Shown: piece after piece, positions 1-64,000 of the stretch
How positions within the stretch are numbered: the first letter of the stretch is position 1
Layout of the letters: every line of letters starts with the position of its first letter
NCBI RefSeq assembly: GCF_023347255.1
Contig: NZ_CP094466.1
Location: 2,728,001-2,792,000, forward strand
Reading direction: 5' to 3'
Origin: Faecalibacterium sp. I4-3-84
GTDB taxonomy: Bacteria; Bacillota; Clostridia; Oscillospirales; Ruminococcaceae
Length of the DNA: 64,000 nt
Made by a program: the position numbers and the translations under genes
The notes under the pieces: model-generated
The model's input: the letters and a program-made list of their open reading frames with translations, nothing else
Told to the model about the DNA's origin: nothing
The model's database searches: none

Positions 1-1
1 C

Positions 2-1570
2 TCAATGGCTGATGAAGATACTGGCTATGGCAGCAAGGCGGAAAGTGACAGCATCGGCAACCAACGTATGCTCATCAATCGCTTTCTTGACAATCATCCG
101 GAGCTGTCTCGCTGTCAGCGGTCTGAGTTTGCGGATGACGGTTATACCGGCACGAACTTTCACCGTCCTCAATTCACGCAGATGATGGAGAAGGTCAAGC
201 GCGGCGAAATCGATCTGATCTGCGTCAAAGACTTTTCCCGCTTTTCTCGTGACTACATTGAAACGGGAAACTATCTGGAATGCACTTTCCCATTCATGGG
301 CGTCCGCTTTATCTCTATCAATGATGGCTATGACAGCGACGATTACAAAGGCACAACGGGCGGTCTGGAAGTGGTTATGCGCAGCATCATCTATGCGGCA
401 TACAGCAAAGACCTCTCCGTAAAGACCACATCGGCAAAAATCCAGATGATGAAGCAAGGCAAGTATGTCGGTGGCTACGCTCCATACGGCTACGTCCTGC
501 ATCCAACCATTCGGAACAAACTTGCCGTAGACCCGGAGGCGGCTGATGTGATCCGTCGTATTTTCCGCGAGGCGCTGGAAGGCAGCAACACCTCTCAGAT
601 TGCCCGCAGCCTGAATGATGACGGCATCCCGACGCCGGGGCAATACTTCAAGGGCAAGCATCCCGACAAGAAGAAGTTCAGTAACATGAGCGAGAAAATC
701 AGTTGGGAAACCGTGATGGTCTACAACATCCTCAAAAACCTTGTTTACACCGGAACACTGGTCAGCCGCAAAATGAAGTCCTGCGGTGTCGGCTCAAAAA
801 GGCGTGTTGTCAATGAGCCGATTATCGTAGAAGGTACGCATGAAGCTATTATCAGCAAGGAAGACTTTGAGCTTGCTCAGAAGGTCATTCGAGGCGGAGG
901 TCGGAATCCCACGCGCAAGCAGCATGACTATCCGCTCAAGGGACTCGTCCGCTGCGGTAACTGTAAACGTGCTATGACACGCCGAAAGAACAAGGCTGGC
1001 ATTCGATACTTCCAGTGCATTCACTCGGTCAACAACGGAAACACAGACTGTCCGGTTGGCAGGAGCTTTCCGGAAATGGATATTGAGAAGGTTGTCTTCC
1101 ATGCCCTTACTCAGTTTCTTGCTTTGGCACAGAAGGAAGCAATACAGAACCGCGAAGTCGGTGATCTGCGGAAATCTGCCATCAAGGAATGTGCTGATAA
1201 AATCCGCACTCTGCAAAAGCAGAACGAGCAGCACAAGGCGTCCAAGCTGAGGCTCTACGAGAAGTATGCAGCCGGAAGCATCACGAAGGAGGCGTACATT
1301 CAGCAGAAGGCGACAGCGGATGTGAAGATTGCTGAAAACGATGGAGTAATCCAGCGCAGTCACGAACGGATGAAAGAGCTTGACTCCGAGACCGCCTGTT
1401 CAGATGAAAAGCTGGATGCGGTCTGCGAACAGTACGCCGACTGCAAAGCTCTGACCCATGAGCTGACCCACACATTCATTTCTGCGGTCTACATTTACGA
1501 TCTTGACAACATAGAAATCGTCTGGAAGTTCAAGGACTTCCTCACTACATCAGAAGGAGAAGCCAAATGA
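2..1570 (+). CDS. Large serine recombinase, 5' end cut by window
   Basis: Site-specific recombinase that would cut and join DNA for element integration or excision. The reading frame is open to the left edge, and the codon at 2-4 encodes Ser directly before MADED. This Ser fits the catalytic serine of the family's RLS motif, so only about 10-15 codons seem to be missing. Visible in order: DGYTGTNF and KDFSRFSRDYIETG of the resolvase catalytic domain (first ~130 residues), the GYAPYGY start of the recombinase domain (~residue 157), a zinc ribbon with CGNC then a later Cys pair (~318-350), and a C-terminal coiled coil (~375-460). Its TGA overlaps the next gene's ATG (ATGA), which implies translational coupling. 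Large serine recombinases of this type drive many clostridial transposons and ICEs. The family call is firm; the particular element is not identified. Confidence 0.93.
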   Translation, partial: SMADEDTGYGSKAESDSIGNQRMLINRFLDNHPELSRCQRSEFADDGYTGTNFHRPQFTQMMEKVKRGEIDLICVKDFSRFSRDYIETGNYLECTFPFMGVRFISINDGYDSDDYKGTTGGLEVVMRSIIYAAYSKDLSVKTTSAKIQMMKQGKYVGGYAPYGYVLHPTIRNKLAVDPEAADVIRRIFREALEGSNTSQIARSLNDDGIPTPGQYFKGKHPDKKKFSNMSEKISWETVMVYNILKNLVYTGTLVSRKMKSCGVGSKRRVVNEPIIVEGTHEAIISKEDFELAQKVIRGGGRNPTRKQHDYPLKGLVRCGNCKRAMTRRKNKAGIRYFQCIHSVNNGNTDCPVGRSFPEMDIEKVVFHALTQFLALAQKEAIQNREVGDLRKSAIKECADKIRTLQKQNEQHKASKLRLYEKYAAGSITKEAYIQQKATADVKIAENDGVIQRSHERMKELDSETACSDEKLDAVCEQYADCKALTHELTHTFISAVYIYDLDNIEIVWKFKDFLTTSEGEAK

Positions 1571-1962
1571 AAGTATTTCTTTATATCCGCGTTGCCTGTG
1601 CGGATCAGCTTGCGGCAGCAGACCAGCGGGAAGAGCTGGAACGCTATGCGAAGGACAAAGGCTATGAGGTGGCTGCTGCTGTGGCGGCAGACGGCATCTC
1701 CGGCGTCCATACGGAAGGTATCATGAACTTCCTGCTGAACGAAGCAAAGCGTCAGGACATCGGTACGATCCTCACCCGCGACACCTCGCGAATCAGCCGG
1801 GACACTTCCTCTTTCATGAGGTTTGAGCGAAAGTTCCGGGAGAACGGCATCCGGTTCGAGTATCTGTCCAAGCCTGACAACGAGCTTCCGGTCACTCCGA
1901 TGATGGAGGCGTTTGAAGCGGCGTATAAGAAACGTCGCACAAAGAACGGCAAAAGAGCATAG
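1567..1962 (+). CDS. Small resolvase-like protein, catalytic Ser replaced by Ala
   Basis: This 131-aa protein is only a serine-recombinase N-terminal catalytic fold. It begins MKVFLYIRVACADQ, where active members have YxRVS at this point, so the position of the nucleophilic Ser is Ala. Other landmarks of the fold persist: the DGISG segment (~residue 43), LTRDTSRISRD (~residue 60) and RFEYLSKPDNE (~residue 98). There is no recombinase, zinc-ribbon or DNA-binding domain. It starts inside the stop codon of the upstream recombinase. Sets of two or three adjacent serine recombinases are known in Firmicute integrative elements. A catalytically dead accessory or architectural subunit is an inference; simple decay is the alternative. 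Confidence 0.85.
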   Translation: MKVFLYIRVACADQLAAADQREELERYAKDKGYEVAAAVAADGISGVHTEGIMNFLLNEAKRQDIGTILTRDTSRISRDTSSFMRFERKFRENGIRFEYLSKPDNELPVTPMMEAFEAAYKKRRTKNGKRA

Positions 1963-1971
1963 AGAAAACTC

Positions 1972-2030
1972 AAGCCGTTCATGGGTGGTTGTCCACCTAT
2001 GAACGGCTTGTAAATTCTCAAAATTTTTTT
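1972..2030 (+). terminator. Hairpin plus T-tract between recombinase genes
   Basis: The 11-bp arms AAGCCGTTCAT (1972-1982) and ATGAACGGCTT (1999-2009) extend inward through a G-T pair and GGTGG/CCACC. An AT stretch with seven Ts (2024-2030) follows. This looks like an intrinsic terminator. It separates the first two recombinases from the third, so the third may be poorly expressed. Confidence 0.75.
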
Positions 2031-3728
2031 AGTCCCTACTTGACACAAGAAGACATGAGCCGTTTTGGACGGAACTATCTGGAAGTTGGATTTTACACCG
2101 AAATTCAGTTTCCCTCAAAAGGTGTTCGGTTCATTGCCATCAATAATAATGTAGACAGTGCCAATCCAACAGACAACGACTTCACGCCCTTTCTGAACAT
2201 TATGAACGAGTGGTACGCCAAAGACACCAGCAACAAAATTCGTGCGGTGTTCAAATCCCGGATGCAGGACGGAAAACGATGCAGCGGCAGTATCCCATAT
2301 GGGTACAAACGGATTCCCGGTGATAAGCAGACTCTCTATGTGGACGAAGAAGCCGCTGCCGTTGTTTATAAGATTTTTGAGATGGCCGCAAACGGTTCCA
2401 GTATGGCTAAAATTGCGCAGACGCTTTCCGATGAAAAGGTTTTGATTCCATCGGCGTATGAAGAACAACATGGTTCAAAAGCTGCACAATTCCATTCGTA
2501 TCACGATCCGTATCGCTGGAACACTACCACCATCACTTATATTCTTGACCGTCAAGAGTATCTTGGGCATACGGTGCTGCGCAAAAGTATTCGTGAAAAC
2601 TTCAAACTGAAAAAACGCCGTGCAGCCACGCCAGAAGAACAAATGATTTTCAGGGACACCCATGAAGCTATCATTGACCAAGAAACATGGGATAAGGCAC
2701 AACGCCTTCGGAAACGTTGCCCGAAAAGACTGCCGGATGGGACATATACACATCGGCTGTCGGGTATGGTTTTCTGTGCTGACTGCGGTTCCCGGATGAG
2801 CTTTTCCAGTCCTGAAGCAAAACACCGGGATTCTGGGGTGGTATATGATTCGGATTCCTCGTGGCAATGCAGCAAGTACCGCAATATGTACACTTCCTGC
2901 ACGTCCCATTTTATAAAAACCTCGACGATTGAAGCCGCCATTCTGGAGGCAATAAAAGCAATGGCGCAAAAAGTTCTTGAGGATGAAGCGGAATTTGCAG
3001 AACAGCTTCGGGCATTATGGGAAAGCCAGAATAACCAATCTTCCAATGAGTTCAAAAAAGAACTACTCGCTGTGCAAAAGAGAATGGATGAGCTTGATAC
3101 GTTGATTCGCAGCCTATATGAAAGCAGCGTTATGGGAAAAATTCCGGAGCGTCAATTTCAACGACTGATGGCACAGTACGATGAAGAACAAACAGGCTGT
3201 GAAACCCGTATGGCAGAACTGAAAAAAGAACTGGATAATACGGAAACGACCAAAGTTGATTTGAAACGCTTTATCAAACTGATTCGGAAATATAAAGATT
3301 GCGAAGTTCTGACCGATGATATGCTGTACGAGCTGGTAGAAAAAGTGGTTATCCATTCCGCATCCGGCGGACGGACGATCTGCCGTCAACAGAAAATCGA
3401 CATTTATTTCAACTTCATTGGCGATACTTTTCCCAGCCAAATCGAGATCAACCACGATGATGTGAAAAAGATTACAGAGCAGCAGATAGCCAAGCGTAAA
3501 AAGTACCAAAAAACATCTGGAGAAAACCGCAAGAAAAAACGAGCGGCTTTGAGAGAAGCTGCTAAAACTGACCCGCAGGCAGCAGCCGAATACGAAGCAC
3601 TCTTGCAGAAAAACCGGGAACGCTGCCGCCAATATGCCCAAAAGAAAAAGCTGGCTCAACAAGAGCTTGTCGATAAAACCGCACTTCAATTTGAACCAAC
3701 CGATGAACTGAAAGGAGAATCCGCATGA
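1989..3728 (+). pseudogene. Large serine recombinase, 5'-truncated
   Basis: Recognisable homology begins only at DMSRFGRNYLEVG (about codon 23 of the open frame), so the first ~70-80 residues expected for the family, including the catalytic Ser, are gone. The only upstream start in frame is a TTG inside the hairpin at 1972-2009. The rest is well preserved: KGVRFIAINN, the recombinase domain start GSIPYGYKR (~residue 98), a zinc ribbon with CADCGSRM and later Cys residues (~258-305), a long coiled coil (~320-425), and a basic Lys/Arg-rich C-terminus (~495-570). Its TGA overlaps the ATG of tnpV. I read it as a deletion derivative of the third member of a recombinase set. The remaining DNA-binding half could still be made and bind DNA. 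Confidence 0.8.
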
Positions 3729-4114
3729 TCGAACTTGAAAAATCCACCCATGACAACGCCAACGGTCTGGACTACACCCTTGTCAACGACCACTATCTGC
3801 CGAACCTGACCGTGGCAGCTCCGGCAGAGCAGCATCCCACCGGGCGGTGGGGCCGCTTACATAAGAAATATCTGGAAGAACACCATCCCGTCCGGTACAA
3901 TCAACTGCTCCTGTCCGGTGAGCTGGGCAGCTACCTTGCCAGTCTGGACAAACAGGCAGACGAGCAGCTTTCCCTTATTATCAGGCAGATGCAGGATGCA
4001 GAGGGTGTGACCGAAGCCCTGAAAGCTGAAAATCAATTGGAATGGGTGCGCCAGATGAACAGCATCCGCAGCCGTGCTGAGGAAATCATCAAGACCGAGC
4101 TGATTTTTGTCTAA
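3725..4114 (+). CDS. tnpV: Transposon-encoded TnpV-like protein
   Basis: This 129-aa protein matches the TnpV family typical of clostridial mobilizable transposons. Features seen are the motif GRWGRLHKKYLEEHHPVRYNQL in the middle (about residues 40-60) followed by a Glu/Gln/Ala-rich helical tail. Its ATG overlaps the stop of the truncated recombinase (ATGA). The molecular role of TnpV is not established, but the family sits beside serine recombinases in mobile elements, as here. The in-frame sequence after its TAA still looks coding-like (see next entry). Confidence 0.85.
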   Translation: MIELEKSTHDNANGLDYTLVNDHYLPNLTVAAPAEQHPTGRWGRLHKKYLEEHHPVRYNQLLLSGELGSYLASLDKQADEQLSLIIRQMQDAEGVTEALKAENQLEWVRQMNSIRSRAEEIIKTELIFV

Positions 4115-4324
4115 TACAATATCGCATCTCCGACCGCCCTGCACGACTGCAAGGCGGTCTTTTCGTTACATCCGGTCTGCACACAGCAGGCCCTTTTCGT
4201 CCGTTCCGAGATGGAGTGCTATGCCGGGATGCAGAAGCTGGCGCAGGACATTGAGAGCGATGAGGACTGGGAGCCTACGATTTTTGAGGAGGACAAAGAT
4301 GACGAACTCGTTGACGATGTTTAA
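4115..4324 (+). pseudogene. C-terminal fragment of an unidentified element protein
   Basis: Right after the tnpV stop, in the same frame, the sequence reads on without a stop to 4324. It contains a convincing acidic C-terminus (LHPVCTQQALFVRSEMECYAG, then a Glu/Asp-rich tail ending DELVDDV). There is no start codon with a ribosome binding site, and the first ~15 codons look non-coding. It is probably the tail of a conjugative-element gene left after a deletion. I do not recognise its family. Confidence 0.4.
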
Positions 4325-4523
4325 GCTGGAAACCATGATCTATGCCAGCGAGGACGGAACAAGCAGAGTGTTTACGCTGAATCCTGACTTGCAGAAACAG
4401 CTTACCGACCTTGCTATGCAGCACCCGGAGGTGTGCCACCGCAAGGCAAAGGGCGAAGCTGGCGGGGTAACGTATCAGGTCAGGGGTGCCGTACTGGCTA
4501 TCCAGCCCGTACGGGGCTCCTGA
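4299..4523 (+). CDS. Small hypothetical mobile-element protein
   Basis: This 74-aa frame starts MTNSLTMFKLETMIYASEDG, with GAGGAGG (4286-4292) a few bases upstream, and overlaps the end of the preceding fragment by 26 bases, as tightly packed ICE genes do. It is rich in short beta/alpha alternation (MFKLETMIYAS, RVFTLNPDLQKQLTDLAMQHPEVCHRK). The last ~10 residues (AVLAIQPVRGS) run into the junction with the IS remnant, so the natural C-terminus may be lost. Function unknown. Confidence 0.45.
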   Translation: MTNSLTMFKLETMIYASEDGTSRVFTLNPDLQKQLTDLAMQHPEVCHRKAKGEAGGVTYQVRGAVLAIQPVRGS

Positions 4524-4540
4524 AAGCGATAACCGATCTG

Positions 4541-5214
4541 CTATGGTAAAATAATCTCCAATCGGCTACCGTATCCCTGCAAGTCATCATTGGTTTGTGT
4601 ACCGGAATCCGTGCGGTTGGAAAAGGCAGCAACACCGGTAATGTATTCGCTGTTGACCGCAAGCTGGACATTGTAGGCCGGTTTCAGCTGGCCGTTCCCC
4701 ATGTGGTCTTCTTTCATCCGCATGAATGTGGTGTCCTTGTCGGTTTTGGACATACTTCTGCGGTTATTTCCAATGGCGAACAGCTTGTCCTCGTACTCTG
4801 TCCATTTCGTCCACAGGCTGTCCAGCTTTTCATACCGCTTTTGCCATTCGCTCTTGCGCTTTCCGATCCCATGAACAAATTCTGCATTTGGAGGAAGCTG
4901 CTTGTCCGCCAACTCTTGCAGTTTCTTTCGGGTCAGATTGCCTTTTCCACCGCATCCTTTGCTTTGCCGCTCCGAAACCGGGCAAACGAAGAATAGTCCG
5001 GCACCTTTTCTCCTTGAAGAAGCCAGATGAAGTCGATATTCTTGCGGCACGCAAGCTCCAGCTTTCGGGTGGAATAGATGCCGCACATATAGCCGTACAC
5101 CAATAGCTTGAACATGATCCGGGGTTCTGCTGCCGATTTTCTTCCTCTCCAAGAATACGCCTGATACAGTTTCCTGTAATCCAGTTCCTCAAGCTGGGCG
5201 TTGGCTACATACAC
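4541..5214 (-). pseudogene. IS1182-family transposase remnant
   Basis: The N-terminal part (5214 to 4933) encodes [14 protein letters not shown], then [22 protein letters not shown], then the [10 protein letters not shown] core typical of the IS1182 N-terminal domain. The frame then shifts. A second segment (about 4960 to 4541) encodes the middle of the protein, including [27 protein letters not shown]. The region expected between them and the C-terminal catalytic Glu part are missing, so this copy cannot make transposase. It separates the recombinase-bearing element from the chromosomal locus at 5.4 kb. Confidence 0.85.
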
Positions 5215-5341
5215 CGGTTCATGTTCATCTATTAAAATATTTTCGCTTATTGATAGGGTCAGCTGTTGATATATGCCGCCCTTCCTGTATACTGTTCCTG
5301 TTGTAGGTGGTTCATGACAGTTTCAGCTTACAACGAGAAAA

Positions 5342-5382
5342 TGAGATAGGCAACCCCTTTCGGGGAAGTCTATCTCACTTTT
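5342..5382. terminator. Hairpin inside the IS right end
   Basis: TGAGATAG (5342-5349) pairs with CTATCTCA (5370-5377), with an inner CCCC/GGGG stem, and a T-run follows on the plus strand. It lies just inside the IS terminal repeat and could block transcription entering the element. Confidence 0.6.
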
Positions 5383-5413
5383 TGTTTGGGGCTATTTTGC
5401 AACAGCCCCATCC

Positions 5414-6313
5414 TTATTCCTCCGGCTGTGCCGGAACAGTGGAAACTGTGATTTGCTCGTAGTCTGCGCTGTGGGCAAGGTAGGTGTTCAGGTCGGATGT
5501 ATTGGCGGTGATCATGCCGTCCAGCCGGGTATAGGCCGAAAGGCCGAAGGCCAGCACGTCCATGCCATTGGCTGCACTCTGCCAGAACTTGTCCTCACAG
5601 CCGGGCTTTGCCCAGCGCCGGGGCAGGTACTGCACAAAGCCCGCCTCGGTGAGCAGCTGGGCTGCCTCGTCCAGCTGGGCTTGGGCTGCCGCATCGTCCA
5701 GCATATCTGCTCCGGCACAGCGCTGTAGCAGCACATGGCACACCGGCCGTCGGGTGACTTCCAGCACCGAGTGCCGGAAACCCCAGCGGGACACGGTCTT
5801 TTTGCCGTACAGCAGCACAAAGCCCATGCTGTCGCGGCGGTCGGCCCGCAGGAAACCGTGGGTGATGTAGGGCATCTGCTCGGAATAGTTGAGGGTGTCC
5901 AGTGTGCAGAAATCCAGCGGCTCCAGCGAATAAAGCTCCAGATCATAGCGGGTGACGTGGGAGCGGTTATAGAAGGGCATGTTGGCACCGTTGATGTCCG
6001 CCGGGCAGGTGCGCATGGTCACCGGGGCGTCCTCTGCCACATGATAGCAGCTGCGGATGAGCCGCAGCAGGTGGTCCAGATCACTGCCATTGATGATGGA
6101 GGCAGAACCCCCGCCCAGACGGATGGCCTGCACCTCGCAGTCGGCCAGGTCGGCGGCGTTGGCCTTGAGCTCCAGCGCTATGGCCAGCACATACCGGTGC
6201 AGCAGTTCGGTGTTGTGGCCCTCGATGAGGGTGCGCCCGCAGAAGGAAGGCTTGCGGGTGATAAAGGGAAAATTGAGCTTCATCACGACCGGATGCAGCG
6301 TTGTCGTCTCCAT
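5414..6313 (-). CDS. HemN/HemW-like radical-SAM relative lacking Fe-S cysteines
   Basis: This 299-aa protein has the layout of coproporphyrinogen-oxidase-like radical SAM proteins: a helix followed by VQAIRLGGGSASII (compare IFFGGGTPS of HemN), then MRTCPADIN and the RYDLELYSLEPLDFCTLDTLNY segment that replaces the usual GVNRISIGVQSF stretch. The N-terminal CxxxCxxC cluster motif is absent: the equivalent stretch NFPFITRKPSFCGRTLIEGHN has one Cys. The start at METTT (6313) is chosen for its upstream GGAGGT; 37 further codons are open but lack such a site. It lies 180 bp downstream of the flavoprotein reductase on the same strand. Inference: a structural derivative that has lost SAM chemistry and perhaps serves the neighbouring reductase. 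The exact function is unknown. Confidence 0.6.
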   Translation of the reverse strand: METTTLHPVVMKLNFPFITRKPSFCGRTLIEGHNTELLHRYVLAIALELKANAADLADCEVQAIRLGGGSASIINGSDLDHLLRLIRSCYHVAEDAPVTMRTCPADINGANMPFYNRSHVTRYDLELYSLEPLDFCTLDTLNYSEQMPYITHGFLRADRRDSMGFVLLYGKKTVSRWGFRHSVLEVTRRPVCHVLLQRCAGADMLDDAAAQAQLDEAAQLLTEAGFVQYLPRRWAKPGCEDKFWQSAANGMDVLAFGLSAYTRLDGMITANTSDLNTYLAHSADYEQITVSTVPAQPEE

Positions 6314-6493
6314 GTTTGTTTCAAACCTCCGCATAACAGCAATGCCGCGCCGGGGCAGGCAGATGCCCGGCCCCGGCGCGGCACCGAGAAGAAAAAAAGA
6401 AAACCGATTGTGTGGAACGCACACGGTGCCGTCAGAGCAAAACCTGTTCTGGTCTTATTCTACCGGGCGCGTGCGGTTTTGGCAAGTAAAAGA

Positions 6494-8809
6494 TCAGGCC
6501 TTTGCCTGTGCGATGCAGTCGGCCACAGCCTCCTGCACAGCCTTGACCGAGAAGCTCAGGGTGGAAGAGGTGATGGCATCCACGCTGGTGTCGCCCTGGC
6601 TGTCCACCACGGCAGCGGCCATGCTGCTGCGCAGGTCGTCCTTCATCAGGTCACCATTGCCGGAAGATGTGATCTTGCAGTCGGTGATGGCGTCCTCGCT
6701 GAAGGTCATGGTGACGGTCACGGTGCTGTAGCCGGAGTTCTTGGAAGCGGTGTAGGTGCCGGCATAGTACTGGCCGTTAGTGGTGCGCTCATCAGAGCCG
6801 TTCTCACCGCCGCCGATACCGTTGTCCAGATCGTTCTTGACGTACTCGGCAGCCAGGTAACCGGTCACGAAAGCGCTGCCGCAGCTGTTGCCTGCGGTGG
6901 GGGTGTGGTACTGCACACCGTAGCGCTGGCCGCAGCAGTTGCCGACAGCGTACAGGCCGGGGATGGGAGCCTTGGCACCGGTCAGGACGCGGTACTCACC
7001 ATCGGTGCAGACTGCAGCGTGCTGGCACAGGCCGCCGGAGGGGTTGCCGCCGGTGACGGAGGAAGCTGCGAAGAACGGAGGATCCTGGATCTTGAAGTGC
7101 ATCATGGATGCGTCTGCGCCCCAGTCGGAGTCGTAACCGGCATCGCACATCTCGTTCCAGTGCTTGACCTCGTCCAGGAAGCCCTGCTTTGCGTCGCCCT
7201 CATAGCCCATGATGTCGGCCAGCTCTTCCAGCGTGTCGGCAGCATACAGGGTGGTGGGGTCGTTGCCGTAGCGGGCAAAGGCCTGCACGGAGAAGCCGTC
7301 GGGGCCGGTCTTGTAGTTGGCCATATCCTTGCGGACCTTCTCCAGCATGTAGTCGTTGCTGCGGTCCATGGCCTGATGGTCGTATGCCTGATACTCGCAG
7401 TAAGCATCCCAGTTGGAGTCGGTGACGCAGACCATCTTCTGGCCTTCCGGCATCATATCCAGGTAGCCCACGGAGCCGTGGCGGGTGATGGTCTCGTTGA
7501 AGAAACGCTTGCCGTCATTGCCGAAGATGGGCCAGATGCCGCCGAAGGGGAAGGACGGGCGGCTGTTGATGCCGGCTGCCTGGCCTGCACGGGGGCCGGC
7601 CTCCATGGTAGCGCCTGCCCACAGCATCATGCGGATGCCGGAACCGTCACGGCCCATGGAAGAAATGTTGTTCACGTCGGTGCGGTCCTTGCCGTAGGAC
7701 CATGCCAGGTTGCGCAGGGTGTCGCACAGATCCAGACGCATATCCGGGTTGCCGCCGAAGTCGCCGGCTGCCACGATGACAGCATCGGCATTGACCTGGA
7801 AGTACTTGCCGTCGATATCGGTGAAGATCGCGCCGGTGACCTTGCCGTTCTCGTGCACGAGGGTCAGACCCTGTGCGCCGTAGATGTACTCACAGCCCTT
7901 CTCCACAGCCTTCTGCTGCAGCAGACGGACGGTGTACGGCCACATATTGTTGTTGGTGTTGGTCTCGGTGCCGGTATCACGCCACTGGGTCATGCCCACA
8001 TAGTAGTAGCTGTGGCTGCAGGGGTTCTGGAAGTGCTTGTTGCCCTTGTAGTTCACAGCGTGTGCGTACTTTGCAACGTAGTCGGGGTCCAGCTCAGCCA
8101 GCATCCAGTCCAGTGCCTCGCCGGAACGGGTGGCGTAATCCTTGACGATCTTCTGGTTGGCGTGGCCCAGAGCCTTGACCATGTACTCGGTGAAGATGTC
8201 CATGGGGTCGTACTTCTCGGCACCCTTGTTCAGGAAGAACTTGGAGTTGTAGGTGGTCAGGTCGCAGGCATAGTTGTCGTACTCTTCCCAGGTCTGCACT
8301 TCGCAGCAGATGGTGTTCAGGCCCTCTTCTGCGCAGCGCAGGGCGGCGGCAGTACCGGCCTGACCGGCACCGATGACCAGAACTTCGCAGTCCTTGGTGT
8401 ACTCGACCTTGTCGGCCAGCTGGGGCTCATCGCCCAGCCAGGCGGGCTTGTTGTTCATGAACTGCTCTTCCGGAATGTTCAGAGGATCGACCATACCGAC
8501 CATCATGGAGCCCATGATGTCGCCGTTGCCCTTCTGCTCAATGTACTCTTCCGGGGTCTCGGGAGCCTTGGCGTCCGGGTTGGAGCGGCGGTTGGCCTGC
8601 GAGTAGCTGGTGGCAAAGATGTCGTCCCAGGTGATGGCGGAAGCAGCGGCTGCGGGCTGCTCGGAGGCAGCGGCAGAGCTTGCCACGGAGGAAGCGGCGG
8701 CGCTGCTGGCTGCGTTGTTGGAGCAGCCGGACAGTGCGCCTGCAGCGGCAGCGCCCAGAGCGCTGAGAGCCGATGCACGGATGAAGTTTCTGCGCGAGAT
8801 CTTGTTCAT
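6494..8809 (-). CDS. Tat-exported lipoprotein FAD/FMN reductase (fumarate/urocanate reductase family)
   Basis: This 771-aa flavoprotein begins with SRRNFIRAS, a Tat motif, and then a lipobox-like LSGC, so it is probably exported folded and lipid-anchored. An Ala/Ser-rich linker follows (~30-60). The FAD domain starts at EVLVIGAGQAGTAAA (~residue 143), and the succinate-dehydrogenase/fumarate-reductase fold ends near NCCGQRYGVQYHTPTAGNSCGSA (~655). A C-terminal FMN-binding domain carries DAITSSTLS (~745-753), the site type where ApbE attaches FMN covalently through Thr. This class reduces small organic acceptors such as fumarate, urocanate or cinnamate-type enoates in anaerobic respiration of gut bacteria. 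The substrate cannot be read from sequence. Divergent from a LysR gene that probably controls it. Confidence 0.88.
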   Translation of the reverse strand: MNKISRRNFIRASALSALGAAAAGALSGCSNNAASSAAASSVASSAAASEQPAAAASAITWDDIFATSYSQANRRSNPDAKAPETPEEYIEQKGNGDIMGSMMVGMVDPLNIPEEQFMNNKPAWLGDEPQLADKVEYTKDCEVLVIGAGQAGTAAALRCAEEGLNTICCEVQTWEEYDNYACDLTTYNSKFFLNKGAEKYDPMDIFTEYMVKALGHANQKIVKDYATRSGEALDWMLAELDPDYVAKYAHAVNYKGNKHFQNPCSHSYYYVGMTQWRDTGTETNTNNNMWPYTVRLLQQKAVEKGCEYIYGAQGLTLVHENGKVTGAIFTDIDGKYFQVNADAVIVAAGDFGGNPDMRLDLCDTLRNLAWSYGKDRTDVNNISSMGRDGSGIRMMLWAGATMEAGPRAGQAAGINSRPSFPFGGIWPIFGNDGKRFFNETITRHGSVGYLDMMPEGQKMVCVTDSNWDAYCEYQAYDHQAMDRSNDYMLEKVRKDMANYKTGPDGFSVQAFARYGNDPTTLYAADTLEELADIMGYEGDAKQGFLDEVKHWNEMCDAGYDSDWGADASMMHFKIQDPPFFAASSVTGGNPSGGLCQHAAVCTDGEYRVLTGAKAPIPGLYAVGNCCGQRYGVQYHTPTAGNSCGSAFVTGYLAAEYVKNDLDNGIGGGENGSDERTTNGQYYAGTYTASKNSGYSTVTVTMTFSEDAITDCKITSSGNGDLMKDDLRSSMAAAVVDSQGDTSVDAITSSTLSFSVKAVQEAVADCIAQAKA

Positions 8810-8974
8810 AGTGCGGAATCCTTTCTTTTCTCTTCTTGTCTTCTTTTTTCAAAACATTTTGCTGCACAGGGCACAGTTTGATGTTTTTTTGACGATATTT
8901 ATTATAGTTAAATCTTTACCAAAAGAGAAATTCAATTTTCCGGTTTGCAGTTATGGACTTCTTCTATAAGTTCA

Positions 8975-9003
8975 TTGACCTTCCATTGCAGTTTTGTTAC
9001 AAT
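8975..9003 (+). promoter_or_regulatory. Promoter of the LysR gene
   Basis: TTGACC (8975-8980), a 17-bp spacer, then TACAAT (8998-9003), about 30 bp before the LysR start. A short inverted repeat ACTT-N7-AAGT (8957-8971) just upstream is a possible LysR-type operator in the divergent region (8810-9033). Confidence 0.7.
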
Positions 9004-9033
9004 GGGGAAAACACCGGAAAGGAGATGCCCCGC

Positions 9034-9924
9034 ATGACTGATCGGCAGATCCGCTGTTTTCTGTCCCTGTATGAAACGCTGAATTTTTCGGCTGCCGCGC
9101 GGCAGCTGTTCCTCACCCAGCCCACCCTGAGTTACCAGATCCGCAGTCTGGAGGACGAGCTGGGCGTCCCGCTGTTCACCCGCACCACCTGCCGGGTGGA
9201 ACCCACCGAGGCCGGGCATCTGTTTGCCGCCTTTGCCCAGAGCGTCCGGCAGAGCTATCAGGGCTTCCAGCAGGCACTGGCTGCCGGGCCGACCCGGCAC
9301 GAAAAACTGGTGCTGCAAGTGCCGCTGACCATGGCGTCGCGGGATCTCGTGTACCACGACCTGCTCCTGGCGCTGAACCAGGCACTGCCGGACTGTGACC
9401 TGGAAGTGCACACCGACACCTCCTGTGCCTCCCCGGAGGAGGTGCTGGAAAGCGGTGTGGACGCCCTGATTCAGATGCTGATGGCCCCGGTGAGCGGCAC
9501 CATCGAGTGCCTGCCGTTGTTCGACACCAAGTGCCATCTGCTGGTAAGCCCCGGCAGCCCGCTGAGCGTCTGCGGTGACCTGACACCCGACCAGCTGACG
9601 GGGCAGACCGTCTGCTTCGAGAGCTGCGACGCGGTGTTCGCGTCCATGGTGCGGCGCTGCATGGAAGAAGTCCCCCTGCGGTGGCTCATGGTGCCTGACT
9701 TCGAGAAGGAATACGTCCGGATGCTGGCCGGCAAATGCCTGTTCCTCAGCCCAGTGCGCAGCCACGGTTACCCGCCGGAGTGGTTCCACCCGTTGCAGTT
9801 CCCCTTCCCGCCGTCGCCCACCTGCCTGTTCACCCGCAAGGACGACACCCGCCCCTGCCTGCAGATCCTGCAGCAGCTGACCCTTGCCGAGCACCGGCGC
9901 GCCGTGGCAGACGGCCGCCTGTAA
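9034..9924 (+). CDS. LysR-family transcriptional regulator
   Basis: This 296-aa regulator has an N-terminal winged helix-turn-helix (TDRQIRCFLSLYETLNFSAA, then LFLTQPTLSYQIRSLEDELG and LFTR) followed by a periplasmic-binding-protein-like effector domain from about residue 90. The start MTDRQ is chosen because GGAGATG lies ~9 bases upstream and the LysR fold begins there; further upstream in-frame codons overlap the promoter. It is transcribed divergently from the flavoprotein reductase, the classic layout in which the LysR protein regulates its divergent neighbour and itself. The effector may be the reductase's substrate, but this is not visible in the sequence. Confidence 0.92.
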   Translation: MTDRQIRCFLSLYETLNFSAAARQLFLTQPTLSYQIRSLEDELGVPLFTRTTCRVEPTEAGHLFAAFAQSVRQSYQGFQQALAAGPTRHEKLVLQVPLTMASRDLVYHDLLLALNQALPDCDLEVHTDTSCASPEEVLESGVDALIQMLMAPVSGTIECLPLFDTKCHLLVSPGSPLSVCGDLTPDQLTGQTVCFESCDAVFASMVRRCMEEVPLRWLMVPDFEKEYVRMLAGKCLFLSPVRSHGYPPEWFHPLQFPFPPSPTCLFTRKDDTRPCLQILQQLTLAEHRRAVADGRL

Positions 9925-9934
9925 GCCCCGGCAC

Positions 9935-10159
9935 ATCACATTTATGCTGTTCCAAGACTGCACCGGCTGGTGCAAGGCCCACGGCAAGACCATCGGCCAG
10001 CTGAAAAAGGCTGGCTGGAACGTGGGCGCCGCCTGGCAGAACGGCCGGATGTTCCACGGCCCCTGCGCCATCCGCATGAATCTGGCCCTGCCGCTCTCCT
10101 GCGTGCAGGAAGCCTTTGCCCGGCTGGACAAATACGTATTCAACGGCGAGTGGGTGTAA
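9935..10159 (+). pseudogene. C-terminal remnant of a MalY/PatB-type C-S lyase
   Basis: Downstream of the LysR stop, an open frame carries ITFMLFQDCTGW, then GPCAIRMNLALP and VQEAFARLDKYVF. This resembles the C-terminal end of the PLP enzymes MalY/PatB (compare GFIRxNLAxPRxxxEEAxxRL). The N-terminal and PLP-lysine parts are missing and there is no ribosome binding site. It is likely a deletion scar of a former neighbour gene at the border of the integrated region. Confidence 0.6.
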
Positions 10160-10189
10160 ATCTCATTTTCCCTGTAAAAACAGCAAAGA

Positions 10190-10214
10190 GCCGCCCCGGA
10201 TGGGGCGGCCTTTT
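10190..10214 (+). terminator. Intrinsic terminator
   Basis: GCCGCCCC (10190-10197) and GGGGCGGC (10202-10209) with a 4-base loop and a short T-run. It ends the LysR/remnant transcription unit. Confidence 0.8.
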
Positions 10215-10278
10215 CTGTCTGCCGGAAACAAAAAACGGAACCACACTGCGCTTTGCAATGCAGTCCCGGCCTGAAAAC

Positions 10279-10371
10279 TCACTGACCCTGCTCGTCCACG
10301 ACCTTCAGGCCCTGGGTCTGCTCGATCTCGGTCAGCATCCACAATCGTGCCGATGTGTTATATTGCGCCAG
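10279..10371 (-). pseudogene. C-terminal fragment of an unknown protein in the 10.16-10.49 kb gap
   Basis: On the minus strand a frame ends ...YNTSARLWMLTEIEQTQGLK and closes with the residues VVDEQGQ. It reads like a real protein C-terminus but is cut off upstream by the hairpin at 10367-10393. No family assigned. The rest of the gap 10160-10492 holds two terminator-like hairpins and no complete gene. Confidence 0.3.
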
Positions 10372-10399
10372 CTTCCCGCCATGGGAGGCTGGCGTTTTT
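10367..10399 (+). terminator. Terminator-like hairpin
   Basis: GCCAGC-T-TCCC pairs with GGGA-G-GCTGGC (10367-10393), followed by GTTTTT. It is probably the end of a lost plus-strand gene of the integrated element. Confidence 0.6.
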
Positions 10400-10492
10400 G
10401 CGCTTTTAAGGGCAAGGTGTCGTGGGCCACCACGATCCTTTTTGTCCGAATGCTCACATTCCGTAAAATAACTGGAGGATTATTGATAATGA

Positions 10493-11098
10493 AATCCGGG
10501 TGACTGCGATGGGCAGTCCGGCTACGGTGTTTCCAAGCTGGATTCCATTGTGGAAGAAGTTGTCCGGCAGATCTTCGCACAGTTCCGGGAGGTTTCCCGG
10601 AAGAAGCTGCTGGAATCGGTCAAGACCAACGATGCCGCTCGCATCCAGAAGAAGGTCAAGAAAATCCAGAAAGACTTGGAAAGCAAGCAGAAAGAACTGG
10701 ACGACCTGAAAGCCGAAACCATCCTCGTCATCCGGGGCGTAAGTGCCTTGGACAAAGAACTGCTCGGCACACTGGTAGCCGAGGCAAGAGAGACTTTGGA
10801 AACTCTGGAAAAGCAGCTCGTGCAGGCACAGGAAGAATACGAAGAAGCCACCAAAACGGCAAAGCGCAGCAACTACATCTGCAACGAGCTGTTTACATGG
10901 GCGGATGTGTACGACACCGCCAACCACGATGAACGCCGCGCTATCTTGCAGCAGTTCATTACGGAGATTCGTGTCCGAAAAGACTACGAAATCTCGATCA
11001 CCCTGAACGCCAGCTTCAACCAAGTGGAACAGCTCAAGGCTGTGTCAACCTACGATGGTGCGGAAATTTTTGAAGAAATTTCCGAGAAGGGGGCATAA
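10493..11098 (+). pseudogene. C-terminal half of a large serine recombinase
   Basis: The frame is open from 10493 and encodes GQSGYGVSKLDSIVEEVVRQIF, then a long Glu/Lys coiled coil (SRKKLLESVKTNDAARIQKK onward), and ends with WADVYDTANHDERRAILQQF and EIRVRKDYEISITLNASF. That is the post-zinc-ribbon coiled-coil and C-terminal region of large serine recombinases. The catalytic and recombinase domains are absent, and no start or ribosome site exists. It marks the former integration or excision module of the element occupying 10.3-22.6 kb. Confidence 0.75.
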
Positions 11099-11250
11099 AA
11101 GCGATGCGCTTGCCCGCAGCACTCTGCAAAATGCAAAGAAAGAAGCGTGAAACCGATGGATTTTCAAAAAGTACATGGATGACCCCGCCCGGTTCGCATC
11201 CGACTTCAGGGTTCGGAGCCCGGCACGGTCTGCCAAAGTTTTTTAGGCAT

Positions 11251-11282
11251 AAAAAACGCCGCATCGTACAAAACGATGCGGC
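11251..11282 (-). terminator. Terminator of the tRNA-Ala remnant
   Basis: On the minus strand GCCGCATCGT and ACGATGCGGC (11273-11282 / 11258-11267) form a 10-bp stem with a 5-base loop, followed by six Ts. It resembles the hairpin after the intact tRNA-Ala at 22.6 kb. Confidence 0.8.
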
Positions 11283-11286
11283 AAAT

Positions 11287-11349
11287 TGGTGGACCTAGAG
11301 GGATTCGAACCCTTGACCTCTCGGATGCGAACCGAACGCTCTCCCAACA
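11287..11349 (-). pseudogene. 3' part of a tRNA-Ala(CGC) gene, 5' part missing
   Basis: On the minus strand the sequence from TTGGGAGAGCG through the anticodon arm TTCGG-TTCGCAT-CCGAG (anticodon CGC), a TTCGAAT T-loop and the 3' end TAGGTCC-A-CCA is recognisable. The acceptor 5' strand and most of the D arm are replaced by unrelated sequence. Its acceptor 3' strand would pair with GGGCCTA, which is present at the start of the 5' half at 22784-22808. The 636-bp gap 11099-11734 contains this relic, a TGAGCTACAGGCCC scrap (11521-11534) and the promoter below, but no gene. Confidence 0.75.
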
Positions 11350-11668
11350 GTCTCGCTTTTGTGCACACCTTATGCACCGTGAGAAAAGAAAAATCAACGT
11401 ATATTCGTCCATATAAAACGACCTGCCATCCCAACGGCCTTTCTTGGTCGCAAGTATGGTTTCCAATCCGCTGATTTTCAAAAGAAAGCGATTTGGGATG
11501 TAATATGGTTGGCGGACAAGTGAGCTACAGGCCCTTGAGATATAGCTCACATGGGGTTCAGATGTATCGCATCCCAATTCACAATAAAATACGATATACC
11601 GTAAAAGCGCAACTTCAACTTTGAATGAATGGAAGCTGCGCTTTTTACATTTGACAACAAGTTGTAGA

Positions 11669-11697
11669 TTGACAATAGGACTCATACACGATAAACT
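11669..11697 (+). promoter_or_regulatory. Promoter of the Fic toxin-antitoxin operon
   Basis: TTGACA (11669-11674), a 17-bp spacer, then TAAACT (11692-11697), 38 bp before the antitoxin start. A small palindrome ACAAC-AA-GTTGT (11654-11665) overlaps the upstream edge and may be an operator. Confidence 0.6.
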
Positions 11698-11734
11698 TTA
11701 TATAGTATTATGTAGATCAGAAGGAGGCCAAACC

Positions 11735-11923
11735 ATGAGCGTCAAGTACACTACCCCTGCCCAGCACAAGAGTAATCTCCGCAATGTGTACGGCACCTTT
11801 GCCATTGAGGGCATGACCATCAGCAAAGATACACGCAGCAACCTTGATCGCATTGGCAGCGGTCAGGCCAGCTATCAACAGGTCGTGAATGAACTGCGTG
11901 CAAAGTACGCAAAGAAGGGCTGA
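11735..11923 (+). CDS. VbhA-type antitoxin for the Fic protein
   Basis: This 62-aa protein carries YGTFAIEGMTIS (~residues 20-31), which contains the (S/T)xxxE(G/N) inhibitory motif as TFAIEG. In class I Fic systems this helix inserts a Glu into the ATP site of the partner Fic enzyme and blocks AMP transfer. The start MSVKYT is chosen for AAGGAGG 7 bases upstream; an in-frame ATG 114 bases earlier lies upstream of the promoter. The Fic gene starts 2 bases after its stop, so the pair is co-translated. It would act in the cytoplasm as a tight inhibitor of its neighbour. Confidence 0.85.
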   Translation: MSVKYTTPAQHKSNLRNVYGTFAIEGMTISKDTRSNLDRIGSGQASYQQVVNELRAKYAKKG

Positions 11924-11925
11924 TT

Positions 11926-12528
11926 ATGTTCACGAAGTATGATGTCTACACCACAGTGCAGTCCATGTACTGCTACCCGGATACGGATGTTCTGATCAAC
12001 AAGCTGGACATCCGTGACAAAGCAGAACTTAAACAGGCCGAAGAAGAATTTACTGCAGTCAAGCAGATGGCTCTGTTGCAGGAGCCAATCAAGGGACGGT
12101 TTACCAAAACTCACCTGTTTCGGATTCATCGCTTCCTTTTTGAAGATGTGTATCCGTTTGCAGGGCACATCCGTAAGGAACAGATCAGCAAGGGTGACAC
12201 GATGTTCTACCCTCCAGACCTGATTGACCGAGAATTGGAGCGCGTGTTCAAGAATATTCGCTCCAAAAAGCTGCTTGCCGAGCGTAATGAAGAAAAGCAG
12301 ATTCAAAATCTGTCGCAGACGATGGCGGAACTGAACATTATCCATCCTTTCCGTGAGGGAAATGGCCGCAGCACCCGTGAATTGATTCGCTGCATGGCAT
12401 TAGAATATGGTCTGCATATTAACTGGGGCAACACTGACCGAGAAACTTTGATCAACGCTGCAATTGCTGCCGTAGATGATGATATGGCATTCTGTGATAT
12501 TCTTAGGCAGTGTATGGAATACCTATGA
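11926..12528 (+). CDS. Fic-family AMP-transferase toxin
   Basis: This 200-aa protein carries the complete catalytic motif HPFREGNGRSTRE (~residues 144-156), matching HPFx(D/E)GN(G/K)R: His as base, and the GN-GR loop for the ATP phosphates. Upstream it has the usual all-helical Fic core with RIHRFLFEDVYPFAGHIRKE (~residues 67-86). Family members transfer AMP to target proteins such as topoisomerases and stop growth. With the adjacent VbhA-like inhibitor this forms a class I Fic toxin-antitoxin module. It resides on the remnant integrative element, where such modules often stabilise the element; that role is inferred. Confidence 0.9.
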   Translation: MFTKYDVYTTVQSMYCYPDTDVLINKLDIRDKAELKQAEEEFTAVKQMALLQEPIKGRFTKTHLFRIHRFLFEDVYPFAGHIRKEQISKGDTMFYPPDLIDRELERVFKNIRSKKLLAERNEEKQIQNLSQTMAELNIIHPFREGNGRSTRELIRCMALEYGLHINWGNTDRETLINAAIAAVDDDMAFCDILRQCMEYL

Positions 12529-12549
12529 AAGTACCAAGAGGGTGCATGT

Positions 12550-13170
12550 ATGGCGTTAAAAGACATTAAATTTGAGAAGTATGGCGATATTTATGAGTTG
12601 AGCCGTCCTCAATGGGGAAATCACAAAGCTCGAATAAGTGCTTATCCCGGATTACTCGATAAGGTTTTACGCCATACTTGGACGTACACAAAGGGAAAGC
12701 ATCCATATCTAACAACAACCATTAAAAGTGATAATGGAGAGAAGCATACTGTTTCATTGCATAGATTTGTTCTAAATCACCTCTATGGGACACACAATGT
12801 AGCAAAAATGCTTGAACCTGACAACATCATTGAGCATCTTGACAATGATGGACTGAATTGCTCCTATGACAATCTTCATATTCTTTCAGCAGATTACAAC
12901 AAAGCAAAAGCTTTTACGATTGATAAAGAACCCCGTCCATCATTTGCAGTCATTCAAACTTTTGTGACAGGTGTTTACTATTCGCACAAAAAGAAACGCT
13001 ATCAAGTTCAAATTGTTTTTAATCGAGATGTCATCTGGCATCATGTGGAGAAGCGGAGTGTTCCAGTTGAACGAATACATCTTATATACTATGATTTTCA
13101 GCAACTATTTGTGGATTGGCTGAATCTCATGAAGTTTAGAAAATTAAATAAGTTTGATTTATCTGTATGA
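12550..13170 (+). CDS. HNH-like endonuclease domain protein, AT-rich
   Basis: This 206-aa protein contains VSLHRFVLNHLYG (~residues 72-84) and IIEHLDNDGLNCSYDNLHIL (~residues 94-113), which match the beta-beta-alpha HNH signature of small homing-type nucleases (xxHxDxDxLNNxxxNLxxxT). A basic C-terminal region (GVYYSHKKKRYQVQI onward) may bind DNA. The gene is clearly more AT-rich than both neighbours, which points to a separate acquisition. It starts 21 bases after fic and its end overlaps the next gene by 4 bases. It might be a free-standing homing endonuclease inserted into the element; this is not proven. Confidence 0.6.
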   Translation: MALKDIKFEKYGDIYELSRPQWGNHKARISAYPGLLDKVLRHTWTYTKGKHPYLTTTIKSDNGEKHTVSLHRFVLNHLYGTHNVAKMLEPDNIIEHLDNDGLNCSYDNLHILSADYNKAKAFTIDKEPRPSFAVIQTFVTGVYYSHKKKRYQVQIVFNRDVIWHHVEKRSVPVERIHLIYYDFQQLFVDWLNLMKFRKLNKFDLSV

Positions 13171-13547
13171 AGAAAAACTTTAAGCTGACCAAGGACGCTT
13201 ATGCTGCCCAGCACAAGGAGGAACTGGACACCTTTAATAAAGCTGTCCGCACCCTGATGAAGCTGAACGGCAGCACAGCGGTGGATTTTTCGGCATTGGA
13301 TGCCGAATTTTCTGCGCTGCAATCCGGCAGCGCAGAGCTGCGCAGCCAGCTTGAAACTTTGCAACCTGACCTGACTGCGCTGAAAAATGTGCGCAAGTAT
13401 ATCGACCTTGTGCTGAATAAGCAGCAGTTTTCCGCACCGGGCGGCAAGACCCCGGAAAAGGAATCCGTGCTGAAGAAGCTGCACGAAGCCAAAGCCACCG
13501 CCGCCCCGAAGAAACCGGAGCAGCAGAAGAGCACACCGGAATTATAA
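13167..13547 (+). CDS. Relaxase/mobilization C-terminal-like fragment
   Basis: This 126-aa protein begins MKKNFKLTKDAYAAQHKEEL and continues with NKAVRTLMK, then a coiled coil ending LKNVRKYIDLVLN (~residues 75-87) and a Lys/Pro-rich tail. This arrangement resembles the C-terminal segment of MobA/relaxase proteins of clostridial ICEs. No relaxase HUH domain is present, so it is either a truncated relaxase tail or a small accessory protein. The start ATG overlaps the stop of the HNH gene (ATGA), and the next gene follows after 12 bases with a strong AGGAGG. GC content returns to the element's norm here, so the AT-rich gene probably cut into a longer reading frame. Confidence 0.45.
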   Translation: MKKNFKLTKDAYAAQHKEELDTFNKAVRTLMKLNGSTAVDFSALDAEFSALQSGSAELRSQLETLQPDLTALKNVRKYIDLVLNKQQFSAPGGKTPEKESVLKKLHEAKATAAPKKPEQQKSTPEL

Positions 13548-13559
13548 GGAGGAAGGAAC

Positions 13560-14591
13560 ATGACCTACACGCAAGACCAGATTGACCGTGCAAACGCCGC
13601 CAATCTGGAAGATTTTCTCCGGGCACAGGGCGAAACGCTGGTGCGCAGCGGAAAAGAATACCGCTGGAAAGCCCACGACAGCCTGACCGTGTGCGGAAAC
13701 AAATGGTTCCGGCACAGCCAGAGCAAGGGCGGCTATCCGGTCGATTTTGTGATGGAATTTTACGGCAAGTCCTTCCCCGAAGCGGTGCAGATGCTGACCG
13801 GAGAGCCGGGCGAAGTCCAGCCGGAGGCTGACCCCGCCCCCTCTCCTGCGTTTCGCTTGCCGCTGCGGAACGTCACCAACGCCAACATCCTGAACTATCT
13901 GACACAGGAGCGGAAACTCAGTCCCTCGCTGGTGAACTTCTTCATCGCTGCCGGAGATATTTACGAGGACGCCGCCCACCACAACGTGGTCTTTGTGGGG
14001 CGAGATGCAGATGGACACCCACGCTACGCAAGCAGCCGTGGCATCCATGAGAAGTTCCGGCAAGATGCAGCCGGTGCAGAAAAGGCATTTGGCTTTGCTC
14101 ATCGTGGCACCGACAAACAGTTGCTGGTCTTTGAAGCCCCCATCGACCTGCTGTCCTTCATTGAGCTGTTTCCGAAAAACTGGCAGCAGCACAATTATCT
14201 GTCGCTGGGCGGGGTGTCGGGCAAGGCGCTGCGGCAGTTTCTCTCGGAACGCCCGGACGTGGAGCGGGTGTTCCTCTGTCTGGATGCCGACAAAGCCGGA
14301 GAGAATGCCTGCAAGCGACTGGCAGCACTGCTGCCGGACACCGTGAGCGTGACCCGCATCCAGCCCTGCATGAAGGATTGGAACGATGTTCTGGTGCACC
14401 GGGCAGAGATTCCAAACCGCAATTATTTTAAGAGCATGCAGAAAATAAAACGCCGGGAAGTTGACTCAAATTGTCAATGCCTCCCGGCTATTATCTTGCA
14501 GATTAGTATAGTTAGAATCATGGTATATATTTCATTCCCCATTGGGAAATGGCATAAAAGACCGGCAACAGCTCCCGTCCTTTCTCGGTGA
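13560..14591 (+). CDS. DUF3991/toprim primase-like protein, 3' end replaced
   Basis: The first ~290 of 343 residues match the DUF3991-plus-toprim proteins of ICEs: an N-terminal domain with RHSQSKGGYPVDFVMEFYG (~residues 57-75), a middle domain from LNYLTQERKLS (~115), and a toprim core with FLCLDADKAGENACKRLA (~236-253) and MKDWNDVL (~272-279). Such proteins are thought to prime or process DNA during element transfer. The last ~45 residues have no resemblance to the family and are encoded by the terminator and the tail of the opposite HxlR gene. The natural C-terminus was therefore removed when the downstream cassette arrived at about 14.44 kb. Confidence 0.8.
   Translation: MTYTQDQIDRANAANLEDFLRAQGETLVRSGKEYRWKAHDSLTVCGNKWFRHSQSKGGYPVDFVMEFYGKSFPEAVQMLTGEPGEVQPEADPAPSPAFRLPLRNVTNANILNYLTQERKLSPSLVNFFIAAGDIYEDAAHHNVVFVGRDADGHPRYASSRGIHEKFRQDAAGAEKAFGFAHRGTDKQLLVFEAPIDLLSFIELFPKNWQQHNYLSLGGVSGKALRQFLSERPDVERVFLCLDADKAGENACKRLAALLPDTVSVTRIQPCMKDWNDVLVHRAEIPNRNYFKSMQKIKRREVDSNCQCLPAIILQISIVRIMVYISFPIGKWHKRPATAPVLSR
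14448..14488 (-). terminator. Terminator of the HxlR gene
   Basis: On the minus strand TCCCGGC/GCCGGGA (14482-14488 / 14452-14458) with an inner TTGAC/GTCAA stem is followed by GTTTTATTTT. It lies inside the 3' end of the opposing primase-like frame and so marks the left edge of the cargo cassette. Confidence 0.75.
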
Positions 14592-14871
14592 GGGAGTATT
14601 CCACCCGTAGGGGCATTTCATTATATTGGATGCGCTGGATCAATTCATCCGCTTCCAGCTCCTTCAGGGCGTTGGTCAGGGCTGTATTGGTAATGGGTTT
14701 GAGAACTTTTTTCAGTTCCCCAAACCGCATGGGACACTTGATGCACAGTTCATAGAGAATTTGGAGTTTCCATTTGCCCTGCAGCATTTGAACTACCGGC
14801 GTGACCGGGCAGTTTCCCTCGCCGGTTAGAATGACACTGCTAACCTTTTCTTTGAATTCTTCATAAGTCAT
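14518..14871 (-). CDS. HxlR-family winged-helix regulator
   Basis: This 117-aa protein has the HxlR signature CPVTPVVQMLQGKWKLQILYEL (~residues 21-42) with a leading Cys, then CPMRFGELKKVLKPITNTALTNALKELEADELI, a winged helix with the recognition helix in the ALTNALKELE part, and a wing ending VEYSLTEKGREL. The start MTYEEF (14871) follows a GAGGAAAG site; earlier in-frame codons lie in the promoter region. HxlR proteins often sense redox or reactive electrophiles through this Cys. It is divergent from the flavin reductase of the radical-SAM cassette and probably its local regulator. Confidence 0.9.
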   Translation of the reverse strand: MTYEEFKEKVSSVILTGEGNCPVTPVVQMLQGKWKLQILYELCIKCPMRFGELKKVLKPITNTALTNALKELEADELIQRIQYNEMPLRVEYSLTEKGRELLPVFYAISQWGMKYIP

Positions 14872-14935
14872 GATTGGATCTTTCCTCGTCTTTTGCAGTA
14901 TATTTTTTGATACCAGGTACAAATAATTTGCGTAC

Positions 14936-14977
14936 TTGAACAAAAATTACTAGCAGGTATAATAAATATATCACTAG
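14936..14977 (+). promoter_or_regulatory. Promoter and palindromic operator of the radical-SAM cassette
   Basis: TTGAAC (14936-14941), a 16-bp spacer, TATAAT (14958-14963). The arms ACTAG (14949-14953) and CTAGT (14973-14977) flank the -10 element symmetrically. This placement suits repression by the adjacent HxlR protein (inference). Confidence 0.6.
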
Positions 14978-15025
14978 TTAGCCGTGCAGTCAACGACTGA
15001 AATTTCTTAGAAAGGTCTGAATAAC

Positions 15026-15529
15026 ATGAAAGAACTGAACATTATGGAGGCTACTGTTCTGACCTCCCCCAATCCGCTGACACTGATCTGCTCTAAAAAG
15101 GAGGACGGTTCTACGAACCTGGCTCCCATTTGCTTTGTATCTTACCTCTCCTTCAACCCGCCCATGGTGGGTTTCGCCACTAGCAAACAGTCCCACACCG
15201 GTAAGCAGGTACGGGAGACTGACAAGGTGATTGTCACCGTTCCTGGCGAGAGTCTTGCCCAGACTGTGATGGCCTGCGGAGCGTCTACCGGTGCCAAGAC
15301 CGACAAGGTGGCCGCCAACAACATCGAGATGATGGCTGTGGAGGGCAGTGACATCCAGATTCCGGTGGATACTCGTCTGGCGATGGTGGCCACCCTGCAG
15401 CAGTCGGTGGAAGTTGGCGACCATATCCTGCACATCTGTCAGGTGGACAAGTTCCTGGGCGATGAGGACAAGAAGGGGCTGTATGCCTGGAACGGCTTCG
15501 GGAAAGTTGCGCCTGCGGTAGAAAGCTAA
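15026..15529 (+). CDS. Flavin reductase family protein (FMN-binding split barrel)
   Basis: This 167-aa protein begins MKELNIMEATVLTSPNPLTLICSKKEDG and continues NLAPICFVSYLSFNPPMVGFATS (~residues 33-55), the flavin-reductase-like split-barrel pattern (flavoredoxin type), with the S-NPPMVGF loop that contacts FMN. The family transfers electrons between NAD(P)H or ferredoxin-like donors and flavin. It is the first gene of the rightward cassette, controlled by a divergent HxlR gene, and is followed after 28 bases by the radical SAM pair. In this setting it may supply the electron that reduces the [4Fe-4S] clusters of the two radical SAM proteins; that is my inference. Confidence 0.85.
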   Translation: MKELNIMEATVLTSPNPLTLICSKKEDGSTNLAPICFVSYLSFNPPMVGFATSKQSHTGKQVRETDKVIVTVPGESLAQTVMACGASTGAKTDKVAANNIEMMAVEGSDIQIPVDTRLAMVATLQQSVEVGDHILHICQVDKFLGDEDKKGLYAWNGFGKVAPAVES

Positions 15530-15557
15530 ATCTTAAAACGGAAAGGAGGCGTTAGCG

Positions 15558-16247
15558 GTGGCTGTTTGTATTAAAGACTGTATTCAGAACATGAATCTGG
15601 TGATCGGCTGTACTATTGGTTGCAGCTACTGCTATGCCAGAAACAATGTCCACCGGTTTCACATGATCGATGACTTTGAAAAGCCGGAGTTTTTTCCCAA
15701 TAAGCTGCGGCTGATGGAGAAAAAACGCCCACAGAATTTTCTGCTCACCGGCATGAGCGATTTTTCCCACTGGAAGCCAGAGTGGCGGGAACAGATATTT
15801 GCCAAGATAACTGAAAATCCGCAGCACCAATATCTGTTTTTGACCAAGCGACCGGAGGATATTGTGTTTTCCACTACCCTAGAAAATGCTTGGTTTGGTG
15901 TAACTGTTACCCCCAGTAAAGAGAAAAACCGTATCCGGACTTTGCGGGAGCATATCCATGGCGGACACTATCATGTGACCTTTGAACCTATGTTTGATGA
16001 TGTTGGCATGGTGGACCTTACCGGAATTGAGTGGATCGTCATTGGGACTGAGACCGGACATAGGAAGGGCAAAGCCGTATCGAAACCGGAATGGGTGTGG
16101 AACCTGACACATCAGGCCCATGCGCTTGGCATCCCTGTATTCATGAAGGAAGATCTACTTCCTATCATGGGAGAAACACATATGGTACAAGAATTTCCCC
16201 CGGCTTTTTACCGGGTATTGGAGGAACAGAAGACATGGCGGAAGTGA
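15558..16247 (+). CDS. Radical SAM mobile pair protein A-like (DUF5131-type)
   Basis: This 229-aa protein has the radical SAM cluster motif CTIGCSYC (CxxxCxxC, ~residues 18-25) followed by YARNN. Downstream are FLTKRPEDI, WFGVTVTPSKEKNRI and WIVIGTETGHRKGK, which match the phage Gp37/Gp68 (DUF5131) group. It is small for a radical SAM enzyme and lacks any obvious auxiliary cluster. Its 3' end overlaps the start of the next gene by 13 bases, and the tight coupling suggests a complex. Such twin radical SAM proteins are annotated on mobile elements as 'radical SAM mobile pair' A and B, with no known reaction. I assign the pair by motif and layout. Confidence 0.8.
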   Translation: MAVCIKDCIQNMNLVIGCTIGCSYCYARNNVHRFHMIDDFEKPEFFPNKLRLMEKKRPQNFLLTGMSDFSHWKPEWREQIFAKITENPQHQYLFLTKRPEDIVFSTTLENAWFGVTVTPSKEKNRIRTLREHIHGGHYHVTFEPMFDDVGMVDLTGIEWIVIGTETGHRKGKAVSKPEWVWNLTHQAHALGIPVFMKEDLLPIMGETHMVQEFPPAFYRVLEEQKTWRK

Positions 16248-17152
16248 AAGATAGCAGCATTCTGATTCAGGATGTAGAAACCAAAAATATTATGACAAAA
16301 TCCACCCTGCCGGTGGGCGGCTATTCCGTCAATCCTTATGTGGGCTGTACCCATAGCTGCAAATACTGCTACGCCTCGTTTATGAAGCGATTTACCGGGC
16401 ACACCGAACCGTGGGGTACATTCCTGGATGTGAAACATTGGCCAGCAATCAAAAATCCGCAAAAGTACAAAGGGCAGCGCGTAGTCATCGGTTCAGTGAC
16501 CGATGGCTATCTGCCTCAGGAGGCTCAGTTTCAGAACACCCGAAAGCTTCTTGAACAGCTTCGGGGCAGTGAGGCAGAAATTCTCATCTGTACCAAGTCG
16601 GACTTGGTAATCCGTGACATCGACCTTCTGAAAAAATTGGGAAAGGTCACGGTCTCTTGGTCAATCAATACATTGGACGAAGGCTTTAAAAATGATATGG
16701 ACGATGCCGTCAGCATCAAGCGACGGCTGGAGGCCATGAAGCAGATCTATGATGCGGGCATTCGCACCGTCTGCTTTATTGCACCTGTCTTTCCGGGTAT
16801 CACGGATTTTGAGGCTATCTTCCATCAGGTCAGAAATCAATGCGACCTGGTATGGTTAGAAAATCTAAACCTGCGAGGCGGATTCAAAAAAGACATCATG
16901 GACTATATTTGTAAAAAATATCCTGACTTGGTTCCGCTGTACGACGCTATCTACAACAAGGGAGACAGAAGCTACTTCCGTGGTTTGGAGGATCAAGCGG
17001 AACGGCTGGCGAAAGAAAACAACTGTCCCTTCGTGGACAACGAGCTGCCCTACGGCCGGGCAGAGCCTGGGCACCCGGTCATTGTGGATTATTTTTACCA
17101 TGAGGAAGTGCGTGGCTCGGAAAACACCGGGCGACGCAACCCCAAAAAATAA
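16235..17152 (+). CDS. Radical SAM mobile pair protein B-like (SplB-related)
   Basis: This 305-aa protein has NPYVGCTHSCKYCYASFMKR (~residues 28-47) with the CxxxCxxC motif. It continues GTFLDVK, RVVIGSVTDGYLPQE and EILICTKSDLVIRDIDLL, a pattern shared with spore-photoproduct-lyase-like radical SAM proteins, and WSINTLDEGF. The start MAEVKD (16235) lies within the end of protein A and has GGAGGAACAGAAGAC upstream; an ORF reaching back to 16091 would overlap A by over 150 bases. SplB relatives abstract hydrogen from DNA lesions or nucleobases, so a nucleic-acid substrate is possible, but no reaction is known for this pair. A terminator follows. Confidence 0.82.
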   Translation: MAEVKDSSILIQDVETKNIMTKSTLPVGGYSVNPYVGCTHSCKYCYASFMKRFTGHTEPWGTFLDVKHWPAIKNPQKYKGQRVVIGSVTDGYLPQEAQFQNTRKLLEQLRGSEAEILICTKSDLVIRDIDLLKKLGKVTVSWSINTLDEGFKNDMDDAVSIKRRLEAMKQIYDAGIRTVCFIAPVFPGITDFEAIFHQVRNQCDLVWLENLNLRGGFKKDIMDYICKKYPDLVPLYDAIYNKGDRSYFRGLEDQAERLAKENNCPFVDNELPYGRAEPGHPVIVDYFYHEEVRGSENTGRRNPKK

Positions 17153-17162
17153 TTTGTGAAAT

Positions 17163-17209
17163 AAAAAGGTCCTGACATGGAGCTGTGCTTCAATATCAGA
17201 ACCTTTTTT
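17163..17209 (+). terminator. Terminator of the radical-SAM cassette
   Basis: AAAAAGGT-C-CTGA (17163-17175) pairs with TCAG-A-ACCTTTTT (17196-17209), ending in six Ts. It forms the right edge of the cargo cassette. Confidence 0.8.
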
Positions 17210-17382
17210 AGCACTGTTTAAGCATCAACATTGGCTCATTCAGTTTTCCACAAAATACCATCTTTCCTATATGGGTGCTGTCAGTGAACTGCTGAAGCAG
17301 CTGGATTCGCTGCATAAAACCTCCTTTCCGTCGGGGTTCCCGCTATCCGGGAGGCCCCCGTACAATCTCGGGGAACAGAAAA

Positions 17383-17405
17383 CCTCGGGCCAATGTGGCC
17401 CGAGG
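17383..17405 (-). terminator. Hairpin terminator, copy 1 of a repeated palindrome
   Basis: A perfect 10-bp stem CCTCGGGCCA/TGGCCCGAGG with a 3-base loop, followed on the minus strand by TTTTCTGTT, directly after the stop of the DUF3560-like gene. Near-identical hairpins follow two other genes of this operon. Confidence 0.8.
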
Positions 17406-17406
17406 C

Positions 17407-18444
17407 TTACCGCTCGGCATCTCTGCCGGACGGAGCTTTCTTTTCCGGCTCCGTCTGGATTTTTTCGCCCTGTTCCCGCATGGTCTGCAAGATAGAGGGC
17501 TTCTTTTGAAGCTGGGAGGGCTTTTCGCCGGACAGCGGCTTGATACATTCCAGACGGTCAGCCGCCCGGATGGCGTTGTCCGTGAGCTGCCTCTGCCATG
17601 CGCCTACACTGGGAGCCCAGCGGAAACCGCTGCTTTTCAACTCGGCCCGGGTGTCCGCGTCAGGCTTTCCGTCAAAGAACACCTGCAAGCGGTTGTCCTC
17701 CCGGTTCATTTCCACACGACCCCCATCGAACTCCCAGCCGGAAAATTCCTGCTGTGCCTGTTTGGAAAGCTGTTCGATACGGGCCTTTACCCGGCGGATC
17801 TCCGCATTGTTGTTGGTTAGCTGGTAACTTTCAAAGGGCCTCGGGTCGCTTCGCCAACTTGACGCCATGCTTGCTTTCAGCTTTTCGATCTGGTCCGGCG
17901 ACAGCAGCGCACAGCCGTCCAGCTTGCCATGCTTGCGGTAATAGGCGTTGACCTCCTTCATAATGAGCTGGGAGCGTTCCAGCCCGTCCAGCTTCTTCTG
18001 GAGCTTTTCAATCGCTGCCGGGTCATCGGCGCCGATCCCGCCCATGCCGGTGCTGCGTATCTTATCCAGCAGCCCTTGAATATACCGCCATTCCTCCATG
18101 TTGCTGTCCCGGGCCCGGTTCTGTTTTTCCTTCTTTCCCACCGGGAAATTGGAAGGCCCGGCGATCAGCACAGAGGGAACCCTTGCGTCAATGGCAAAGC
18201 CCTGGTTCATGTTTTCGGCCAGCTTGCGGGCGTAGGTGTCTAACAGATGGTCGATCTTCTCATGGTACATGGGGTCCACCCGGGATTTCTGCTTTTCCGC
18301 TACGGCGGCGGCCTTGTCCACCATTGCCCGGTATTCCGCCGTTGCGCTCCCTTCCTTGTAATCGGAAAAGCTGTTCATTTCCTTTGCCCGACGGGCGGCC
18401 CCTTCATTGATAGGGTAATAGTTGATGGTATGCACCTCCTTCAT
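17407..18444 (-). CDS. Conserved ICE protein, DUF3560-like
   Basis: This ~345-aa protein is the last gene of the leftward element operon. It contains DYKEGSATAEYRAMVDKA (~residues 28-45), a segment RVDPMYHEKIDHLLDTYARK followed by PSVLIAGPSNFPVGKKEKQNRARD, a coiled-coil middle, and a C-terminal RAELKSSGFRWAPSVGAWQRQLT motif (~residues 285-305). These parts recur in proteins of unknown function from Firmicute conjugative elements, often near antirestriction and methyltransferase genes. The start is uncertain: ATG at 18444 is used, while an in-frame ATG at 18456 lies inside the hairpin of the upstream gene. The mechanism is unknown; a role in DNA protection during transfer is only suggested by its neighbours. 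Confidence 0.65.
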   Translation of the reverse strand: MKEVHTINYYPINEGAARRAKEMNSFSDYKEGSATAEYRAMVDKAAAVAEKQKSRVDPMYHEKIDHLLDTYARKLAENMNQGFAIDARVPSVLIAGPSNFPVGKKEKQNRARDSNMEEWRYIQGLLDKIRSTGMGGIGADDPAAIEKLQKKLDGLERSQLIMKEVNAYYRKHGKLDGCALLSPDQIEKLKASMASSWRSDPRPFESYQLTNNNAEIRRVKARIEQLSKQAQQEFSGWEFDGGRVEMNREDNRLQVFFDGKPDADTRAELKSSGFRWAPSVGAWQRQLTDNAIRAADRLECIKPLSGEKPSQLQKKPSILQTMREQGEKIQTEPEKKAPSGRDAER

Positions 18445-18445
18445 G

Positions 18446-18468
18446 CTTCGGGCCATGCTGGCCCGAAG
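18446..18468 (-). terminator. Intergenic hairpin, copy 2 of the repeated palindrome
   Basis: A perfect 10-bp stem CTTCGGGCCA/TGGCCCGAAG with a 3-base loop, 2 bases after the ardA stop. No strong T-run follows, and the next gene starts at once, so here it may stabilise mRNA ends rather than terminate. Confidence 0.7.
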
Positions 18469-18470
18469 TC

Positions 18471-19184
18471 TTACCGTTCTTCATTGGAAGGCCCCGCCTT
18501 GTCCTTTTTCGGAGCGGGCGGGGCTTCTTGAAACCGTTTGAGTGTAGCGAGAATGGAGTGGACAGGCTCTGCCTTTTCAGGATAGGCAAATATCCGGTGT
18601 TCCGGCGGAATGTCCTGCGGCCCGTGGTAATACTCCTTGAAGCCCTCCGGGACTGCCGACACATACCCACCGGGAGCGAATACGCCGCCCTCGTTGATAC
18701 GCACATCCCGCCCGTATGCCTCATAATCGAAGTAGTTCTGAATGTGCTCCGGTATGTCGATAGTCCCAAGCTCGTCGGCGTAAAGACGGCCCAGCCCTTC
18801 ATCATCGGAAATATCCGGGTAAAAGCGGTAAAGGTCAAGGTTCTGCGTCAGGTTTATCAAATCCTTCACGCTCCTTGTGTGGTTTCCCAAGACAAGAGCG
18901 GCTTCAAAGGTTTCCAGTCCGCCCTTATCCCGTACTTCCAGCAGGGCGTGGCCCAGCTCGTTCAGCTCGTCGATGTTCTCACATTCGTAGAGATAATCGT
19001 AGAGCCCCAGCACATCACTGTCAAAGCTGGTAAAGAACACTTCGCTGTACCGTTTCCCGTCTATCCCGATTTTGGCAAGGGCGGCCTGCAACTCCTGTGT
19101 CGTCATGGGGAAATGTACCGTTGTCCCTACCTCAATCCCCATTAAGGGGTATAGGGCTGTATTGGTTATATAGGCTTCAAACAT
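18471..19184 (-). CDS. ardA: ArdA-like antirestriction protein
   Basis: This ~237-aa acidic protein begins FEAYITNTALYPLMGIEVG, then FTSFDSDVLGLYDYLYECENIDELNELGHAL (~residues 50-80) and RFYPDISDDEGLGRLYADELG. This matches ArdA of Tn916-type elements, a DNA mimic that blocks type I restriction enzymes. The start MFEAYIT (19184) has AAGGAGG 9 bases upstream; the upstream in-frame extension overlaps the methyltransferase gene. It lies 4 bases after the methyltransferase stop, so the two are likely co-translated. Together they would shield incoming element DNA from host restriction. The C-terminal ~40 residues are Lys/Pro-rich and extend beyond the usual ~165-aa core. Confidence 0.85.
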   Translation of the reverse strand: MFEAYITNTALYPLMGIEVGTTVHFPMTTQELQAALAKIGIDGKRYSEVFFTSFDSDVLGLYDYLYECENIDELNELGHALLEVRDKGGLETFEAALVLGNHTRSVKDLINLTQNLDLYRFYPDISDDEGLGRLYADELGTIDIPEHIQNYFDYEAYGRDVRINEGGVFAPGGYVSAVPEGFKEYYHGPQDIPPEHRIFAYPEKAEPVHSILATLKRFQEAPPAPKKDKAGPSNEER

Positions 19185-19188
19185 GGGC

Positions 19189-20274
19189 TCATTCCTCCTT
19201 TTCGGCCCGGTCAGCCAGCACCTCATAAATCCCGGCCATAATGTAATCGGCGCAAGGGAGGGCAATCGCGTTTCCCAGTGCCTTGTAGCGTTGCAGAGGC
19301 CGGATCTCCACGCCGTCCGCCCCGTACTTTGTCCAGCCCTCCGGCAGCCCCATCAGCCGTTCGCTTTCCGTTTCCGTCAGAAAACGGATACAGCCGCCCT
19401 TCGGGTCGCCCTCATACCAGAAGGCAAAGGGCGTTACATCACTGGCTAAAAGAGTGGGAAAAGGGTCAGTTGGTAATCCGAAGCTGTTTCGGAAGGCCGT
19501 TTCTTCCTGCCTTTTTGCCGCTCCCCGCATACGGAAGCACTGAAAGGGGTGGATGACTGGTATCTGCCGCCCTGTTTCAAAAGAAGCTGTTCGATCTCCT
19601 TCGGCGGCGGCCCACCCGCCCTCTCCGCAAGGCGGAGGAAGTGGGAGCATTGGACGGGGCTTAAATAGTATGTCTGCGGCACGTCTGCCTCCAAAATCCG
19701 CCACGACGAAAATCCGCTGCCTTCGTGCCAGCCTTCGGGAGCCTGCCCAATACTGGGCGTCCATGAGTCGCCAGCACACATCAGGCGTTCCCCCTCGCAC
19801 CATTCCGGCGTTTCCCCATCTTCCCGAAGGAGGCATTGGAACTTCGGTGTCCGAGAAGGCGGATAGGACGGCTCTAAAGTCCATCCGGTCATTTGTAGAA
19901 AACGCTCCCATGACGTTTTCCCAAACAGCGATAGCTGGATATAGGTTATCAGTAGCATCCCTCATTTCCTGTATGATACGAAACGCCTGATAGAACAGGC
20001 TTGATTTTGCCCCGGCAAGGCCGGAGCGGTTGCCGATCAGAGAAAGGTTCTGACAGGGGGAACCGAAGGTAATTATATGGACAGGTGGGATTTTCCCGCC
20101 GTCCACCTTCGTAATATCCCCTAAATGCACCATGTCGGGAAAGTGCCTTTTGGTTATGGAGATGGGCGCTTTTTCAATCTCACTGGCCCATACCGGACGG
20201 ATACCGCACCGGGAAGCAGCCAGAGGGAACACGCCGATCCCGTCGAAAAGGCTTCCCAGCTTAATGTCCGGCAT
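19189..20274 (-). CDS. DNA (cytosine-5-)-methyltransferase
   Basis: This 361-aa enzyme shows the C5-methyltransferase motifs in order: LGSLFDGIGVFPLAA (motif I, ~residue 6), VWASEIEKAP (II), ITFGSPCQNLSLIG (IV, catalytic Cys in PCQ, ~residue 74), WENVMGAFS (VI), SRRLARRQRIFVVADF (VIII), and a C-terminal ALGNAIALP (X, ~residue 342). It transfers methyl from SAM to cytosine in DNA. No cognate endonuclease is nearby, so it is an orphan, element-borne enzyme probably serving antirestriction with ArdA. Its start overlaps the upstream small gene by 14 bases. The target-recognition region between motifs VIII and IX is short, so the recognition site cannot be inferred. Confidence 0.92.
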   Translation of the reverse strand: MPDIKLGSLFDGIGVFPLAASRCGIRPVWASEIEKAPISITKRHFPDMVHLGDITKVDGGKIPPVHIITFGSPCQNLSLIGNRSGLAGAKSSLFYQAFRIIQEMRDATDNLYPAIAVWENVMGAFSTNDRMDFRAVLSAFSDTEVPMPPSGRWGNAGMVRGGTPDVCWRLMDAQYWAGSRRLARRQRIFVVADFGGRRAADILFKPRPMLPLPPPCGEGGWAAAEGDRTASFETGRQIPVIHPFQCFRMRGAAKRQEETAFRNSFGLPTDPFPTLLASDVTPFAFWYEGDPKGGCIRFLTETESERLMGLPEGWTKYGADGVEIRPLQRYKALGNAIALPCADYIMAGIYEVLADRAEKEE

Positions 20275-20617
20275 GGCCCGGGGTGCCGTGTCCCTTCACG
20301 GCAAGCACCCCTTCCAGTGTGGTCGCCGCAATGCCCAGCCGCCCGGCAACCGCAATATCGTTTTTTACATCCTCATCCACAGCGCTGCCGCAGACGATCA
20401 GGGTGTGGGAGCGCCGCAGCATATCCCGGCGCATATCAATCCCGGCCTTGTGTTCCTCGGGAACGCTGTCATTCAAAAACAGCGGCAGATACAAGAGCGG
20501 GCAGATCGGGGAAAAGCCCGCCTCATAAGCAAGACGGCAGTAGTGGGCCGCCAGCTCCATATCAACATCCGGCTCGCCGCTCCATGCGGCGGTCAGGTAC
20601 GCTAAAGGTCGTTTCAT
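20261..20617 (-). CDS. DUF4406/DUF7768-like small protein
   Basis: This 118-aa protein begins RPLAYLTAAWSGEPDVDMELA and continues YEAGFSPICPLLYLPLFLND (~residues 30-50), IDMRRDMLRRSHTLIVCGS and DVKNDIAVA. The pattern resembles the Rossmann-like nucleoside 2-deoxyribosyltransferase-related families (DUF4406/DUF7768) common on phages and ICEs. The start MKRPLA (20617) has GGAGG 8 bases upstream. It precedes and overlaps the methyltransferase gene in the same operon. A role in nucleotide metabolism or signalling is possible; no substrate can be named. Confidence 0.6.
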   Translation of the reverse strand: MKRPLAYLTAAWSGEPDVDMELAAHYCRLAYEAGFSPICPLLYLPLFLNDSVPEEHKAGIDMRRDMLRRSHTLIVCGSAVDEDVKNDIAVAGRLGIAATTLEGVLAVKGHGTPGHAGH

Positions 20618-20702
20618 TGGTTGAGCCTCCATTTCTGTTTAGGTTTAGGGAAAAGCAAGAGTTCGCCCAACCCCTCCGCCCCTTCCCCCGGGAAGGGGAA
20701 CG

Positions 20703-20869
20703 GCTCTGGAGAATTTATATCCCCGTCGCTTGACCGGGAAAAAGCATAACCGGGAGAAATCCGTCAAGGGTGCCTCCGGCACCGCCTGCGGCGGCGCTGC
20801 CCTTGACTGATTTTCCCGGCTATGCTACGGAATAACTGGCGACGGGGAATCATTTATATCTCCAGAGCT
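20703..20869. other. 167-nt nested palindrome between DUF7768-like and ParB-like genes
   Basis: The outer arms GCTCTGGAGA (20703-20712) and TCTCCAGAGC (20860-20869) are perfect; CCCCGTCGC (20721-20729) and GCGACGGGG (20839-20847) continue the stem. Inside, GCATA-A-CCGGGA-G-AAATC-C-GTCAAGGG (20744-20770) pairs with CCCTTGAC-T-GATTT-T-CCCGG-C-TATGC. The apex has small stems GTGCC/GGCAC and CCGCC/GGCGG. The 309-bp gap 20618-20926 contains this, a CCCCTTCC/GGAAGGGG hairpin (20679-20698) and no gene. It could be a structured RNA, or an origin of transfer or replication (inference). Confidence 0.75.
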
Positions 20870-20896
20870 TCGGGGCGCGGGGCAGAACCCCGCAAT

Positions 20897-20919
20897 CCTC
20901 GGGCCATGCTGACCCGAAG
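20897..20919 (-). terminator. Hairpin, copy 3 of the repeated palindrome
   Basis: CCTCGGGCCA and TGACCCGAAG form the same hairpin as at 17383 and 18446 with one internal mismatch, 8 bases after the ParB-like stop. Confidence 0.65.
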
Positions 20920-20926
20920 TTTGGGC

Positions 20927-22300
20927 TTACTTTTCCTGTTCGGTTTTCTTCTCCGGCTTTTCGTGTTCCTTCTGCTGACCCTTCCAGTCGTCCAGCAGCT
21001 TGATGATCTGGTCCTTCATTTCCCTCGGCGTAGTTTCCTTGCCGAAATATTTGCTCAGTTCCGCACCTGTCAAAATCACTTTGTCTACCTCCTTTTTGTC
21101 CTCCATCATAATGCCGTCGATCACATCCCCGTTGAGCAGCTTCTTTTCGTCCAGCTCACGCATACGCTTTGCCTGCGCCTGCGAAGGAGAGGACTGCTGG
21201 CTGTCAATGGCGACGGCGATATAGTTCTGGTTCTTCTTGCCGATATAGGAAAGCTCCACCGCCGTAGTAAAGCCCAGCTTTTTTTCATCCATCAGCTTCA
21301 TCAGGTCGGGAACCAGTTCATTGAGCCGGATATACCGCTGCACCTGCTTGACCGCCATCTTATTGCGCTCGGCCACAATCTCGTTGGAGCGTTTGCCTGC
21401 GTCCTTCGGGTCAATCTGGCCCGAAGTGCGGGAGCCCTGGTGCTTGATAGCCTCAAGCTGCATTTTCAAGGCTTTGGCCCGCTCACTGGGGAGGATTTCT
21501 TCACGCTGGTTGAGATTGTCCTCGACCATCTGCGTGATGGCTTCATCGTCCGTCAGGTTTCGGACGATACAGGGCATATCCGCATACCCGGCAAGCTCGC
21601 TGGCTTTCTGGCGGCGGTGGCCGGACACGATCTCATAGCCGCCATCCTCACGGGGACGGACAATAGCGGGCTGGGTCACGCCCTTGTCCTTGACGCTGGA
21701 CACCATAGCTCGCATTTCTTCATCGTCCCGGACTTCAAAGGGATGGTTCTTGAAGGCGTGGAGCTCGTTCAGCTTGATATAGACGATCTGTTCCTTGCCC
21801 CGGCGTGGTGCATCCTGCGGCTTTTCAGGTTCCTTCGGAGTGGGAGCGACCTGTACCGTTGGAGCCGTTTTTTTCTCCGGCTCCTTTTTGACCGTCTTTT
21901 CCGGTTTCTGTGCGGGGGCTTTGGACTTCGGGGCTGCGGCCTTGTCCTTATCTGCTTTCGGGGGACGGCCCCGTCGCTTCGGCTGTTCCGGCTCTTTGGG
22001 TTTTTCCTCTGCTTTTTTCGGAGTCTCCGGCTGCTTTTCCGGTTTCTCCACTTTTGCCGGGTCAGGCTTTTCCACGCCGGGAGTTGCCGCCCGTTCCTCG
22101 GCTTTCTTTTCCTTCATAATTTCAGCGAAGTTATAGACGGAAACCTGTGGGTTCTTTACCTCTGGTTCCGTCTTTTTTCCCGGCTCCGAGGAAACGGAAA
22201 CCTTCTCCGGCTCTTTTGGGGGAGCGGGAGGCGTTTCCTTGCCCGGCCCGCTATCCGTTACCGGCTGTTCCGGCGTTTTTGTGGTTTTATCATCTGCCAT
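20927..22300 (-). CDS. ParB/Spo0J-like protein with long Pro/Lys/Glu-rich N-terminus
   Basis: This 457-aa protein carries in its second half a ParB N-terminal nuclease/CTPase-like domain: YIKLNELHAFKNHPFEVRDD (~residues 174-193), IVRPREDGGYEIVSGHRRQKAS (~214-235), and MVEDNLNQREEILPSERAKAL (~257-277). An HTH-like middle follows (RSNEIVAERNKMAVKQVQRYIRLNEL). The first ~165 residues are low-complexity Pro/Lys/Glu with an AT-hook-like KRRGRPPK. ParB proteins bind parS sites and segregate plasmids or regulate ICE genes; no parA is present here. The start MADDK (22300) fits the AGGAGG spacing better than the ATG two codons earlier. It heads the leftward element operon. Confidence 0.85.
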   Translation of the reverse strand: MADDKTTKTPEQPVTDSGPGKETPPAPPKEPEKVSVSSEPGKKTEPEVKNPQVSVYNFAEIMKEKKAEERAATPGVEKPDPAKVEKPEKQPETPKKAEEKPKEPEQPKRRGRPPKADKDKAAAPKSKAPAQKPEKTVKKEPEKKTAPTVQVAPTPKEPEKPQDAPRRGKEQIVYIKLNELHAFKNHPFEVRDDEEMRAMVSSVKDKGVTQPAIVRPREDGGYEIVSGHRRQKASELAGYADMPCIVRNLTDDEAITQMVEDNLNQREEILPSERAKALKMQLEAIKHQGSRTSGQIDPKDAGKRSNEIVAERNKMAVKQVQRYIRLNELVPDLMKLMDEKKLGFTTAVELSYIGKKNQNYIAVAIDSQQSSPSQAQAKRMRELDEKKLLNGDVIDGIMMEDKKEVDKVILTGAELSKYFGKETTPREMKDQIIKLLDDWKGQQKEHEKPEKKTEQEK

Positions 22301-22609
22301 AAGCATTTACCTCCTGTTTTTGACATGAAAAAAGGGACTCAACTTTTCAGTCAAGCCCCCGTGGGAAGTTCCTCCTTTCTCCGCCATGATACAAAAATAC
22401 CGCCCGTAGTCTCGTTTGGGCGGTACTTTGTGTAAGATTGGCAGTCCATTATTAAGTTTTTTATTATGTTCCCTTTGTACACCGTTGCAATCGTCGTTTT
22501 AGACAAAACAGCAGGTGAAACCATAAGCATTGTGCCTAAAAATGCTGCACACGCGATTTTGCGCTGTTAAGACGAATGATGCGCGATTTTGCAAAGAAAA
22601 ACAAAAAGA
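22301..22609. other. Non-coding leader upstream of the ParB-like gene
   Basis: No gene is seen. A hairpin TACCGCCC (22398-22405) / GGGCGGTA (22418-22425) lies about 100 bp before the ParB-like start, on the operon's leader side. The remainder is AT-rich and presumably holds the operon promoter and the element's right end. Confidence 0.5.
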
Positions 22610-22640
22610 AACGCCGTATCGTTTAACACGATACGGCGTT
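22601..22640 (-). terminator. Terminator of tRNA-Ala
   Basis: On the minus strand AACGCCGTATCGT and ACGATACGGCGTT (22628-22640 / 22610-22622) form a 13-bp stem with a 5-base loop, followed by CTTTTTGTTTTT. Confidence 0.88.
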
Positions 22641-22643
22641 TTA

Positions 22644-22716
22644 TGGACTCGAAGGGAGTCGAACCCTCGACCTTTCGGATGCGAACCGAACGCTCTCCCA
22701 ACTGAGCTACGAGCCC
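22644..22716 (-). tRNA. tRNA-Ala (anticodon CGC)
   Basis: The complete cloverleaf reads on the minus strand: acceptor GGGCTCG/CGAGTCC with the G3-U70 pair that identifies tRNA-Ala, D stem GCTC/GAGC, anticodon stem TTCGG/CCGAA with loop TTCGCAT (anticodon CGC, codon GCG), variable loop AGGTC, T arm GAGGG-TTCGACT-CCCTT, discriminator A. The 3' CCA is not encoded. It sits at the right border of the mosaic element; 28 nt around its anticodon arm are identical to the tRNA remnant at 11.3 kb. Confidence 0.93.
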
Positions 22717-22783
22717 ACGAAAAAGCACCCAATTTCAAATGGGGGCAAATGAGCTATAACACCAGATCGGGAAAGCAACGCTT

Positions 22784-22808
22784 GCTCTCCCAGCTGAGCT
22801 ATAGGCCC
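22784..22808 (-). pseudogene. tRNA-Ala 5' half (relic)
   Basis: On the minus strand GGGCCTA-TA-GCTCAGCTGGGAGAGC gives an acceptor 5' strand and a full D arm, then departs from any tRNA. GGGCCTA is the complement needed by the 3' relic at 11287-11349, so the two may be halves of one split gene. Confidence 0.65.
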
Positions 22809-22902
22809 ATATTTAGGGGCGTGACGCGGTTGGGCGACCAACCGACATACTCCCCATTCGAATGCCCACAACTCTGTGGGGCACAAAAGCGATACGCATG
22901 GA

Positions 22903-22924
22903 CTCCCAGCTGAGCTACAGGCCC
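22903..22924 (-). pseudogene. Second tRNA 5' half (relic)
   Basis: On the minus strand GGGCCTG-TA-GCTCAGCTGGGAG, again an acceptor strand plus D arm with no anticodon arm. It is one of several tRNA scraps in the gene-free 22717-22998 stretch. Confidence 0.6.
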
Positions 22925-22998
22925 ATGTGATGACCCTGTAAGTGTAACTCTGTTCGGGAAATTTGTCAAGTATTTTGGGCAGGGCCAAAAAGCATCGC

Positions 22999-23826
22999 TC
23001 AGCGGTTGCCTAGCTGCCAGAAAGCAACAGCGCTGGCAGCGGCAACGTTCAGGGAATCCACGCCGTGGGACATAGGGATTTTTACGGTGTAGTCACAGGC
23101 GGCAATGGTGCTGTGGGCAAGGCCGTCACCCTCTGTGCCCAGCACGATGGCGAGCTTCGGCTCGGCGGAAAGAGCGCTGTCGTCAATGCTTACGGAGCGG
23201 TCGCTCAGAGCCATGGCAGCAGTCTTGAAGCCAAGGCCGTGCAGTTGAGCAATGCCGTTTTCCGGCCAGTCGGCAGGGCAGGTGCCGATCTGCGCCCAGG
23301 GCACCTGAAACACGGTGCCCATGCTCACACGCACGGCACGGCGGCACAGCGGGTCGCAGCAGGAAGGAGTAACGAGCACGGCATCCATGTTCAGTGCAGC
23401 GGCGCTGCGGAAGATCGCTCCCACATTGGTGGAGTCCACAATGCCCTCCAGAACGGCCACCCGGCGGGCATTGCGGCAGACCTCTTCCACGCTGCGCGGC
23501 AGCGGGCGGCGGAAGGCGCACAGCACGCCGCGGGTCAGCTCGAAGCCGGTCAGGCTGGCAAGGGTCTCGCGGTCGGCTGTGTACACCGGGGCATCGCCGC
23601 AACGGGTCAGGATATCGGCAGCCGGGCCGGTGATCTGTTTACGCTCCATGAGCAGGGAGAGCGGTGTGTATCCGGCATCCAGCGCGCGGGCGATCACCTT
23701 GGGGCTTTCGGCAATAAAGATGCCTTTTTCCGGTTCCAGACGATTGCGCAGCTGCGCCTGCGTCAGGCGGGCATAGACATCCAGCTCCGGTGCGGAAAGG
23801 TCTGTGATCTCGACAATATTCGGCAT
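22999..23826 (-). CDS. TrmH/SpoU-family RNA 2'-O-methyltransferase
   Basis: This 275-aa enzyme has an N-terminal substrate-binding domain (residues ~1-100, including QAQLRNRLEPEKGIFIAESPKV) and a SPOUT catalytic domain. The three SpoU motifs are present: STNVGAIFRSAAAL (~residues 131-144), VLGTEGDGL (~229-237) and IPMSHGVDSLNVAAASAVA (~250-268), which make the knotted SAM site. It methylates ribose 2'-OH in tRNA or rRNA; the length and N-terminal domain fit an rRNA/tRNA methyltransferase of the TrmH/YsgA type, but the exact nucleotide is unknown. Monocistronic with its own promoter at 23860-23888. Confidence 0.9.
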   Translation of the reverse strand: MPNIVEITDLSAPELDVYARLTQAQLRNRLEPEKGIFIAESPKVIARALDAGYTPLSLLMERKQITGPAADILTRCGDAPVYTADRETLASLTGFELTRGVLCAFRRPLPRSVEEVCRNARRVAVLEGIVDSTNVGAIFRSAAALNMDAVLVTPSCCDPLCRRAVRVSMGTVFQVPWAQIGTCPADWPENGIAQLHGLGFKTAAMALSDRSVSIDDSALSAEPKLAIVLGTEGDGLAHSTIAACDYTVKIPMSHGVDSLNVAAASAVAFWQLGNR

Positions 23827-23859
23827 AAGGAAGTTCTCCTTTGGAAAAGCTTTTTTCTT

Positions 23860-23888
23860 ATTCTAACACAACCTGTGAGGGAATGCAA
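23860..23888 (-). promoter_or_regulatory. Promoter of the SpoU methyltransferase gene
   Basis: Read on the minus strand: TTGCAT (23883-23888), 17-bp spacer, TAGAAT (23860-23865). Confidence 0.65.
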
Positions 23889-24023
23889 AGTGCGGGCCGG
23901 GCACGGGCCGTATTTTCGGCGCTGGCAGAGCGCAGGGATACACATGCCGGATATGTAAAACTGATATGAGCCAAGCTGTAAAAATATATTATAATAGGGT
24001 ACGAAAAGAGGGGAAAAGGTAAT

Positions 24024-24824
24024 ATGAAAACAAAACATCATGGGCAGATGTCAGAGTCCTTCCTGACGGCGGTGTTCCTTTCGCTTTCGGGCGGGCTGCA
24101 GGATGCCTATACGTATCTGTTCCGCGGTAAGGTGTTTGCAAATGCACAGACCGGCAACATCGTGCTGCTGAGTGCCAACATCATGGATGGTCAGTGGGAT
24201 CGGGTGCTGCACTATCTGGTTCCTCTGTGTGCTTTTGCGCTGGGCGTACTGGTGGCAGAAAAGATGCGGGAGCGCTTCTGCGACATGCAGCGGCTTCACT
24301 GGCGGCAGCTGGTGGTGCTGGGCGAAGTGCTTCTGCTGTTCATTGTAGGTCTTTTACCGCAGGAGCAGAATCTGCTGGCAAACGCCATCGTTTCCTTCTC
24401 CTGTGCAATGCAGGTGCAGGCGTTCCGCAAGGTGAACGGCTATGCATTTGCCAGCACCATGTGCATTGGTGACCTGCGTAGCGGTGTGGAAGCATTCTGC
24501 ATCTGGTGCAAGACCCATGAACCGAAAGTTAAGGATCGGATGATGCGTTATTTTGGCATCATTCTGTTGTTCGCGGTGGGTGCCGGTATTGGAAGCATGG
24601 GCACAGCGCGGCTGGCAGGAGAGACCATCTGGATCTCCTGCGGGCTGCTGCTGGTAAGTTTTGCACTCATGTTCATCCGGGAAGAAATCGAAGAAAACCC
24701 TGCGATCGAAAAGGATCTGGCTGAGATCCGGCAGGAGACACGGGAGATCGACCGGACTCTCAAGCAGGAACTGAAGGAAGAGCGCGAGGAACTGCATGAG
24801 GAATTACATGAGAAATTGAGATAA
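24024..24824 (+). CDS. YoaK/DUF1275-family membrane protein
   Basis: This 266-aa protein has the DUF1275 pattern: SLSGGLQDAYTYLFRGKVFANAQTGNIVLLS (~residues 21-51), followed by hydrophobic segments (LCAFALGVLVAEK; LVVLGEVLLLFIVGLLP; YFGIILLFAVGAGIGSMG; ISCGLLLVSFALMFI) consistent with about six membrane helices. A charged coiled-coil tail of ~50 residues rich in Glu/Lys/Arg (from EEIEENPAIEK) extends the usual family length into the cytoplasm. Function is unknown; transport of small solutes has been suggested for the family. Single gene ended by a bidirectional terminator. Confidence 0.88.
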   Translation: MKTKHHGQMSESFLTAVFLSLSGGLQDAYTYLFRGKVFANAQTGNIVLLSANIMDGQWDRVLHYLVPLCAFALGVLVAEKMRERFCDMQRLHWRQLVVLGEVLLLFIVGLLPQEQNLLANAIVSFSCAMQVQAFRKVNGYAFASTMCIGDLRSGVEAFCIWCKTHEPKVKDRMMRYFGIILLFAVGAGIGSMGTARLAGETIWISCGLLLVSFALMFIREEIEENPAIEKDLAEIRQETREIDRTLKQELKEEREELHEELHEKLR

Positions 24825-24837
24825 ATCACCGGACATC

Positions 24838-24874
24838 AAAAAAGGAGCCGCTGCGTGATGCAGCGACTCCTTTT
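24838..24874. terminator. Bidirectional terminator
   Basis: AAAAAAGGAG-C-CGCTGC pairs with GCAGCG-A-CTCCTTTT. It serves the convergent DUF1275 gene and ABC transporter gene. Confidence 0.85.
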
Positions 24875-24892
24875 GCTTGTCGAGAAAGGAAA

Positions 24893-27800
24893 TTACTCAG
24901 AACGCAGGGCGGTGACGGGGTTGCACTTGGCTGCGCTGCGGGCGGGAATCAGACCGCCAAGGATCGTGAGCAGGGTCGCCAGAACGATCAGGACCAGTGC
25001 AGCTTTGGGCGGCAGCACAGCGGTGACGCTGGTGGTTCCTGCAATGGAGTGGATGAGCATGTTGCCAGGGATCAGCAGCAGCAGGCACAGGCCCACACCG
25101 ATCACGCCGGAGCACATTCCGATAATGAAGGTCTCGGCATTGAACACCTCGGAGACATTGTGCTTGGATGCACCGATGGCACGCAGAATACCGATCTCCT
25201 TGCGGCGTTCCAGCACGCTGATATAGGTGATGACACCGATCATGATGGAAGAAACCACCAGCGAGATGGCAACAAAGGCCACCAGCACATTGCTGACCAT
25301 ATCTACAATCCTGGTCACGGCGCTCATCAGGGTGCCAACCGTATCCGAGAATACGATCACCTTGTCCTCTTCTCCCTGCGCACGCATGGCGGCGTTGTAG
25401 GCGTTCAGGCTGTCCACGATGCGGTTCTTGGCCTCAAAGCTCTTGGGGTAGATCCAGATGCTGCCGGGCTTGGCATAATCCGAATAGCCCAGTGCACCAA
25501 GAACACTGCCGTAGGAGGTGGTGCTGGACTGCAGGTTCATTTTGACCAGATCCACAAGGTCGTCGGTGCTCATGTTCACCTGCACGGCACTCTGGAACAC
25601 AGTGGGGTCGATCTTCAGGGCATCTTCCACCTGACTGCTGAGCTGAGCGATGTTGTTCTGGATGGCGGACTGGATCTGCTGGCTGAACTGAGTGGTCAGC
25701 TGAGTCATCAGCTGCTGCATCACGGTGCTCATCTGGGTCTGAATGGCAGCGGTAAGTTTGGTCTGCAGAGCTTCGCCCAGCTTCTGACTCAGCTGTTCCG
25801 AGTAGCTTTGCAGATAGCTCGTCATGATGCCCTGCAGGTTCTGCTGAAGTGAAGCGGTGAACTGCTCCTGCAGGCCGGTGGTGTCCAGCAGGTCGCCCAT
25901 GGATTCGGACAGAAGCTGTTTGAACTGGTCGCTCTCCATATAGGAAGAGAAACCGATCTTATCCAGATTCAAGATGCCGTTGCCGATGATATAGCGCTTA
26001 TAGCCATTCATGATCTTCTTCATCAGGCTCTGCAGCGCATCCTCCGAGACGGACAGGTCCATATCGGCAAACAACTGGCTCAGATCCAGCGCGTCCATGT
26101 CCGGCAGCTCCACATCGCTCATGTCGATGTCGCTCAGGTCCAGATCGCTCAGATCCAGCTGGAACGCGGACGGATCAAGGATGGAGGAAACGTCAAAGCT
26201 GCCATCCTGCAGATCAAATGCACCGCTCAGGTCGAACTGCAGCTTGCTTGCATCGAACTGGAAGGAATCCTTCAGCATATCGGTATCCACCGAGAACAGG
26301 GAAGAAATGTCAAGATCGGTTTTGCGCTGGTCGGCATCAAAGCGCTCGCCGGTCAGCACGTTCACTTCCGGGTCGGCAAGCTGCTGCTTTACCACTTCAC
26401 TTTCGGCTGCATGGTCGATGGCGTAGTTGGTGAGTGCATGGGTATAGGCAACGCCTATGGGCAGAATGGTGGAGCTGGCATCTGCGCGGGGCTGCACCAC
26501 GCCCACGATGGTCAGATCCGGACTGTTTTCCACAAGCTGCTCCACATACGCTTCATCGTCGGAGCGGTTGCGCCAGATCTGGCGTTCTTCGTCATAAACG
26601 TAATAGTCTGAGTTGGTAACGATCTTATATTTCAGGCCCACAAAGGTATCGTAGGGGTAGGTGCCGTAGCCGGTGGGAGCCTGTGTGTTCTTGTTTTTTG
26701 CGTACTCCTGCAGAAAACGCATCATCACGCTGTCGTCCTCAATGCCCAGAATATAAAGAGCGTAGTCGCTGATGCTGCCATCCGAATTCAGCACAAGAAC
26801 GGCCTCGTTGTAGCTTTTCGGCCAGCGGCCTGCCTTGACATCGTACTGATCTTCGTACAGCGAAGGCTCTTCGGCCATCTCGGTAAACACGCTCTGGTTG
26901 GTCATGGAAGAGACGATGCCGGCGGCAGAGGTGGTGTTGTTCAGCGCAGAAAGGCTGCTGTCCGGGAAGATCTGGCGCACGGTGCCGTCCTTGTTCTGGC
27001 GGTAGATCAGCGGTACGGTGCCGTAGGTATACTCGATGGAAGCAGCATCCTCCGAGATGGTGCACTCGCTGCTGTCCAGATATTTTTTCAGGGAAGCAAG
27101 GTCATTGACAGAGGAATTATCTTCGGTCAGCTGGCTCAGCAGTTCACGCACCGTGACCATGCCCTCCGGGGTGGAAGAAGCGCTGGTGGTGCCCACATTG
27201 GTGTTGTCGGCAACGGCACTGGTGTAGCTTTCCGGGTCCAGCAGGGCGGCAAGGTCCACGCCGGTGGTCGAGAGCTGCAGCGGATATTCCGAAAGGGTGG
27301 AGCGTTCCATCTCTTGGATATAATTGCTCACACCGGCCGAGAGCGAAAGGATGAGCGCAATGCCGATGATGCCGATGGAACCGGCAAACGCGGTGAGCAG
27401 GGTGCGGGTCTTTTTGGTGAGCAGGTTGTTGAAGCTCAGCGCGAGAGCGGTGAGCGGCGACATGGAAGAACGGCCCAGATTTTTGTGCACCGGCGGCACC
27501 TGAGCGGAATCATCCGGCGTAAACGGTGCGGTGTCCGATTGGATCACGCCGTCCCGCAGGCGGACGATGCGGGTAGCATACTGCTCTGCAAGCTCCGGGT
27601 TATGGGTGACCATGACTACAAGGCGGTCTTTGGCCACCTCCTTCAGCAGCTCCATCACCTGAATGCTGGTGTCGCTGTCCAGTGCGCCAGTCGGCTCGTC
27701 GGCCAGCAGGATGTCGGGGTTGTTGACCAGTGCGCGGGCAATGGCCACACGCTGCATCTGGCCGCCGGACATTTCGCTGGGGTGCTTGTGCAGCTGGTCG

Positions 27801-28195
27801 CCCAGACCTACCTGCTCCAGCGCCTTGGTGGCCCGGCTGCGGCGCTCGGCACCGGAAATGCCGGAGATGGTCAGCGCCAGCTCCACATTGGAAAGCACTG
27901 TCTGGTGCGGGATGAGGTTATAGCTCTGGAACACAAAGCCAATGGTGTGGTTGCGGTAAGAGTCCCAGTCGCGGTCGGTATATTTTTTGGTGGAGATGCC
28001 GTTGATGATCAGATCACCGCTGTCGTAGCGGTCCAGACCGCCAATGACGTTCAGCAGGGTGGTCTTACCGGAACCGCTGGGGCCGAGAATGGCGACGAAT
28101 TCGTTGTCCCGCAGGTTCAGGCTGACATCATCCAGTGCTTTCTGCACCAGATCGCCGGTCTTGTATTCTTTCTTGATGTGGTTGAGTTGGAGCAT
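24893..28195 (-). CDS. Fused ABC transporter, ATPase plus FtsX/MacB-type permease
   Basis: This 1100-aa protein joins an ATP-binding domain (Walker A GPSGSGKT ~residue 36; signature MSGGQMQRVAIARAL ~140; Walker B LLADEPTGALD ~163) to a permease of the MacB/FtsX type. The first transmembrane helix (GIIGIALILSLSAGV, ~285) and the last three (from VLVAFVAISLVVSSIMIG, ~960; GVIGVGLCLLLLIPG; ALVLIVLATLLTILGGLI) frame a ~650-residue extracellular part. That part contains an Asp/Leu/Ser repeat (DLSDLDLSDIDMSDVELPDM) and a Gln/Ser/Thr-rich helical stretch. ERRKEIGILRAIGAS follows the second helix, as in the family. The start MLQLNH is chosen; 16 upstream codons lack homology. Such systems export peptides or antibiotics or act in the envelope; no regulator is adjacent. 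Confidence 0.9.
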   Translation of the reverse strand: MLQLNHIKKEYKTGDLVQKALDDVSLNLRDNEFVAILGPSGSGKTTLLNVIGGLDRYDSGDLIINGISTKKYTDRDWDSYRNHTIGFVFQSYNLIPHQTVLSNVELALTISGISGAERRSRATKALEQVGLGDQLHKHPSEMSGGQMQRVAIARALVNNPDILLADEPTGALDSDTSIQVMELLKEVAKDRLVVMVTHNPELAEQYATRIVRLRDGVIQSDTAPFTPDDSAQVPPVHKNLGRSSMSPLTALALSFNNLLTKKTRTLLTAFAGSIGIIGIALILSLSAGVSNYIQEMERSTLSEYPLQLSTTGVDLAALLDPESYTSAVADNTNVGTTSASSTPEGMVTVRELLSQLTEDNSSVNDLASLKKYLDSSECTISEDAASIEYTYGTVPLIYRQNKDGTVRQIFPDSSLSALNNTTSAAGIVSSMTNQSVFTEMAEEPSLYEDQYDVKAGRWPKSYNEAVLVLNSDGSISDYALYILGIEDDSVMMRFLQEYAKNKNTQAPTGYGTYPYDTFVGLKYKIVTNSDYYVYDEERQIWRNRSDDEAYVEQLVENSPDLTIVGVVQPRADASSTILPIGVAYTHALTNYAIDHAAESEVVKQQLADPEVNVLTGERFDADQRKTDLDISSLFSVDTDMLKDSFQFDASKLQFDLSGAFDLQDGSFDVSSILDPSAFQLDLSDLDLSDIDMSDVELPDMDALDLSQLFADMDLSVSEDALQSLMKKIMNGYKRYIIGNGILNLDKIGFSSYMESDQFKQLLSESMGDLLDTTGLQEQFTASLQQNLQGIMTSYLQSYSEQLSQKLGEALQTKLTAAIQTQMSTVMQQLMTQLTTQFSQQIQSAIQNNIAQLSSQVEDALKIDPTVFQSAVQVNMSTDDLVDLVKMNLQSSTTSYGSVLGALGYSDYAKPGSIWIYPKSFEAKNRIVDSLNAYNAAMRAQGEEDKVIVFSDTVGTLMSAVTRIVDMVSNVLVAFVAISLVVSSIMIGVITYISVLERRKEIGILRAIGASKHNVSEVFNAETFIIGMCSGVIGVGLCLLLLIPGNMLIHSIAGTTSVTAVLPPKAALVLIVLATLLTILGGLIPARSAAKCNPVTALRSE

Positions 28196-28620
28196 GTGTG
28201 AGCCTTTCCGGCGCATCCTCGCAGGAACGCTGCCGCTATACATTATAATAAACTGCCCGGATACAGGACCCGCAGCAAGGCGTTATACACTTCTATTTTA
28301 CCGGAACAATATGAAAAAACTGTGTATATTTCAACGTAAATTTTGACCGGACCGGTATTTTTGGCTTTTGAGGCAGAAAAACAGGAAAATAAAGGAAAAA
28401 TTGACGTGGAGGTTGAATTTGCGTCGCCGTCGTGCTATTTTAATAGCGGAAGATCCTGATAAAACGGAAAAACATCACGAAAGCAGAATTACACTGCCAA
28501 TACGACGCAAAAAATCTGCGATCAAACGCAAGTATAAAATAAAATGTGCCGCGGAACAGAAAAACACGACAAAAAAATGCAACGAATGTGATTTTGATGT
28601 TTTTAGACGCTTTTTCAGGA
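28196..28620. other. AT-rich non-coding stretch
   Basis: No supported gene. An open frame at 28368-28646 is Lys/Arg-rich, without a ribosome site, and follows base composition rather than a protein pattern. The stretch separates the leftward ABC gene from the rightward regulatory operon. Confidence 0.6.
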
Positions 28621-28649
28621 TTGAACCAGCCCTCCTTGCTCTTTAAAAT
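28621..28649 (+). promoter_or_regulatory. Promoter of the regulatory operon
   Basis: TTGAAC (28621-28626), 17-bp spacer, TAAAAT (28644-28649), 66 bp before the first start codon. Confidence 0.65.
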
Positions 28650-28714
28650 AAGATAAGAAAAACAAGGAATGCCTTAAAAATGTCGCAGGACCTTGTAGCA
28701 AGGGAGGAAAAATT

Positions 28715-29020
28715 ATGGAACGTACATTTTCACCTATGATCCGTCAGTTTTCGGCAATCGACGGGTTGCAGAAAGCATATACGCTGGTATACTCAATGGA
28801 TACAGGCAACGAAGACGGCTGCTGCCTGACGCTTTGCCGTACCGGGAACCGGCAGTACATGCAAAGCTGCTACATTGCAGCTGCACCAGAGTTCTGCTAC
28901 CGGATCCTGCGCTATCTGTGTGAGAATGGTGTCCAGCCGGAGATCTGGCAGGATGTGGTAGAAGAACTGACCGATACAGAACAGCTCAGGCAGAAAGGCG
29001 GCGCGTTGCGTGGAGAGTGA
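28715..29020 (+). CDS. Small conserved protein, DUF6514-like
   Basis: This 101-aa protein has AYTLVYSMDTGNEDGCCLTLC (~residues 21-41), then YCRILRYLCENGVQPEIWQDVVEEL (~residues 68-90): a beta-rich N-terminal half followed by two helices. This is the layout of a small Firmicute family of unknown function (DUF6514-like). An AAGGGAGG site lies 8 bases upstream. It is first in an operon with a Spo0A-like protein, whose GTG start overlaps its end by 11 bases, and a kinase-like ATPase. It may be a modulator of that pair; this is inference. Confidence 0.55.
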   Translation: MERTFSPMIRQFSAIDGLQKAYTLVYSMDTGNEDGCCLTLCRTGNRQYMQSCYIAAAPEFCYRILRYLCENGVQPEIWQDVVEELTDTEQLRQKGGALRGE

Positions 29021-29747
29021 GCACACAGCAAAAACGCTGCAGATCGCCCTTGGAAGCTACGACCGCAAGGAACTGCGGGTGGAAAAGAACTACCTGCAGG
29101 AGCAAAGCCCTGCGTTGGAGTGCACCTGCTTCCAGAACGGCGGCCGTCTGCTGGAACAGCTGCGTCAGGGCCGTCAGTTTGATGTTGTGATCCTCTGCAG
29201 CCAGCTGGAAGATATGAGCGGGCTGGAGTTTTTAATGAATATCCGCAGCATGGATCCCAAACCGAATGTTGTTCTGTTTGATGAGGGCAGGCGGCAGAAT
29301 ACGAGTGCCATCTGTCTGGAATCGGGCGATGGGTTCTGCTATGTGGGCCATGCCGAACTGAAGAACCTGCTGTGGGAGCTGTACCGCCTGCCGGGACGGC
29401 AGAGCCAGCGCATAGAACGCAAGTGTCAGGAACTGTACGAGGGATGGGGCATCCAGCTGCCGGACGTGAACTGCAACTATCTTTCCTGTGCGGTGGGCGT
29501 GGTGTACGGCACCAGCCAGAAGCTGGCCATCCGCAAGGAGATCCTGCAGGCGGTGAGCGAGCAGTACGATGTGTCGGTCTCTGCTGTGGACAGCGGCATC
29601 CGGCGTATGATCGACCAGCTGGAAGCAAAGCCCTCGGTCAAGTGGCTGCGCTTCAAGGAAGAAAGCGGATTTGCGGACGAGAAACCTACCACTGGTAAAC
29701 TGATCTACACAGTCAAGAATTATCTTCAGCGTCAGAAGGACGACTGA
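29010..29747 (+). CDS. Spo0A-like regulator with degenerate receiver domain
   Basis: This 245-aa protein carries a receiver-like N-terminal domain (~residues 9-125) and a Spo0A-type DNA-binding C-terminus. In the receiver, FDVVILCSQLEDMSGLEFL has Cys where the phosphoacceptor Asp normally stands (compare YDLIILDIEMPGMDG), and the acidic pair near the N-terminus is reduced (GSYDRKE). It therefore probably cannot be phosphorylated in the usual way. The C-terminal half (YEGWGIQLPDVNCNYLSCAVG, then QKLAIRKEILQAVSEQYDVSVSAVDSGIRRMIDQLEA) follows the Spo0A effector domain, including the HTH. The start is GTG at 29010, overlapping the previous gene. A kinase-like protein follows. In a lineage that does not sporulate this points to a repurposed regulator. 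Confidence 0.72.
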   Translation: MESEHTAKTLQIALGSYDRKELRVEKNYLQEQSPALECTCFQNGGRLLEQLRQGRQFDVVILCSQLEDMSGLEFLMNIRSMDPKPNVVLFDEGRRQNTSAICLESGDGFCYVGHAELKNLLWELYRLPGRQSQRIERKCQELYEGWGIQLPDVNCNYLSCAVGVVYGTSQKLAIRKEILQAVSEQYDVSVSAVDSGIRRMIDQLEAKPSVKWLRFKEESGFADEKPTTGKLIYTVKNYLQRQKDD

Positions 29748-29773
29748 GCATAAAACACAGGAGGCGCAAGGGT

Positions 29774-30619
29774 ATGGAGCAGATGCGGCAGAACGAGGCG
29801 GGTGCACTGACCGCGCAGGCGGTCCCGCAGAAGGATGTGGAACAGGCATGCTTCCATGCACTGGGTCTGATCGGACGCAATTGCGAATATCTGGACCAGC
29901 ACCTTGCGCATGTGGGTGCCGACCAGCAGACCCGACAGGCGGTGAACGATATCAGCGCTGCGGCGGCAAGGCTGGACCGCACTGTGAACGAAGTGATGTC
30001 GCTGCTGGATTTTCTGCGCACCGAGGAAGACCCGCGGCTCTATCCGCTGGACCTGTGCCAGCTGCTGCAGCAGGTCGCCGCACAGGCCGATATGGTGCAG
30101 GCGCAGCTTGGGGTGGAACTGACGCTGGACTATGGCGGCTGGACAGCCTGCCGGATCATGGCGGACCGCAGTGATGCAGAACTGCTGTGCCTGCATCTGC
30201 TTTCGAATGCCTTGCGAGCCTGCAGTGCGGGCGGCAAAGTGCGGCTGATGCTGCGCCGCAGCGAAAGCTTCTGGCAGCTGACGGTGATGGATAATGGCTG
30301 CGGCCTGCCGGAAGCAGGCGAGGATACATGGCTGGAGAACCGGCGCTGCTTTCTGGGCGGCGCAAAGCTGGGCCTGCTGCTCTGCCGCGAGTGCTGCCGC
30401 CGTATGGGCTGGGGCCTGCGGGTGGAGCGCGCACCGGAAAAGGGCACACAGGCAGTGGTGACCATTCCGCTGTGCGCCGACCGCATGGCGGAGCCGACGG
30501 TAGAGCTGCATACGGGCGGCGATACGGCACAGGCACAGCAGCATCAGTACCAGCTGCGCAATATGCTGGTGCGGGAGCTGCGTACCATGCCGGAGCGCGG
30601 CGACCCGGACGAGCTGTGA
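29774..30619 (+). CDS. Histidine-kinase-like ATPase
   Basis: This 281-aa soluble protein has a helical region (residues ~20-100, with FHALGLIGRNCEYLDQHL as the likely dimerisation helix) and a GHKL ATPase domain. The N-box is LLSNALRAC (~residue 145), the G1 box DNGCGLP (~residue 176) and a G2-like GGAKLGLLLCR (~residue 197). No membrane or sensor domain is present, and the phosphoryl His in the first helix is uncertain, as the usual HDxxN/P context is missing. It lies 26 bases after the Spo0A-like gene, so the two likely work together. Whether phosphate is transferred at all is doubtful because the partner lacks the Asp. Confidence 0.72.
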   Translation: MEQMRQNEAGALTAQAVPQKDVEQACFHALGLIGRNCEYLDQHLAHVGADQQTRQAVNDISAAAARLDRTVNEVMSLLDFLRTEEDPRLYPLDLCQLLQQVAAQADMVQAQLGVELTLDYGGWTACRIMADRSDAELLCLHLLSNALRACSAGGKVRLMLRRSESFWQLTVMDNGCGLPEAGEDTWLENRRCFLGGAKLGLLLCRECCRRMGWGLRVERAPEKGTQAVVTIPLCADRMAEPTVELHTGGDTAQAQQHQYQLRNMLVRELRTMPERGDPDEL

Positions 30620-30649
30620 TGCATGCTGCATGATTGCATTATAATAATG

Positions 30650-30697
30650 AAAAAGGACTGCTGCGGGGGAGATGCTCCTGTGCGGCAGTCCTTTTTT
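30650..30697 (+). terminator. Terminator of the regulatory operon
   Basis: AAAAAGGACTGC pairs with GCAGTCCTTTTTT across a GC-rich loop. Confidence 0.85.
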
Positions 30698-30823
30698 GTT
30701 GGCAAAGGTTAAAAAACTTTGCCGAGACACCGGTGCAGCCGCATAAAAAGCGACAAGTTCACAAAATGTTTAACTTTTTGAGCGGAAAATACTATTTTTT
30801 CTGTGTAAAATAAAGGACGCTGA

Positions 30824-30852
30824 TTGATTGTGCCGCAAAATTGGATTATAAT
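30824..30852 (+). promoter_or_regulatory. Promoter of the activase operon
   Basis: TTGATT (30824-30829), 17-bp spacer, TATAAT (30847-30852). The 350-bp gap 30620-30970 also holds a TTAACAA half-site (30885-30891) and a CCGG-rich hairpin before the ribosome site; no gene is seen. Confidence 0.65.
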
Positions 30853-30970
30853 ACATTTGTATGCGAATTGACAAAATGATTCGTTAACAAACTAATTTTT
30901 GGCAAAGAAATTGATTTTGCCGTCCACCGGGGGCTTTGCCTCCGGCATTTGTCCTTAGGAGGAAAACAAC

Positions 30971-33910
30971 GTGAGAGTAGGTCTTGACATCGGCAGTACC
31001 ACCATCAAGTGTGTGGTGCTGGATGAACATGATACGCTGCTGTATTCTACATACGAACGGCATTACAGCCATATTCTGGAAAAGGCGCAGGAGCTGCTGC
31101 GCCGCATCGATGCCGAGCAGTTGCACGGTCAGAAGGCGCTGCTGAGTATTTCCGGTTCGGCGGGCATGGGTCTGGCCGACAGCTGCGGCGTGCCCTTTGT
31201 GCAGGAGGTGTTCTCCACCCGCGTGGCGGTCAAGCGCTTTGTGCCTGCCACCGACTGCGTGATCGAGCTGGGCGGTGAGGATGCCAAGATCCTGTTTCTG
31301 ACCAACGGTACCGAGGTGCGCATGAACGGCAGCTGTGCCGGCGGCACCGGTGCCTTCATCGACCAGATGGCCACCCTGCTGAAAATGGGTGCCGACGAGA
31401 TGAACAAGGCAGCAGAGAATGCACAGCGCACCTACACCATTGCGTCCCGCTGCGGCGTGTTTGCCAAGAGCGACGTGCAGCCCCTGATCAATCAGGGTGC
31501 CCGCACTGAGGACATTGCTGCCAGCATTTATAAGGCTGTGGTCAACCAGACCATTGCAGGCCTTGCACAGGGCCGTCCCATCAAGGGCAATATCCTGTAT
31601 CTGGGCGGCCCGCTCACCTTCAGCAGCGTGCTGCGCAAGAGCTTTGACGAAGCGCTGAACGTGACCGGCACCTGCCCGGAGAACAGCCTGCTGTATGTGG
31701 CACTGGGCGCTGCCCTCTATGCCGACAAGGCTTTTGTTCTGTCCGAGGTGGCCGATGCGCTGGATCAGTATGCTGCCACTGCCACCTACGCCAGCGAGCC
31801 GCCGCTGTTCGCCAGCAAGGAGGAATACGAGGCCTTCCACGCCCGCCACATGTCCCACAGTGTGCCGCGTGTGCCGTTCAGCGCGCAGTGCGGCCCGGTG
31901 CATATCGGCATCGACTCCGGCTCCACCACCGTCAAGCTGGTGGTGGTGGACGAGAAGAGCCAGATCCTTTACACCAACTATCAACCGAACCTTGGCAACC
32001 CGCTGCCCCTCATCCGGGAACAGCTGCTGAAAATTTACAAGGAGCACCCGGGCCTGCAGGTGGCCAGCGTGACCACCACCGGCTACGGCGAAGAGCTGGT
32101 GAAGAACGCATTCCGCTGCGATTACGGTCTGGTGGAAACGGTGGCTCACTTTACCGCTGCAAAATACTTTATGCCGGATGTGGATTTCATCATCGACATC
32201 GGCGGTCAGGATATGAAGTGCTTTAAGATCGAAGATGGTGCCATCAGCAACATCTTCCTGAACGAAGCATGTTCCTCCGGCTGTGGCAGCTTTTTGCAGA
32301 CCTTTGCACAGGCACTGGGCTATGACGTGAAGGAATTTGCAAGCCTTGGCCTGTTTGCAGACCGCCCGGTGGATCTGGGCAGCCGCTGCACCGTGTTCAT
32401 GAACAGCTCGGTCAAGCAGGCCCAGAAGGACGGCGCAAGCATCGAGAACATCTCGGCTGGTCTGTCCATCAGCGTGGTCAAGAACGCATTGTACAAGGTC
32501 ATCCGCGCATCCAGTCCGGAAGAGCTGGGCCGCAAGATCGTGGTGCAGGGCGGTACCTTTTATAATGAAGCCGTGCTCCGCGCCTTTGAAAAAGAGATGG
32601 GCGTGGAGGTCATCCGCCCGGACATTGCCGGCTTGATGGGCGCTTACGGTGCGGCTCTGTTCGGCCTGCGCCAGAGCAGCAAGGCCCACCGTACCGCCTC
32701 CGGCATGATGAGCCGGCAGGAGCTGGAAGCCTTTGAACAGAAGGTGGTCAGCGTCAAGTGCGGCGGCTGCGGCAACCACTGCCAGCTTACCGTCAACACC
32801 TTTGCGGATGGCCGCAAGTACATCTCCGGCAACCGCTGCGATAAGCCTGTGACCGGCAAGAGTGCCGACGACAGCCTGAACCTCTACGCCTACAAGCAGC
32901 AGCTTCTGGCCGAGTACAAGCCTGTGGCCGGCAAGCGCGGCTCCATCGGCATCCCGCTGTGTCTGGGCTTCTACGAGCTGCTGCCCTTCTGGTGGGCCTT
33001 CTGGACAAAGCTTGGCTTTGCCGTGCACACCAGCCCGGTGTCCAGCCGCGGCCTGTACCTCGCCGGTCAGGCTACTATCCCAAGCGATACCGCCTGCTTT
33101 CCGGCAAAGCTGAGCCACGGCCACATCAAGGCCCTGAGCCAGATGCAGCTGGACGCTATTTTCTATCCCTGCCTGACCTACAATGTGGACGAGGGACTGG
33201 GCGACAACCACTATAACTGCCCGGTGGTGGCCTACTACCCCGAGGTTCTGGCAGGCAACTGCCCGGAACTGGAGGGCACCAAGTTCATCTATGACTATGT
33301 GGGCATCCACCGCCCGAAGGACTTTGTGCACAAGATGGCAAAGAACATCCTGCCCAAGTACTTTGGCGGTATCTCCGAGAAGGAAGTGCAGGCCGCAGCG
33401 GATGCCGCCTATGCGGAATACGAGTCCCACATGGCAAAGATCCGCGTGAAGGGCAGCGAGATCATCGATGAAGCCCGCCGTCAGGGCAAGCGCATCATCG
33501 TGCTGGCAGGCCGCCCCTACCATGTGGACCCCGAGGTGAACCACGGCATCGACCGCCTCATCACCCGCCACGGTGCTGCCGTTGTTACCGAGGACAGCAT
33601 CTCCAATCGAGTGCAGAAGTTCCCCACCAGTGTGCTGAACCAGTGGACCTACCACAGCCGCCTGTATGCCGCCGCCAAGTACTGCACCACCCAGAAGGAT
33701 ATGGATCTGGTGCAGCTGGTGTCCTTCGGCTGCGGCGTGGATGCCATCACCACCGACGAGACCCGCGAAATTCTGCAGGAGGGCAGCAAGCTCTACACCC
33801 AGCTCAAGATCGACGAGATCACCAATCTGGGTGCCGTGAACATCCGTCTGCGCAGTCTGTTCGCCGCTCTGGATGAGCGGGACGAGGTAGCCGCAGAAAA
33901 GGCAGAATAA
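30971..33910 (+). CDS. Acyl-CoA dehydratase activase (HgdC-like ATPase x2 plus DUF2229)
   Basis: This 979-aa protein contains two BcrAD/BadFG-type ATPase units. The first starts RVGLDIGSTTIK and has ELGGEDAKI, CAGGTGAF (~residue 119) and SRCGVFAKSD. The second starts HIGIDSGSTTVK (~residue 312) and has IDIGGQDMKCF and NEACSSGCGSF (~residue 431), then SRCTVF. A linker with KCGGCGNHC (~residue 596) and a DUF2229 domain (GIPLCLGFYELLPFW, SSRGLYLAGQATIPSDTACFPAKL) follow. Members bind one [4Fe-4S] cluster between subunits and hydrolyse ATP to push an electron at very low potential into a partner. The start is GTG with TAGGAGG 8 bases upstream. The partner is the next gene, 50 bp away. Confidence 0.9.
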   Translation: MRVGLDIGSTTIKCVVLDEHDTLLYSTYERHYSHILEKAQELLRRIDAEQLHGQKALLSISGSAGMGLADSCGVPFVQEVFSTRVAVKRFVPATDCVIELGGEDAKILFLTNGTEVRMNGSCAGGTGAFIDQMATLLKMGADEMNKAAENAQRTYTIASRCGVFAKSDVQPLINQGARTEDIAASIYKAVVNQTIAGLAQGRPIKGNILYLGGPLTFSSVLRKSFDEALNVTGTCPENSLLYVALGAALYADKAFVLSEVADALDQYAATATYASEPPLFASKEEYEAFHARHMSHSVPRVPFSAQCGPVHIGIDSGSTTVKLVVVDEKSQILYTNYQPNLGNPLPLIREQLLKIYKEHPGLQVASVTTTGYGEELVKNAFRCDYGLVETVAHFTAAKYFMPDVDFIIDIGGQDMKCFKIEDGAISNIFLNEACSSGCGSFLQTFAQALGYDVKEFASLGLFADRPVDLGSRCTVFMNSSVKQAQKDGASIENISAGLSISVVKNALYKVIRASSPEELGRKIVVQGGTFYNEAVLRAFEKEMGVEVIRPDIAGLMGAYGAALFGLRQSSKAHRTASGMMSRQELEAFEQKVVSVKCGGCGNHCQLTVNTFADGRKYISGNRCDKPVTGKSADDSLNLYAYKQQLLAEYKPVAGKRGSIGIPLCLGFYELLPFWWAFWTKLGFAVHTSPVSSRGLYLAGQATIPSDTACFPAKLSHGHIKALSQMQLDAIFYPCLTYNVDEGLGDNHYNCPVVAYYPEVLAGNCPELEGTKFIYDYVGIHRPKDFVHKMAKNILPKYFGGISEKEVQAAADAAYAEYESHMAKIRVKGSEIIDEARRQGKRIIVLAGRPYHVDPEVNHGIDRLITRHGAAVVTEDSISNRVQKFPTSVLNQWTYHSRLYAAAKYCTTQKDMDLVQLVSFGCGVDAITTDETREILQEGSKLYTQLKIDEITNLGAVNIRLRSLFAALDERDEVAAEKAE

Positions 33911-33960
33911 AATAGAGATAGAGCAAAAAGCTTTTTAAGAAAGCAACATAGGAGGAACCT

Positions 33961-35277
33961 ATGGAATACAATTATCCCAAATTTACTCCGGAGATGAAGA
34001 AGACCCACACCATCCTCATCCCCAACATGGCCATTACCCAGTTCCGCCTGCTGGAGTACGCCCTGCGTTACGACGGCTACAAGTGCGAAATTCTGGGCAA
34101 CTGCGGCAATGCCGTGGCACAGCTGGGCCTGAAATACGTCCACAATGACACCTGCTATCCGGCTCTGCTGGTCATCGGTCAGTTTCTGGATGCGCTGAAC
34201 AGCGGTAAGTATGATCTGGAGCATACTGCGCTGCTCATCACCCAGACCGGCGGTGGCTGCCGTGCCTCCAACTACATTCATCTGCTGCGCAAGGCACTGG
34301 TCAAGGCGGGCTATCCGCAGATCCCGGTGGCCAGCCTGAACTTCTCGGGTCTGGAAAAGGACAGCGGCTTCCAGATGACCCTGCCGCTGGCCCGCCGTGC
34401 GCTGGCCTGCATCTTCTACGGCGATATGCTGTGCGCTTTGCGCAATCAGGTGGCACCTTACGAGAACGAGAAGGGGGCTGCCGATAAGATGGTAGACCTG
34501 TGGGTGGAACGCTTGGGCCGCGTGCTGCTGGCAGGCAAGGGCTACACCGCCGGGGAGATGAAGCACACCTTCCCCCTCATCGCAAAGGACTTTGCTGCCA
34601 TCCCCGTTACCCGAGTGCCCAAGGTCAAGGTGGGCGTTGTGGGCGAGATCTATGTCAAGTACAGCCCGCTGGGCAACAACGACCTGCAGAAGTTCCTCGA
34701 AAGTCAGGACTGCGAGGTGAACTTCCCGGGCCTGATGGGCTTTGTGCAGTACTGCGCCTTCAACATGGGCGAGGACCATGTGCTGTACGGCGGCAAGCTG
34801 GCTGTGAAGATCGGCATTGACCAGTTCCTGAACTGGCTGGACGGCATCGAGCGCGCCATGCTCAAGGCTGAGGCCAACGCAGGCTTCTACGCCCCCGGCC
34901 CATTCAAGGAGCTGGTGGAAAAGCCCAAGGGCATCATTTCGCTGGGTGCCAAGATGGGCGAGGGCTGGCTGCTGACTGCCGAGATGATCGAGCTGGTGCA
35001 GGGCGGCTACGGCAACATCGTGTGTGCCCAGCCCTTCGGCTGCCTGCCCAACCACATCGTGGGCAAGGGCATGGTGAACAAGATCCGCGCCCTGTACCCC
35101 AGTGCCAACATTACCCCCATCGATTACGACCCCAGCGCCACCAAGGTCAATCAGGAGAACCGCATCAAGCTGATGCTGGCCGTGGCCAAGGAGCGCCTGA
35201 ATGCCCCGGTGGAGGCAAAGCCTCTGACGGCAGAGGAAATCGCAGGCGGCGCACCCAAAGTCGGCGCAGCGGTCTGA
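33961..35277 (+). CDS. 2-hydroxyacyl-CoA dehydratase-like (HgdB/double-cubane type)
   Basis: This 438-aa protein is the electron acceptor of the preceding activase. It has Cys residues in family positions: LGNCGNAV (~residue 47), HNDTCYPALLVIGQ (~residue 63), TGGGCRASNYIHLLRKAL (~residue 100), and AQPFGCLPNHIVGKG (~residue 360), which coordinate Fe-S clusters in HgdB and in double-cubane-cluster proteins. In many clostridia activase and dehydratase parts are one polypeptide of about 1400 residues; here they are two genes. The substrate is unknown: it may not be a 2-hydroxyacyl-CoA at all, because double-cubane proteins reduce small molecules. AGGAGG lies 5 bases upstream. Confidence 0.87.
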   Translation: MEYNYPKFTPEMKKTHTILIPNMAITQFRLLEYALRYDGYKCEILGNCGNAVAQLGLKYVHNDTCYPALLVIGQFLDALNSGKYDLEHTALLITQTGGGCRASNYIHLLRKALVKAGYPQIPVASLNFSGLEKDSGFQMTLPLARRALACIFYGDMLCALRNQVAPYENEKGAADKMVDLWVERLGRVLLAGKGYTAGEMKHTFPLIAKDFAAIPVTRVPKVKVGVVGEIYVKYSPLGNNDLQKFLESQDCEVNFPGLMGFVQYCAFNMGEDHVLYGGKLAVKIGIDQFLNWLDGIERAMLKAEANAGFYAPGPFKELVEKPKGIISLGAKMGEGWLLTAEMIELVQGGYGNIVCAQPFGCLPNHIVGKGMVNKIRALYPSANITPIDYDPSATKVNQENRIKLMLAVAKERLNAPVEAKPLTAEEIAGGAPKVGAAV

Positions 35278-35305
35278 TGTTCTAAAGCGGAGAATACCGA
35301 AATGC

Positions 35306-35343
35306 AAAAAGCCCGTCCGGGCCTAAAACTCGGACGGGCTTTC
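35306..35343 (+). terminator. Terminator of the activase-dehydratase operon
   Basis: AAAAAGCCCGTCCG pairs with CGGACGGGCTTT. On the minus strand the same hairpin can end the phosphofructokinase transcript. Confidence 0.88.
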
Positions 35344-35376
35344 ATCATGCCTTGAGAAAAATCAATGCAGGAGAGA

Positions 35377-36609
35377 TCACTTCTGATTCTTCATGTAGAT
35401 GTGGTGGGGCAGACCGGCAATGTACAGCGGGGTCAGCTCGGCCTGGATCAGCGGGCGGGCATAAGCCAGGAACTCATCGGTCATCTGGGTGTGGTTGGCG
35501 TTCATCCAGCTCAGCGGCACCTTCTTTTCGAGGTTTGCAACCTCGCTGATGGGGTGCAGCTCAGTGGTGCACTGGTACGGGCTGTTGGAGATGCGCTTCA
35601 GGGCCACCATCTGGCCGGTGACGCCCTCAAAGGCAGCCTTGGCAGCAGCACCGCCCACCTGATAGGCTTCGGTGATGTCGGTGCGGCTGGTCAGATGGCC
35701 TGCGCAGCGCTGCAGGGTGGAAAGCTCGATGCAGCGGGTCTTTGTGTCCAGATTGCGGGCCACCACATTTGCCAGATACCGTGCGGTGCCGGTCAGGGCC
35801 TTATGGCCGAAAGCGTCCACTGCGTGCACATCGTCGGCCAGCTCACAGACGTAGCGGCCATCTTCCAGCTTCACGCCTTCGGAAACGGCGATCACGATGC
35901 TGGGCTTCTTCTCCTGCATCACGCGCACCTTCTCAATGAAGTGTTCCACATTGAAGGGCACTTCGGGCAGGCAGATCATGTCCACACCCTCGCAGTCGTC
36001 ACTCTTTGCCAGAGCGGCGGCAGCGGTCAGCCAGCCGGCGTTGCGGCCCATGATCTCCACCACGGTGACGTACTTGGTGCCGTACACGGTGGCATCGCGG
36101 ATGATCTCCTTCATCACCACGCCGATGTACTTGGCAGCAGAGCCGTAGCCGGGGGTGTGGTCGGTGACCATCAGGTCGTTGTCGATGGTCTTGGGCACAC
36201 CCATAAAGCGGATGTCGCTCTGGATGCGCTCGCCGTACTCGGCCAGCTTGCCGATGGTGTCCATGGAGTCGTTGCCGCCGATGTAGAAGAAGTAGCCGAT
36301 GTTCAGCTTTTCCAGAATGGCGAACAGCTTTTTGTAGACGGTCTCGTCCTCATGCCAGTCCGGCAGCTTGTAGCGGCAGCTGCCGAGGAAGCTGGACGGG
36401 GTGCGCTTGAGCAGCTCGATGTCCAGATCGTCCGTCAGCACGGTGGAAAGATCCACCACCCGCTCCTCCAGCAAACCGGCAACGCCATTGCACATACCGT
36501 AAACGATCTCTGCGCCGCGGTTCTTGCAGCTTTCAAATACGCCTGCAAGGCTTGCATTGATGACGGAAGTAGGACCGCCAGACTGACCAACGATTGCATT
36601 TTTACCCAT
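35377..36609 (-). CDS. PPi-type 6-phosphofructokinase, copy 1
   Basis: This 410-aa enzyme begins GKNAIVGQSGGPTSVINASL and carries IGGNDSMDT (~residue 104) and GVPKTIDNDL (~residue 136). Asp after GGN and Lys in PKTIDND are the residues that mark pyrophosphate-dependent enzymes; ATP enzymes have Gly at both places. MGRNAGWL and the SEGVK motif follow. It converts fructose-6-phosphate and PPi to fructose-1,6-bisphosphate reversibly in glycolysis. The start MGKNAI (36609) has GGAGAAATCATC upstream; the longer frame lacks homology. It lies 83 bases after a paralogous gene, probably on one transcript. Confidence 0.9.
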   Translation of the reverse strand: MGKNAIVGQSGGPTSVINASLAGVFESCKNRGAEIVYGMCNGVAGLLEERVVDLSTVLTDDLDIELLKRTPSSFLGSCRYKLPDWHEDETVYKKLFAILEKLNIGYFFYIGGNDSMDTIGKLAEYGERIQSDIRFMGVPKTIDNDLMVTDHTPGYGSAAKYIGVVMKEIIRDATVYGTKYVTVVEIMGRNAGWLTAAAALAKSDDCEGVDMICLPEVPFNVEHFIEKVRVMQEKKPSIVIAVSEGVKLEDGRYVCELADDVHAVDAFGHKALTGTARYLANVVARNLDTKTRCIELSTLQRCAGHLTSRTDITEAYQVGGAAAKAAFEGVTGQMVALKRISNSPYQCTTELHPISEVANLEKKVPLSWMNANHTQMTDEFLAYARPLIQAELTPLYIAGLPHHIYMKNQK

Positions 36610-36692
36610 GATGATTTCTCCTTTTTTGTTTTTCTGTTTCGGCAATATAATATTACGTGCAGGATGCACGAAAACAGACGCGGGAAAAGGGA

Positions 36693-37916
36693 TTACAGAC
36701 GGATATGGCGCGGGGTGCCGTTGACGTAGACGGGGGTCACCTCGTCCAGGATCAGCGGGCGGGCATACTCCTCAAAGGCAGCAGTCACCTGCATCCCGTC
36801 GGGGCTGATCCAGTCCAGCGGCACCTTCTTTTCAAGGTTTGCCACCTGCTGCACATCCACCGACTCGGTGATGCACTGGTAGGGATAAGCGGAAATGCGC
36901 TTGAGCGCGATCATGCGGCCGGTCTCGCCCGCAAAGGCGGCTGCGGCTGCGGCACCGCCCACAGCGTAGGCTTCGTTCACATCCGTGCGGCTGGCCAGAT
37001 GGCTGGCGCAGCGCTGCAGGGTGGAAAACTCGATGGCACGGCTCTTGCAGTTCAGCTTGTCGTGGATGAGGTCGGAGAGATAACGGCTGGTGCCGCTGAG
37101 CACGGCCTTGTGGCCAAAGGCATCCAGCTGGCCTGCGGTGGACACCAGATCGCACAGATAGGTGCCGTCGGCGGTCTTTACGCCCTCGCTGGCCGCAATG
37201 ATCACATTGGACTTGCGGCGCTGCAGCTCGTCCACCTTGGCAAGGAACTTGTCCTGATCGAAGGGCACCTCCGGCAGCAGGATCAGATCCGGGCCTTCGC
37301 AGTCGTCGCCGCCCGCAAGGCAAGCCGCACCGGCAAGCCAGCCCGCATGTCGGCCCATGATCTCGGCCACGGTCACGCTGCGGATGTCATACACGGAGGA
37401 ATCCCGGATGACTTCCTTTAAAATAGTGGCAATGTACTTGGCGGCAGAGCCGTAGCCGGGGGTGTGGTCGGTCAGGCACAGGTCGTTGTCGATGGTTTTG
37501 GGCACACCGATGAACCGCACGCTGCTGCCCACGCGCTCACCGTAGCGGGAAAGCTTTGCGATGGTGTCCATGGAGTCGTTACCGCCAATGTAGAACACCG
37601 CGCAGATGTCGTACTTGTCAAACAGGGTGAACAGTTTGATGAAGGGTGTGGAGTCCACATCCGGGTCCGGCAGCTTGTAACGGCAGCTGCCAAGGTAGCT
37701 GGAAGGCGTGCGCTTGAGCAGTTCAATGCTCATGCGGTCGTCCAGCAGGACGTTCAGCTCCAGCATTTCTTCCTTGAGCAGACCTTCGATGCCGTATTTC
37801 ATGCCGTACACCTTGTCTGCACCCAGGCTGCAGGCGGCTTTGTACACGCCTGCCAGACTGGAGTTAATCACGGCGGTAGGGCCGCCGCTCTGACCAATGA
37901 TCACATTCTTGGCCAT
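36693..37916 (-). CDS. PPi-type 6-phosphofructokinase, copy 2
   Basis: This 407-aa enzyme starts AKNVIIGQSGGPTAVINSSL and is closely related over its full length to copy 1. It has the same discriminating residues: YIGGNDSMDTIAK (~residue 106) and VPKTIDNDL (~residue 138), then TDHTPGYGSAAKY, EIMGRHAGWL and STLQRCASHLASR. The start has AAGGAGG 6 bases before the ATG. It is first in the transcript; the promoter at 38122-38150 gives a leader of about 200 bases. Tandem copies could form a hetero-oligomer as in plant PFP, where one subunit is regulatory, but both copies here keep the catalytic residues visible to me. Confidence 0.9.
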   Translation of the reverse strand: MAKNVIIGQSGGPTAVINSSLAGVYKAACSLGADKVYGMKYGIEGLLKEEMLELNVLLDDRMSIELLKRTPSSYLGSCRYKLPDPDVDSTPFIKLFTLFDKYDICAVFYIGGNDSMDTIAKLSRYGERVGSSVRFIGVPKTIDNDLCLTDHTPGYGSAAKYIATILKEVIRDSSVYDIRSVTVAEIMGRHAGWLAGAACLAGGDDCEGPDLILLPEVPFDQDKFLAKVDELQRRKSNVIIAASEGVKTADGTYLCDLVSTAGQLDAFGHKAVLSGTSRYLSDLIHDKLNCKSRAIEFSTLQRCASHLASRTDVNEAYAVGGAAAAAAFAGETGRMIALKRISAYPYQCITESVDVQQVANLEKKVPLDWISPDGMQVTAAFEEYARPLILDEVTPVYVNGTPRHIRL

Positions 37917-38121
37917 GAGTACCTCCTTTTGCAAATTTCATTCTTATCATTTGTACATCGCTGCAGGTTCCGGCTTCCGCGCCGCCAGAGTGGGGTTTGG
38001 TCTAAAGGCCCTGCACTGCCCGCAGACCGTGCGGCAAACAAACCGGATGCTGCAAGTGATACAAAAAAGTTTGCGGCATGTGCACACCCTTTTGTAAAAT
38101 GTGCAAAATTACCACATCCTT

Positions 38122-38190
38122 ATTGTACCTGTTTTGCCTGTTGTATGCAAGACCTAATTGGTTGCACAGGCAAAAAAATTATGATAAAAT
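38122..38190. promoter_or_regulatory. Divergent promoters sharing a palindrome (pfk left, SGNH hydrolase right)
   Basis: Leftward: TTGCAT (38145-38150), 17-bp spacer, TACAAT (38122-38127). Rightward: TTGCAC (38162-38167), 17-bp spacer, TAAAAT (38185-38190). The arms TTTTGCCTGT (38132-38141) and ACAGGCAAAA (38166-38175) put one half-site in each promoter, so a single dimer or tetramer could control both. The 320-bp gap 37917-38239 contains no gene. Confidence 0.6.
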
Positions 38191-38239
38191 AAAAAACGCA
38201 CAGCCCCGGGCGGATAAAACCCCCTTCTGTGCGGGAAAA

Positions 38240-39268
38240 ATGGAGAAAGCTGGAAAAACCATGGGCATTTCACACGAGTATCATTCTGCGCCGCGCCGGG
38301 CACGGCACGGTACAGTCAGCGGCAAGCTGCGCTTTCTGGGCGCAGTGGTCGCCATTTTGCTGGTATCCTACGCCATCACGGCCATTCTGGAAAAGGGCGC
38401 AGAGGGCGCGGACGATACCCCGTCTACCAACGCCAGCGGCATTGCCGAGAACATTCTGGCACCGCTGCCCATGCAGGGCGAAGCGGACAGCAGCAGTGCT
38501 GCACAGGATGGCAGCACCGGTGGGCAGGCCGTCACACTGGAGAACTTTGGCCCTGCAAAGCAGAGCGCTGGGGCCTACACCGTCAAAGCCTATGATGCCA
38601 GCGTCATCCGCCAGCCCAGCTGCGGGCAGGTGGACCTGAGCTACTTTGCGGACGCAGCCTTTCTGGGCGACAGTCTGACGGTGGGCTTCTCGGATTACCA
38701 GATCAATCTGGACGGGGCACTCATCTGCGGCTATACCGGCGTTGGCCCGGATGCCATTGTGAACCGCAGCGCAGTCAAAAGCCCCACCCGCGGGCAGGAG
38801 GTAGCGCTGGATGTGCTGGCCGCTGCCCGGCCCAAGAAGCTGTATATCCTGCTGGGCACTAACACCCTCACCACGCTGGGCGCTTCGGACCGCTTCCTTG
38901 CCTACTATGGCCAGATGCTGGATATGCTGCGCGAGGCTTTGGGCGAGGACTGCGTGATCTACGTGCAGTCTATCCCGCCGGTGCGACCCTCGGCAGCTGC
39001 CGAAAAGCCCGGCCTTGCATCGGATGTGCTGCGCGGTGTGAACGAGCAGCTGGCTCAGCTGGCCGCCAGCAAGGGATGCGTTTACCTTGACCTGTGGGAG
39101 ACCCTTGCCGACGGCGAGGGCAACCTGAAGGAGATGCTTGCAGCGCCGGATGGCGTGCATCTCTCTGCAGGCAACGGCTACGGCGCGTGGGTCACCTACC
39201 TGCGCAACCACGCCAAGTACAGCGCGGATAATTCCTGGACGATGGGCAGCATTTACAGTGCACAGTAA
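38240..39268 (+). CDS. Membrane-anchored SGNH/GDSL hydrolase
   Basis: This ~342-aa protein has an N-terminal transmembrane anchor (LGAVVAILLVSYAITAI) followed by a Ser/Ala/Gly-rich linker, so the catalytic part faces outside. The SGNH blocks are visible: FLGDSLTVGF (nucleophile Ser), ILLGTNTLTTLG (Asn) and the terminal DGVHLS (catalytic Asp and His). This suggests an esterase, often an O-acetyl esterase of cell wall or exopolysaccharide. Starts at 38240 (MEKAG) or 38261 (MGISH) are both possible, neither with a strong ribosome site. Transcribed divergently from pfk. Confidence 0.85.
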   Translation: MEKAGKTMGISHEYHSAPRRARHGTVSGKLRFLGAVVAILLVSYAITAILEKGAEGADDTPSTNASGIAENILAPLPMQGEADSSSAAQDGSTGGQAVTLENFGPAKQSAGAYTVKAYDASVIRQPSCGQVDLSYFADAAFLGDSLTVGFSDYQINLDGALICGYTGVGPDAIVNRSAVKSPTRGQEVALDVLAAARPKKLYILLGTNTLTTLGASDRFLAYYGQMLDMLREALGEDCVIYVQSIPPVRPSAAAEKPGLASDVLRGVNEQLAQLAASKGCVYLDLWETLADGEGNLKEMLAAPDGVHLSAGNGYGAWVTYLRNHAKYSADNSWTMGSIYSAQ

Positions 39269-39283
39269 AACGGAGTGAAAAAT

Positions 39284-39323
39284 AAAGAGCCGTTGCACAA
39301 AATGAATGTGCAATGGCTCTTTT
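39284..39323 (+). terminator. Terminator of the SGNH hydrolase gene
   Basis: AAAGAGCC-G-TTGCAC pairs with GTGCAA-T-GGCTCTTTT. Confidence 0.85.
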
Positions 39324-39364
39324 GTGTATTATGCAGTTTCCCACAGCGACCCTACGGTGAAAAA

Positions 39365-39400
39365 GTGTTTCAGAAAAGCCCGCAGGCTTTTCTGAAACAC
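39365..39400. repeat. Perfect 16-bp hairpin
   Basis: GTGTTTCAGAAAAGCC and GGCTTTTCTGAAACAC separated by CGCA, with no T-tract on either side. A second weaker hairpin with ATGCCC/GGGCAT arms lies at 39428-39455. Purpose unknown. Confidence 0.7.
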
Positions 39401-39467
39401 AAATATAAAAATAAATTTTCCGCTGAAAATGCCCAGAGCGAACGCGGAGGGCATTCCGATCATAAAA

Positions 39468-39941
39468 TTACTCCTGCTGTTCCAACTCCAGCAAATATTG
39501 CTTCATCTCCACGCCATAGGCGTAGCCGGTGAGCCTGCCGGTGCTGCCCACCACCCGGTGGCAGGGCTGAAAGATGGCGATGGGGTTGCAGTGGCAGGCA
39601 CCGCCCACGGCACGGCTGGCCTTGGGTTTGCCAACAGCGGCGGCCAGCTGGCCGTAGGTGCGGGTCTCACCGTAGGGGATCTTGTTCATCTCGGCCCAGA
39701 CGGCTTTCTGGAAGGGGGTGCCCTTGGGGGCCAGCGGCAGATCGAATTCCCTGCGCGCCCCGGCAAAATATTCGTTCAGCTGCTCCTCGGCTTCCTGTAA
39801 AAGCGGTGTCTCGCACACCTTGCGGGGCAGCGGTTCCAGTTCCGGCACTCCGTCCGGGCAGAGGGTCAGCCCGCAGATGGCATCGTTTTCCTCTTCCAGC
39901 CGGAAGGTTCCCAGAATGCTGTTCACATACCAGACGTTCAA
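39468..39941 (-). CDS. ogt: Methylated-DNA--protein-cysteine methyltransferase (Ogt)
   Basis: This 157-aa DNA repair protein removes methyl from O6-methylguanine in one irreversible step. It carries GTPFQKAVWAEMNKIPYGETRTYGQLA (~residues 73-99), the helix-turn-helix with the Arg finger in SRAVGGACHCNPIAIFQPCHRVV (~residues 108-130; acceptor Cys in PCHRV), and GRLTGYAYGVEMKQYLLELE at the C-terminus. The short N-terminal domain (first ~70 residues) is as in single-domain Ogt proteins without the Ada regulatory part. Single gene facing a Sir2 gene on the other strand. Confidence 0.93.
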   Translation of the reverse strand: MNVWYVNSILGTFRLEEENDAICGLTLCPDGVPELEPLPRKVCETPLLQEAEEQLNEYFAGARREFDLPLAPKGTPFQKAVWAEMNKIPYGETRTYGQLAAAVGKPKASRAVGGACHCNPIAIFQPCHRVVGSTGRLTGYAYGVEMKQYLLELEQQE

Positions 39942-40028
39942 AAGTTGCGCTTCCTTTCCTGTGAGTTTGTGTTATACTGAAGCTATCTTAACACAAATGT
40001 ACATCCGGCGAAAGGGGCGTTTTTTGTT

Positions 40029-40754
40029 ATGGTACAGGCATTGGAAGAGATCATTGCCAAAAGCAGCAGCATCGTGTTCTTTGGCGGGGCGGGCGTTTCC
40101 ACCGAGAGCGGCATCCCGGACTTCCGCAGTGTGGACGGACTTTATCATCAGAAGTACGCCTACCCGCCGGAAACGATCCTGAGCCATACCTTCTGGGAGG
40201 AGAACCCGGAGGAGTTTTACCGTTTTTACCGCGATAAGCTCATCGTGAAGGGGGCAAAGCCCAACGCGGCCCACCTGCGGCTGGCAAAGCTGGAACGGGA
40301 GGGCAGGCTGAAAGCGGTCGTCACCCAGAACATCGACGGCCTGCATCAGGCGGCGGGCAGCCGCACGGTGTACGAGCTGCACGGCAGCACCCTGCGCAAC
40401 TACTGCACCCGCTGCGGTAAGTTCTACGATGTGGATTTCATTGCCAACAGCACCGGTGTGCCCCGCTGCACCGAGTGCGGCGGCATCGTCAAGCCGGATG
40501 TGGTGCTGTATGAAGAAGGGCTGGACGAGGAGGTGCTGTCCGGCGCGGTGAACGCCATCCGCCATGCGGATACCCTGATCATCGGCGGCACAAGCCTTGT
40601 GGTGTACCCGGCGGCAGGACTGATCCGGTACTTCCGGGGCGACCATCTGGTGGTCATCAACATGCAGCCCACCGGGGCAGATGCGGAAGCCGACCTGTGC
40701 ATTGCAAAGCCCATTGGTCAGGTGCTGAGCGAGGATGTAACGCTGGATCTGTAA
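40029..40754 (+). CDS. Sir2-family NAD-dependent protein deacylase
   Basis: This 241-aa sirtuin has GGAGVSTESGIPDFRS (~residues 16-31, NAD binding), TQNIDGLHQAAGS (~98-110) and the catalytic ELHGSTLRNYC (His, ~residue 117). A zinc ribbon with CTRC and CTEC (~124-150) is followed by PDVVLYEEGLDEEVL, GGTSLVVYPAAGLI and a terminal SEDVTLDL. It removes acetyl or other acyl groups from lysines using NAD, giving O-acyl-ADP-ribose and nicotinamide. It stands alone with its own start after a 5'-AAAGGGGCG tract. Typical of bacterial CobB-like enzymes of this length. Confidence 0.93.
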   Translation: MVQALEEIIAKSSSIVFFGGAGVSTESGIPDFRSVDGLYHQKYAYPPETILSHTFWEENPEEFYRFYRDKLIVKGAKPNAAHLRLAKLEREGRLKAVVTQNIDGLHQAAGSRTVYELHGSTLRNYCTRCGKFYDVDFIANSTGVPRCTECGGIVKPDVVLYEEGLDEEVLSGAVNAIRHADTLIIGGTSLVVYPAAGLIRYFRGDHLVVINMQPTGADAEADLCIAKPIGQVLSEDVTLDL

Positions 40755-40841
40755 AACAAAAAGAGCGGCCCTGTTTCGCGCCGATTCTCGTCCCCGGTCC
40801 GGTATGCTGGATGCATACTGAAAAAGAATGGGGGAAACCAA

Positions 40842-41480
40842 ATGATCCAGGTTTGTGACCCGCCGCGCACGCGGCAGGTAAGGCGGCTTTCGGCGGAGGA
40901 ATTCTGCCGACTGGCGCAGAGCGAAGTGAGCAGTGTGTACCGTCCGCGCAGCGAGGTGCTGCGGATGCTGACGGTAGGCGAGGTGTGGGGCGTGTACAGT
41001 ACACGCGGTGTGCCGGGAGCCGGGTGCATCCTGCTGCCCATGGATGCCGATGTGGCAGCGGCGGCTGCGCTGCGCCGCTTTTTGGGCTGGAACCGCACGT
41101 CAGGCGGATATTTTTTGACGCCGGCAGCCGGGCCGGACGGCCATGCTGCCGAGACCCTTGCACCGCTGCTGGCTGCGGCTGCTGCCCGGCAGGAGTTTCT
41201 TGCCCGGCAACGGGCACGGTGGGCCGTGGTGGAATGTGCGGCAGAAGAGCTGATCCCGCTGTATCTGCGTCAGGGGTTTGCTTTGCGGGCTATCCGCCCG
41301 CTGGACAGTCTGGCACCGTGTTTTCTGCTGCAGGCCGGGTGCCTTGCGCAGAATGTGCCGCCGGTATGGCTCCCGCTGGCCGACCGGGTGCACATTGCCA
41401 TCCTGCTGGCTCGGGGCTATGCCGCGCTGGAAAGTCGCGAAAGCCCGCAGGGCACGGTGCTGGCACTGTATCCCGTATGA
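40842..41480 (+). CDS. Hypothetical protein with possible GNAT-like fold
   Basis: This 212-aa protein, rich in Ala and Leu, has VYSTRGVPGAGCILLPMDAD and RWAVVECAAEELIPLYLRQGFALRAIRP (~residues 127-154), the latter resembling the second half of a GNAT acetyltransferase (beta strand, helix, then YxxxGF). The usual acetyl-CoA loop (Q/RxxGxG/A) is not clear. It precedes the D-2-hydroxyacid dehydrogenase gene by 21 bases, so an operon is likely. Function unknown. Confidence 0.5.
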   Translation: MIQVCDPPRTRQVRRLSAEEFCRLAQSEVSSVYRPRSEVLRMLTVGEVWGVYSTRGVPGAGCILLPMDADVAAAAALRRFLGWNRTSGGYFLTPAAGPDGHAAETLAPLLAAAAARQEFLARQRARWAVVECAAEELIPLYLRQGFALRAIRPLDSLAPCFLLQAGCLAQNVPPVWLPLADRVHIAILLARGYAALESRESPQGTVLALYPV

Positions 41481-41501
41481 TGTGAAAGTGAGGAAGTTGA
41501 A

Positions 41502-42464
41502 ATGAAAGCAGTTGTTCTGGAAGATTATGCCATACAGCAGGGAGATCTGAACTGGTCGGGTGTGAAGGCGCTTGTGCCGGACATCACCTGCTATGGGCGC
41601 ACCGCGCAGGAAGAGGTGGTGCCGCGCATCGGGGATGCGGAGATCGTGTTCCTGAATAAGTGCCGCATCGACGAAGCCGTTCTGGCCCAGTGCCCGAAGC
41701 TCAGGTGGGTGGGCATCATTGCCACCGGAACGGATAACCTTGATCTGAAGGCCTGCCGCCGCCATGGCGTGCCGGTAGCCAACGTGCCTGGCTATTCTAC
41801 TTACAGTGTGGCACAGATGACCTTCAGCCTGCTGCTGGCCATCTGCCAGTGCGCCGACCGTTACCATCGCCTTGTGCAGGACGGCCATTGGCGCACCGAG
41901 GAGCCTGCGGCCTACGGTCTGCTGCCGCAGGTGGAACTGCTGGGCAAGACCTTTGGCATCTATGGCTACGGCAGCATTGGCCGGCAGACCGCCCGCATTG
42001 CCAAGGCCTTTGGCATGGAGGTGTTGGTGTGCACCCGCACCGTTCGGCCGGAGTACGAAGCCGACGGTGTGGAGTTCGTGGATCTTGACACCCTGCTTGC
42101 CCGCAGCGATGTGCTCAGCCTGCACTGCCCGGCAACACCTGCAACACAGGGGCTGATCAACGCGGCCACCCTTGCCAAGGCAAAGCCCGGCATGATCTTG
42201 CTGAATACTGCGCGCGGTGCACTGGTGGACGAGCAGGCCGTGGCCGATGCGCTGAAAAACGGGAAGCTTGGCTTTTACGGTGCCGATGCCTTTGGCACTG
42301 AACCGCTGCCGCAGGCAAGCCCTTTGCGCGGCCTGCCGAATGCCCTGCTGACACCGCACATCGCGTGGGCCACCAACGAAGCCCTGCAGCGGCTGATGGA
42401 TATTACTGCAAACAACCTGCGCACATGGCTGGATGGCGCGGGAGAGAATATTGTGAACGCATAA
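41502..42464 (+). CDS. D-2-hydroxyacid dehydrogenase
   Basis: This 320-aa NAD-dependent enzyme has the Rossmann motif GIYGYGSIGRQTARIAKAFG (~residues 149-168), the catalytic Arg in LNTARGALVDEQA (~residue 234), Glu in FGTEPL (~residue 264) and His in TPHIAWAT (~residue 286). It interconverts 2-ketoacids and D-2-hydroxyacids. The length and sequence fit the glycerate/hydroxypyruvate reductase branch; the substrate is not fixed by what I can see. AGGAAG precedes the ATG, and the gene ends at a bidirectional terminator shared with the aminotransferase. Confidence 0.9.
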   Translation: MKAVVLEDYAIQQGDLNWSGVKALVPDITCYGRTAQEEVVPRIGDAEIVFLNKCRIDEAVLAQCPKLRWVGIIATGTDNLDLKACRRHGVPVANVPGYSTYSVAQMTFSLLLAICQCADRYHRLVQDGHWRTEEPAAYGLLPQVELLGKTFGIYGYGSIGRQTARIAKAFGMEVLVCTRTVRPEYEADGVEFVDLDTLLARSDVLSLHCPATPATQGLINAATLAKAKPGMILLNTARGALVDEQAVADALKNGKLGFYGADAFGTEPLPQASPLRGLPNALLTPHIAWATNEALQRLMDITANNLRTWLDGAGENIVNA

Positions 42465-42502
42465 AAAACGGGAACGCCGCATGGACGTTCCCGTTATTTT
42501 TT
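42465..42502. terminator. Bidirectional terminator
   Basis: AACGGGAACG pairs with CGTTCCCGTT, with A-run before and T-run after. It ends both convergent genes. Confidence 0.85.
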
Positions 42503-43664
42503 AGTTCAGGATACCGCTTGCCTTGATGGACTGCACCGCCTCGGCAATGCGCTCCGGCGGCAGGGTGAGGGCAAAGCGCACGTAGCCTTCGCCCAGCGGG
42601 CCAAAGCTGGAACCCGGCGTGCACAGCACACCGCTCTTTTCCACAAGGTCAAGACAGAAGTCCATGCTCTTTGCGTACTTTGCCGGGATGGGTGCCCACA
42701 CGAACATGCTGCCGTGACTGTCCGGCACATTCCAGCCAATGGAACGCAGGCCGCCGCACAGAGCGTCGCGGCGCTGCTGGTACAGGCCGCACTGCGTTTT
42801 TACCATGTCCAGAGGGCCGGTCAGGGCGGCGATGGCGGCTTTCTGCACCGGCAGGAACATGCCGAAATCGATCTGGCCGCGCAGCTTTTTAAAGGCGGCT
42901 ACCACGTCCCTCCGGCCCACAAGAAAGCTGATGCGGGCACCGGTGACGTTGAAGCTTTTGGACAGGCTGAAGAACTCCACGCCCACATCCATGGCACCCG
43001 GCGTATTGAAGAAGCTGTTGCCCACGGCCCCGTCAAAGATAATGTCGCTGTAGGCGTTGTCGTGGATGATGAGAATGTCATACTTTTTGGCAAAGGCCAC
43101 CAGCTCGGCGTACAGCTCCGGGGAGCCGACGCTGCCCACCGGGTTTGCGGGCAGGGAGACGATCATATACTTTGCCTTGCGGGCCACATCCTCCGGGATG
43201 TCCTTCACATAAGGCAGGAAGCCGTGCTCCTTGGTCAGCGGGTAATACCACGGCTTTGCGCCGCCCAGCAGACTGCCCGCAATGAACACCGGGTAGCAGG
43301 GAGTGGGCAGCAGCACGGTGTCGCCCTCGTCGCACAGCACCATACCAATGTGGCCCACGCCCTCCTGACTGCCCGCACAGCTGGCTACCTGATCCGGGGT
43401 GATCTCCACATGAAAGCGGCGTTTGTAGTAGCCGCACACAGCATCCAGCAGCTCAGGCAGGTCGCGCAGGCTGTACTTCCAGTTCTGCGGGTCGGCAGCG
43501 GCATCCATCATGGCCTTGCGGATGTGCTCGGCAGGCGCAAAGTCCGGCGTGCCGACGCTCAGATTATAAATGGTGCGGCCCTGTGCTTCCAGAGCTACCT
43601 TGCGTTCGTTCAGTGCAGCGAAGATCTCGTCGCCGAACAAGTCCAGTCGTTTGGAAAATTCCAT
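42501..43664 (-). CDS. PLP-dependent class I/II aminotransferase (DapC/AspC-like)
   Basis: This 387-aa enzyme has YNLSVGTPDFAPAEHIRKAM (~residues 33-52), the substrate loop KYSLRDLPELLDAVCGYYKRR, NPVGSVGS, DNAYSDIIFDG and the PLP lysine in FFSLSKSFNVTGARISFLVG (~residues 232-251; SKS). The C-terminal RFALTLPPERI supplies the carboxylate-binding Arg. It belongs to fold type I aminotransferases that act on aromatic, aspartate or LL-DAP-like substrates. The start MEFSKRLDL is chosen because homology begins there; 29 upstream codons are open but AT-rich. Single gene. Confidence 0.85.
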   Translation of the reverse strand: MEFSKRLDLFGDEIFAALNERKVALEAQGRTIYNLSVGTPDFAPAEHIRKAMMDAAADPQNWKYSLRDLPELLDAVCGYYKRRFHVEITPDQVASCAGSQEGVGHIGMVLCDEGDTVLLPTPCYPVFIAGSLLGGAKPWYYPLTKEHGFLPYVKDIPEDVARKAKYMIVSLPANPVGSVGSPELYAELVAFAKKYDILIIHDNAYSDIIFDGAVGNSFFNTPGAMDVGVEFFSLSKSFNVTGARISFLVGRRDVVAAFKKLRGQIDFGMFLPVQKAAIAALTGPLDMVKTQCGLYQQRRDALCGGLRSIGWNVPDSHGSMFVWAPIPAKYAKSMDFCLDLVEKSGVLCTPGSSFGPLGEGYVRFALTLPPERIAEAVQSIKASGILN

Positions 43665-43819
43665 GATACAATACCCCTCAAATCCTCTTGTTTTCAACAT
43701 GAACCATTTTAATAATAGAGCTATTTTAGCACGTTTTTCCAAACCGCGCAACGAAAAGGGCAGATGGGGGAGAAAGTTTCAACTTTCGGTGATGGGAAGC
43801 GAAGGATGTTTCACGGGGG

Positions 43820-43952
43820 AACTCCTTCAGTCAAATCCTTTAGGTTTGCCAGCTCCCTCAATGAGGGAGCCTCTGGCGAAGAGGAAAAGCTTGCGGTTTT
43901 GCCAAAGGCCCCATCTCCGAGGGGGCTGGCACCGAAGGTGACTGGGGGAGTT
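43820..43952. repeat. MITE-like palindromic repeat, copy A (divergent)
   Basis: The terminal arms AACTCC-TT-CAGTC and GACTG-GG-GGAGTT are inverted, with internal hairpins around GCTCCCTC/GAGGGAGC and GCC-CC/GG-GGC. It shares the plan of the copies at 48472, 51618 and 55949 but is the most divergent. Confidence 0.6.
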
Positions 43953-43956
43953 TCTG

Positions 43957-44649
43957 CTAATCGATCGTCGTTTTTGTCCGTCCCACGCCGATGACGGCGG
44001 TGCTGATCTTTTTCCAGCTGCTGCAGCCGCACACACCGTCCACACGCAGGCTCGTGCGCCGCTGGAAGCCTTTCAGCGCTTCCTCCGTCCGGGCACCAAA
44101 GATGCCGTCGATGCGGCTCCCGGTCTGGTAGCCCAGCGTGGAAAGCGCGTCCTGCAGAATCATCACATAGCAGCCGCGGCTTCCCCGCCGCAGGGTGGGG
44201 TAGCCTGCTGTGGTGCCGCTGCAGGCGGGCGTGCCGTAGCGGCGGTCCATGTGCACCCATGTGGGGGTCTGGCTCAGCGGCTCCACATAGCCCCATGCCC
44301 CGGTGCCCCGGGCTGCGTTGTAGATGGCCGTGCGGGCGGTCTGGGTCAGGCTCTGGCCCACGTCAAAGGATACGCCCGCGTAGTGCTGGCTGCGGGTGCC
44401 GTGGCCGCCCTCCCAGATGCGGCGGAAGGCATACCCCACCGGGATGCCCTTGCCGTACTTGCGGCGGGTCAGGTTCCACGCTTCCATGGCCGCAATGGTG
44501 GTCCACAGGGTGGGGCTGGCGGATTTGCCCCGGAATTCCCGCACCCGCAGGGTGGTGCCGGTGCTGTAGGGCATGGGGTCGTTCTCGTTCAGGTTTGCAT
44601 AGGTGTATACCTTGTTCTCGTAGGCATCGTAGATCAGAAGTCGTGCCAT
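43957..44649 (-). CDS. Peptidoglycan-binding protein with M15-like peptidase domain
   Basis: This 230-aa protein has a central segment FRRIWEGGHGTRSQHYAGVSFDVG (~residues 76-99) and WGYVEPLSQTPTWVHMD (~118-134), which fit the zinc site (SxHxxGxAxD and a later WxHxD) of M15-type D-Ala-D-Ala peptidases. The C-terminal peptidoglycan-binding domain carries LRRGSRGCYVMILQDALSTLG and DGIFGARTEEALKGFQ (~residues 153-193). The sequence ends with basic residues. It follows 3 bases after the 867-aa peptidoglycan-binding gene, so the two are one operon. No signal peptide is evident in either. A lytic or remodelling role at the wall is inferred. Confidence 0.72.
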   Translation of the reverse strand: MARLLIYDAYENKVYTYANLNENDPMPYSTGTTLRVREFRGKSASPTLWTTIAAMEAWNLTRRKYGKGIPVGYAFRRIWEGGHGTRSQHYAGVSFDVGQSLTQTARTAIYNAARGTGAWGYVEPLSQTPTWVHMDRRYGTPACSGTTAGYPTLRRGSRGCYVMILQDALSTLGYQTGSRIDGIFGARTEEALKGFQRRTSLRVDGVCGCSSWKKISTAVIGVGRTKTTID

Positions 44650-44652
44650 CGC

Positions 44653-47256
44653 TCATTCCTCCTTGCTGCAGTGTGGGCAGCTCTGGGCCTGCAGCGCGGC
44701 CCATGTTCCACGGTCCACGGTGCCGGTCACCAGCAGCCCAGCCCGCTGTTGTGCCAGCCGGACGGCGGCAGTCTCTTCCGGGCCGAAGCAGCGGTTCTCG
44801 GTCACATAGCCCTCGGTGCAGTACAGGCAGGAACGTCCGTTCAGCCATGTCTCCACCTGCGCCACGTCCGGCCCCACGCTGCCCGCGCCGATGGCCCGGC
44901 CCGGGTAGACCGGGCCATGCCCGATGCTGCGGTCGGGGTTGGGCATTTCGGCGGCGAGCTGCAGGCTCAGCGCTTCCACAGCTGTCCATGTGTCGGCATC
45001 CGCAATGCCGGTCTCGGGCAGGCCCAGCAGCTCCTGTGCGCTGCGGGTGGCGGCGGCAGTCTCGTCGGTGTACTGGTCGGAGAGGGGAGGGTTCTCCACA
45101 CTGGTAAAGTAGTAGGCAATGCGCTGCAAAAGCAGGCTGTAGTAGAGCACTGCACTGCCGGAAGACCCCACTGCGAGCGGGGTACCGGGGTAGGGCAGGC
45201 GTTTCAGGGTGACCACCGGCCCGGATGTCCGCAGAGTGGATGCATTGTCGTACAGGCTGTTCCATGTGGTACGTCCTACGATGCCATCTACAGTCAGCCC
45301 CGCAAAGCGCTGGTAGGCCCGCACGGCAGCTTCGGTGGAAGCACCGAACTGTCCGTCGATGCCAATGGCCGGGATGCTGCTCTCGTAGGCGCTCATGAGG
45401 TAGAGGTAGAACTGCAGCTCCCGCACCGCTGTGCCGGAAGAGCCTTTGCGCAGCACGCCCGGGTACTCGCCGGGGCGCAGGCTGGACGACAGCAGCTTGT
45501 TGGCGATGTCGTTGTACACCTCGTATAGCTTGTTCCATGTCGTGCGGCCCACTACACCGTCGCTGGTCAGGCCAAAGTAGGTCTGGAACCGCTTGACTGC
45601 CGCTGTGGTGGCACTGCCGAACTTGCCGTCCACCGTGATGTTGTTCAGGTTCGAGTACACCGTGCGCGCGATCTTGAGCCAGAACTGCACCAGCCGCACA
45701 TTCTGTCCGCTTGCACCCTCCCGCAGGGCGGTGCCGGGGTAGGCGTTGGGGGTGCCGTTGTCGGACTGGATGCTGCGGAACTGGTCGTACAGCCCGGTCC
45801 ATGTGTCACGGCCCACCACGCCGTCCACGGTCAGGCCGTATTTGCGCTGGAAGGCCCGCACCGCTGCGGCTGTGCCGCTGCCGAATACGCCGTCCACCGT
45901 GACCGATGGGATGGAGGAAGTGTACTGCGCCAGCGTATTCAGCCAGAACTGCAGCTGTTCCACAGCACTGCCGGTAGAGCCGGTGCGCAGCACGGTGCCG
46001 CCCCATGTGCCGTCCGAGAGAGTGCCGCTGGATACCTCGCCCTCGCTGGTCAGCTCCGCAAGATCCTTGACCGACACATAGATATAGCTGATCTTGTACC
46101 ATGTCTGCCGTCCAACTGCACCGTCGGCGGTCAGGTTGAACTGCTTCTGGAACGCCCTGACCGTGGCGACCATCCTGGCCCCGAACACGCCGTCCACAGT
46201 CAGCAGGCCGAGGAAGGGATAGTCCTTGGTGATGCGGTTCAGCTGGCGCTGCAGGGTGAACACCGCTGTGCCGCTGTCGCCCTGCCGGATGGGCGAACCG
46301 GGGTAGCTCTGGGGGATGGACTGGATGTTCGAGGTGCGGATGATCTCGATGTCGTTGCCGTAGTAATACTTCAGGATCTGCAAGGCGTTACGGCCCTGAT
46401 TGGCCAGCGTCACGGTGCCCCACTGCTTGAGACCCGGGCAGGTGACCGATTTACCGTCGCAGTATTCAGAGTAGTAGGGGTTTACGGTGCCGGTCTTGCG
46501 GATATAGGTGTTGAAGATGTCGTCGGTGATGCGCACCATCACATCGAACACGGTACGGCCATGCACATAGTACTGGTCGTAGCTGGTGGAGTTGGTAATG
46601 TTGAAGGTGTAGCCTTTGCTGGGGTACCACTCGGTGTAGATGCGGTTGAGTGCCAGCGAGATCTGGCAGTGGATGTTGGCTCGCAGGGCCTGCTCCGGCC
46701 AGGTAGGGTAGACTTCGCTGGATGCAACATTGGCGATATAGTCCCGGAAGGAGACAGTCACATTGCGGGCGGATGCCGCAGGCCTGCCCAGATGCACCGT
46801 GATGTTTTTGGGAATGATGACTCTGTCCAGCACCCGGGGCACGCAGTTTTGCACCGGCTCCGGGCCGCTGCCGCCGTCTCCGGTGAAAAGCGAATGCTCC
46901 GGGATGACCACCGGCACATTCGGGATATCGCGGCCTTCCTCGGTATCGGGGATCATCTCCGGCTGGGCAAGGGTGACCTGCCCGGCAAAAATCTGCACGC
47001 CCTGAATGCGCACGGTGCGGTAGCCTGCTTTGACAGCAGTCAGATCCACAACGGCGTAAGGCCGCACCGTGTTATCTTCCTGCAACGACAGGGCGCAGGA
47101 GGGCGCTTCAATGGAAAGATCAGCGGCATTGCCCTCTGCGTCGGTGATACGCTGAGAGGTAAAGCCGTTGCCGGACACGGTGACGAGAACACCCTCGATG
47201 GGCGAGGACTGACGGGCACCGAAAGCCTGAATGCGTAGAATGCCGGTGTTTTTCAT
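44653..47256 (-). CDS. Multi-repeat peptidoglycan-binding protein with SpoIID-like domain
   Basis: This 867-aa protein has a beta-sandwich-like start (GILRIQAFGARQSSPIEGVLVTVSG), a SpoIID/amidase-enhancer-like domain at ~residues 180-330 (EVYPTWPEQALRANIHCQIS, then WYPSKGYTFNITNSTSYDQYYVHGR), and then at least six peptidoglycan-binding_1 repeats of ~75-90 residues (~335-860). Each repeat carries VDGVFGSGTAAAVRAFQ and VDGVVGRTTWNSLY-type motifs. In spore formers such proteins help germination or cortex processing; here no other sporulation gene is nearby. The RBS AAAGGAG fits the ATG at 47256. No export signal is visible, as in many spore-associated homologues. Confidence 0.82.
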   Translation of the reverse strand: MKNTGILRIQAFGARQSSPIEGVLVTVSGNGFTSQRITDAEGNAADLSIEAPSCALSLQEDNTVRPYAVVDLTAVKAGYRTVRIQGVQIFAGQVTLAQPEMIPDTEEGRDIPNVPVVIPEHSLFTGDGGSGPEPVQNCVPRVLDRVIIPKNITVHLGRPAASARNVTVSFRDYIANVASSEVYPTWPEQALRANIHCQISLALNRIYTEWYPSKGYTFNITNSTSYDQYYVHGRTVFDVMVRITDDIFNTYIRKTGTVNPYYSEYCDGKSVTCPGLKQWGTVTLANQGRNALQILKYYYGNDIEIIRTSNIQSIPQSYPGSPIRQGDSGTAVFTLQRQLNRITKDYPFLGLLTVDGVFGARMVATVRAFQKQFNLTADGAVGRQTWYKISYIYVSVKDLAELTSEGEVSSGTLSDGTWGGTVLRTGSTGSAVEQLQFWLNTLAQYTSSIPSVTVDGVFGSGTAAAVRAFQRKYGLTVDGVVGRDTWTGLYDQFRSIQSDNGTPNAYPGTALREGASGQNVRLVQFWLKIARTVYSNLNNITVDGKFGSATTAAVKRFQTYFGLTSDGVVGRTTWNKLYEVYNDIANKLLSSSLRPGEYPGVLRKGSSGTAVRELQFYLYLMSAYESSIPAIGIDGQFGASTEAAVRAYQRFAGLTVDGIVGRTTWNSLYDNASTLRTSGPVVTLKRLPYPGTPLAVGSSGSAVLYYSLLLQRIAYYFTSVENPPLSDQYTDETAAATRSAQELLGLPETGIADADTWTAVEALSLQLAAEMPNPDRSIGHGPVYPGRAIGAGSVGPDVAQVETWLNGRSCLYCTEGYVTENRCFGPEETAAVRLAQQRAGLLVTGTVDRGTWAALQAQSCPHCSKEE

Positions 47257-47377
47257 AGGCGGATGCTCCTTTGCTGTAAAAATGGTATCGCTTCTCTCAC
47301 AGCGTATTCCGCTGCGCCGCCGCGCGTGAATGGGGCTTTTCTTTTGCAGCAGAGGAGTGTATACTGGAAGCAGTTAG

Positions 47378-47529
47378 GCGGGTGCGCCCACTCCGGCAGG
47401 ATGACGCGAAGCCATGGTCTAAAGTGTAGGCTGCAATTAGAATCGACGATGCACCACTACGGGAAGTGCGAGGGCTTCTCACGCTGGATGGACTGGAGAG
47501 CGGAAGCAGGACGGAGTGGGCGCACCTGC
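47378..47529. other. Large inverted-repeat region (possible structured RNA)
   Basis: The arms GCGGGTGCGCCCACTCCG (47378-47395) and CGGAGTGGGCGCACCTGC (47512-47529) pair over 18 bp with one mismatch, enclosing ~116 bases, followed by a CTGCC/GGCAG hairpin before the epimerase ribosome site. The 316-bp gap 47257-47573 has no gene. Confidence 0.55.
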
Positions 47530-47573
47530 CGTTCGGGCAGTCTATGATAAGAAGCATAAAGGAGAATACAGCA

Positions 47574-48455
47574 ATGCAGGCAACCATTCACAATGAATTT
47601 TTGACCTTGACTGTGGACACCCACGGTGCCGAAGCAGTCAGCCTGAAAAATGCAGCGGGCGAAGAAATGCTTTGGCAGGCCGACCCGGCTGTGTGGAAGC
47701 GCCACGCTCCCATTCTGTTCCCGTGGACGGGCAAGCTGACCGGCGGTACCTTTGAGGTGGACGGCAAAACGTACAAGGGCGGTCAGCACGGCTTTGCCCG
47801 CGACATGGAGCACACCCTGCTCAAGGCCGAGGGCGATACCATCCAGTTGGAGCTGCGCTCGGATGATGCCATCAAAGCCGAACGCTTCCCCTTTGATTTT
47901 GTGCTCACCAGCACCTTCCGTCTGGACGGCAAGACCGTGCACCATACACTGACGGTGCGCAACCCCGGCACCGAAGAGCTGCGCTTTGGCATCGGCTATC
48001 ACCCGGCGTTCAACATCCCCTTTGATGCACAGCACACCACCACGGATTACGAGTTCCGGTTCGACCAGCCGGAAAGCCCGGTCATTCTGGATGCCCGTCC
48101 GAACGGCCTGCTGTCTGGCAAGTGCTATTATCAGTGGAAGAACCAGCAGGCCATCCAGCTGACGGATGATCTGTTCGCAAACGACAGCTTCTGCATGGCG
48201 GGCCTGCGCACCAAGACCATTGGCATCTATGAGAAGGGCACCGGCCGCAAGATCACCTGCAATGTGGAAGGCTACCCCTACGCGCTCATCTGGTCGGCCC
48301 CTGCAAAGCCGGTGCGGTTTGTGTGCATTGAGCCGTGGCACAGCCTGCCCGCCGCCGAGACTGACCCGCAGCAGTGGAGCCAGCGTGCCGCTGCCGCCTG
48401 CCTTGCCCCGGGTGAAAGCTGGGAGACCACCCTGAGCACCACATTTGACCGCTGA
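47574..48455 (+). CDS. Aldose 1-epimerase family protein
   Basis: This 293-aa protein has ADPAVWKRHAPILFPWTGKL (~residues 36-55), GFARDMEHTL (~71-80), the catalytic His region GIGYHPAFNIPF (~136-147) and FVCIEPWHSLPA (Glu, ~residue 248-259), as in the galactose-mutarotase-like fold, LacX branch. It interconverts alpha and beta sugar anomers or hexose-6-phosphates. The start MQATIHNEF has GGAG 10 bases upstream; the upstream open frame belongs to the non-coding leader. Together with the GH13 and phosphorylase genes it supports carbohydrate use, although it is not linked to them. Confidence 0.85.
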   Translation: MQATIHNEFLTLTVDTHGAEAVSLKNAAGEEMLWQADPAVWKRHAPILFPWTGKLTGGTFEVDGKTYKGGQHGFARDMEHTLLKAEGDTIQLELRSDDAIKAERFPFDFVLTSTFRLDGKTVHHTLTVRNPGTEELRFGIGYHPAFNIPFDAQHTTTDYEFRFDQPESPVILDARPNGLLSGKCYYQWKNQQAIQLTDDLFANDSFCMAGLRTKTIGIYEKGTGRKITCNVEGYPYALIWSAPAKPVRFVCIEPWHSLPAAETDPQQWSQRAAAACLAPGESWETTLSTTFDR

Positions 48456-48471
48456 AAAAGGTGAATGACAA

Positions 48472-48582
48472 AACCCTCTCAGGCGCTAACGCGCCAGCTC
48501 TCCCGAAGGGAGAGCTTCATGAAGCGCGCAAAAGCTCCCCCTTCGGGGGAGCTGGTATCGCGAAGCGATGACTGAGAGGGTT
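48472..48582. repeat. MITE-like palindromic repeat, copy B
   Basis: The terminal arms AACCCTCTCAG and CTGAGAGGGTT (11 bp, perfect) enclose hairpins AGCTCTCCC/GGGAGAGCT and AGCTCCCCC/GGGGGAGCT and a TCGCGAAGCGA stem. It sits between the convergent epimerase and proS genes. Confidence 0.8.
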
Positions 48583-48616
48583 CGGAAAACAGCTAAGCTG
48601 ATTTAAAGAATCATCG

Positions 48617-48656
48617 AAAAAAGGCAGTGCTGCACAGAATGCAACACTGCCTTTTT
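48617..48656. terminator. Bidirectional terminator downstream of proS
   Basis: AAAAAGGCAGTG-C-TGCA pairs with TGCA-A-CACTGCCTTTTT. Confidence 0.85.
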
Positions 48657-48669
48657 ATCTAATGGTATC

Positions 48670-50109
48670 TTAGTAGGCCACGCCCCAGTAGACCATGGCC
48701 TTGGCGGGTTTGCCGCAGCAGGGGCACACATCGCTCAGGTGTTCCTGCTCAAACGGCATGCAGCGGCTGGACAGGCCGACTTCTTCCTTCATCTTCATCT
48801 CGCAGGCAAGGTCGCCGCACCACATGGTCTTGATGTAGCCGGTGTTTGCCTTGGCCAGCTCCTTCACCTCGTCCATGGTGGTGGCAGCCCAGGTGCGCTT
48901 CTCGCGGTTGGCAAGAGCACGCTCGTACAGGTCCTTGCGCAGGGCCTCCAGCTGTGCGGGGATCGCAGTCTCCAGCTCGTCCAGAGAGACGAAGACTTTT
49001 TCGCGGGTATCGCGGCGAACCAGTACGCACTGGTTCTTTTCCAGATCCTTGGGGCCGATCTCCAGACGCAGAGGAACGCCCTTCATCTCCCACTGGGAGA
49101 ACTTCCAGCCCGGGGCATTGTCGCTGTCGTCCAGCTTCACGCGGGCATACTTGCTGATCTTCTCGGCCAGCTCGGCAGCCTTCTCGGAAACGCCGGGCTT
49201 GTGGGCTGCGATGGGCACTACGACCACCTGAATGGGGGCCACTGCCGGGGGCAGGATCAGGCCGTCGTCGTCGCCGTGGGTCATGATGATAGCGCCCACC
49301 AGACGGGTGGAAACGCCCCAGCTGGTCTGGAACGGATGATGCAGCTGGTTGTCGCGGCCGGTAAAGGTCACGTCATAAGCCTTGCTGAACTTATCGCCAA
49401 AGTAGTGGCTGGTGCCGCTCTGCAGGGCCTTGCCGTCCTTCATCATGGCCTCGATGGTATAGGTGGCCTCGGCACCGGCAAACTTTTCCTTGTCGGTCTT
49501 GCGGCCCTTCACCACGGGGATGGCCAGATCCTGCTCGCAGACATCTGCGTAGCAGTTCAGCTGCTGCTGGGTCTCAGCCTCAGCCTCGGCGGCAGTCTCG
49601 TGGATGGTGTGGCCTTCCTGCCACCAGAACTCGCGGCTGCGCAGGAAGGGGCGGGTGGTCTTTTCCCAGCGGACAACGCTGCACCACTGGTTGTACTTCA
49701 TGGGAAGCTCGCGGTAGCTGTGCAGCACGCGGGACCAGTGGTCGCAGAACATGGTTTCACTGGTGGGACGCACGGCCAGACGCTCTTCCAGCTTGTCGGA
49801 ACCGCCCATCGTGACCCACGCCACCTCCGGCGCGAAGCCATTGACCAGTTCGCCCTCCTTCTGCAGCAGGCTTTCCGGGATCAGTACGGGCATTGCCACG
49901 TTTTCATGGCCGGTGGCCTTGAAGCGGGCATCCATGTCCTTCTGGATCAGCTCCCAGATGGCCTGACCGTAGGGGCGCAGGATGATGAAACCCTTCACGC
50001 TGGAGTACTCCACCAGCTCTGCCTTCACGCAGATATCGGTGTACCACTGTGCGAAGTTCTCTTCCTGGCTGGTGATCGCCTGTACGAGCTTCTTTGAATC
50101 TTTTGCCAT
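48670..50109 (-). CDS. proS: Prolyl-tRNA synthetase (short, no editing domain)
   Basis: This 479-aa class II synthetase attaches proline to tRNA-Pro. Class II motifs are seen: motif 1 region [20 protein letters not shown] (~residues 40-59), motif 2 [20 protein letters not shown] (~148-167) and motif 3 [12 protein letters not shown] (~254-265). The anticodon-binding domain starts at QVVVVPIAA, and the C-terminal zinc-binding segment ends [18 protein letters not shown]. The length and lack of an inserted YbaK-like editing domain place it in the archaeal/eukaryal-type (ProS type 3) group found in several Firmicutes. AGGAGGAAAAAGCAAAA precedes the ATG. No T-box leader is visible upstream. Confidence 0.95.
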
Positions 50110-50170
50110 TTTTGCTTTTTCCTCCTAAGGCCGTGCGCCAAACGGCTTGCGTTCCGCACGAACCATATTA

Positions 50171-50225
50171 AAAGCCCCGTCCATGCAGTGCGGCCGGGTG
50201 CCGCACCAGAAGGCGGGGCTTTTTG
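50171..50225 (-). terminator. Terminator of acpP
   Basis: AAAGCCCCG pairs with CGGGGCTTT, with an inner GTGCGG/CCGCAC hairpin and flanking T/A runs. Confidence 0.8.
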
Positions 50226-50231
50226 ACTGAA

Positions 50232-50468
50232 TCAGTTCTGCGCGTGGCTGTCCACAAAGTTTACCACATCGCCCACGGTGCGCAGGGACTCGATGGCATC
50301 GTCCGGCACCTCAATGCCAAACTCATCCTCCAGCGTCATCACCATATCCACGATATCCAGACTGTCGGCCTCAAAATCGCTCATGATGTCACTGTCCATC
50401 GTGATCTTTGCCGGGTCAACATCCAGCTGCTCCGCCAGCAATGCACGGATTTTTTCAAAAGTATCCAT
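50232..50468 (-). CDS. acpP: Acyl carrier protein
   Basis: This 78-aa acidic four-helix protein carries the phosphopantetheine attachment site in FEADSLDIVDMVM (Ser ~residue 37). It begins MDTFEKIRALLAEQL and ends DVVNFVDSHAQN, all typical of fatty-acid-synthesis AcpP. The start is the ATG at 50468 with AAAGGAG 10 bases upstream. It has its own promoter and terminator and is not linked to other fatty acid genes here, so it may be a second acyl carrier protein. Confidence 0.93.
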   Translation of the reverse strand: MDTFEKIRALLAEQLDVDPAKITMDSDIMSDFEADSLDIVDMVMTLEDEFGIEVPDDAIESLRTVGDVVNFVDSHAQN

Positions 50469-50592
50469 TCCTGTGGTCTCCTTTTTGCAGTTGTTTTGCC
50501 TGTTCTGTACACCGGTGCCGTGCGTGCGGCTGCCGTGACGGATGCACCCGCAGATGCTGCGCGGCCCCGGACTGTACAAAACTCTCTCTTTT

Positions 50593-50621
50593 TTTATATC
50601 CCATGCCATGCGTATTGTCAA
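50593..50621 (-). promoter_or_regulatory. Promoter of acpP
   Basis: Minus strand: TTGACA (50616-50621), 17-bp spacer, TATAAA (50593-50598). The leader is about 115 bases. Confidence 0.78.
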
Positions 50622-50682
50622 GCCCTGTTTTCCATTCTGACAGATTCCTTTGCGAAAAATTGCCGGAAAGGTGCATTTTCGC

Positions 50683-50711
50683 TTGACAGGAGCGCCCCGG
50701 TTTCTTATCAT
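50683..50711 (+). promoter_or_regulatory. Promoter of dapF
   Basis: TTGACA (50683-50688), 17-bp spacer, TATCAT (50706-50711), 57 bases before the dapF start and divergent from acpP. Confidence 0.78.
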
Positions 50712-50767
50712 TATAGAGTAGCGAGTTTATAGGGACTGACCACAAGTCCCATGAAGGAGTTTTGAGC

Positions 50768-51607
50768 ATGAAGCTTTCATTTACCAAAATGCAGGGCTGC
50801 GCTAACGATTATATTTATCTGGACTGCCGCAAAAGCGGTGTGCCGGAGAACATTGCAGCCCTTTCCGAAAAATTGTCCCGGCGGCATTTTTCCATTGGTG
50901 CGGACGGCATCATCTGCATCTGTGCTGCGCAGACGGCGGGTGCGGACGGCATGATGCGCATCTTCAACGCCGATGGCAGCGAGGGCAGGATGTGCGGCAA
51001 CGGCATCCGCTGTGTGGCTGAATGGCTGTACACCCACGGCATTGCCAAAGAGACCCTTGCCATTGATACCCTCAGCGGCCTGAAGACCGTCACCCACAAG
51101 GGTGCGGGCCTGTGGCAGGTGGAGATGGGCGCTTACAGTGCCATGCCTGCCAGCCTGCCTGCTGTGAACATGGGCGAAGAACCGCTTGTGGACAAAGAAC
51201 TGACCGTGGATGGCAAAACGTGGCATGTGACCTGCATCAGTGTGGGCAACCCCCACTGTGTGACCGTGGTGGAGGATGTGGACAGCCTGAAGCTGGAAGA
51301 GATCGGCCCGGCCTTTGAGCACCACGCAAACTTCCCGGAGCGCATCAACACCGAGTTCGTGCAGGTGGTGGATCCCACCCACCTGAAGATGCGGGTGTGG
51401 GAGCGCGGCAGCGGCGAGACATGGGCCTGCGGCACCGGCACCTGCGCCACCGTGGCGGCCCTGACCGAGCTTGGCATCTGCCCAGCAGGCGAGGACATCC
51501 ATGTGCAGCTGCGCGGCGGTGTGCTGACCATCCGGGTATTGCCCGGCAGACAGCTGCTGATGACCGGCGCCGCCGAGACCGTGTGCGAAGGCACGACGGA
51601 AGTGTAA
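50768..51607 (+). CDS. dapF: Diaminopimelate epimerase
   Basis: This 279-aa enzyme converts LL- to meso-diaminopimelate, the last step before lysine and peptidoglycan cross-linking. Both catalytic Cys motifs are present: GRMCGNGIRC (~residues 75-84) and WACGTGTCA (~220-228). The N-terminus MKLSFTKMQGCANDYIYLD aligns with the family's FTKMQGxGNDF, with Ala-Asn-Asp replacing Gly-Asn-Asp. AAGGAG lies 9 bases upstream of the ATG. It is followed by dapL, with a palindromic repeat between them, so both steps of the DapL route are side by side. Confidence 0.95.
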   Translation: MKLSFTKMQGCANDYIYLDCRKSGVPENIAALSEKLSRRHFSIGADGIICICAAQTAGADGMMRIFNADGSEGRMCGNGIRCVAEWLYTHGIAKETLAIDTLSGLKTVTHKGAGLWQVEMGAYSAMPASLPAVNMGEEPLVDKELTVDGKTWHVTCISVGNPHCVTVVEDVDSLKLEEIGPAFEHHANFPERINTEFVQVVDPTHLKMRVWERGSGETWACGTGTCATVAALTELGICPAGEDIHVQLRGGVLTIRVLPGRQLLMTGAAETVCEGTTEV

Positions 51608-51617
51608 GAAAAACGAG

Positions 51618-51758
51618 AACCCTCTCAGTCGCCTGACGGCGACAGCTCTCCCGAAGGGCGAGCTTTTCCACATCAAGAGGAAAAGTTTTTCTTCACAAAA
51701 AAAAGCTCCCCCACTCGGGGGAGCTGGCATCGAGCGGACGCGAGATGACTGAGAGGGT
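51618..51758. repeat. MITE-like palindromic repeat, copy C, between dapF and dapL
   Basis: The terminal arms ACCCTCTCAGTC/GACTGAGAGGGT enclose CGCCTGACGGCG, AGCTCTCCC...GGGCGAGCT and AGCTCCCCC/GGGGGAGCT hairpins. It is inserted within a probable operon 10 bases after the dapF stop. Confidence 0.82.
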
Positions 51759-51789
51759 CATACCAAAACAGAATCGAGGGAAAGTAACC

Positions 51790-52977
51790 ATGAAGATGAA
51801 CAAGCATTACAACGAGCTGAAGGCAAGCTACCTGTTTGTGGACATTGCCCACAAGGTGGCCGCTTATCAGGAGGCACACCCGGAGAAGGAGATCATCCGT
51901 CTGGGCATTGGCGATGTGACCCAGCCGCTGGCAAAGTGTGTGGTCAAGGCCATGCACGATGCAGCCGATGAGATGGGCACCAAGGAAGGCTTCCACGGCT
52001 ATGGCCCGGAGCAGGGCTACCCCTTCCTCAAGCAGGCCATTCAGGGCTACTATGCAGGCCGCGGCACCCAGCTGGCAGAGGATGAAATTTTCATCTCTGA
52101 TGGTGCAAAGAGCGATCTGGCCAACGTACTGGGCCTGTTCGATGTGGACAACACCGTGCTGGTGCCGGACCCCGTTTATCCCACCTACGTGGACGATAAC
52201 GTGACCGATGGCCGCAAGATCATCTACAGCCGCACCAGTCAGGAGAACGGCTTCCTGGGAATGCCGGATGAGAATGTGAAGGCTGACATCATCTATATCT
52301 GCAGCCCCAATAACCCCACCGGTGCCGCCTACACCCGCGACCAGCTCAAGGCATGGGTGGACTACGCCAAGAAGAACGATGCCATCATCCTGTACGATGC
52401 TGCATACGAGTGCTTCATCTCCGACGAGAACCTCGCCCGCAGCATCTTTGAGATCGAGGGTGCACGGGAGTGTGCCATTGAAATTTGCTCCTTCTCCAAG
52501 ATCGCAGGCTTCACCGGCACCCGCTGTGGCTACACTGTGGTGCCCAAGGAGCTGGAGCGCGAGGGAATGAACATCAATAAGCTGTGGCTGCGCCGCCAGA
52601 CCACCAAGTTCAACGGTGTGCCCTATGTGGTGCAGCGCGCTGCCGCTGCGGTGTTCACCGAGAGCGGCATGGCTGAGATCCAGCAGAATTTGGACTACTA
52701 CCGCAAGAATGCCAAGGTCATCGCGGACGCTCTGGACGAGTGCGGCGTGTGGTACTGCGGCGGCAAGAACAGCCCCTACATCTGGCTGCGCTGCCCCGGT
52801 AACATGAAGAGCTGGGAGTTCTTCGACTGGCTGCTGGAAAACTGCGGCGTGGTCGGTACCCCGGGCGTGGGCTTCGGCGAGTGCGGCGAGGGCTACTTCC
52901 GCCTGACCGCTTTCGGTGACGCCGAAAAGACCAAGATGGCCGCCGAGCGCATCAAGACCGCCATCAAGGCACTGTAA
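51790..52977 (+). CDS. dapL: LL-diaminopimelate aminotransferase
   Basis: This 395-aa PLP enzyme converts tetrahydrodipicolinate directly to LL-DAP, bypassing the succinylase/acetylase steps. Features: IIRLGIGDVTQPLAKCVVKAM (~residues 36-56), FHGYGPEQGYPFLKQAI (~69-85), SDGAKSD, CSPNNPTGAAYTRDQLKAWVDYA and the PLP lysine in CSFSKIAGFTGTRCGY (~residue 237). GVPYVVQRAAAAVF and the terminal GYFRLTAFG follow. The start MKMNKHYNELK has GAGGGAAAG 6 bases upstream. The enzyme is characteristic of many Clostridia. It is downstream of dapF and ends at a strong terminator. Confidence 0.95.
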   Translation: MKMNKHYNELKASYLFVDIAHKVAAYQEAHPEKEIIRLGIGDVTQPLAKCVVKAMHDAADEMGTKEGFHGYGPEQGYPFLKQAIQGYYAGRGTQLAEDEIFISDGAKSDLANVLGLFDVDNTVLVPDPVYPTYVDDNVTDGRKIIYSRTSQENGFLGMPDENVKADIIYICSPNNPTGAAYTRDQLKAWVDYAKKNDAIILYDAAYECFISDENLARSIFEIEGARECAIEICSFSKIAGFTGTRCGYTVVPKELEREGMNINKLWLRRQTTKFNGVPYVVQRAAAAVFTESGMAEIQQNLDYYRKNAKVIADALDECGVWYCGGKNSPYIWLRCPGNMKSWEFFDWLLENCGVVGTPGVGFGECGEGYFRLTAFGDAEKTKMAAERIKTAIKAL

Positions 52978-52982
52978 AACCT

Positions 52983-53027
52983 AAAAAATGCACCTGCTGT
53001 CCGTTTTGGACGGCGGGTGTATTTTTT
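52983..53027 (+). terminator. Terminator of dapL
   Basis: AAAAAAT-G-CACC...GTCC pairs with GGAC...GGTG-T-ATTTTTT around a TTTT loop. Confidence 0.85.
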
Positions 53028-53037
53028 GCGCATTCTC

Positions 53038-53077
53038 TTGACAAATCCGTATCTATTGTATATACTGTTCATATACA
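53038..53077 (+). promoter_or_regulatory. Promoter and operator of the GntR-ABC operon
   Basis: TTGACA (53038-53043), 17-bp spacer, TATACT (53061-53066). The palindrome TGTATAT (53057-53063) / ATATACA (53071-53077) covers the -10 element; YtrA-type regulators bind such sites and repress their own operon. Confidence 0.78.
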
Positions 53078-53107
53078 GATAAAACGCAAGAGCCAAAGGA
53101 GCAGCCG

Positions 53108-53479
53108 ATGGAACTGTTTATCAACAACAAAAGCGGCGCGCCTATCTATGACCAGATCTACAACCAGATCAAGCAGCAGATCATCAGCGGGGCTTTGCAG
53201 CCGGACGAGGCCATGCCCTCCATCCGGGGGCTGGCACGGGATCTGCGCATCAGCGTCATTACCACCAAGCGCGCCTACGATGAACTGGAAAAAGAGGGCT
53301 TCCTTTACGCAGTACCGGCAAAGGGCTTTTTTGTAGCCCCTAAAAACACCGAGCTGCTGCGGGAAGAGAACCTGAAAAAAATTGAAGCGCACCTTACCGA
53401 AGCTGTGAAGCTGTCCGCATCCTGCGGGCTGAGCAGGGAAGAGCTGCGGGAGATGCTGGAACTGCTGTGGGAGGGCTGA
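53108..53479 (+). CDS. GntR-family (YtrA-type) regulator
   Basis: This 123-aa protein has the winged helix IYDQIYNQIKQQIISGALQPDEAMPSIRGLARDLRISVITTKRAYDELEKEGFLYAVPAKGFFV (~residues 11-77, recognition helix around RISVITTKRAYDELE). A short helical tail, not a large effector domain, follows, which defines the YtrA subgroup. It is the first gene of an operon with an ABC ATPase, a permease and a small membrane protein, and probably represses the operon until envelope or antibiotic stress relieves it. Confidence 0.92.
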   Translation: MELFINNKSGAPIYDQIYNQIKQQIISGALQPDEAMPSIRGLARDLRISVITTKRAYDELEKEGFLYAVPAKGFFVAPKNTELLREENLKKIEAHLTEAVKLSASCGLSREELREMLELLWEG

Positions 53480-53481
53480 AC

Positions 53482-54327
53482 ATGAACGCACTGGAACTGC
53501 GGGGACTTACAAAGCACTATAAGGACTTTACCCTCGGACCGCTGGATCTGACACTGCCCGGCGGCACCATCTGCGGCCTGATCGGCGAGAACGGCGCAGG
53601 CAAAAGCACCACCATCAAATTGATTCTGGACATGCTGCAGAAGGACGGCGGTACCGTGACCATTTTGGGCAGGGACAACCGCACCGACCTTGTACACACA
53701 AAGGAAGAAATCGGTGTGGTTCTGGGCAGCGAGGGTATCCCCCTGTGCCTGAACGCAGTGCAGGCAGGCAAGGTGATGGCGGGCATCTACCACAATTGGG
53801 ATGCCGCTGCCTACACAGAATTTTGCCAAAAATTTGAGCTGCCGGAAAAGAAAAAGTATAAGGACTACTCCGCTGGAATGCAGAGGAAGCTGTGCATTGC
53901 TGTGGCGCTGGCGCACCACCCCAAGCTGCTGCTGTTGGACGAAGCCACCAACGGGCTGGACCCGGTGGTGCGGGACGAGGTGACCGACCTGCTGCTGAAC
54001 TTTGCCCGGGACGAAAACCACTCCATCCTTATCTCCTCCCACATCGTCAGCGACTTGGAAAAGCTGTGCGATACCATCGCCTTCCTGCACAAGGGCAGAC
54101 TGCTGCTCTGTGAGGAAAAGGACGCCTTGCGGGAGGAATACGCCCTGTGGCATGGCACGGCGGCGCAGCTGGCGGCACTGGATACGCGGGTGTACGGCAA
54201 GCGGGTCACCCCCTACGGAGTCGAGGCGCTTGTGCGCCGGGATGCAATGCACGCCGGGGCAGAGCTTACCCCGGTAAGCATTGAGGAGCTGTTTGTGCTG
54301 ATGGTGAAAGGGGAGAATGTACAATGA
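53482..54327 (+). CDS. ABC transporter ATP-binding protein
   Basis: This 281-aa ATPase has Walker A GENGAGKSTT (~residue 36), the signature YSAGMQRKLCIAVAL (~residue 132; degenerate SAGMQ for LSGGQ, common in this group), and Walker B LLLLDEATNGLDP (~residue 152) with the H-loop SSHIVSDLEKL. The start MNALELRG is chosen, 2 bases after the GntR stop, where ABC homology begins. The C-terminal ~60 residues form the usual extra domain. It powers the following permease; the substrate is unknown. Confidence 0.93.
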   Translation: MNALELRGLTKHYKDFTLGPLDLTLPGGTICGLIGENGAGKSTTIKLILDMLQKDGGTVTILGRDNRTDLVHTKEEIGVVLGSEGIPLCLNAVQAGKVMAGIYHNWDAAAYTEFCQKFELPEKKKYKDYSAGMQRKLCIAVALAHHPKLLLLDEATNGLDPVVRDEVTDLLLNFARDENHSILISSHIVSDLEKLCDTIAFLHKGRLLLCEEKDALREEYALWHGTAAQLAALDTRVYGKRVTPYGVEALVRRDAMHAGAELTPVSIEELFVLMVKGENVQ

Positions 54328-54968
54328 GAGGCTTGCTGTTAAAGGACGCATATCAGGCATGGTATTACGCAAAAATGGTCGTTGTGGCAACTGTAGTCAT
54401 GATGGGTGCGGGCGTGATCTCGATGATGAACGGGGCCAATTTCTTCATTGTCTATGCGGGCTTTTTGCTGGGTATGATGCCCATGACACTGCTGGCATAC
54501 GACCAAACCAGCAATTTCAACGAATACAGTGCCGCGCTTCCGGCCACAAAAGAGCAGCTGGTGGGGTGTAAATACATTGTTGGTCTGTGCGGGCTGGTGC
54601 TGGCAGAGGTATTTGCTGCCGCGGCGCTTGGCGTGGCACAGCTGCACTGGGTAGCCGTGGATAGTGCGCTCGTGATCTCTACGCTGGTGCAGGTGGGCAT
54701 GACCACCCTGCTCAGCAGCACCATCCTGCTGCCGCTGAGCTACCGCTTCGGCTACGAAAAGGCAAAGGTCGTGTTCTATTTCATAGTTGGTGCGCTCGCG
54801 GCCCTGATGGGCTTTTCCGTGGCCGCAAACGAGGACGGTATTGTGAGAAACCTTCTTCCGCAGAGCATCTCGTCGCTGGGGCTGCTGGGTATTGCGGTGG
54901 CGGCTCTGACGCTGTATGCTCTCTCGTGGCGGCTGTCTGTTGCATGGTACGGAAAGGCGGAGCAGTAA
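54324..54968 (+). CDS. ABC-2-type transporter permease
   Basis: This 214-aa hydrophobic protein is predicted to have six membrane segments: MVVVATVVMMGAGVI, FFIVYAGFLLGMMPMTLLAY, IVGLCGLVLAEVFAAAALGVA, VGMTTLLSSTILLPLSYRF, VVFYFIVGALAALMGFSVAA, and GIAVAALTLYALSWRLSVAW. It begins MRGLLLKDAYQAW, as do other ABC-2 permeases of YtrA-controlled operons. Its ATG overlaps the ATPase stop (ATGA), a sign of translational coupling. Confidence 0.9.
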   Translation: MRGLLLKDAYQAWYYAKMVVVATVVMMGAGVISMMNGANFFIVYAGFLLGMMPMTLLAYDQTSNFNEYSAALPATKEQLVGCKYIVGLCGLVLAEVFAAAALGVAQLHWVAVDSALVISTLVQVGMTTLLSSTILLPLSYRFGYEKAKVVFYFIVGALAALMGFSVAANEDGIVRNLLPQSISSLGLLGIAVAALTLYALSWRLSVAWYGKAEQ

Positions 54969-54969
54969 A

Positions 54970-55128
54970 ATGAAGAAAAGTCAGATCGCGGGTATCCTGT
55001 TCGGCGTTGCCATGGGCGTTTTGTTCAGCGTGTCGATGGGGACAGTGGGTTTTGTGCTGGGCGCCAGCTTTGCAATTCTGGGCATGGTGATGTTCAAAGG
55101 ATTGGATGACCCACAGGATAAAAAGTGA
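54970..55128 (+). CDS. Small membrane protein of the GntR-ABC operon
   Basis: This 52-aa protein starts 1 base after the permease stop (GGCGGAGCAGTAAAATG). It contains KKSQIAGILFGVAMGVLFSVS and TVGFVLGASFAILGMVMF, two membrane helices, and a short charged tail. Such small proteins are common ends of YtrA-type operons. Function unknown. Confidence 0.65.
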   Translation: MKKSQIAGILFGVAMGVLFSVSMGTVGFVLGASFAILGMVMFKGLDDPQDKK

Positions 55129-55141
55129 GCTGTAAAAAAGA

Positions 55142-55183
55142 GCGCCGCCCCTGCAGGAGAAGCTTCTCCGGTAAGGGCGGCGC
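55142..55183. terminator. Bidirectional terminator
   Basis: GCGCCGCCC pairs with GGGCGGCGC around the inner palindrome GGAGAAGCTTCTCC. Confidence 0.8.
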
Positions 55184-55187
55184 GTAT

Positions 55188-55427
55188 TTATTTCTTGGAC
55201 TTTTCGGCGGTTTTCTGTGTGGCTTCCAGTTCCTCCACCCGCTTTTGCAGAGCGGTGATCTTGTCGTCCATTTTCAGGAACGTCCACACCAGAACAGCCA
55301 GCACCACCGCAGGCGGAACGACCATCCACAGGGACTGCTGGCACCAGAGCAGCAACGAATAGCCGCCGAACACGGTAAAGAGGAATACGGCAAACAGGCT
55401 TGCAGCCAGTACAGCAAAAAATCCCAT
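55188..55427 (-). CDS. Small two-helix membrane protein with coiled-coil tail
   Basis: This 79-aa protein has two hydrophobic segments (FFAVLAASLFAVFLFTVFGG; MVVPPAVVLAVLVWTFL) and a short heptad tail KITALQKRVEELEATQK. There is no family I can name. It follows the YhcH gene by 19 bases on the same strand, so it is probably co-transcribed. Confidence 0.6.
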   Translation of the reverse strand: MGFFAVLAASLFAVFLFTVFGGYSLLLWCQQSLWMVVPPAVVLAVLVWTFLKMDDKITALQKRVEELEATQKTAEKSKK

Positions 55428-55446
55428 ATAAATGCCCTCTCTCGGC

Positions 55447-55926
55447 TTATTTCTCGGTCTCGTCCTCTTCGTCCGGGTCCAGCTCGATGCTGAACACGGC
55501 TTTCTTCAGTTTGCCGCAGCCCTGCGCCTTCAGGCCGGATTTATAGGGCTCTCCGGCCAGATACAGGGCAAACCGCCCCTCGCACAGCATTCCGGCAATG
55601 CTGGTGCCTGCGGTACCCACGGTGGTGTCGGTGGCTTCGTCGGTGGGCTTTGTCGGGGTCAGCTCAGCAAGGCTCACCTCAAACAGCTCGCTGCCGTCCA
55701 GATCGGTCTCCAGCGTGATGTGGTTGTCGTGGCGCTGGAACAGCGCTTTATCGGAAGTCAGCGGTGTGACGGTGCTCACAGTGACCACAGCCTTTTCGCC
55801 GTCGATGCGGGTGCGTCCGGCGGGCAGGGTGGTGATGTCCCGCGCCATGATATACTCAATGACGGTGTCGAGGTTGTCGCTCACGCCCAGATAGTTGGGC
55901 AGGTTGTTCAGGGTATCGTAGATCAT
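55447..55926 (-). CDS. YhcH/YjgK/YiaL-family protein
   Basis: This 159-aa protein begins MIYDTLNNLPNYLGVSDNLDTVIEYI, then ITTLPAGRTRIDGEKAVVTVS (~residues 31-51), the signature of the cupin-like YhcH/YiaL family linked to sugar-acid and sialic acid use. FALYLAGEPYKSG lies in the C-terminal half, followed by an acidic end DPDEEDETEK. The usual metal-binding HxxxxDIH-like motif appears reduced to HDNHITLE. The start MIYDT has GGAGGAG 8 bases upstream. Catalytic activity is unknown. Confidence 0.8.
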   Translation of the reverse strand: MIYDTLNNLPNYLGVSDNLDTVIEYIMARDITTLPAGRTRIDGEKAVVTVSTVTPLTSDKALFQRHDNHITLETDLDGSELFEVSLAELTPTKPTDEATDTTVGTAGTSIAGMLCEGRFALYLAGEPYKSGLKAQGCGKLKKAVFSIELDPDEEDETEK

Positions 55927-55948
55927 AGTGGTGCTCCTCCACAAGCGG

Positions 55949-56083
55949 CCTCGCCCTCTCAGTCACGTTCCGTGACACCTCTCCCAAAGGGAGAGGCTTT
56001 GGCAAAACCGGAGACTTTATCATTCTGCCAAGGGCTCCCACTTTGGGGGAGCTGTCGAACGAAGTGAGACTGAGAGGGCGAGG
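55949..56083. repeat. MITE-like palindromic repeat, copy D
   Basis: Perfect 16-bp terminal arms CCTCGCCCTCTCAGTC (55949-55964) and GACTGAGAGGGCGAGG (56068-56083) enclose CACGTTCCGTG, CCTCTCCC/GGGAGAGG and AGCTCC-type hairpins. It lies between the yhcH-like start and the stomatin stop. Confidence 0.85.
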
Positions 56084-56105
56084 AAGCTGTCCTTTATAAA
56101 ATTCT

Positions 56106-57011
56106 TTATTCTGCGTCCTTCGGGTCGGTCATCAGCTCTTTGATGCTGGGCACCACGCCGCCCAGATTCTGAAGCTCCGAAGGAATGATGATCTTGGTTG
56201 CCTTGCCGTTGGCGACCTTGGCCAGAGCTTCCAGACTGCGGATGGCCAGAACCTTATCGCTGGGCATGGCCTCGTTCAGCAGGCGGATGGCATCGGCGTT
56301 GGCCTTCTGCACGGCCAGAATGGCCTGTGCTTCGCCCTCGGCTTCCAGAATGCGCTGCTGCTTCACAGCATCCGCGCGCAGGATGGCGGCTTCCTTTTCG
56401 CCCTCAGCGGCGGTAATGGCGGCCTGCTTTTCACCGTCGGCTTTCAGGATGACGGCGCGTTTCTCGCGCTCAGCCTTCATCTGTTTCTCCATGGCTTCCT
56501 GAATTTCACGCGGCGGGATGATGTTCTTCACCTCCACGCGGTTCACCTTGATGCCCCACTTGTCGGTGGCTTCGTCCAGGATGGCGGTGATCTTGCCGTT
56601 GATGACATCGCGGCTGGTCAGGGTGTGGTCCAGCTCCATTTCGCCGATGATGTTGCGCAGGGTGGTGGCGGACAGGCTTTCGATTGCCGCAATGGGCTGG
56701 TTGACACCGTAGGTGTAGAGCTTGGCATCCATCACCTGAAAGAACACCACAGTATCGATTTGCATGGTAACGTTATCGCGGGTGATGACCGGCTGAGGGG
56801 GAAAGTCTGCCACCTGCTCCTTCAGGCTCACCTTTTTGGCGATGCGCTCGATGAAGGGAATCTTAATGTGCAGGCCTGCCGACCATGTGTCGGAGTAGCT
56901 GCCCAGCCGCTCAACGACATACACCTTGGACTGGGGCACGATGACGATATTGGTGATGATCACCAGCAGGACGACAAAGACCAGCGCGAGGATCAGAAAA
57001 AACATGACCAT
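56106..57011 (-). CDS. Stomatin/prohibitin-like (SPFH, Band 7) membrane protein
   Basis: This 301-aa protein has an N-terminal transmembrane helix (FFLILALVFVVLLVIITNIVIV), an SPFH domain (VVERLGSYSDTWSAGLHIKIPFIERIAKKVSLKEQVADFPPQP, ~residues 32-75) and GTAVFFQVMDA-like strands. After it runs a long Ala/Glu/Lys-rich coiled coil (~190-260; EKQAAITAAEGEKEAAILRA). The pair with the downstream-acting NfeD gene, 50 bases upstream on the same strand, is the standard partner arrangement for lipid-raft-like membrane organisation. The C-terminal part varies with the family. Confidence 0.92.
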   Translation of the reverse strand: MVMFFLILALVFVVLLVIITNIVIVPQSKVYVVERLGSYSDTWSAGLHIKIPFIERIAKKVSLKEQVADFPPQPVITRDNVTMQIDTVVFFQVMDAKLYTYGVNQPIAAIESLSATTLRNIIGEMELDHTLTSRDVINGKITAILDEATDKWGIKVNRVEVKNIIPPREIQEAMEKQMKAEREKRAVILKADGEKQAAITAAEGEKEAAILRADAVKQQRILEAEGEAQAILAVQKANADAIRLLNEAMPSDKVLAIRSLEALAKVANGKATKIIIPSELQNLGGVVPSIKELMTDPKDAE

Positions 57012-57061
57012 AGTGGTTCTCCTTTTTCAGATGGGTGCAACGTTTCAGCGCAGAACGCAGA

Positions 57062-57511
57062 TCACGCTCTGCGGCTTTCGGTCAATACGGGCTCCACGAT
57101 GAGCAGGGTGCTGTGCAGTTCGGTCACACGGCAGCGCTGCCCGGGGGTGAGAATGTCGCCGGGAGTGGCGCAGCGGGCATTCCAGTCCACGCCGTCCAGC
57201 CGCACACGGCCCGGCAGGTCGGCGGTGATCGTGGTCAGCACGGTGGCCTCCCGGCCAAGGTTGCGGTCGCCATTGGTGGGGGTGGTTTTCTGGCGCAGCT
57301 TTGCAGCCAGCGGCCGGAACGCCAGCAGGCACAGAATGCTTACCACGATGAACACCAGGGCCTGCGCCCGGAACGAATCCGTGAACAGGCAGGTGAGCAG
57401 GGCGGCAGCTGAGCCGACGGCGAACCAGACGGAGGTCATGCTGAAGGTGGAAGCCTCCAACAGCAAAAAGCCCACCACGGCAGCCAGCCAGAGAAATGGA
57501 ACAGGATTCAT
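57062..57511 (-). CDS. NfeD-family membrane protein
   Basis: This 149-aa protein has three hydrophobic segments (FLWLAAVVGFLLLEASTF, VWFAVGSAAALLTCLF, ALVFIVVSILCLLAF) and a C-terminal OB fold with GREATVLTTITADLPGRVRLDGVDWNAR (~residues 87-114), the NfeD soluble domain. It lacks a ClpP-like protease domain, so it is the short type. It is transcribed immediately before the SPFH gene and is thought to act with it in the membrane. Confidence 0.88.
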   Translation of the reverse strand: MNPVPFLWLAAVVGFLLLEASTFSMTSVWFAVGSAAALLTCLFTDSFRAQALVFIVVSILCLLAFRPLAAKLRQKTTPTNGDRNLGREATVLTTITADLPGRVRLDGVDWNARCATPGDILTPGQRCRVTELHSTLLIVEPVLTESRRA

Positions 57512-57658
57512 GGTTCTCCCTCCTTATGCCCCTATTATAGAGTATCCCCCGGGTGGAAGGTCAAGCGTTTTTTACTGGAACGTTGCACAGAAAACGAAAT
57601 AAAGAACAAAAACTCCCTCAGTCACGGCTTTGCCGCGTCAGCGATGATGGAAAGAGTG

Positions 57659-57695
57659 AAAAAAGCCGCTGCACAAAATATGCGCAACGGCTTTT
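57659..57695 (-). terminator. Terminator of the GH13 gene
   Basis: AAAAGCCG-C-TGC pairs with GCG-CAA-CGGCTTTT. Just left (57612-57650) is a degraded piece of the palindromic repeat, CTCCCTCAGTCACGGC. Confidence 0.75.
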
Positions 57696-57701
57696 CTCAA
57701 A

Positions 57702-59558
57702 TCAGGTGATATCGTAATAGCTGTGGTTCGGGTTATGCCCGTTCTCCTCCACCACGATGGTAAAGCCCATGGGGTTCACCTCCGTGTGTTTGCCGGAAGC
57801 CAGCGGCTCCACGATGATGTGCTCCGAGCGGTTTACGATGATCTCGGCTGTTTCCGCTTCGCCTACGCGCTGGTAGTGCAGGATGCCGTCCTGCGCCCGC
57901 AGCACCCGCAGCTCACCGGTGCGGAAGGCCTCGCAGCTGTGGCGCAGCTGCGCCAGCTGTGCCAGCACCGGCTTCAGGCGCTTTTCGTGGCTGTCCCAGC
58001 AGAAGAAGGCACGGTTGAAGGGGTCGCGGTAGCCCTGCATCCCGATCTCATCACCGTAGTACAGGCAGGGCACGCCGGGCAGCGTGTAGATGATGGCATA
58101 GGCCATGCGCAGGCGCAGCATCCCTTCCTCGTAGGCTTCGCCGGCCACACAGCGGCCGCTCTGCCACTCGCGGCCACGGCCGTTGGCGGGCTCGTCCGCG
58201 ATCACGGTGAGGGCGCGTTCGGTGTCGTGGGTGGAGAGAAAGTTCAGCGCAGTGTCCATGGCAGGGGCGGGGTAGTGCTCACAGATGGACAGAATTTCGC
58301 CCATGGCCTGCTCGGCGGGCTTGCCCTTTACAAAATCCAGCACAGCGTTCTTGAAGGGGTAATTCATCACGCTGTCCAGCCCCTTGCCCAGCAGATAGGT
58401 GCGGCGCTGGCCAAAGCCGTATTTGGTGGTGGCATCCTCCCACACCTCGCCCAGCAGGAACTTTTCCGGGCTGACCCGCTTGACAGCGGCGCGGATCTTT
58501 TCAATAAAGTCGTCCGGCAGCTCGTCGGCCACATCCAGACGGAAGCCTGCGGCACCGCGCCGCAGCCATGTGTCAATGACACCGCCCTCGCCGGTGATGA
58601 ACTCCACATAGGAGGGGGTCTCTTCGTTCACCTCGGGCAGGGTCTCGAAGCCCCACCAGCTGCGGTAGCCGCCCTTATACTTGGGGTCAAAATCGTACCA
58701 GCTGCGGTAGGGGGAGTTGGGGTCGCGGTAAGCACCGCCGTCACCATAGCGGCCTTCGCGGTTGAAATAGCGGCTGTCGGAACCGGTGTGGCTGAACACA
58801 CCGTCCAGCACGATGCCAATGCCGTACTTAGCGGCCTCGCGGCAGAGCACCTCGAACTCCTCGTTGGTGCCCAGCAGCGGGTCTACGTTGAGATAGTCGG
58901 CGGTGTTGTAGCGGTGGTTGGAGTGCGCCTCAAAGATGGGGTTGAGGTAAAGGTAATCCACCCCCATCTCCCGCAGATAGGGCAGCTTGATGCGGATGCC
59001 TTCCAAGTCGCCGCCGAAATAGTCCTCGTTCAGGTGGCCGCCGGTCTCGTTGGGCTGCCAGAAGGGTTCGGCGTGTTTGTCGGCCTGATACAGCCGGTCC
59101 GGGAAAGGCATGGGCTTGTTCTCAATGCCCTCGCAGAACCGGTCCGGGAAGATCTGATAGAACACCTTGCCCTTGATGCACTCCGGGGTCTGGAAACCGG
59201 CATCGTAGACGGTGATCTGCCACTTTTCGCCTTCCTGCCAGCTGACAACGCCGCAGTTGTCCGGCCCGCGGTAGATGCGGCGGAAGTCGGTGTAGAGGTC
59301 GAAGTAGTAGAAGTACAGGCCCGGGTCGTTCAGCGGCAGCTCCACGGAAAAGTGGTTCTGCTGGGGGGTCTGGCCGTCGAACTTCATGCGGTAGTGCACC
59401 GGCACGTCATATTTTCCCTCCTTCTGGAGCACCAGATGAGGATCGACATAGCCCAGCTCTTCCGGGATGCAAAGGGTCAGGCGTACGGTCTGACCGGCCC
59501 GCAGTGCGCCAAAGGGCTGCTTGAAATAGGGGTCGTAGCTATTGAACAGACAAGACAA
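57702..59558 (-). CDS. GH13 alpha-amylase family (neopullulanase/cyclomaltodextrinase type)
   Basis: This ~618-aa glycosidase has an N-terminal starch-binding-like domain (residues ~1-130) and the TIM barrel with the four conserved regions: DGVFSHTGSDS (region I), GFRLDVADELP (II; nucleophile Asp), LLGEVWED (III; acid/base Glu) and FLSTHDTER (IV; Asp). FYQIFPDRFCEG and the YFGGDLEGI helix are typical of CDase/neopullulanase enzymes. No signal peptide is seen, so it acts on imported maltodextrin. The first start, TTG at 59579, overlaps the ribosome site AGAAAGGA; the TTG at 59558 with that site 9 bases upstream is preferred, but uncertain. It follows glgP by about 75 bases. Confidence 0.9.
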   Translation of the reverse strand: MSCLFNSYDPYFKQPFGALRAGQTVRLTLCIPEELGYVDPHLVLQKEGKYDVPVHYRMKFDGQTPQQNHFSVELPLNDPGLYFYYFDLYTDFRRIYRGPDNCGVVSWQEGEKWQITVYDAGFQTPECIKGKVFYQIFPDRFCEGIENKPMPFPDRLYQADKHAEPFWQPNETGGHLNEDYFGGDLEGIRIKLPYLREMGVDYLYLNPIFEAHSNHRYNTADYLNVDPLLGTNEEFEVLCREAAKYGIGIVLDGVFSHTGSDSRYFNREGRYGDGGAYRDPNSPYRSWYDFDPKYKGGYRSWWGFETLPEVNEETPSYVEFITGEGGVIDTWLRRGAAGFRLDVADELPDDFIEKIRAAVKRVSPEKFLLGEVWEDATTKYGFGQRRTYLLGKGLDSVMNYPFKNAVLDFVKGKPAEQAMGEILSICEHYPAPAMDTALNFLSTHDTERALTVIADEPANGRGREWQSGRCVAGEAYEEGMLRLRMAYAIIYTLPGVPCLYYGDEIGMQGYRDPFNRAFFCWDSHEKRLKPVLAQLAQLRHSCEAFRTGELRVLRAQDGILHYQRVGEAETAEIIVNRSEHIIVEPLASGKHTEVNPMGFTIVVEENGHNPNHSYYDIT

Positions 59559-59581
59559 AGCAGGGTCGTCCTTTCTCAAAA

Positions 59582-59612
59582 AAGCCCCGGCGGGCCAAAC
59601 GCCGCCGGGGCA
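59582..59612 (-). terminator. Terminator of glgP
   Basis: GCCCCGGCGG pairs with CCGCCGGGGC, followed on the minus strand by CTTTTTTG. Read-through could still feed the amylase gene 25 bp further on. Confidence 0.82.
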
Positions 59613-59633
59613 GATGGATTTTTTAAGGGAAAA

Positions 59634-62039
59634 TTACTTGCCCATGGGCACCGGGGAAGCGTACCAGATGTCGCGTGCGTAGTCCAGCACGGCGCGGTCG
59701 GCGCTGAAGATGCCGCTGTTGGCGGTGTTCTTCAGGCTCATCTGTGCCCACTTCTCACGGTCGCCATACAGCTTCTGCAGGTCGGCCTGTGCACGGCGGT
59801 AATCCTTGAAGTCGGCCATGACCATGTACGGGTCGCTGGTGCGCAGGTTCTCGGTCACCTCGTGGAAGTTCTCACCGTTCCAGCCACGCTCCAGGAAGTT
59901 CAGGGTGTAGTTGGCAACATCGTCGCCCATGATGAAGGCATTGGGATGGTAGCCCACCTGCTTGAGGTTGTTCACCTCGGGGGTCAGCATACCGAAGATC
60001 AGCTCGTTCTCCTTGCCGGCAGCGTCTGCGATCTCCACGTTTGCGCCGTCCAGAGTGCCCAGAGTGATAGCGCCGTTCAGCATGAACTTCATGTTGCCGG
60101 TACCGGAAGCCTCGGTGCCGGCCAGAGAGATCTGCTCAGAGACCTCGGCGGCGGGCATCAGGTGCTCGCTCAGAGAGACGCAGTACTCTTCCAGATAGAC
60201 CACGCGCAGCTTGTCGCGCACAGCGGGGTCGTTGTTAATGAGGTCGCCCAGCTTGCAGATCATGCGGATCATCTGCTTTGCCATATAGTAGCCGGGAGCG
60301 GCCTTTGCACCGAAGATATAGGTCTTGGGGATGAAGTCGGCGTTGGGGTTCTCCTTCAGGTACAGGTACTGGGCAGCAATGTTCAGCGCGTTCAGGTGCT
60401 GGCGCTTATACTCGTGCATACGCTTGACCTGACAGTCAAAAATGGAGTTCGGGTCGATGACCTGACCGGTGCTCTTTGCCAGATAGTTGGCAAAGTTGGT
60501 CTTGTTCGCCAGCTTGATCTCGTTCAGGCGCTTGAGAACGGTCTTATCGTTCTCGAACTTGTTCAGCTTGGACAGATCGGAAGCATCATGCTTGTAGCCG
60601 TCGCCGATGGTCTCGTCCAGCAGCTTGCACAGGCCGGGGTTAGAGGCCAGCAGCCAGCGGCGGTAAGCGATGCCGTTGGTCACGTTCTTGAAGGCCTGCG
60701 GCTTGAACAGGTAGTAATCGTGGAAGACGCTGTCCTTGATGATCTCGCTGTGCAGCTTGGACACGCCGTTGATGCTGTTGGCGGTGTAGGCGCAGATGTT
60801 TGCCATGCGCACCTGATTGTCGCCGATCAGTGCCATATAGTCGATCTTGCCCTTGTCGCCGGGGAAGACCTTCTCCAGCTCTGCGCGGGCGCGGCGGTCC
60901 ATCTCCACCACGATCTGGTAGATGCGGGGCAGGGTCATCTTGAAGATGTCCACGTTCCACTTTTCCAGAGCCTCAGCCATGACGGTGTGGTTGGTGTAGG
61001 AGAAGACCTTCTGGCAGATGTCGAATGCCTTGTCCCAGCCAAAGCCGCACTCATCCAGCAGAATGCGCATCATCTCGGGGATGGCGAGGGTGGGGTGGGT
61101 GTCGTTCAGCTGGATGGCGACCTTGTCAGGCAGGTTCTCGAGGGTCGCATAGCTGGACAGGTGGTTCTGGACGATATCGCCGATGGATGCGGCAGACAGG
61201 AAGTACTGCTGGCGCAGGCGCAGGATCTTGCCCTCAACATGGTTATCGTTGGGGTACAGCACCTTGGAGATCAGCTCTGCATTGGCGTTCTTGCTCATTG
61301 CAGTGTTGTAGTTGCCCAGAGAGAAGCTGGACATATCAAAGTCCGGGGCCTTTGCCTGCCACAGGCGCAGCTTTGCAACGCCCTTGCCGTCGTAGCCCTG
61401 CACATACATATCAGAGGGAACAGCCATGACGCTGTTGTAGTTGGTGTGCTGGATATAGTGGAAGCCGTTGTCCCAGTTCTCGTGGATCTCGCCGTCAAAG
61501 CGCACTTCCACAGCCTGATCGGGGTGGCTCTTCAGCCAGACCTGACCGCCGGGCAGCCAGTTGTCGGCACGCTCCTGCTGCCAGCCGTCCACGATCTTCT
61601 GCTTGAAGATGCCGTACTCGTACAGGATGGAGTAACCGGTGCCGCAGATGCCGGTGGTGGCCATGCCGTCCAGATAGCAGGCAGCCAGACGGCCCAGACC
61701 GCCGTTGCCCAGACCTGCATCCGGCTCTTCCTCAAAGATGCTGTCAATGCTGATATCAGCGTCGGACAGGGCCTTTTTTGCCACCTCGTCCAGACCCAGG
61801 TTCAGCAGGCTGGTCTTCAGGCTGCGGCCCATCAGGAACTCCATGCACAGGTAATACACCTGCTTGGTGCCGGTGCCAATGGCCTTGGACTGGAACTTCT
61901 TGTGGTTCTCACTCATCATCTGGCGGCAGATCAGAGCCAGAGAGCGGTAGATCTGCTGGTTGGAAGCAACGCTCAGCTCCACGCCGTACTCGCTGGTGAG
62001 CTTGTCCTGAAGAAGTTTACCGAATTCTTTCGATGTCAT
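59634..62039 (-). CDS. glgP: Glycogen/starch (alpha-glucan) phosphorylase
   Basis: This 801-aa enzyme releases glucose-1-phosphate from alpha-1,4-glucans. It has CMEFLMGRSLKTSLLNLGL (~residues 65-83), GLGNGGLGRLAACYLDGMATTG (~109-130), DTHPTLAIPEMMRILLDECG (~295-314) and the PLP-lysine stretch GTEASGTGNMKFMLNGA (~640-656; Lys). The length is that of bacterial GlgP. It stands upstream of the GH13 gene on the same strand, so intracellular glucan or maltodextrin is presumably debranched and phosphorolysed together. The promoter at 62147-62175 gives a leader of about 100 bases. Confidence 0.96.
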   Translation of the reverse strand: MTSKEFGKLLQDKLTSEYGVELSVASNQQIYRSLALICRQMMSENHKKFQSKAIGTGTKQVYYLCMEFLMGRSLKTSLLNLGLDEVAKKALSDADISIDSIFEEEPDAGLGNGGLGRLAACYLDGMATTGICGTGYSILYEYGIFKQKIVDGWQQERADNWLPGGQVWLKSHPDQAVEVRFDGEIHENWDNGFHYIQHTNYNSVMAVPSDMYVQGYDGKGVAKLRLWQAKAPDFDMSSFSLGNYNTAMSKNANAELISKVLYPNDNHVEGKILRLRQQYFLSAASIGDIVQNHLSSYATLENLPDKVAIQLNDTHPTLAIPEMMRILLDECGFGWDKAFDICQKVFSYTNHTVMAEALEKWNVDIFKMTLPRIYQIVVEMDRRARAELEKVFPGDKGKIDYMALIGDNQVRMANICAYTANSINGVSKLHSEIIKDSVFHDYYLFKPQAFKNVTNGIAYRRWLLASNPGLCKLLDETIGDGYKHDASDLSKLNKFENDKTVLKRLNEIKLANKTNFANYLAKSTGQVIDPNSIFDCQVKRMHEYKRQHLNALNIAAQYLYLKENPNADFIPKTYIFGAKAAPGYYMAKQMIRMICKLGDLINNDPAVRDKLRVVYLEEYCVSLSEHLMPAAEVSEQISLAGTEASGTGNMKFMLNGAITLGTLDGANVEIADAAGKENELIFGMLTPEVNNLKQVGYHPNAFIMGDDVANYTLNFLERGWNGENFHEVTENLRTSDPYMVMADFKDYRRAQADLQKLYGDREKWAQMSLKNTANSGIFSADRAVLDYARDIWYASPVPMGK

Positions 62040-62146
62040 AAAGGTACTCCTATCCGCATAAGTTTTCAGCTTTGCTAAAATAATTGAAATAATTGGCGCC
62101 TGCAGGCACTTTCCCTCACTTGCTCTGCCGCCAACATAACAAAGAT

Positions 62147-62175
62147 ATTATAATATGGCAGAATGACAAATGCAA
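62147..62175 (-). promoter_or_regulatory. Promoter of glgP
   Basis: Minus strand: TTGCAT (62170-62175), 17-bp spacer, TATAAT (62147-62152). Confidence 0.75.
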
Positions 62176-62290
62176 GGAATCAGGGGATTTTTTCTGTAAC
62201 TGACATTTTTTTATTGAACTTTCTGATAAATATGCCAAAATTTCAAAAAATACACTTTTTCTTGATGCTTATTTATATTATAATAGGGAA

Positions 62291-62465
62291 AGAAAGCTGT
62301 GTTCCGAAACATTTTCGGGGACAAACTCCGGGAGAAATGTGCCGGGTAACTCGCCCGGCGGGTGACAAGACACCAAAACGGTACCGGGAACGGTGCCGTT
62401 TCCCGGCAAAAATCAGAAGATCACTGCCCGCTGCGGGCAGAAAAGGATAAAAAGGGGAAACAGAT
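62291..62465 (+). other. Structured leader upstream of zapA
   Basis: A -10-like TATAAT at 62279-62284 precedes ~175 bases with three strong hairpins: GCCGGG/CCCGGC (62341-62359), CCGGGAA-CGG/CCG-TTTCCCGG (62384-62406) and CTGCCC/GGGCAG (62424-62440). No gene. A regulatory RNA or a small structured RNA is possible; no known riboswitch is recognised. Confidence 0.5.
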
Positions 62466-62897
62466 ATGGTCAACAAGGTACGGGTGAACATTGCAGGTAC
62501 GCCGTATGCCATTGCTACGACGGACCCGGAAAAATATATTTTGTCGCTGGCGAAAAAGCTGGATGAAGACATCACCAGGCTTTTGGACGACAATGCGAAT
62601 CTTTCGGTGACGAAGGCGGCGGTGTTCTGCGCCATGGATTATCTGGACGAATACCGCAAGAGCACCGGCAGTGCTGAGAATATGCGCAGCCAGATCCAGG
62701 ATTACATTGCGGATGCTACCCGCGCAAAGCTGGCGGAAGATAAGGTCAAAGCAGAGAATGAGGTGCTGCGGCGGGAAGCTGCCGCCCTGCGCGAACAGCT
62801 GGAAAAGATGCGCAATAAGGAAGCCCGGCGCGAGGAGCGCGCCCAGCAGGCGGCACAGCAGTCTGCTGCCGAGGACGAAGCGGACAAGGCGGAATAA
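62466..62897 (+). CDS. zapA: Cell division protein ZapA
   Basis: This 143-aa protein begins MVNKVRVNIAGTPYAIATTDPEKYILSLAKKLDEDI (~residues 1-36), the ZapA globular domain that bundles FtsZ filaments at the Z ring, followed by a long coiled coil (~65-130). The tail is Ala/Gln/Glu-rich. AAGGGG precedes the ATG. The next gene, a U32 peptidase, follows by 25 bases and is commonly co-located with zapA in Clostridia. Confidence 0.92.
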   Translation: MVNKVRVNIAGTPYAIATTDPEKYILSLAKKLDEDITRLLDDNANLSVTKAAVFCAMDYLDEYRKSTGSAENMRSQIQDYIADATRAKLAEDKVKAENEVLRREAAALREQLEKMRNKEARREERAQQAAQQSAAEDEADKAE

Positions 62898-62922
62898 GCC
62901 GTTTACAGGATAAAGGAGAAGT

Positions 62923-64000
62923 ATGTCAAAGATCGAGATTCTTGCCCCGGTGGGCAACAAAGAAATGCTGCGTGCCGCTGTGTTCAGCGGTGCCGACGCA
63001 GTGTATCTGGGTTTTTCGGGTTTCAATGCCCGCACCAGTGCCGACAATTTTAACGCGGATACGCTGAAAGATGCGGTCTCCTTCTGCCATGCGCGGGGCG
63101 TGGCTGTGCATGTGGCGCTGAACACCACCGTCTATGGCGGCGAGCTGCCCGCGCTGGAACAGGCCATCCGTGCCGTTGCAGCCAGCGGTGCCGATGCGGT
63201 CATCTGTCAGGATCTGGCAGTGGCAACGCTGATCGGTAAAATTGCACCGCGGCTGCCGCGCCACGGCTCCACCCAGATGAGCGTGCACAGCCTGCAGGGT
63301 GCACTGGAGCTCAAGGAGCTGGGCTTCACCCGCGTGGTGCTGGCCCGTGAGCTGAGTATGCCCGAGGTGGAGCATATCACAAAGCACTGCGGCATCGAGA
63401 CCGAGTGCTTCGTGCACGGCGCGCTGTGCATGTGCGTCAGCGGCCAGTGCTACATGTCGGCCTTTCTGGGCGGACGCAGCGGCAACCGAGGTTCCTGTGC
63501 CGGCCCGTGCCGCCTGCCGTTTGAGGCAAATGCCCTGCCGGAGGGCAAGCCGGGCCGCCTGCACCACCTGTCCTTAAAGGATAATTCGGTCATTGATAAG
63601 CTGGACAAGCTGCAGGCGCTTGGCGTGGCATCGGCAAAAATCGAGGGCCGTCTGCGCACGCCGGAGTATGTGGCGGCGGCAGTCAGCGCCTGTCTTGCAG
63701 GCCGCGAAGGCCGCGCCTACGACCGCGACCTGTTGAAGAATGCTTTCAGCCGTTCCGGCTTCACCTCCGGCTATCTGGATGGAAAGATCGACGGCACCAT
63801 GTTCGGCGTGCGCAGCGAAGCAGATGCCGAGCAGACCAAAAAGACCCTGCCCATGCTGCGGGAGCTTTACCGCCGTGAGCGCAGCCGCGTGCCGGTAAAG
63901 ATGAAGCTGGAAATTGAAGAGGGTGGCGAAAAGCTCACTGTCACCGATGCAGACGGCAGCAAGGCCTTTGCCTATGGGGATGCAGAGCCGCAGCCTGCCC
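62923..64000 (+). CDS. U32 family peptidase, 3' end cut by window
   Basis: The first ~359 residues are present. It begins SKIEILAPVGNKEMLRAAVFSGADAVYLGF (~residues 2-31) and has TQMSVHSLQGALELKELGFTRVVLARELS (~residues 125-153). The U32 signature follows as ETECFVHGALCMCVSGQCYMSAFLGGRSGNRGSCAGPCRLPFE (~166-208), whose Cys residues would bind Fe-S, then HLSLKDNS and KIEGRLRTPEYVA. Many members are now known to hydroxylate RNA or modify ubiquinone rather than cut proteins; RlhA-type 23S rRNA hydroxylation is a reasonable candidate, not proven. AAGGAG lies 7 bases upstream of the ATG. Confidence 0.92.
   Translation, partial: MSKIEILAPVGNKEMLRAAVFSGADAVYLGFSGFNARTSADNFNADTLKDAVSFCHARGVAVHVALNTTVYGGELPALEQAIRAVAASGADAVICQDLAVATLIGKIAPRLPRHGSTQMSVHSLQGALELKELGFTRVVLARELSMPEVEHITKHCGIETECFVHGALCMCVSGQCYMSAFLGGRSGNRGSCAGPCRLPFEANALPEGKPGRLHHLSLKDNSVIDKLDKLQALGVASAKIEGRLRTPEYVAAAVSACLAGREGRAYDRDLLKNAFSRSGFTSGYLDGKIDGTMFGVRSEADAEQTKKTLPMLRELYRRERSRVPVKMKLEIEEGGEKLTVTDADGSKAFAYGDAEPQPA

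Follow-up and report, generated by a model that had tools for sequence, protein, structure and literature searches.

Four adjoining genes in a Faecalibacterium genome, coding for an HxlR-type regulator, a flavin-reductase-like protein (FLR) and two radical SAM proteins (A and B), raise the question of whether they form one inducible system and, if so, what the system does. The genes lie in a stretch of 64,000 nucleotides, here called the window. A first-pass annotation had described them as a coherent inducible unit inserted into a primase gene, in which the flavin protein feeds electrons to both radical SAM clusters.

Gene content and boundaries of the unit

The four-gene unit occupies positions 14448–17209 and is flanked by two strong hairpin terminators. 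The features of the region are the following:

13167–13547, plus strand: C-terminal fragment of a mobilisation gene of the host element (relaxase-type, a label given by sequence reading)
13560–14437, plus strand: 5' part of a DUF3991/Toprim-AAA_25 gene (PF13154, PF13155)
14442–14497, minus strand: terminator-like hairpin behind HxlR (folding energy -24.9 kcal/mol, z -4.34; reached by 0 of 200 shuffles)
14518–14871, minus strand: HxlR regulator, 117 aa, divergent (PF01638)
14930–14963, plus strand: FLR-A-B promoter and putative operator (cross-locus conservation)
15026–15529, plus strand: FLR, flavin-reductase / flavoredoxin-like, 167 aa (PF01613)
15558–16247, plus strand: A, radical SAM mobile pair protein A, DUF5131 family, 229 aa, GTG start (TIGR04471, PF07505)
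16235–17152, plus strand: B, radical SAM mobile pair protein B, 305 aa (TIGR04470)
17163–17208, plus strand: terminator-like hairpin and T run behind B (folding energy -21.1 kcal/mol, z -4.02; reached by 1 of 200 shuffles)
17227–17313, plus strand: right junction, with an 87-bp remnant of an unrelated gene (98% to part of a frame of 439 aa at another place in this genome)

Profile searches confirmed all four of the genes proposed, with 95.1 bits for HxlR (PF01638, gathering score 20.8), 67.4 bits for FLR (PF01613, 27), 419.2 bits for A (TIGR04471, cut-off 355) and 595.5 bits for B (TIGR04470, cut-off 410). Since A and B exceed the curated cut-offs, their suggested identity as the radical SAM "mobile pair A/B" also stands, as do the CxxxCxxC motifs in both proteins (Cys18, Cys22 and Cys25 in A; Cys38, Cys42 and Cys45 in B) and the overlap of exactly 13 bp between the two genes (16235–16247). 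The HxlR and FLR genes are separated by 154 bp, which hold the promoter, and the FLR and A genes by 28 bp. Both end hairpins fold far better than their shuffled counterparts, in agreement with the terminators described earlier, and both are missing from the list of a simple terminator scan. All four genes are under purifying selection, with dN/dS values of 0.02–0.16 in 12 comparisons, several of which had saturated dS. The greedy caller used for the open reading frame maps hid some genes behind antisense frames, for which reason genes were scored as present or absent by tblastn.

That the DUF3991/Toprim frame is cut was also confirmed. Positions 13160–14437 of the window align with six loci of relatives (five genomes) at 89.5–91.6%, and in all six the homology ends at 14436–14437; the two relatives that were checked (L146 and L150) have intact frames of 621 aa, and the L146 protein carries a C-terminal AAA_25 domain. 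The mobilisation-gene fragment corresponds to the end of a longer frame in L146. The remainder of the toprim gene was not found in the window, and the rest of the genome offers no more than a 71% match over 747 bases and another of 49 bases, so that the description of the cassette as inserted into this gene is not supported. In the Faecalibacterium relative G168, the toprim gene is intact and the HxlR/FLR/A/B unit, accompanied by SirTM-like genes, is located 7.9 kb downstream of the junction point. Because this genome has the junction point on the same strand as the cassette's left end, 7,901 bp apart, a deletion between them would create the junction of the window. We infer that the junction is a deletion scar that joins two parts of one element. 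Insertion was rejected as the leading reading, given the G168 arrangement, the lack of a recombinase gene inside the four-gene unit and the lack of a common word longer than 6 bp in two short end stretches that were compared. The cassette is carried on mobile DNA, beside mobilisation-gene fragments in the window and, in G168 and G152, as cargo of this type of element. The unit was also found in a chromosomal island, and kin of the pair were found on plasmids.

Linkage of A and B

The genomic neighbourhood was studied in the 80 loci, out of 386 confirmed relatives, that are most like the group of the window, for which reason HxlR-type copies are over-represented among them. B adjoins A in 76 of these 80 loci and in all 13 contigs from the viral collection. 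The gene order is swapped, with B before A, in one locus (L280), and the link between A and B is therefore more than inherited gene order. In another (L179), A is without its middle and the MarR and B genes are intact. In a sample of 391 genomes, 14 have B over the cut-off; seven of these 14, and no others, have A (E <= 1e-60), each with an adjoining B. The view of a single unit is thus upheld by the adjacency of A and B, and by the observation that HxlR, the promoter and the downstream genes travel together across loci. It had been stated that homologues found mostly apart, or copies without the regulator and the flavin protein, would argue against a single system; every A in the sample has its B, but B occurs without A in seven of the 14 genomes, and HxlR with FLR is absent from the MarR branch, which speaks in part against a strict pair. 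The pair is spread over gut Clostridia, Bacteroidales plasmids and beyond.

Regulators and the shared promoter

Kin of the HxlR protein in the PDB are YdzF, HxlR and YybR. RrpA and RrpB, which match it below the cut-off, are described as redox-stress regulators, of which RrpA controls a flavin-dependent quinone reductase (PMC8765430).

The putative promoter of the FLR-A-B operon contains GCGTACTTG over the -35 box TTGAAC (14936–14941), followed by a spacer of 16 and the -10 box TATAAT (14958–14963). The nine-base motif GCGTACTTG on the -35 box is kept in 24 of 25 aligned HxlR-type loci, and its last eight bases, CGTACTTG, with TATAAT at the right spacing in all 25, including five loci in which FLR is missing. 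Within a single genome, the motif is not statistically special: a genome-wide pattern search gave one site, a backwards control pattern also gave one match, and a consensus promoter scan lists the site in a region with a total of 3 versus 4.2 in shuffles, which is no excess. The case for the promoter motif thus rests on conservation between loci. Because the -35 motif is kept across HxlR-type loci, even in the five without FLR, control of A-B by HxlR is a well-supported prediction.

The regulators near the pair are exchanged between families, and comprise HxlR (32 of the best 80 loci), MarR of the TIGR04472 family (39 of 80) and Rrf2 with a cupin. The MarR of the pair matches TIGR04472 first (290.8 bits versus 240 in L002) and OhrR next best, with 57 bits, below the cut-off; TIGR04472 is not among the profile matches of the HxlR protein of the window. 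The HxlR, MarR and Rrf2 families are known for redox or xenobiotic sensing and, with the regulator families as our sole guide, we infer that the A-B operon may respond to a redox signal.

The flavin-reductase-like protein and other redox neighbours

FLR is related to an FMN-binding protein (1eje, E 1.3e-8) and flavoredoxin (3bnk, E 2.9e-7). The proposal that it supplies electrons to both clusters was not borne out as an obligatory role, because FLR accompanies 27 of the 32 HxlR loci and is missing from the other five and from 37 of the 39 MarR loci (best 80 of 386 relatives). In L071, a stub of 19 residues remains in front of A.

FLR and SirTM-like genes are recurrent redox neighbours of the pair. 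The latter (PDB 5a3a, E 3.8e-45 and 1.9e-39) adjoin many HxlR-type copies, and many HxlR-type copies lie in an island that also contains Rrf2 and metal-ATPase genes. Among the genomes of the sample, SirTM was identified in nine of 14 with B versus 57 of 377 others (Fisher p 7e-5) and in four of seven with A (p 0.017), in statistics that ignore kinship; the neighbourhood may go back to a single ancestral linkage that was carried along, not to many independent ones. A link to lipoyl-GcvH via SirTM was not supported: of nine genomes that carry the pair or B, eight gave no match to the GcvH family, and the ninth had GCV_H at the cut-off (22.2 bits) on a contig other than that of the pair.

Judged by reading only, NADPH-FMN-reductase-like genes recur near the pair, and nitroreductase-like genes lie beside two solitary B genes.

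The radical SAM proteins

From their motifs and folds, A and B are predicted to be radical SAM enzymes that cleave SAM reductively by means of a [4Fe-4S] cluster. The AF2 model of B (pLDDT 83.9) matches radical SAM enzymes in Foldseek (E 4.1e-6). Its closest named kin outside TIGR04470 are the PA0069 (NF033668) and Rv2578c (NF038135) families, with 134.1 and 106.7 bits, far above the 21.1 bits for spore photoproduct lyase (TIGR04070, cut-off 400), so that the earlier comparison with SplB needs correction. The match to the lyase structure 4fhc (E 0.29) consists mainly of the Cys motif, with little aligned beyond profile residues 20–45. In the lyase, the catalytic cysteine that donates hydrogen lies some 50 residues beyond the motif; reading of B showed no cysteine at this offset, a place that the 4fhc alignment does not reach. 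Outside the motif, Cys180 is the sole invariant cysteine in B, with Cys119 and Cys203 nearly so.

The likeness of A to DUF5131 was verified (PF07505, 110.2 bits versus a gathering score of 28.9). The AF2 model of A has a pLDDT of 95.7; a fold search with it gave no PDB match at E <= 0.001, and a PDB sequence search with the A profile gave none at E <= 1.

Possible functions of the unit

We tentatively favor, at somewhat less than even probability, the hypothesis that the unit, which is the HxlR/flavin-reductase branch of the mobile pair, encodes an A-B enzyme, inducible by redox-active or electrophilic compounds, that repairs or detoxifies a target. HxlR would repress the FLR-A-B operon until it is inactivated by an oxidant, an electrophile or a similar redox-active compound, after which A and B would be produced in a fixed ratio. 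Both proteins would be [4Fe-4S] enzymes that cleave S-adenosylmethionine and would act together, B supplying the core catalysis and A depending on B as its partner, on a molecule damaged by redox chemistry or electrophiles. FLR would serve optionally, as a low-potential electron donor or in flavin recycling, and the host could replace it. Points against this reading are the frequent lack of FLR, the solitary B genes, the damaged A beside an intact B in L179, the lack of a PDB fold match for A, the SirTM-like neighbours that may stem from one linkage, and a promoter motif that does not stand out within the single genome.

Another hypothesis is that A and B modify a drug or its target, with HxlR or MarR as the drug sensor, in a mobile module for tolerance to xenobiotics or antibiotics. 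The MarR and HxlR families are often drug-sensing, and MarR-A-B units that hardly differ within one clade of 34 rows were recovered from many unrelated contexts, including Spirochaetota records, and from plasmids; further copies, in another clade, belong to Chloroflexota. One plasmid copy adjoins a chloramphenicol acetyltransferase gene, but this was the only resistance neighbour in the three plasmid regions examined, many HxlR-type copies sit in the SirTM-like/Rrf2/metal-ATPase island, and no Cfr or RlmN model was among the profile matches of A and B, which makes a tolerance module unlikely. Repair or modification of nucleic acids appears improbable: it would account for the faint resemblance of B to spore photoproduct lyase and for the DUF5131 kin of A on phage contigs, some of which lie beside SSB- or helicase-like genes (labels by reading), but B is far nearer to the PA0069/Rv2578c proteins, the lyase match covers little outside the radical SAM motif, and no DNA- or RNA-binding domain was found among the profile matches of A and B.

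The nearest outside kin of A are the DUF5131 proteins that are common on phage contigs, and A matches the B-component profiles of two candidate defence systems in PADLOC, PDC-M30B (E 2.5e-29) and PDC-M41B (E 5.6e-28), for which no curated cut-off is given. A system for phage defence, or a phage-derived counter-defence, is nonetheless quite improbable, in that these profiles are candidates to which no function is assigned, neither HxlR nor FLR has a match in PADLOC, the matches of B are weak and confined to these two profiles, and no other protein of the cassette matches any other PADLOC profile that could represent a PDC-M30 or PDC-M41 partner. Regulators of the small-molecule type and a flavin protein are moreover unusual for defence. 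SuiB and SkfB, both RiPP enzymes, are among the best fold matches of B, as would be expected of a peptide maturation pair; however, they match as common radical SAM cores, with a TM-score of about 0.4 over the query. We rejected RiPP maturation, which seems hardly probable at all, because the short gaps leave little room for a precursor gene, and because B lacks the cysteines for a SPASM-type auxiliary cluster, which needs more than the one invariant and two nearly invariant residues that B offers.

The redox-damage hypothesis can be extended in a form that we consider speculative and improbable as a whole. The HxlR branch would then mark a response of gut Clostridia to redox damage that has not been described before. 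In it A-B, a two-component radical SAM enzyme, would share one pathway with tandem SirTM-like proteins, probably ADP-ribosylating sirtuins not using lipoyl-GcvH, under joint control by HxlR and Rrf2, and MarR-A-B would be a stripped-down form that has spread between phyla. The promoter motif kept with HxlR, the dispensable FLR, the solitary B and the SirTM-like neighbours make the pair accessible to experiment: a short piece of the promoter would suffice to screen for the inducer, and the stress so found would be the condition under which to look for the reaction.

Comparison with known systems

The claim that the chemistry is undescribed holds as far as was searched, but the pair itself is already a named NCBI family. 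The names of the pair family were not found in the literature searched, nor was SirTM together with radical SAM, and the accessible portions of PMC11983580 and PMC12445080 contained nothing on the A-B pair. B and spore photoproduct lyase have the radical SAM core in common and match over a short motif, and even the PA0069 and Rv2578c families score well below their cut-offs (360 and 430). A is a member of the DUF5131 / phage Gp37-Gp68 family by score, and the 73 DUF5131 kin from the viral collection that are outside the pair family (L196–L268) are 27–49% identical to it; no B gene was found within up to 5 kb on each side of them, only short motif matches inside the DUF5131 gene.

The work on SirTM operons links published SirTMs to macrodomains and describes extended operons with GcvH-L and LplA2 (PMC4518038). 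The SirTM-like genes beside many HxlR-type copies resemble these, but the published extended operons have GcvH-L, which sets them apart from eight of the nine pair or B genomes. The closest known system is the NCBIfam radical SAM mobile pair (TIGR04471/TIGR04470/TIGR04472), which has the same A and B genes, adjacent and overlapping, but a MarR of the TIGR04472 family where the unit in the window has HxlR and an added flavin reductase. The version with its own HxlR and FLR thus seems to be a new variant of a pair already named in the databases, a branch with a conserved HxlR-type promoter that in relatives is part of a SirTM-containing island.

The unit and its four genes

The four genes of the first-pass annotation are present and positioned as it had claimed:

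14518-14871, minus strand: HxlR regulator, 117 aa from the start MTYEEF, which is conserved among relatives
15026-15529, plus strand: FLR, a flavin-reductase-like protein, on the strand opposite to HxlR
15558-16247, plus strand: A, a radical SAM protein, after a 28-bp gap; TIGR04471 above the curated cut-off
16235-17152, plus strand: B, a radical SAM protein, overlapping A by 13 bp; TIGR04470 above the curated cut-off

NCBIfam names these families "radical SAM mobile pair protein A/B". The terminators proposed on both sides are borne out by end hairpins with fold z of -4.34 and -4.02; a simple terminator scan reported neither hairpin and gave other sites instead. All four genes have dN/dS values of 0.02-0.16 in 12 comparisons of the window with relatives L034, L037 and L048 (in eight of them dS is above 1 and therefore rough), so HxlR, FLR, A and B are all maintained. 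The window also holds a Fic-domain gene (11926-12528) directly upstream of a mobilisation-gene fragment, and a predicted tRNA-Ala(CGC) (22643-22717) amid mobile-element genes.

Pairing of A and B

Among the best 80 of 386 confirmed A relatives in the GTDB collection, with presence scored by tblastn, B adjoins A in 76 loci (two of them incomplete, L044 being truncated and L089 at a contig end) and is absent from L062, L064, L069 and L108. In the viral collection both genes occur on 13 of 13 contigs having either, some of these being copies of each other. An HxlR regulator was found in 32 of the 80 loci (five without FLR) and a MarR regulator in 39 (37 without FLR, two with an FLR of 37-40% identity); seven have another regulator or none (two with FLR), and two are cut by the contig end. 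HxlR and FLR occur together in 27 of the 80.

The dependence within the pair is greater for A on B than for B on A, because B is adjacent in all seven genomes with A (E <= 1e-60; six above cut-off) in a sample of 391 from the class, while seven of the 14 genomes with B above cut-off lack such an A. At one of these seven, L179 (4694-5979), A is shortened to 127 aa with its middle lost, between an intact MarR gene and B, a hint that B may function without A. Two more (L180, L181) have close B copies without A; in the remaining four the B copies are 56-61% identical and differ in setting. Within the window's genus, A occurs in 10 of 31 genomes, four of the HxlR type (the window counted) and six of the MarR type. 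The window's own genome also has a B-like gene whose reading frame is interrupted (L152, 6541-7432, at about 450.5 kb), adjoining genes read as adenylation-enzyme-like and GNAT-like; L183 has a neighbourhood read as similar, with the B-like gene uninterrupted.

Other arrangements were also observed. At L280 (2318-4826) the order is B-A, with an HxlR-like gene divergent from the pair; A is slightly below cut-off (334 versus 355) and B above (432.6 versus 410). At L045, HxlR-FLR and A-B share a contig but are separated by about 4 kb. Rrf2 and cupin genes lie upstream of A on two viral contigs and in one sampled genome, and upstream of B without A in a second. Of the 165 matches to A in plasmid records, 27 have 60-80% identity and the other 138 less than 60%. 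On a Bacteroides plasmid a metallo-hydrolase gene has a 4-bp overlap with the start of A, and the one in this position at L279 is split. An MBL-fold hydrolase gene stands upstream of A-B on many Bacteroidales plasmids (e.g., L284, 3982-6295, of Bacteroides fragilis plasmid NZ_CP069564.1) and one of that fold is found near HxlR-type copies in Bacillota (L034 and L035, 6001-6798), which makes it a recurrent partner in two phyla. The B proteins of L051 and L073 are 70 and 73% identical to that of the window, against 81-99% at the remaining HxlR-type loci that carry B; A and B may thus have been exchanged separately.

Kinship and predicted folds

The closest kin of B beyond TIGR04470 are the PA0069 and Rv2578c proteins. 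The likeness to SplB is weak: spore photoproduct lyase proved distant by family profiles and when PDB sequences were searched with a nine-row profile. AlphaFold2 models reached mean pLDDT values of 95.7 (A) and 83.9 (B). The B model has 36 structure matches at E <= 0.001, radical SAM structures among them (SuiB, 4.1e-6; lipoyl synthase, 4.4e-6; also SkfB, MoaA and PFL-activating enzyme). The A model has none at that threshold and weak TIM-barrel matches only; among the 50 matches listed, the highest query TM-scores belong to radical SAM enzymes (SuiB 0.47, anSME 0.44). Across 34 rows of B the motif cysteines never vary, and across 52 rows of A each is either invariant or conserved in at least 90%. 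Outside the motif, Cys180 is present in 34 of 34 B rows, and both Cys119 and Cys203 are kept in at least 90% of them; A has no conserved cysteine there in 52 rows.

A conserved putative promoter

In the intergenic stretches of 25 HxlR-type loci (the window and 24 others), CGTACTTG is invariant and followed 17-21 bases on by TATAAT, and GCGTACTTG occurs in 24; shuffling the letters gave 0.07 eight-base words of this kind for each set of 25. The motif lies over the -35 box of a putative promoter (TTGAAC, spacer 16, TATAAT). TACCA and GTCAA are also conserved, and most of the spacer is not. In the five aligned loci without FLR, the same putative promoter leads to A, and at L071 an FLR stub of 19 residues remains ahead of A. 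A footprint among related sequences can stem from descent; the pattern has one match in the window's genome, as has its backwards control, and a consensus scan found promoters here no more frequent than in shuffles.

History of the unit

On a quick tree of 86 A+B rows, in which 35 of 80 inner branches have support below 80 and two long branches are joined, the HxlR, MarR and Rrf2 states need two changes, against five for the state "HxlR without FLR", which suggests repeated loss of FLR. Homology of the unit to L031, L032, L034 and L035 stops at 14431-14445 and 17209-17243, so the unit has recombined as a single piece.

The first-pass annotation took the unit to be inserted into a primase gene. 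We favor a deletion instead, since in two relatives' genomes that carry the unit as element cargo, G168 and G152, it lies on the same strand as a toprim-helicase gene like that of the window, and downstream of it. There it immediately follows a block of Rrf2 and three SirTM-like frames. In G168 the unit begins 7.9 kb past the point equivalent to the window junction, a point that lies within an intact frame of 621 aa. In G152 about 13 kb separate a toprim match from the start of the block. In the window, an 87-bp relic of another gene lies at the right junction. From this layout, the window looks like an element of the G168/G152 type after loss of the intervening DNA.

SirTM-like neighbours and a possible function

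A SirTM-like gene lies within 9 kb in 15 of 32 HxlR-type loci (15 of the 24 having at least 6 kb upstream) and in five of 39 MarR-type loci. The only two such proteins compared match PDB 5a3a, of the SIR2 family, at E 3.8e-45 and 1.9e-39; we take this entry to be the class M sirtuin of PMC4518038. A Pfam scan of six SirTM-like proteins gave no family. By our reading, two of the three paralogues at L048 have QG at the position of the catalytic His of canonical sirtuins, a criterion for SirTM given in PMC4518038. Also nearby are genes for Rrf2, a patatin-DUF6363 protein and a P-type ATPase, and one read as ArsR-like. In the window's own genome (L301, 3909-8584, at about 2.450-2.455 Mb), a SirTM-like gene is in two parts flanking a serine-recombinase gene (6351-8075), beside a macrodomain gene and genes read as PNPOx-like and HxlR-like.

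There is good support for the pairing of A and B and for the conserved promoter. That the enzyme pair is redox- or electrophile-inducible is suggested by the families of its regulators, its flavin partners and the stress-type genes nearby. HxlR would be the sensor-repressor of the unit, the A-B radical SAM enzyme would repair or detoxify a damaged or toxic molecule, and FLR would be an optional electron donor. We found no paper under the pair's family names or "DUF5131", or with "SirTM" and "radical SAM" together, in literature that excluded preprints and most subscription papers, so absence from print is not proven. A GcvH match was not found in eight of nine genomes tested, and for this reason we do not carry over to the SirTM-like genes here the chemistry of the published SirTM operons, whose target, according to PMC4518038, is lipoylated GcvH-L and which are responsive to oxidative stress.
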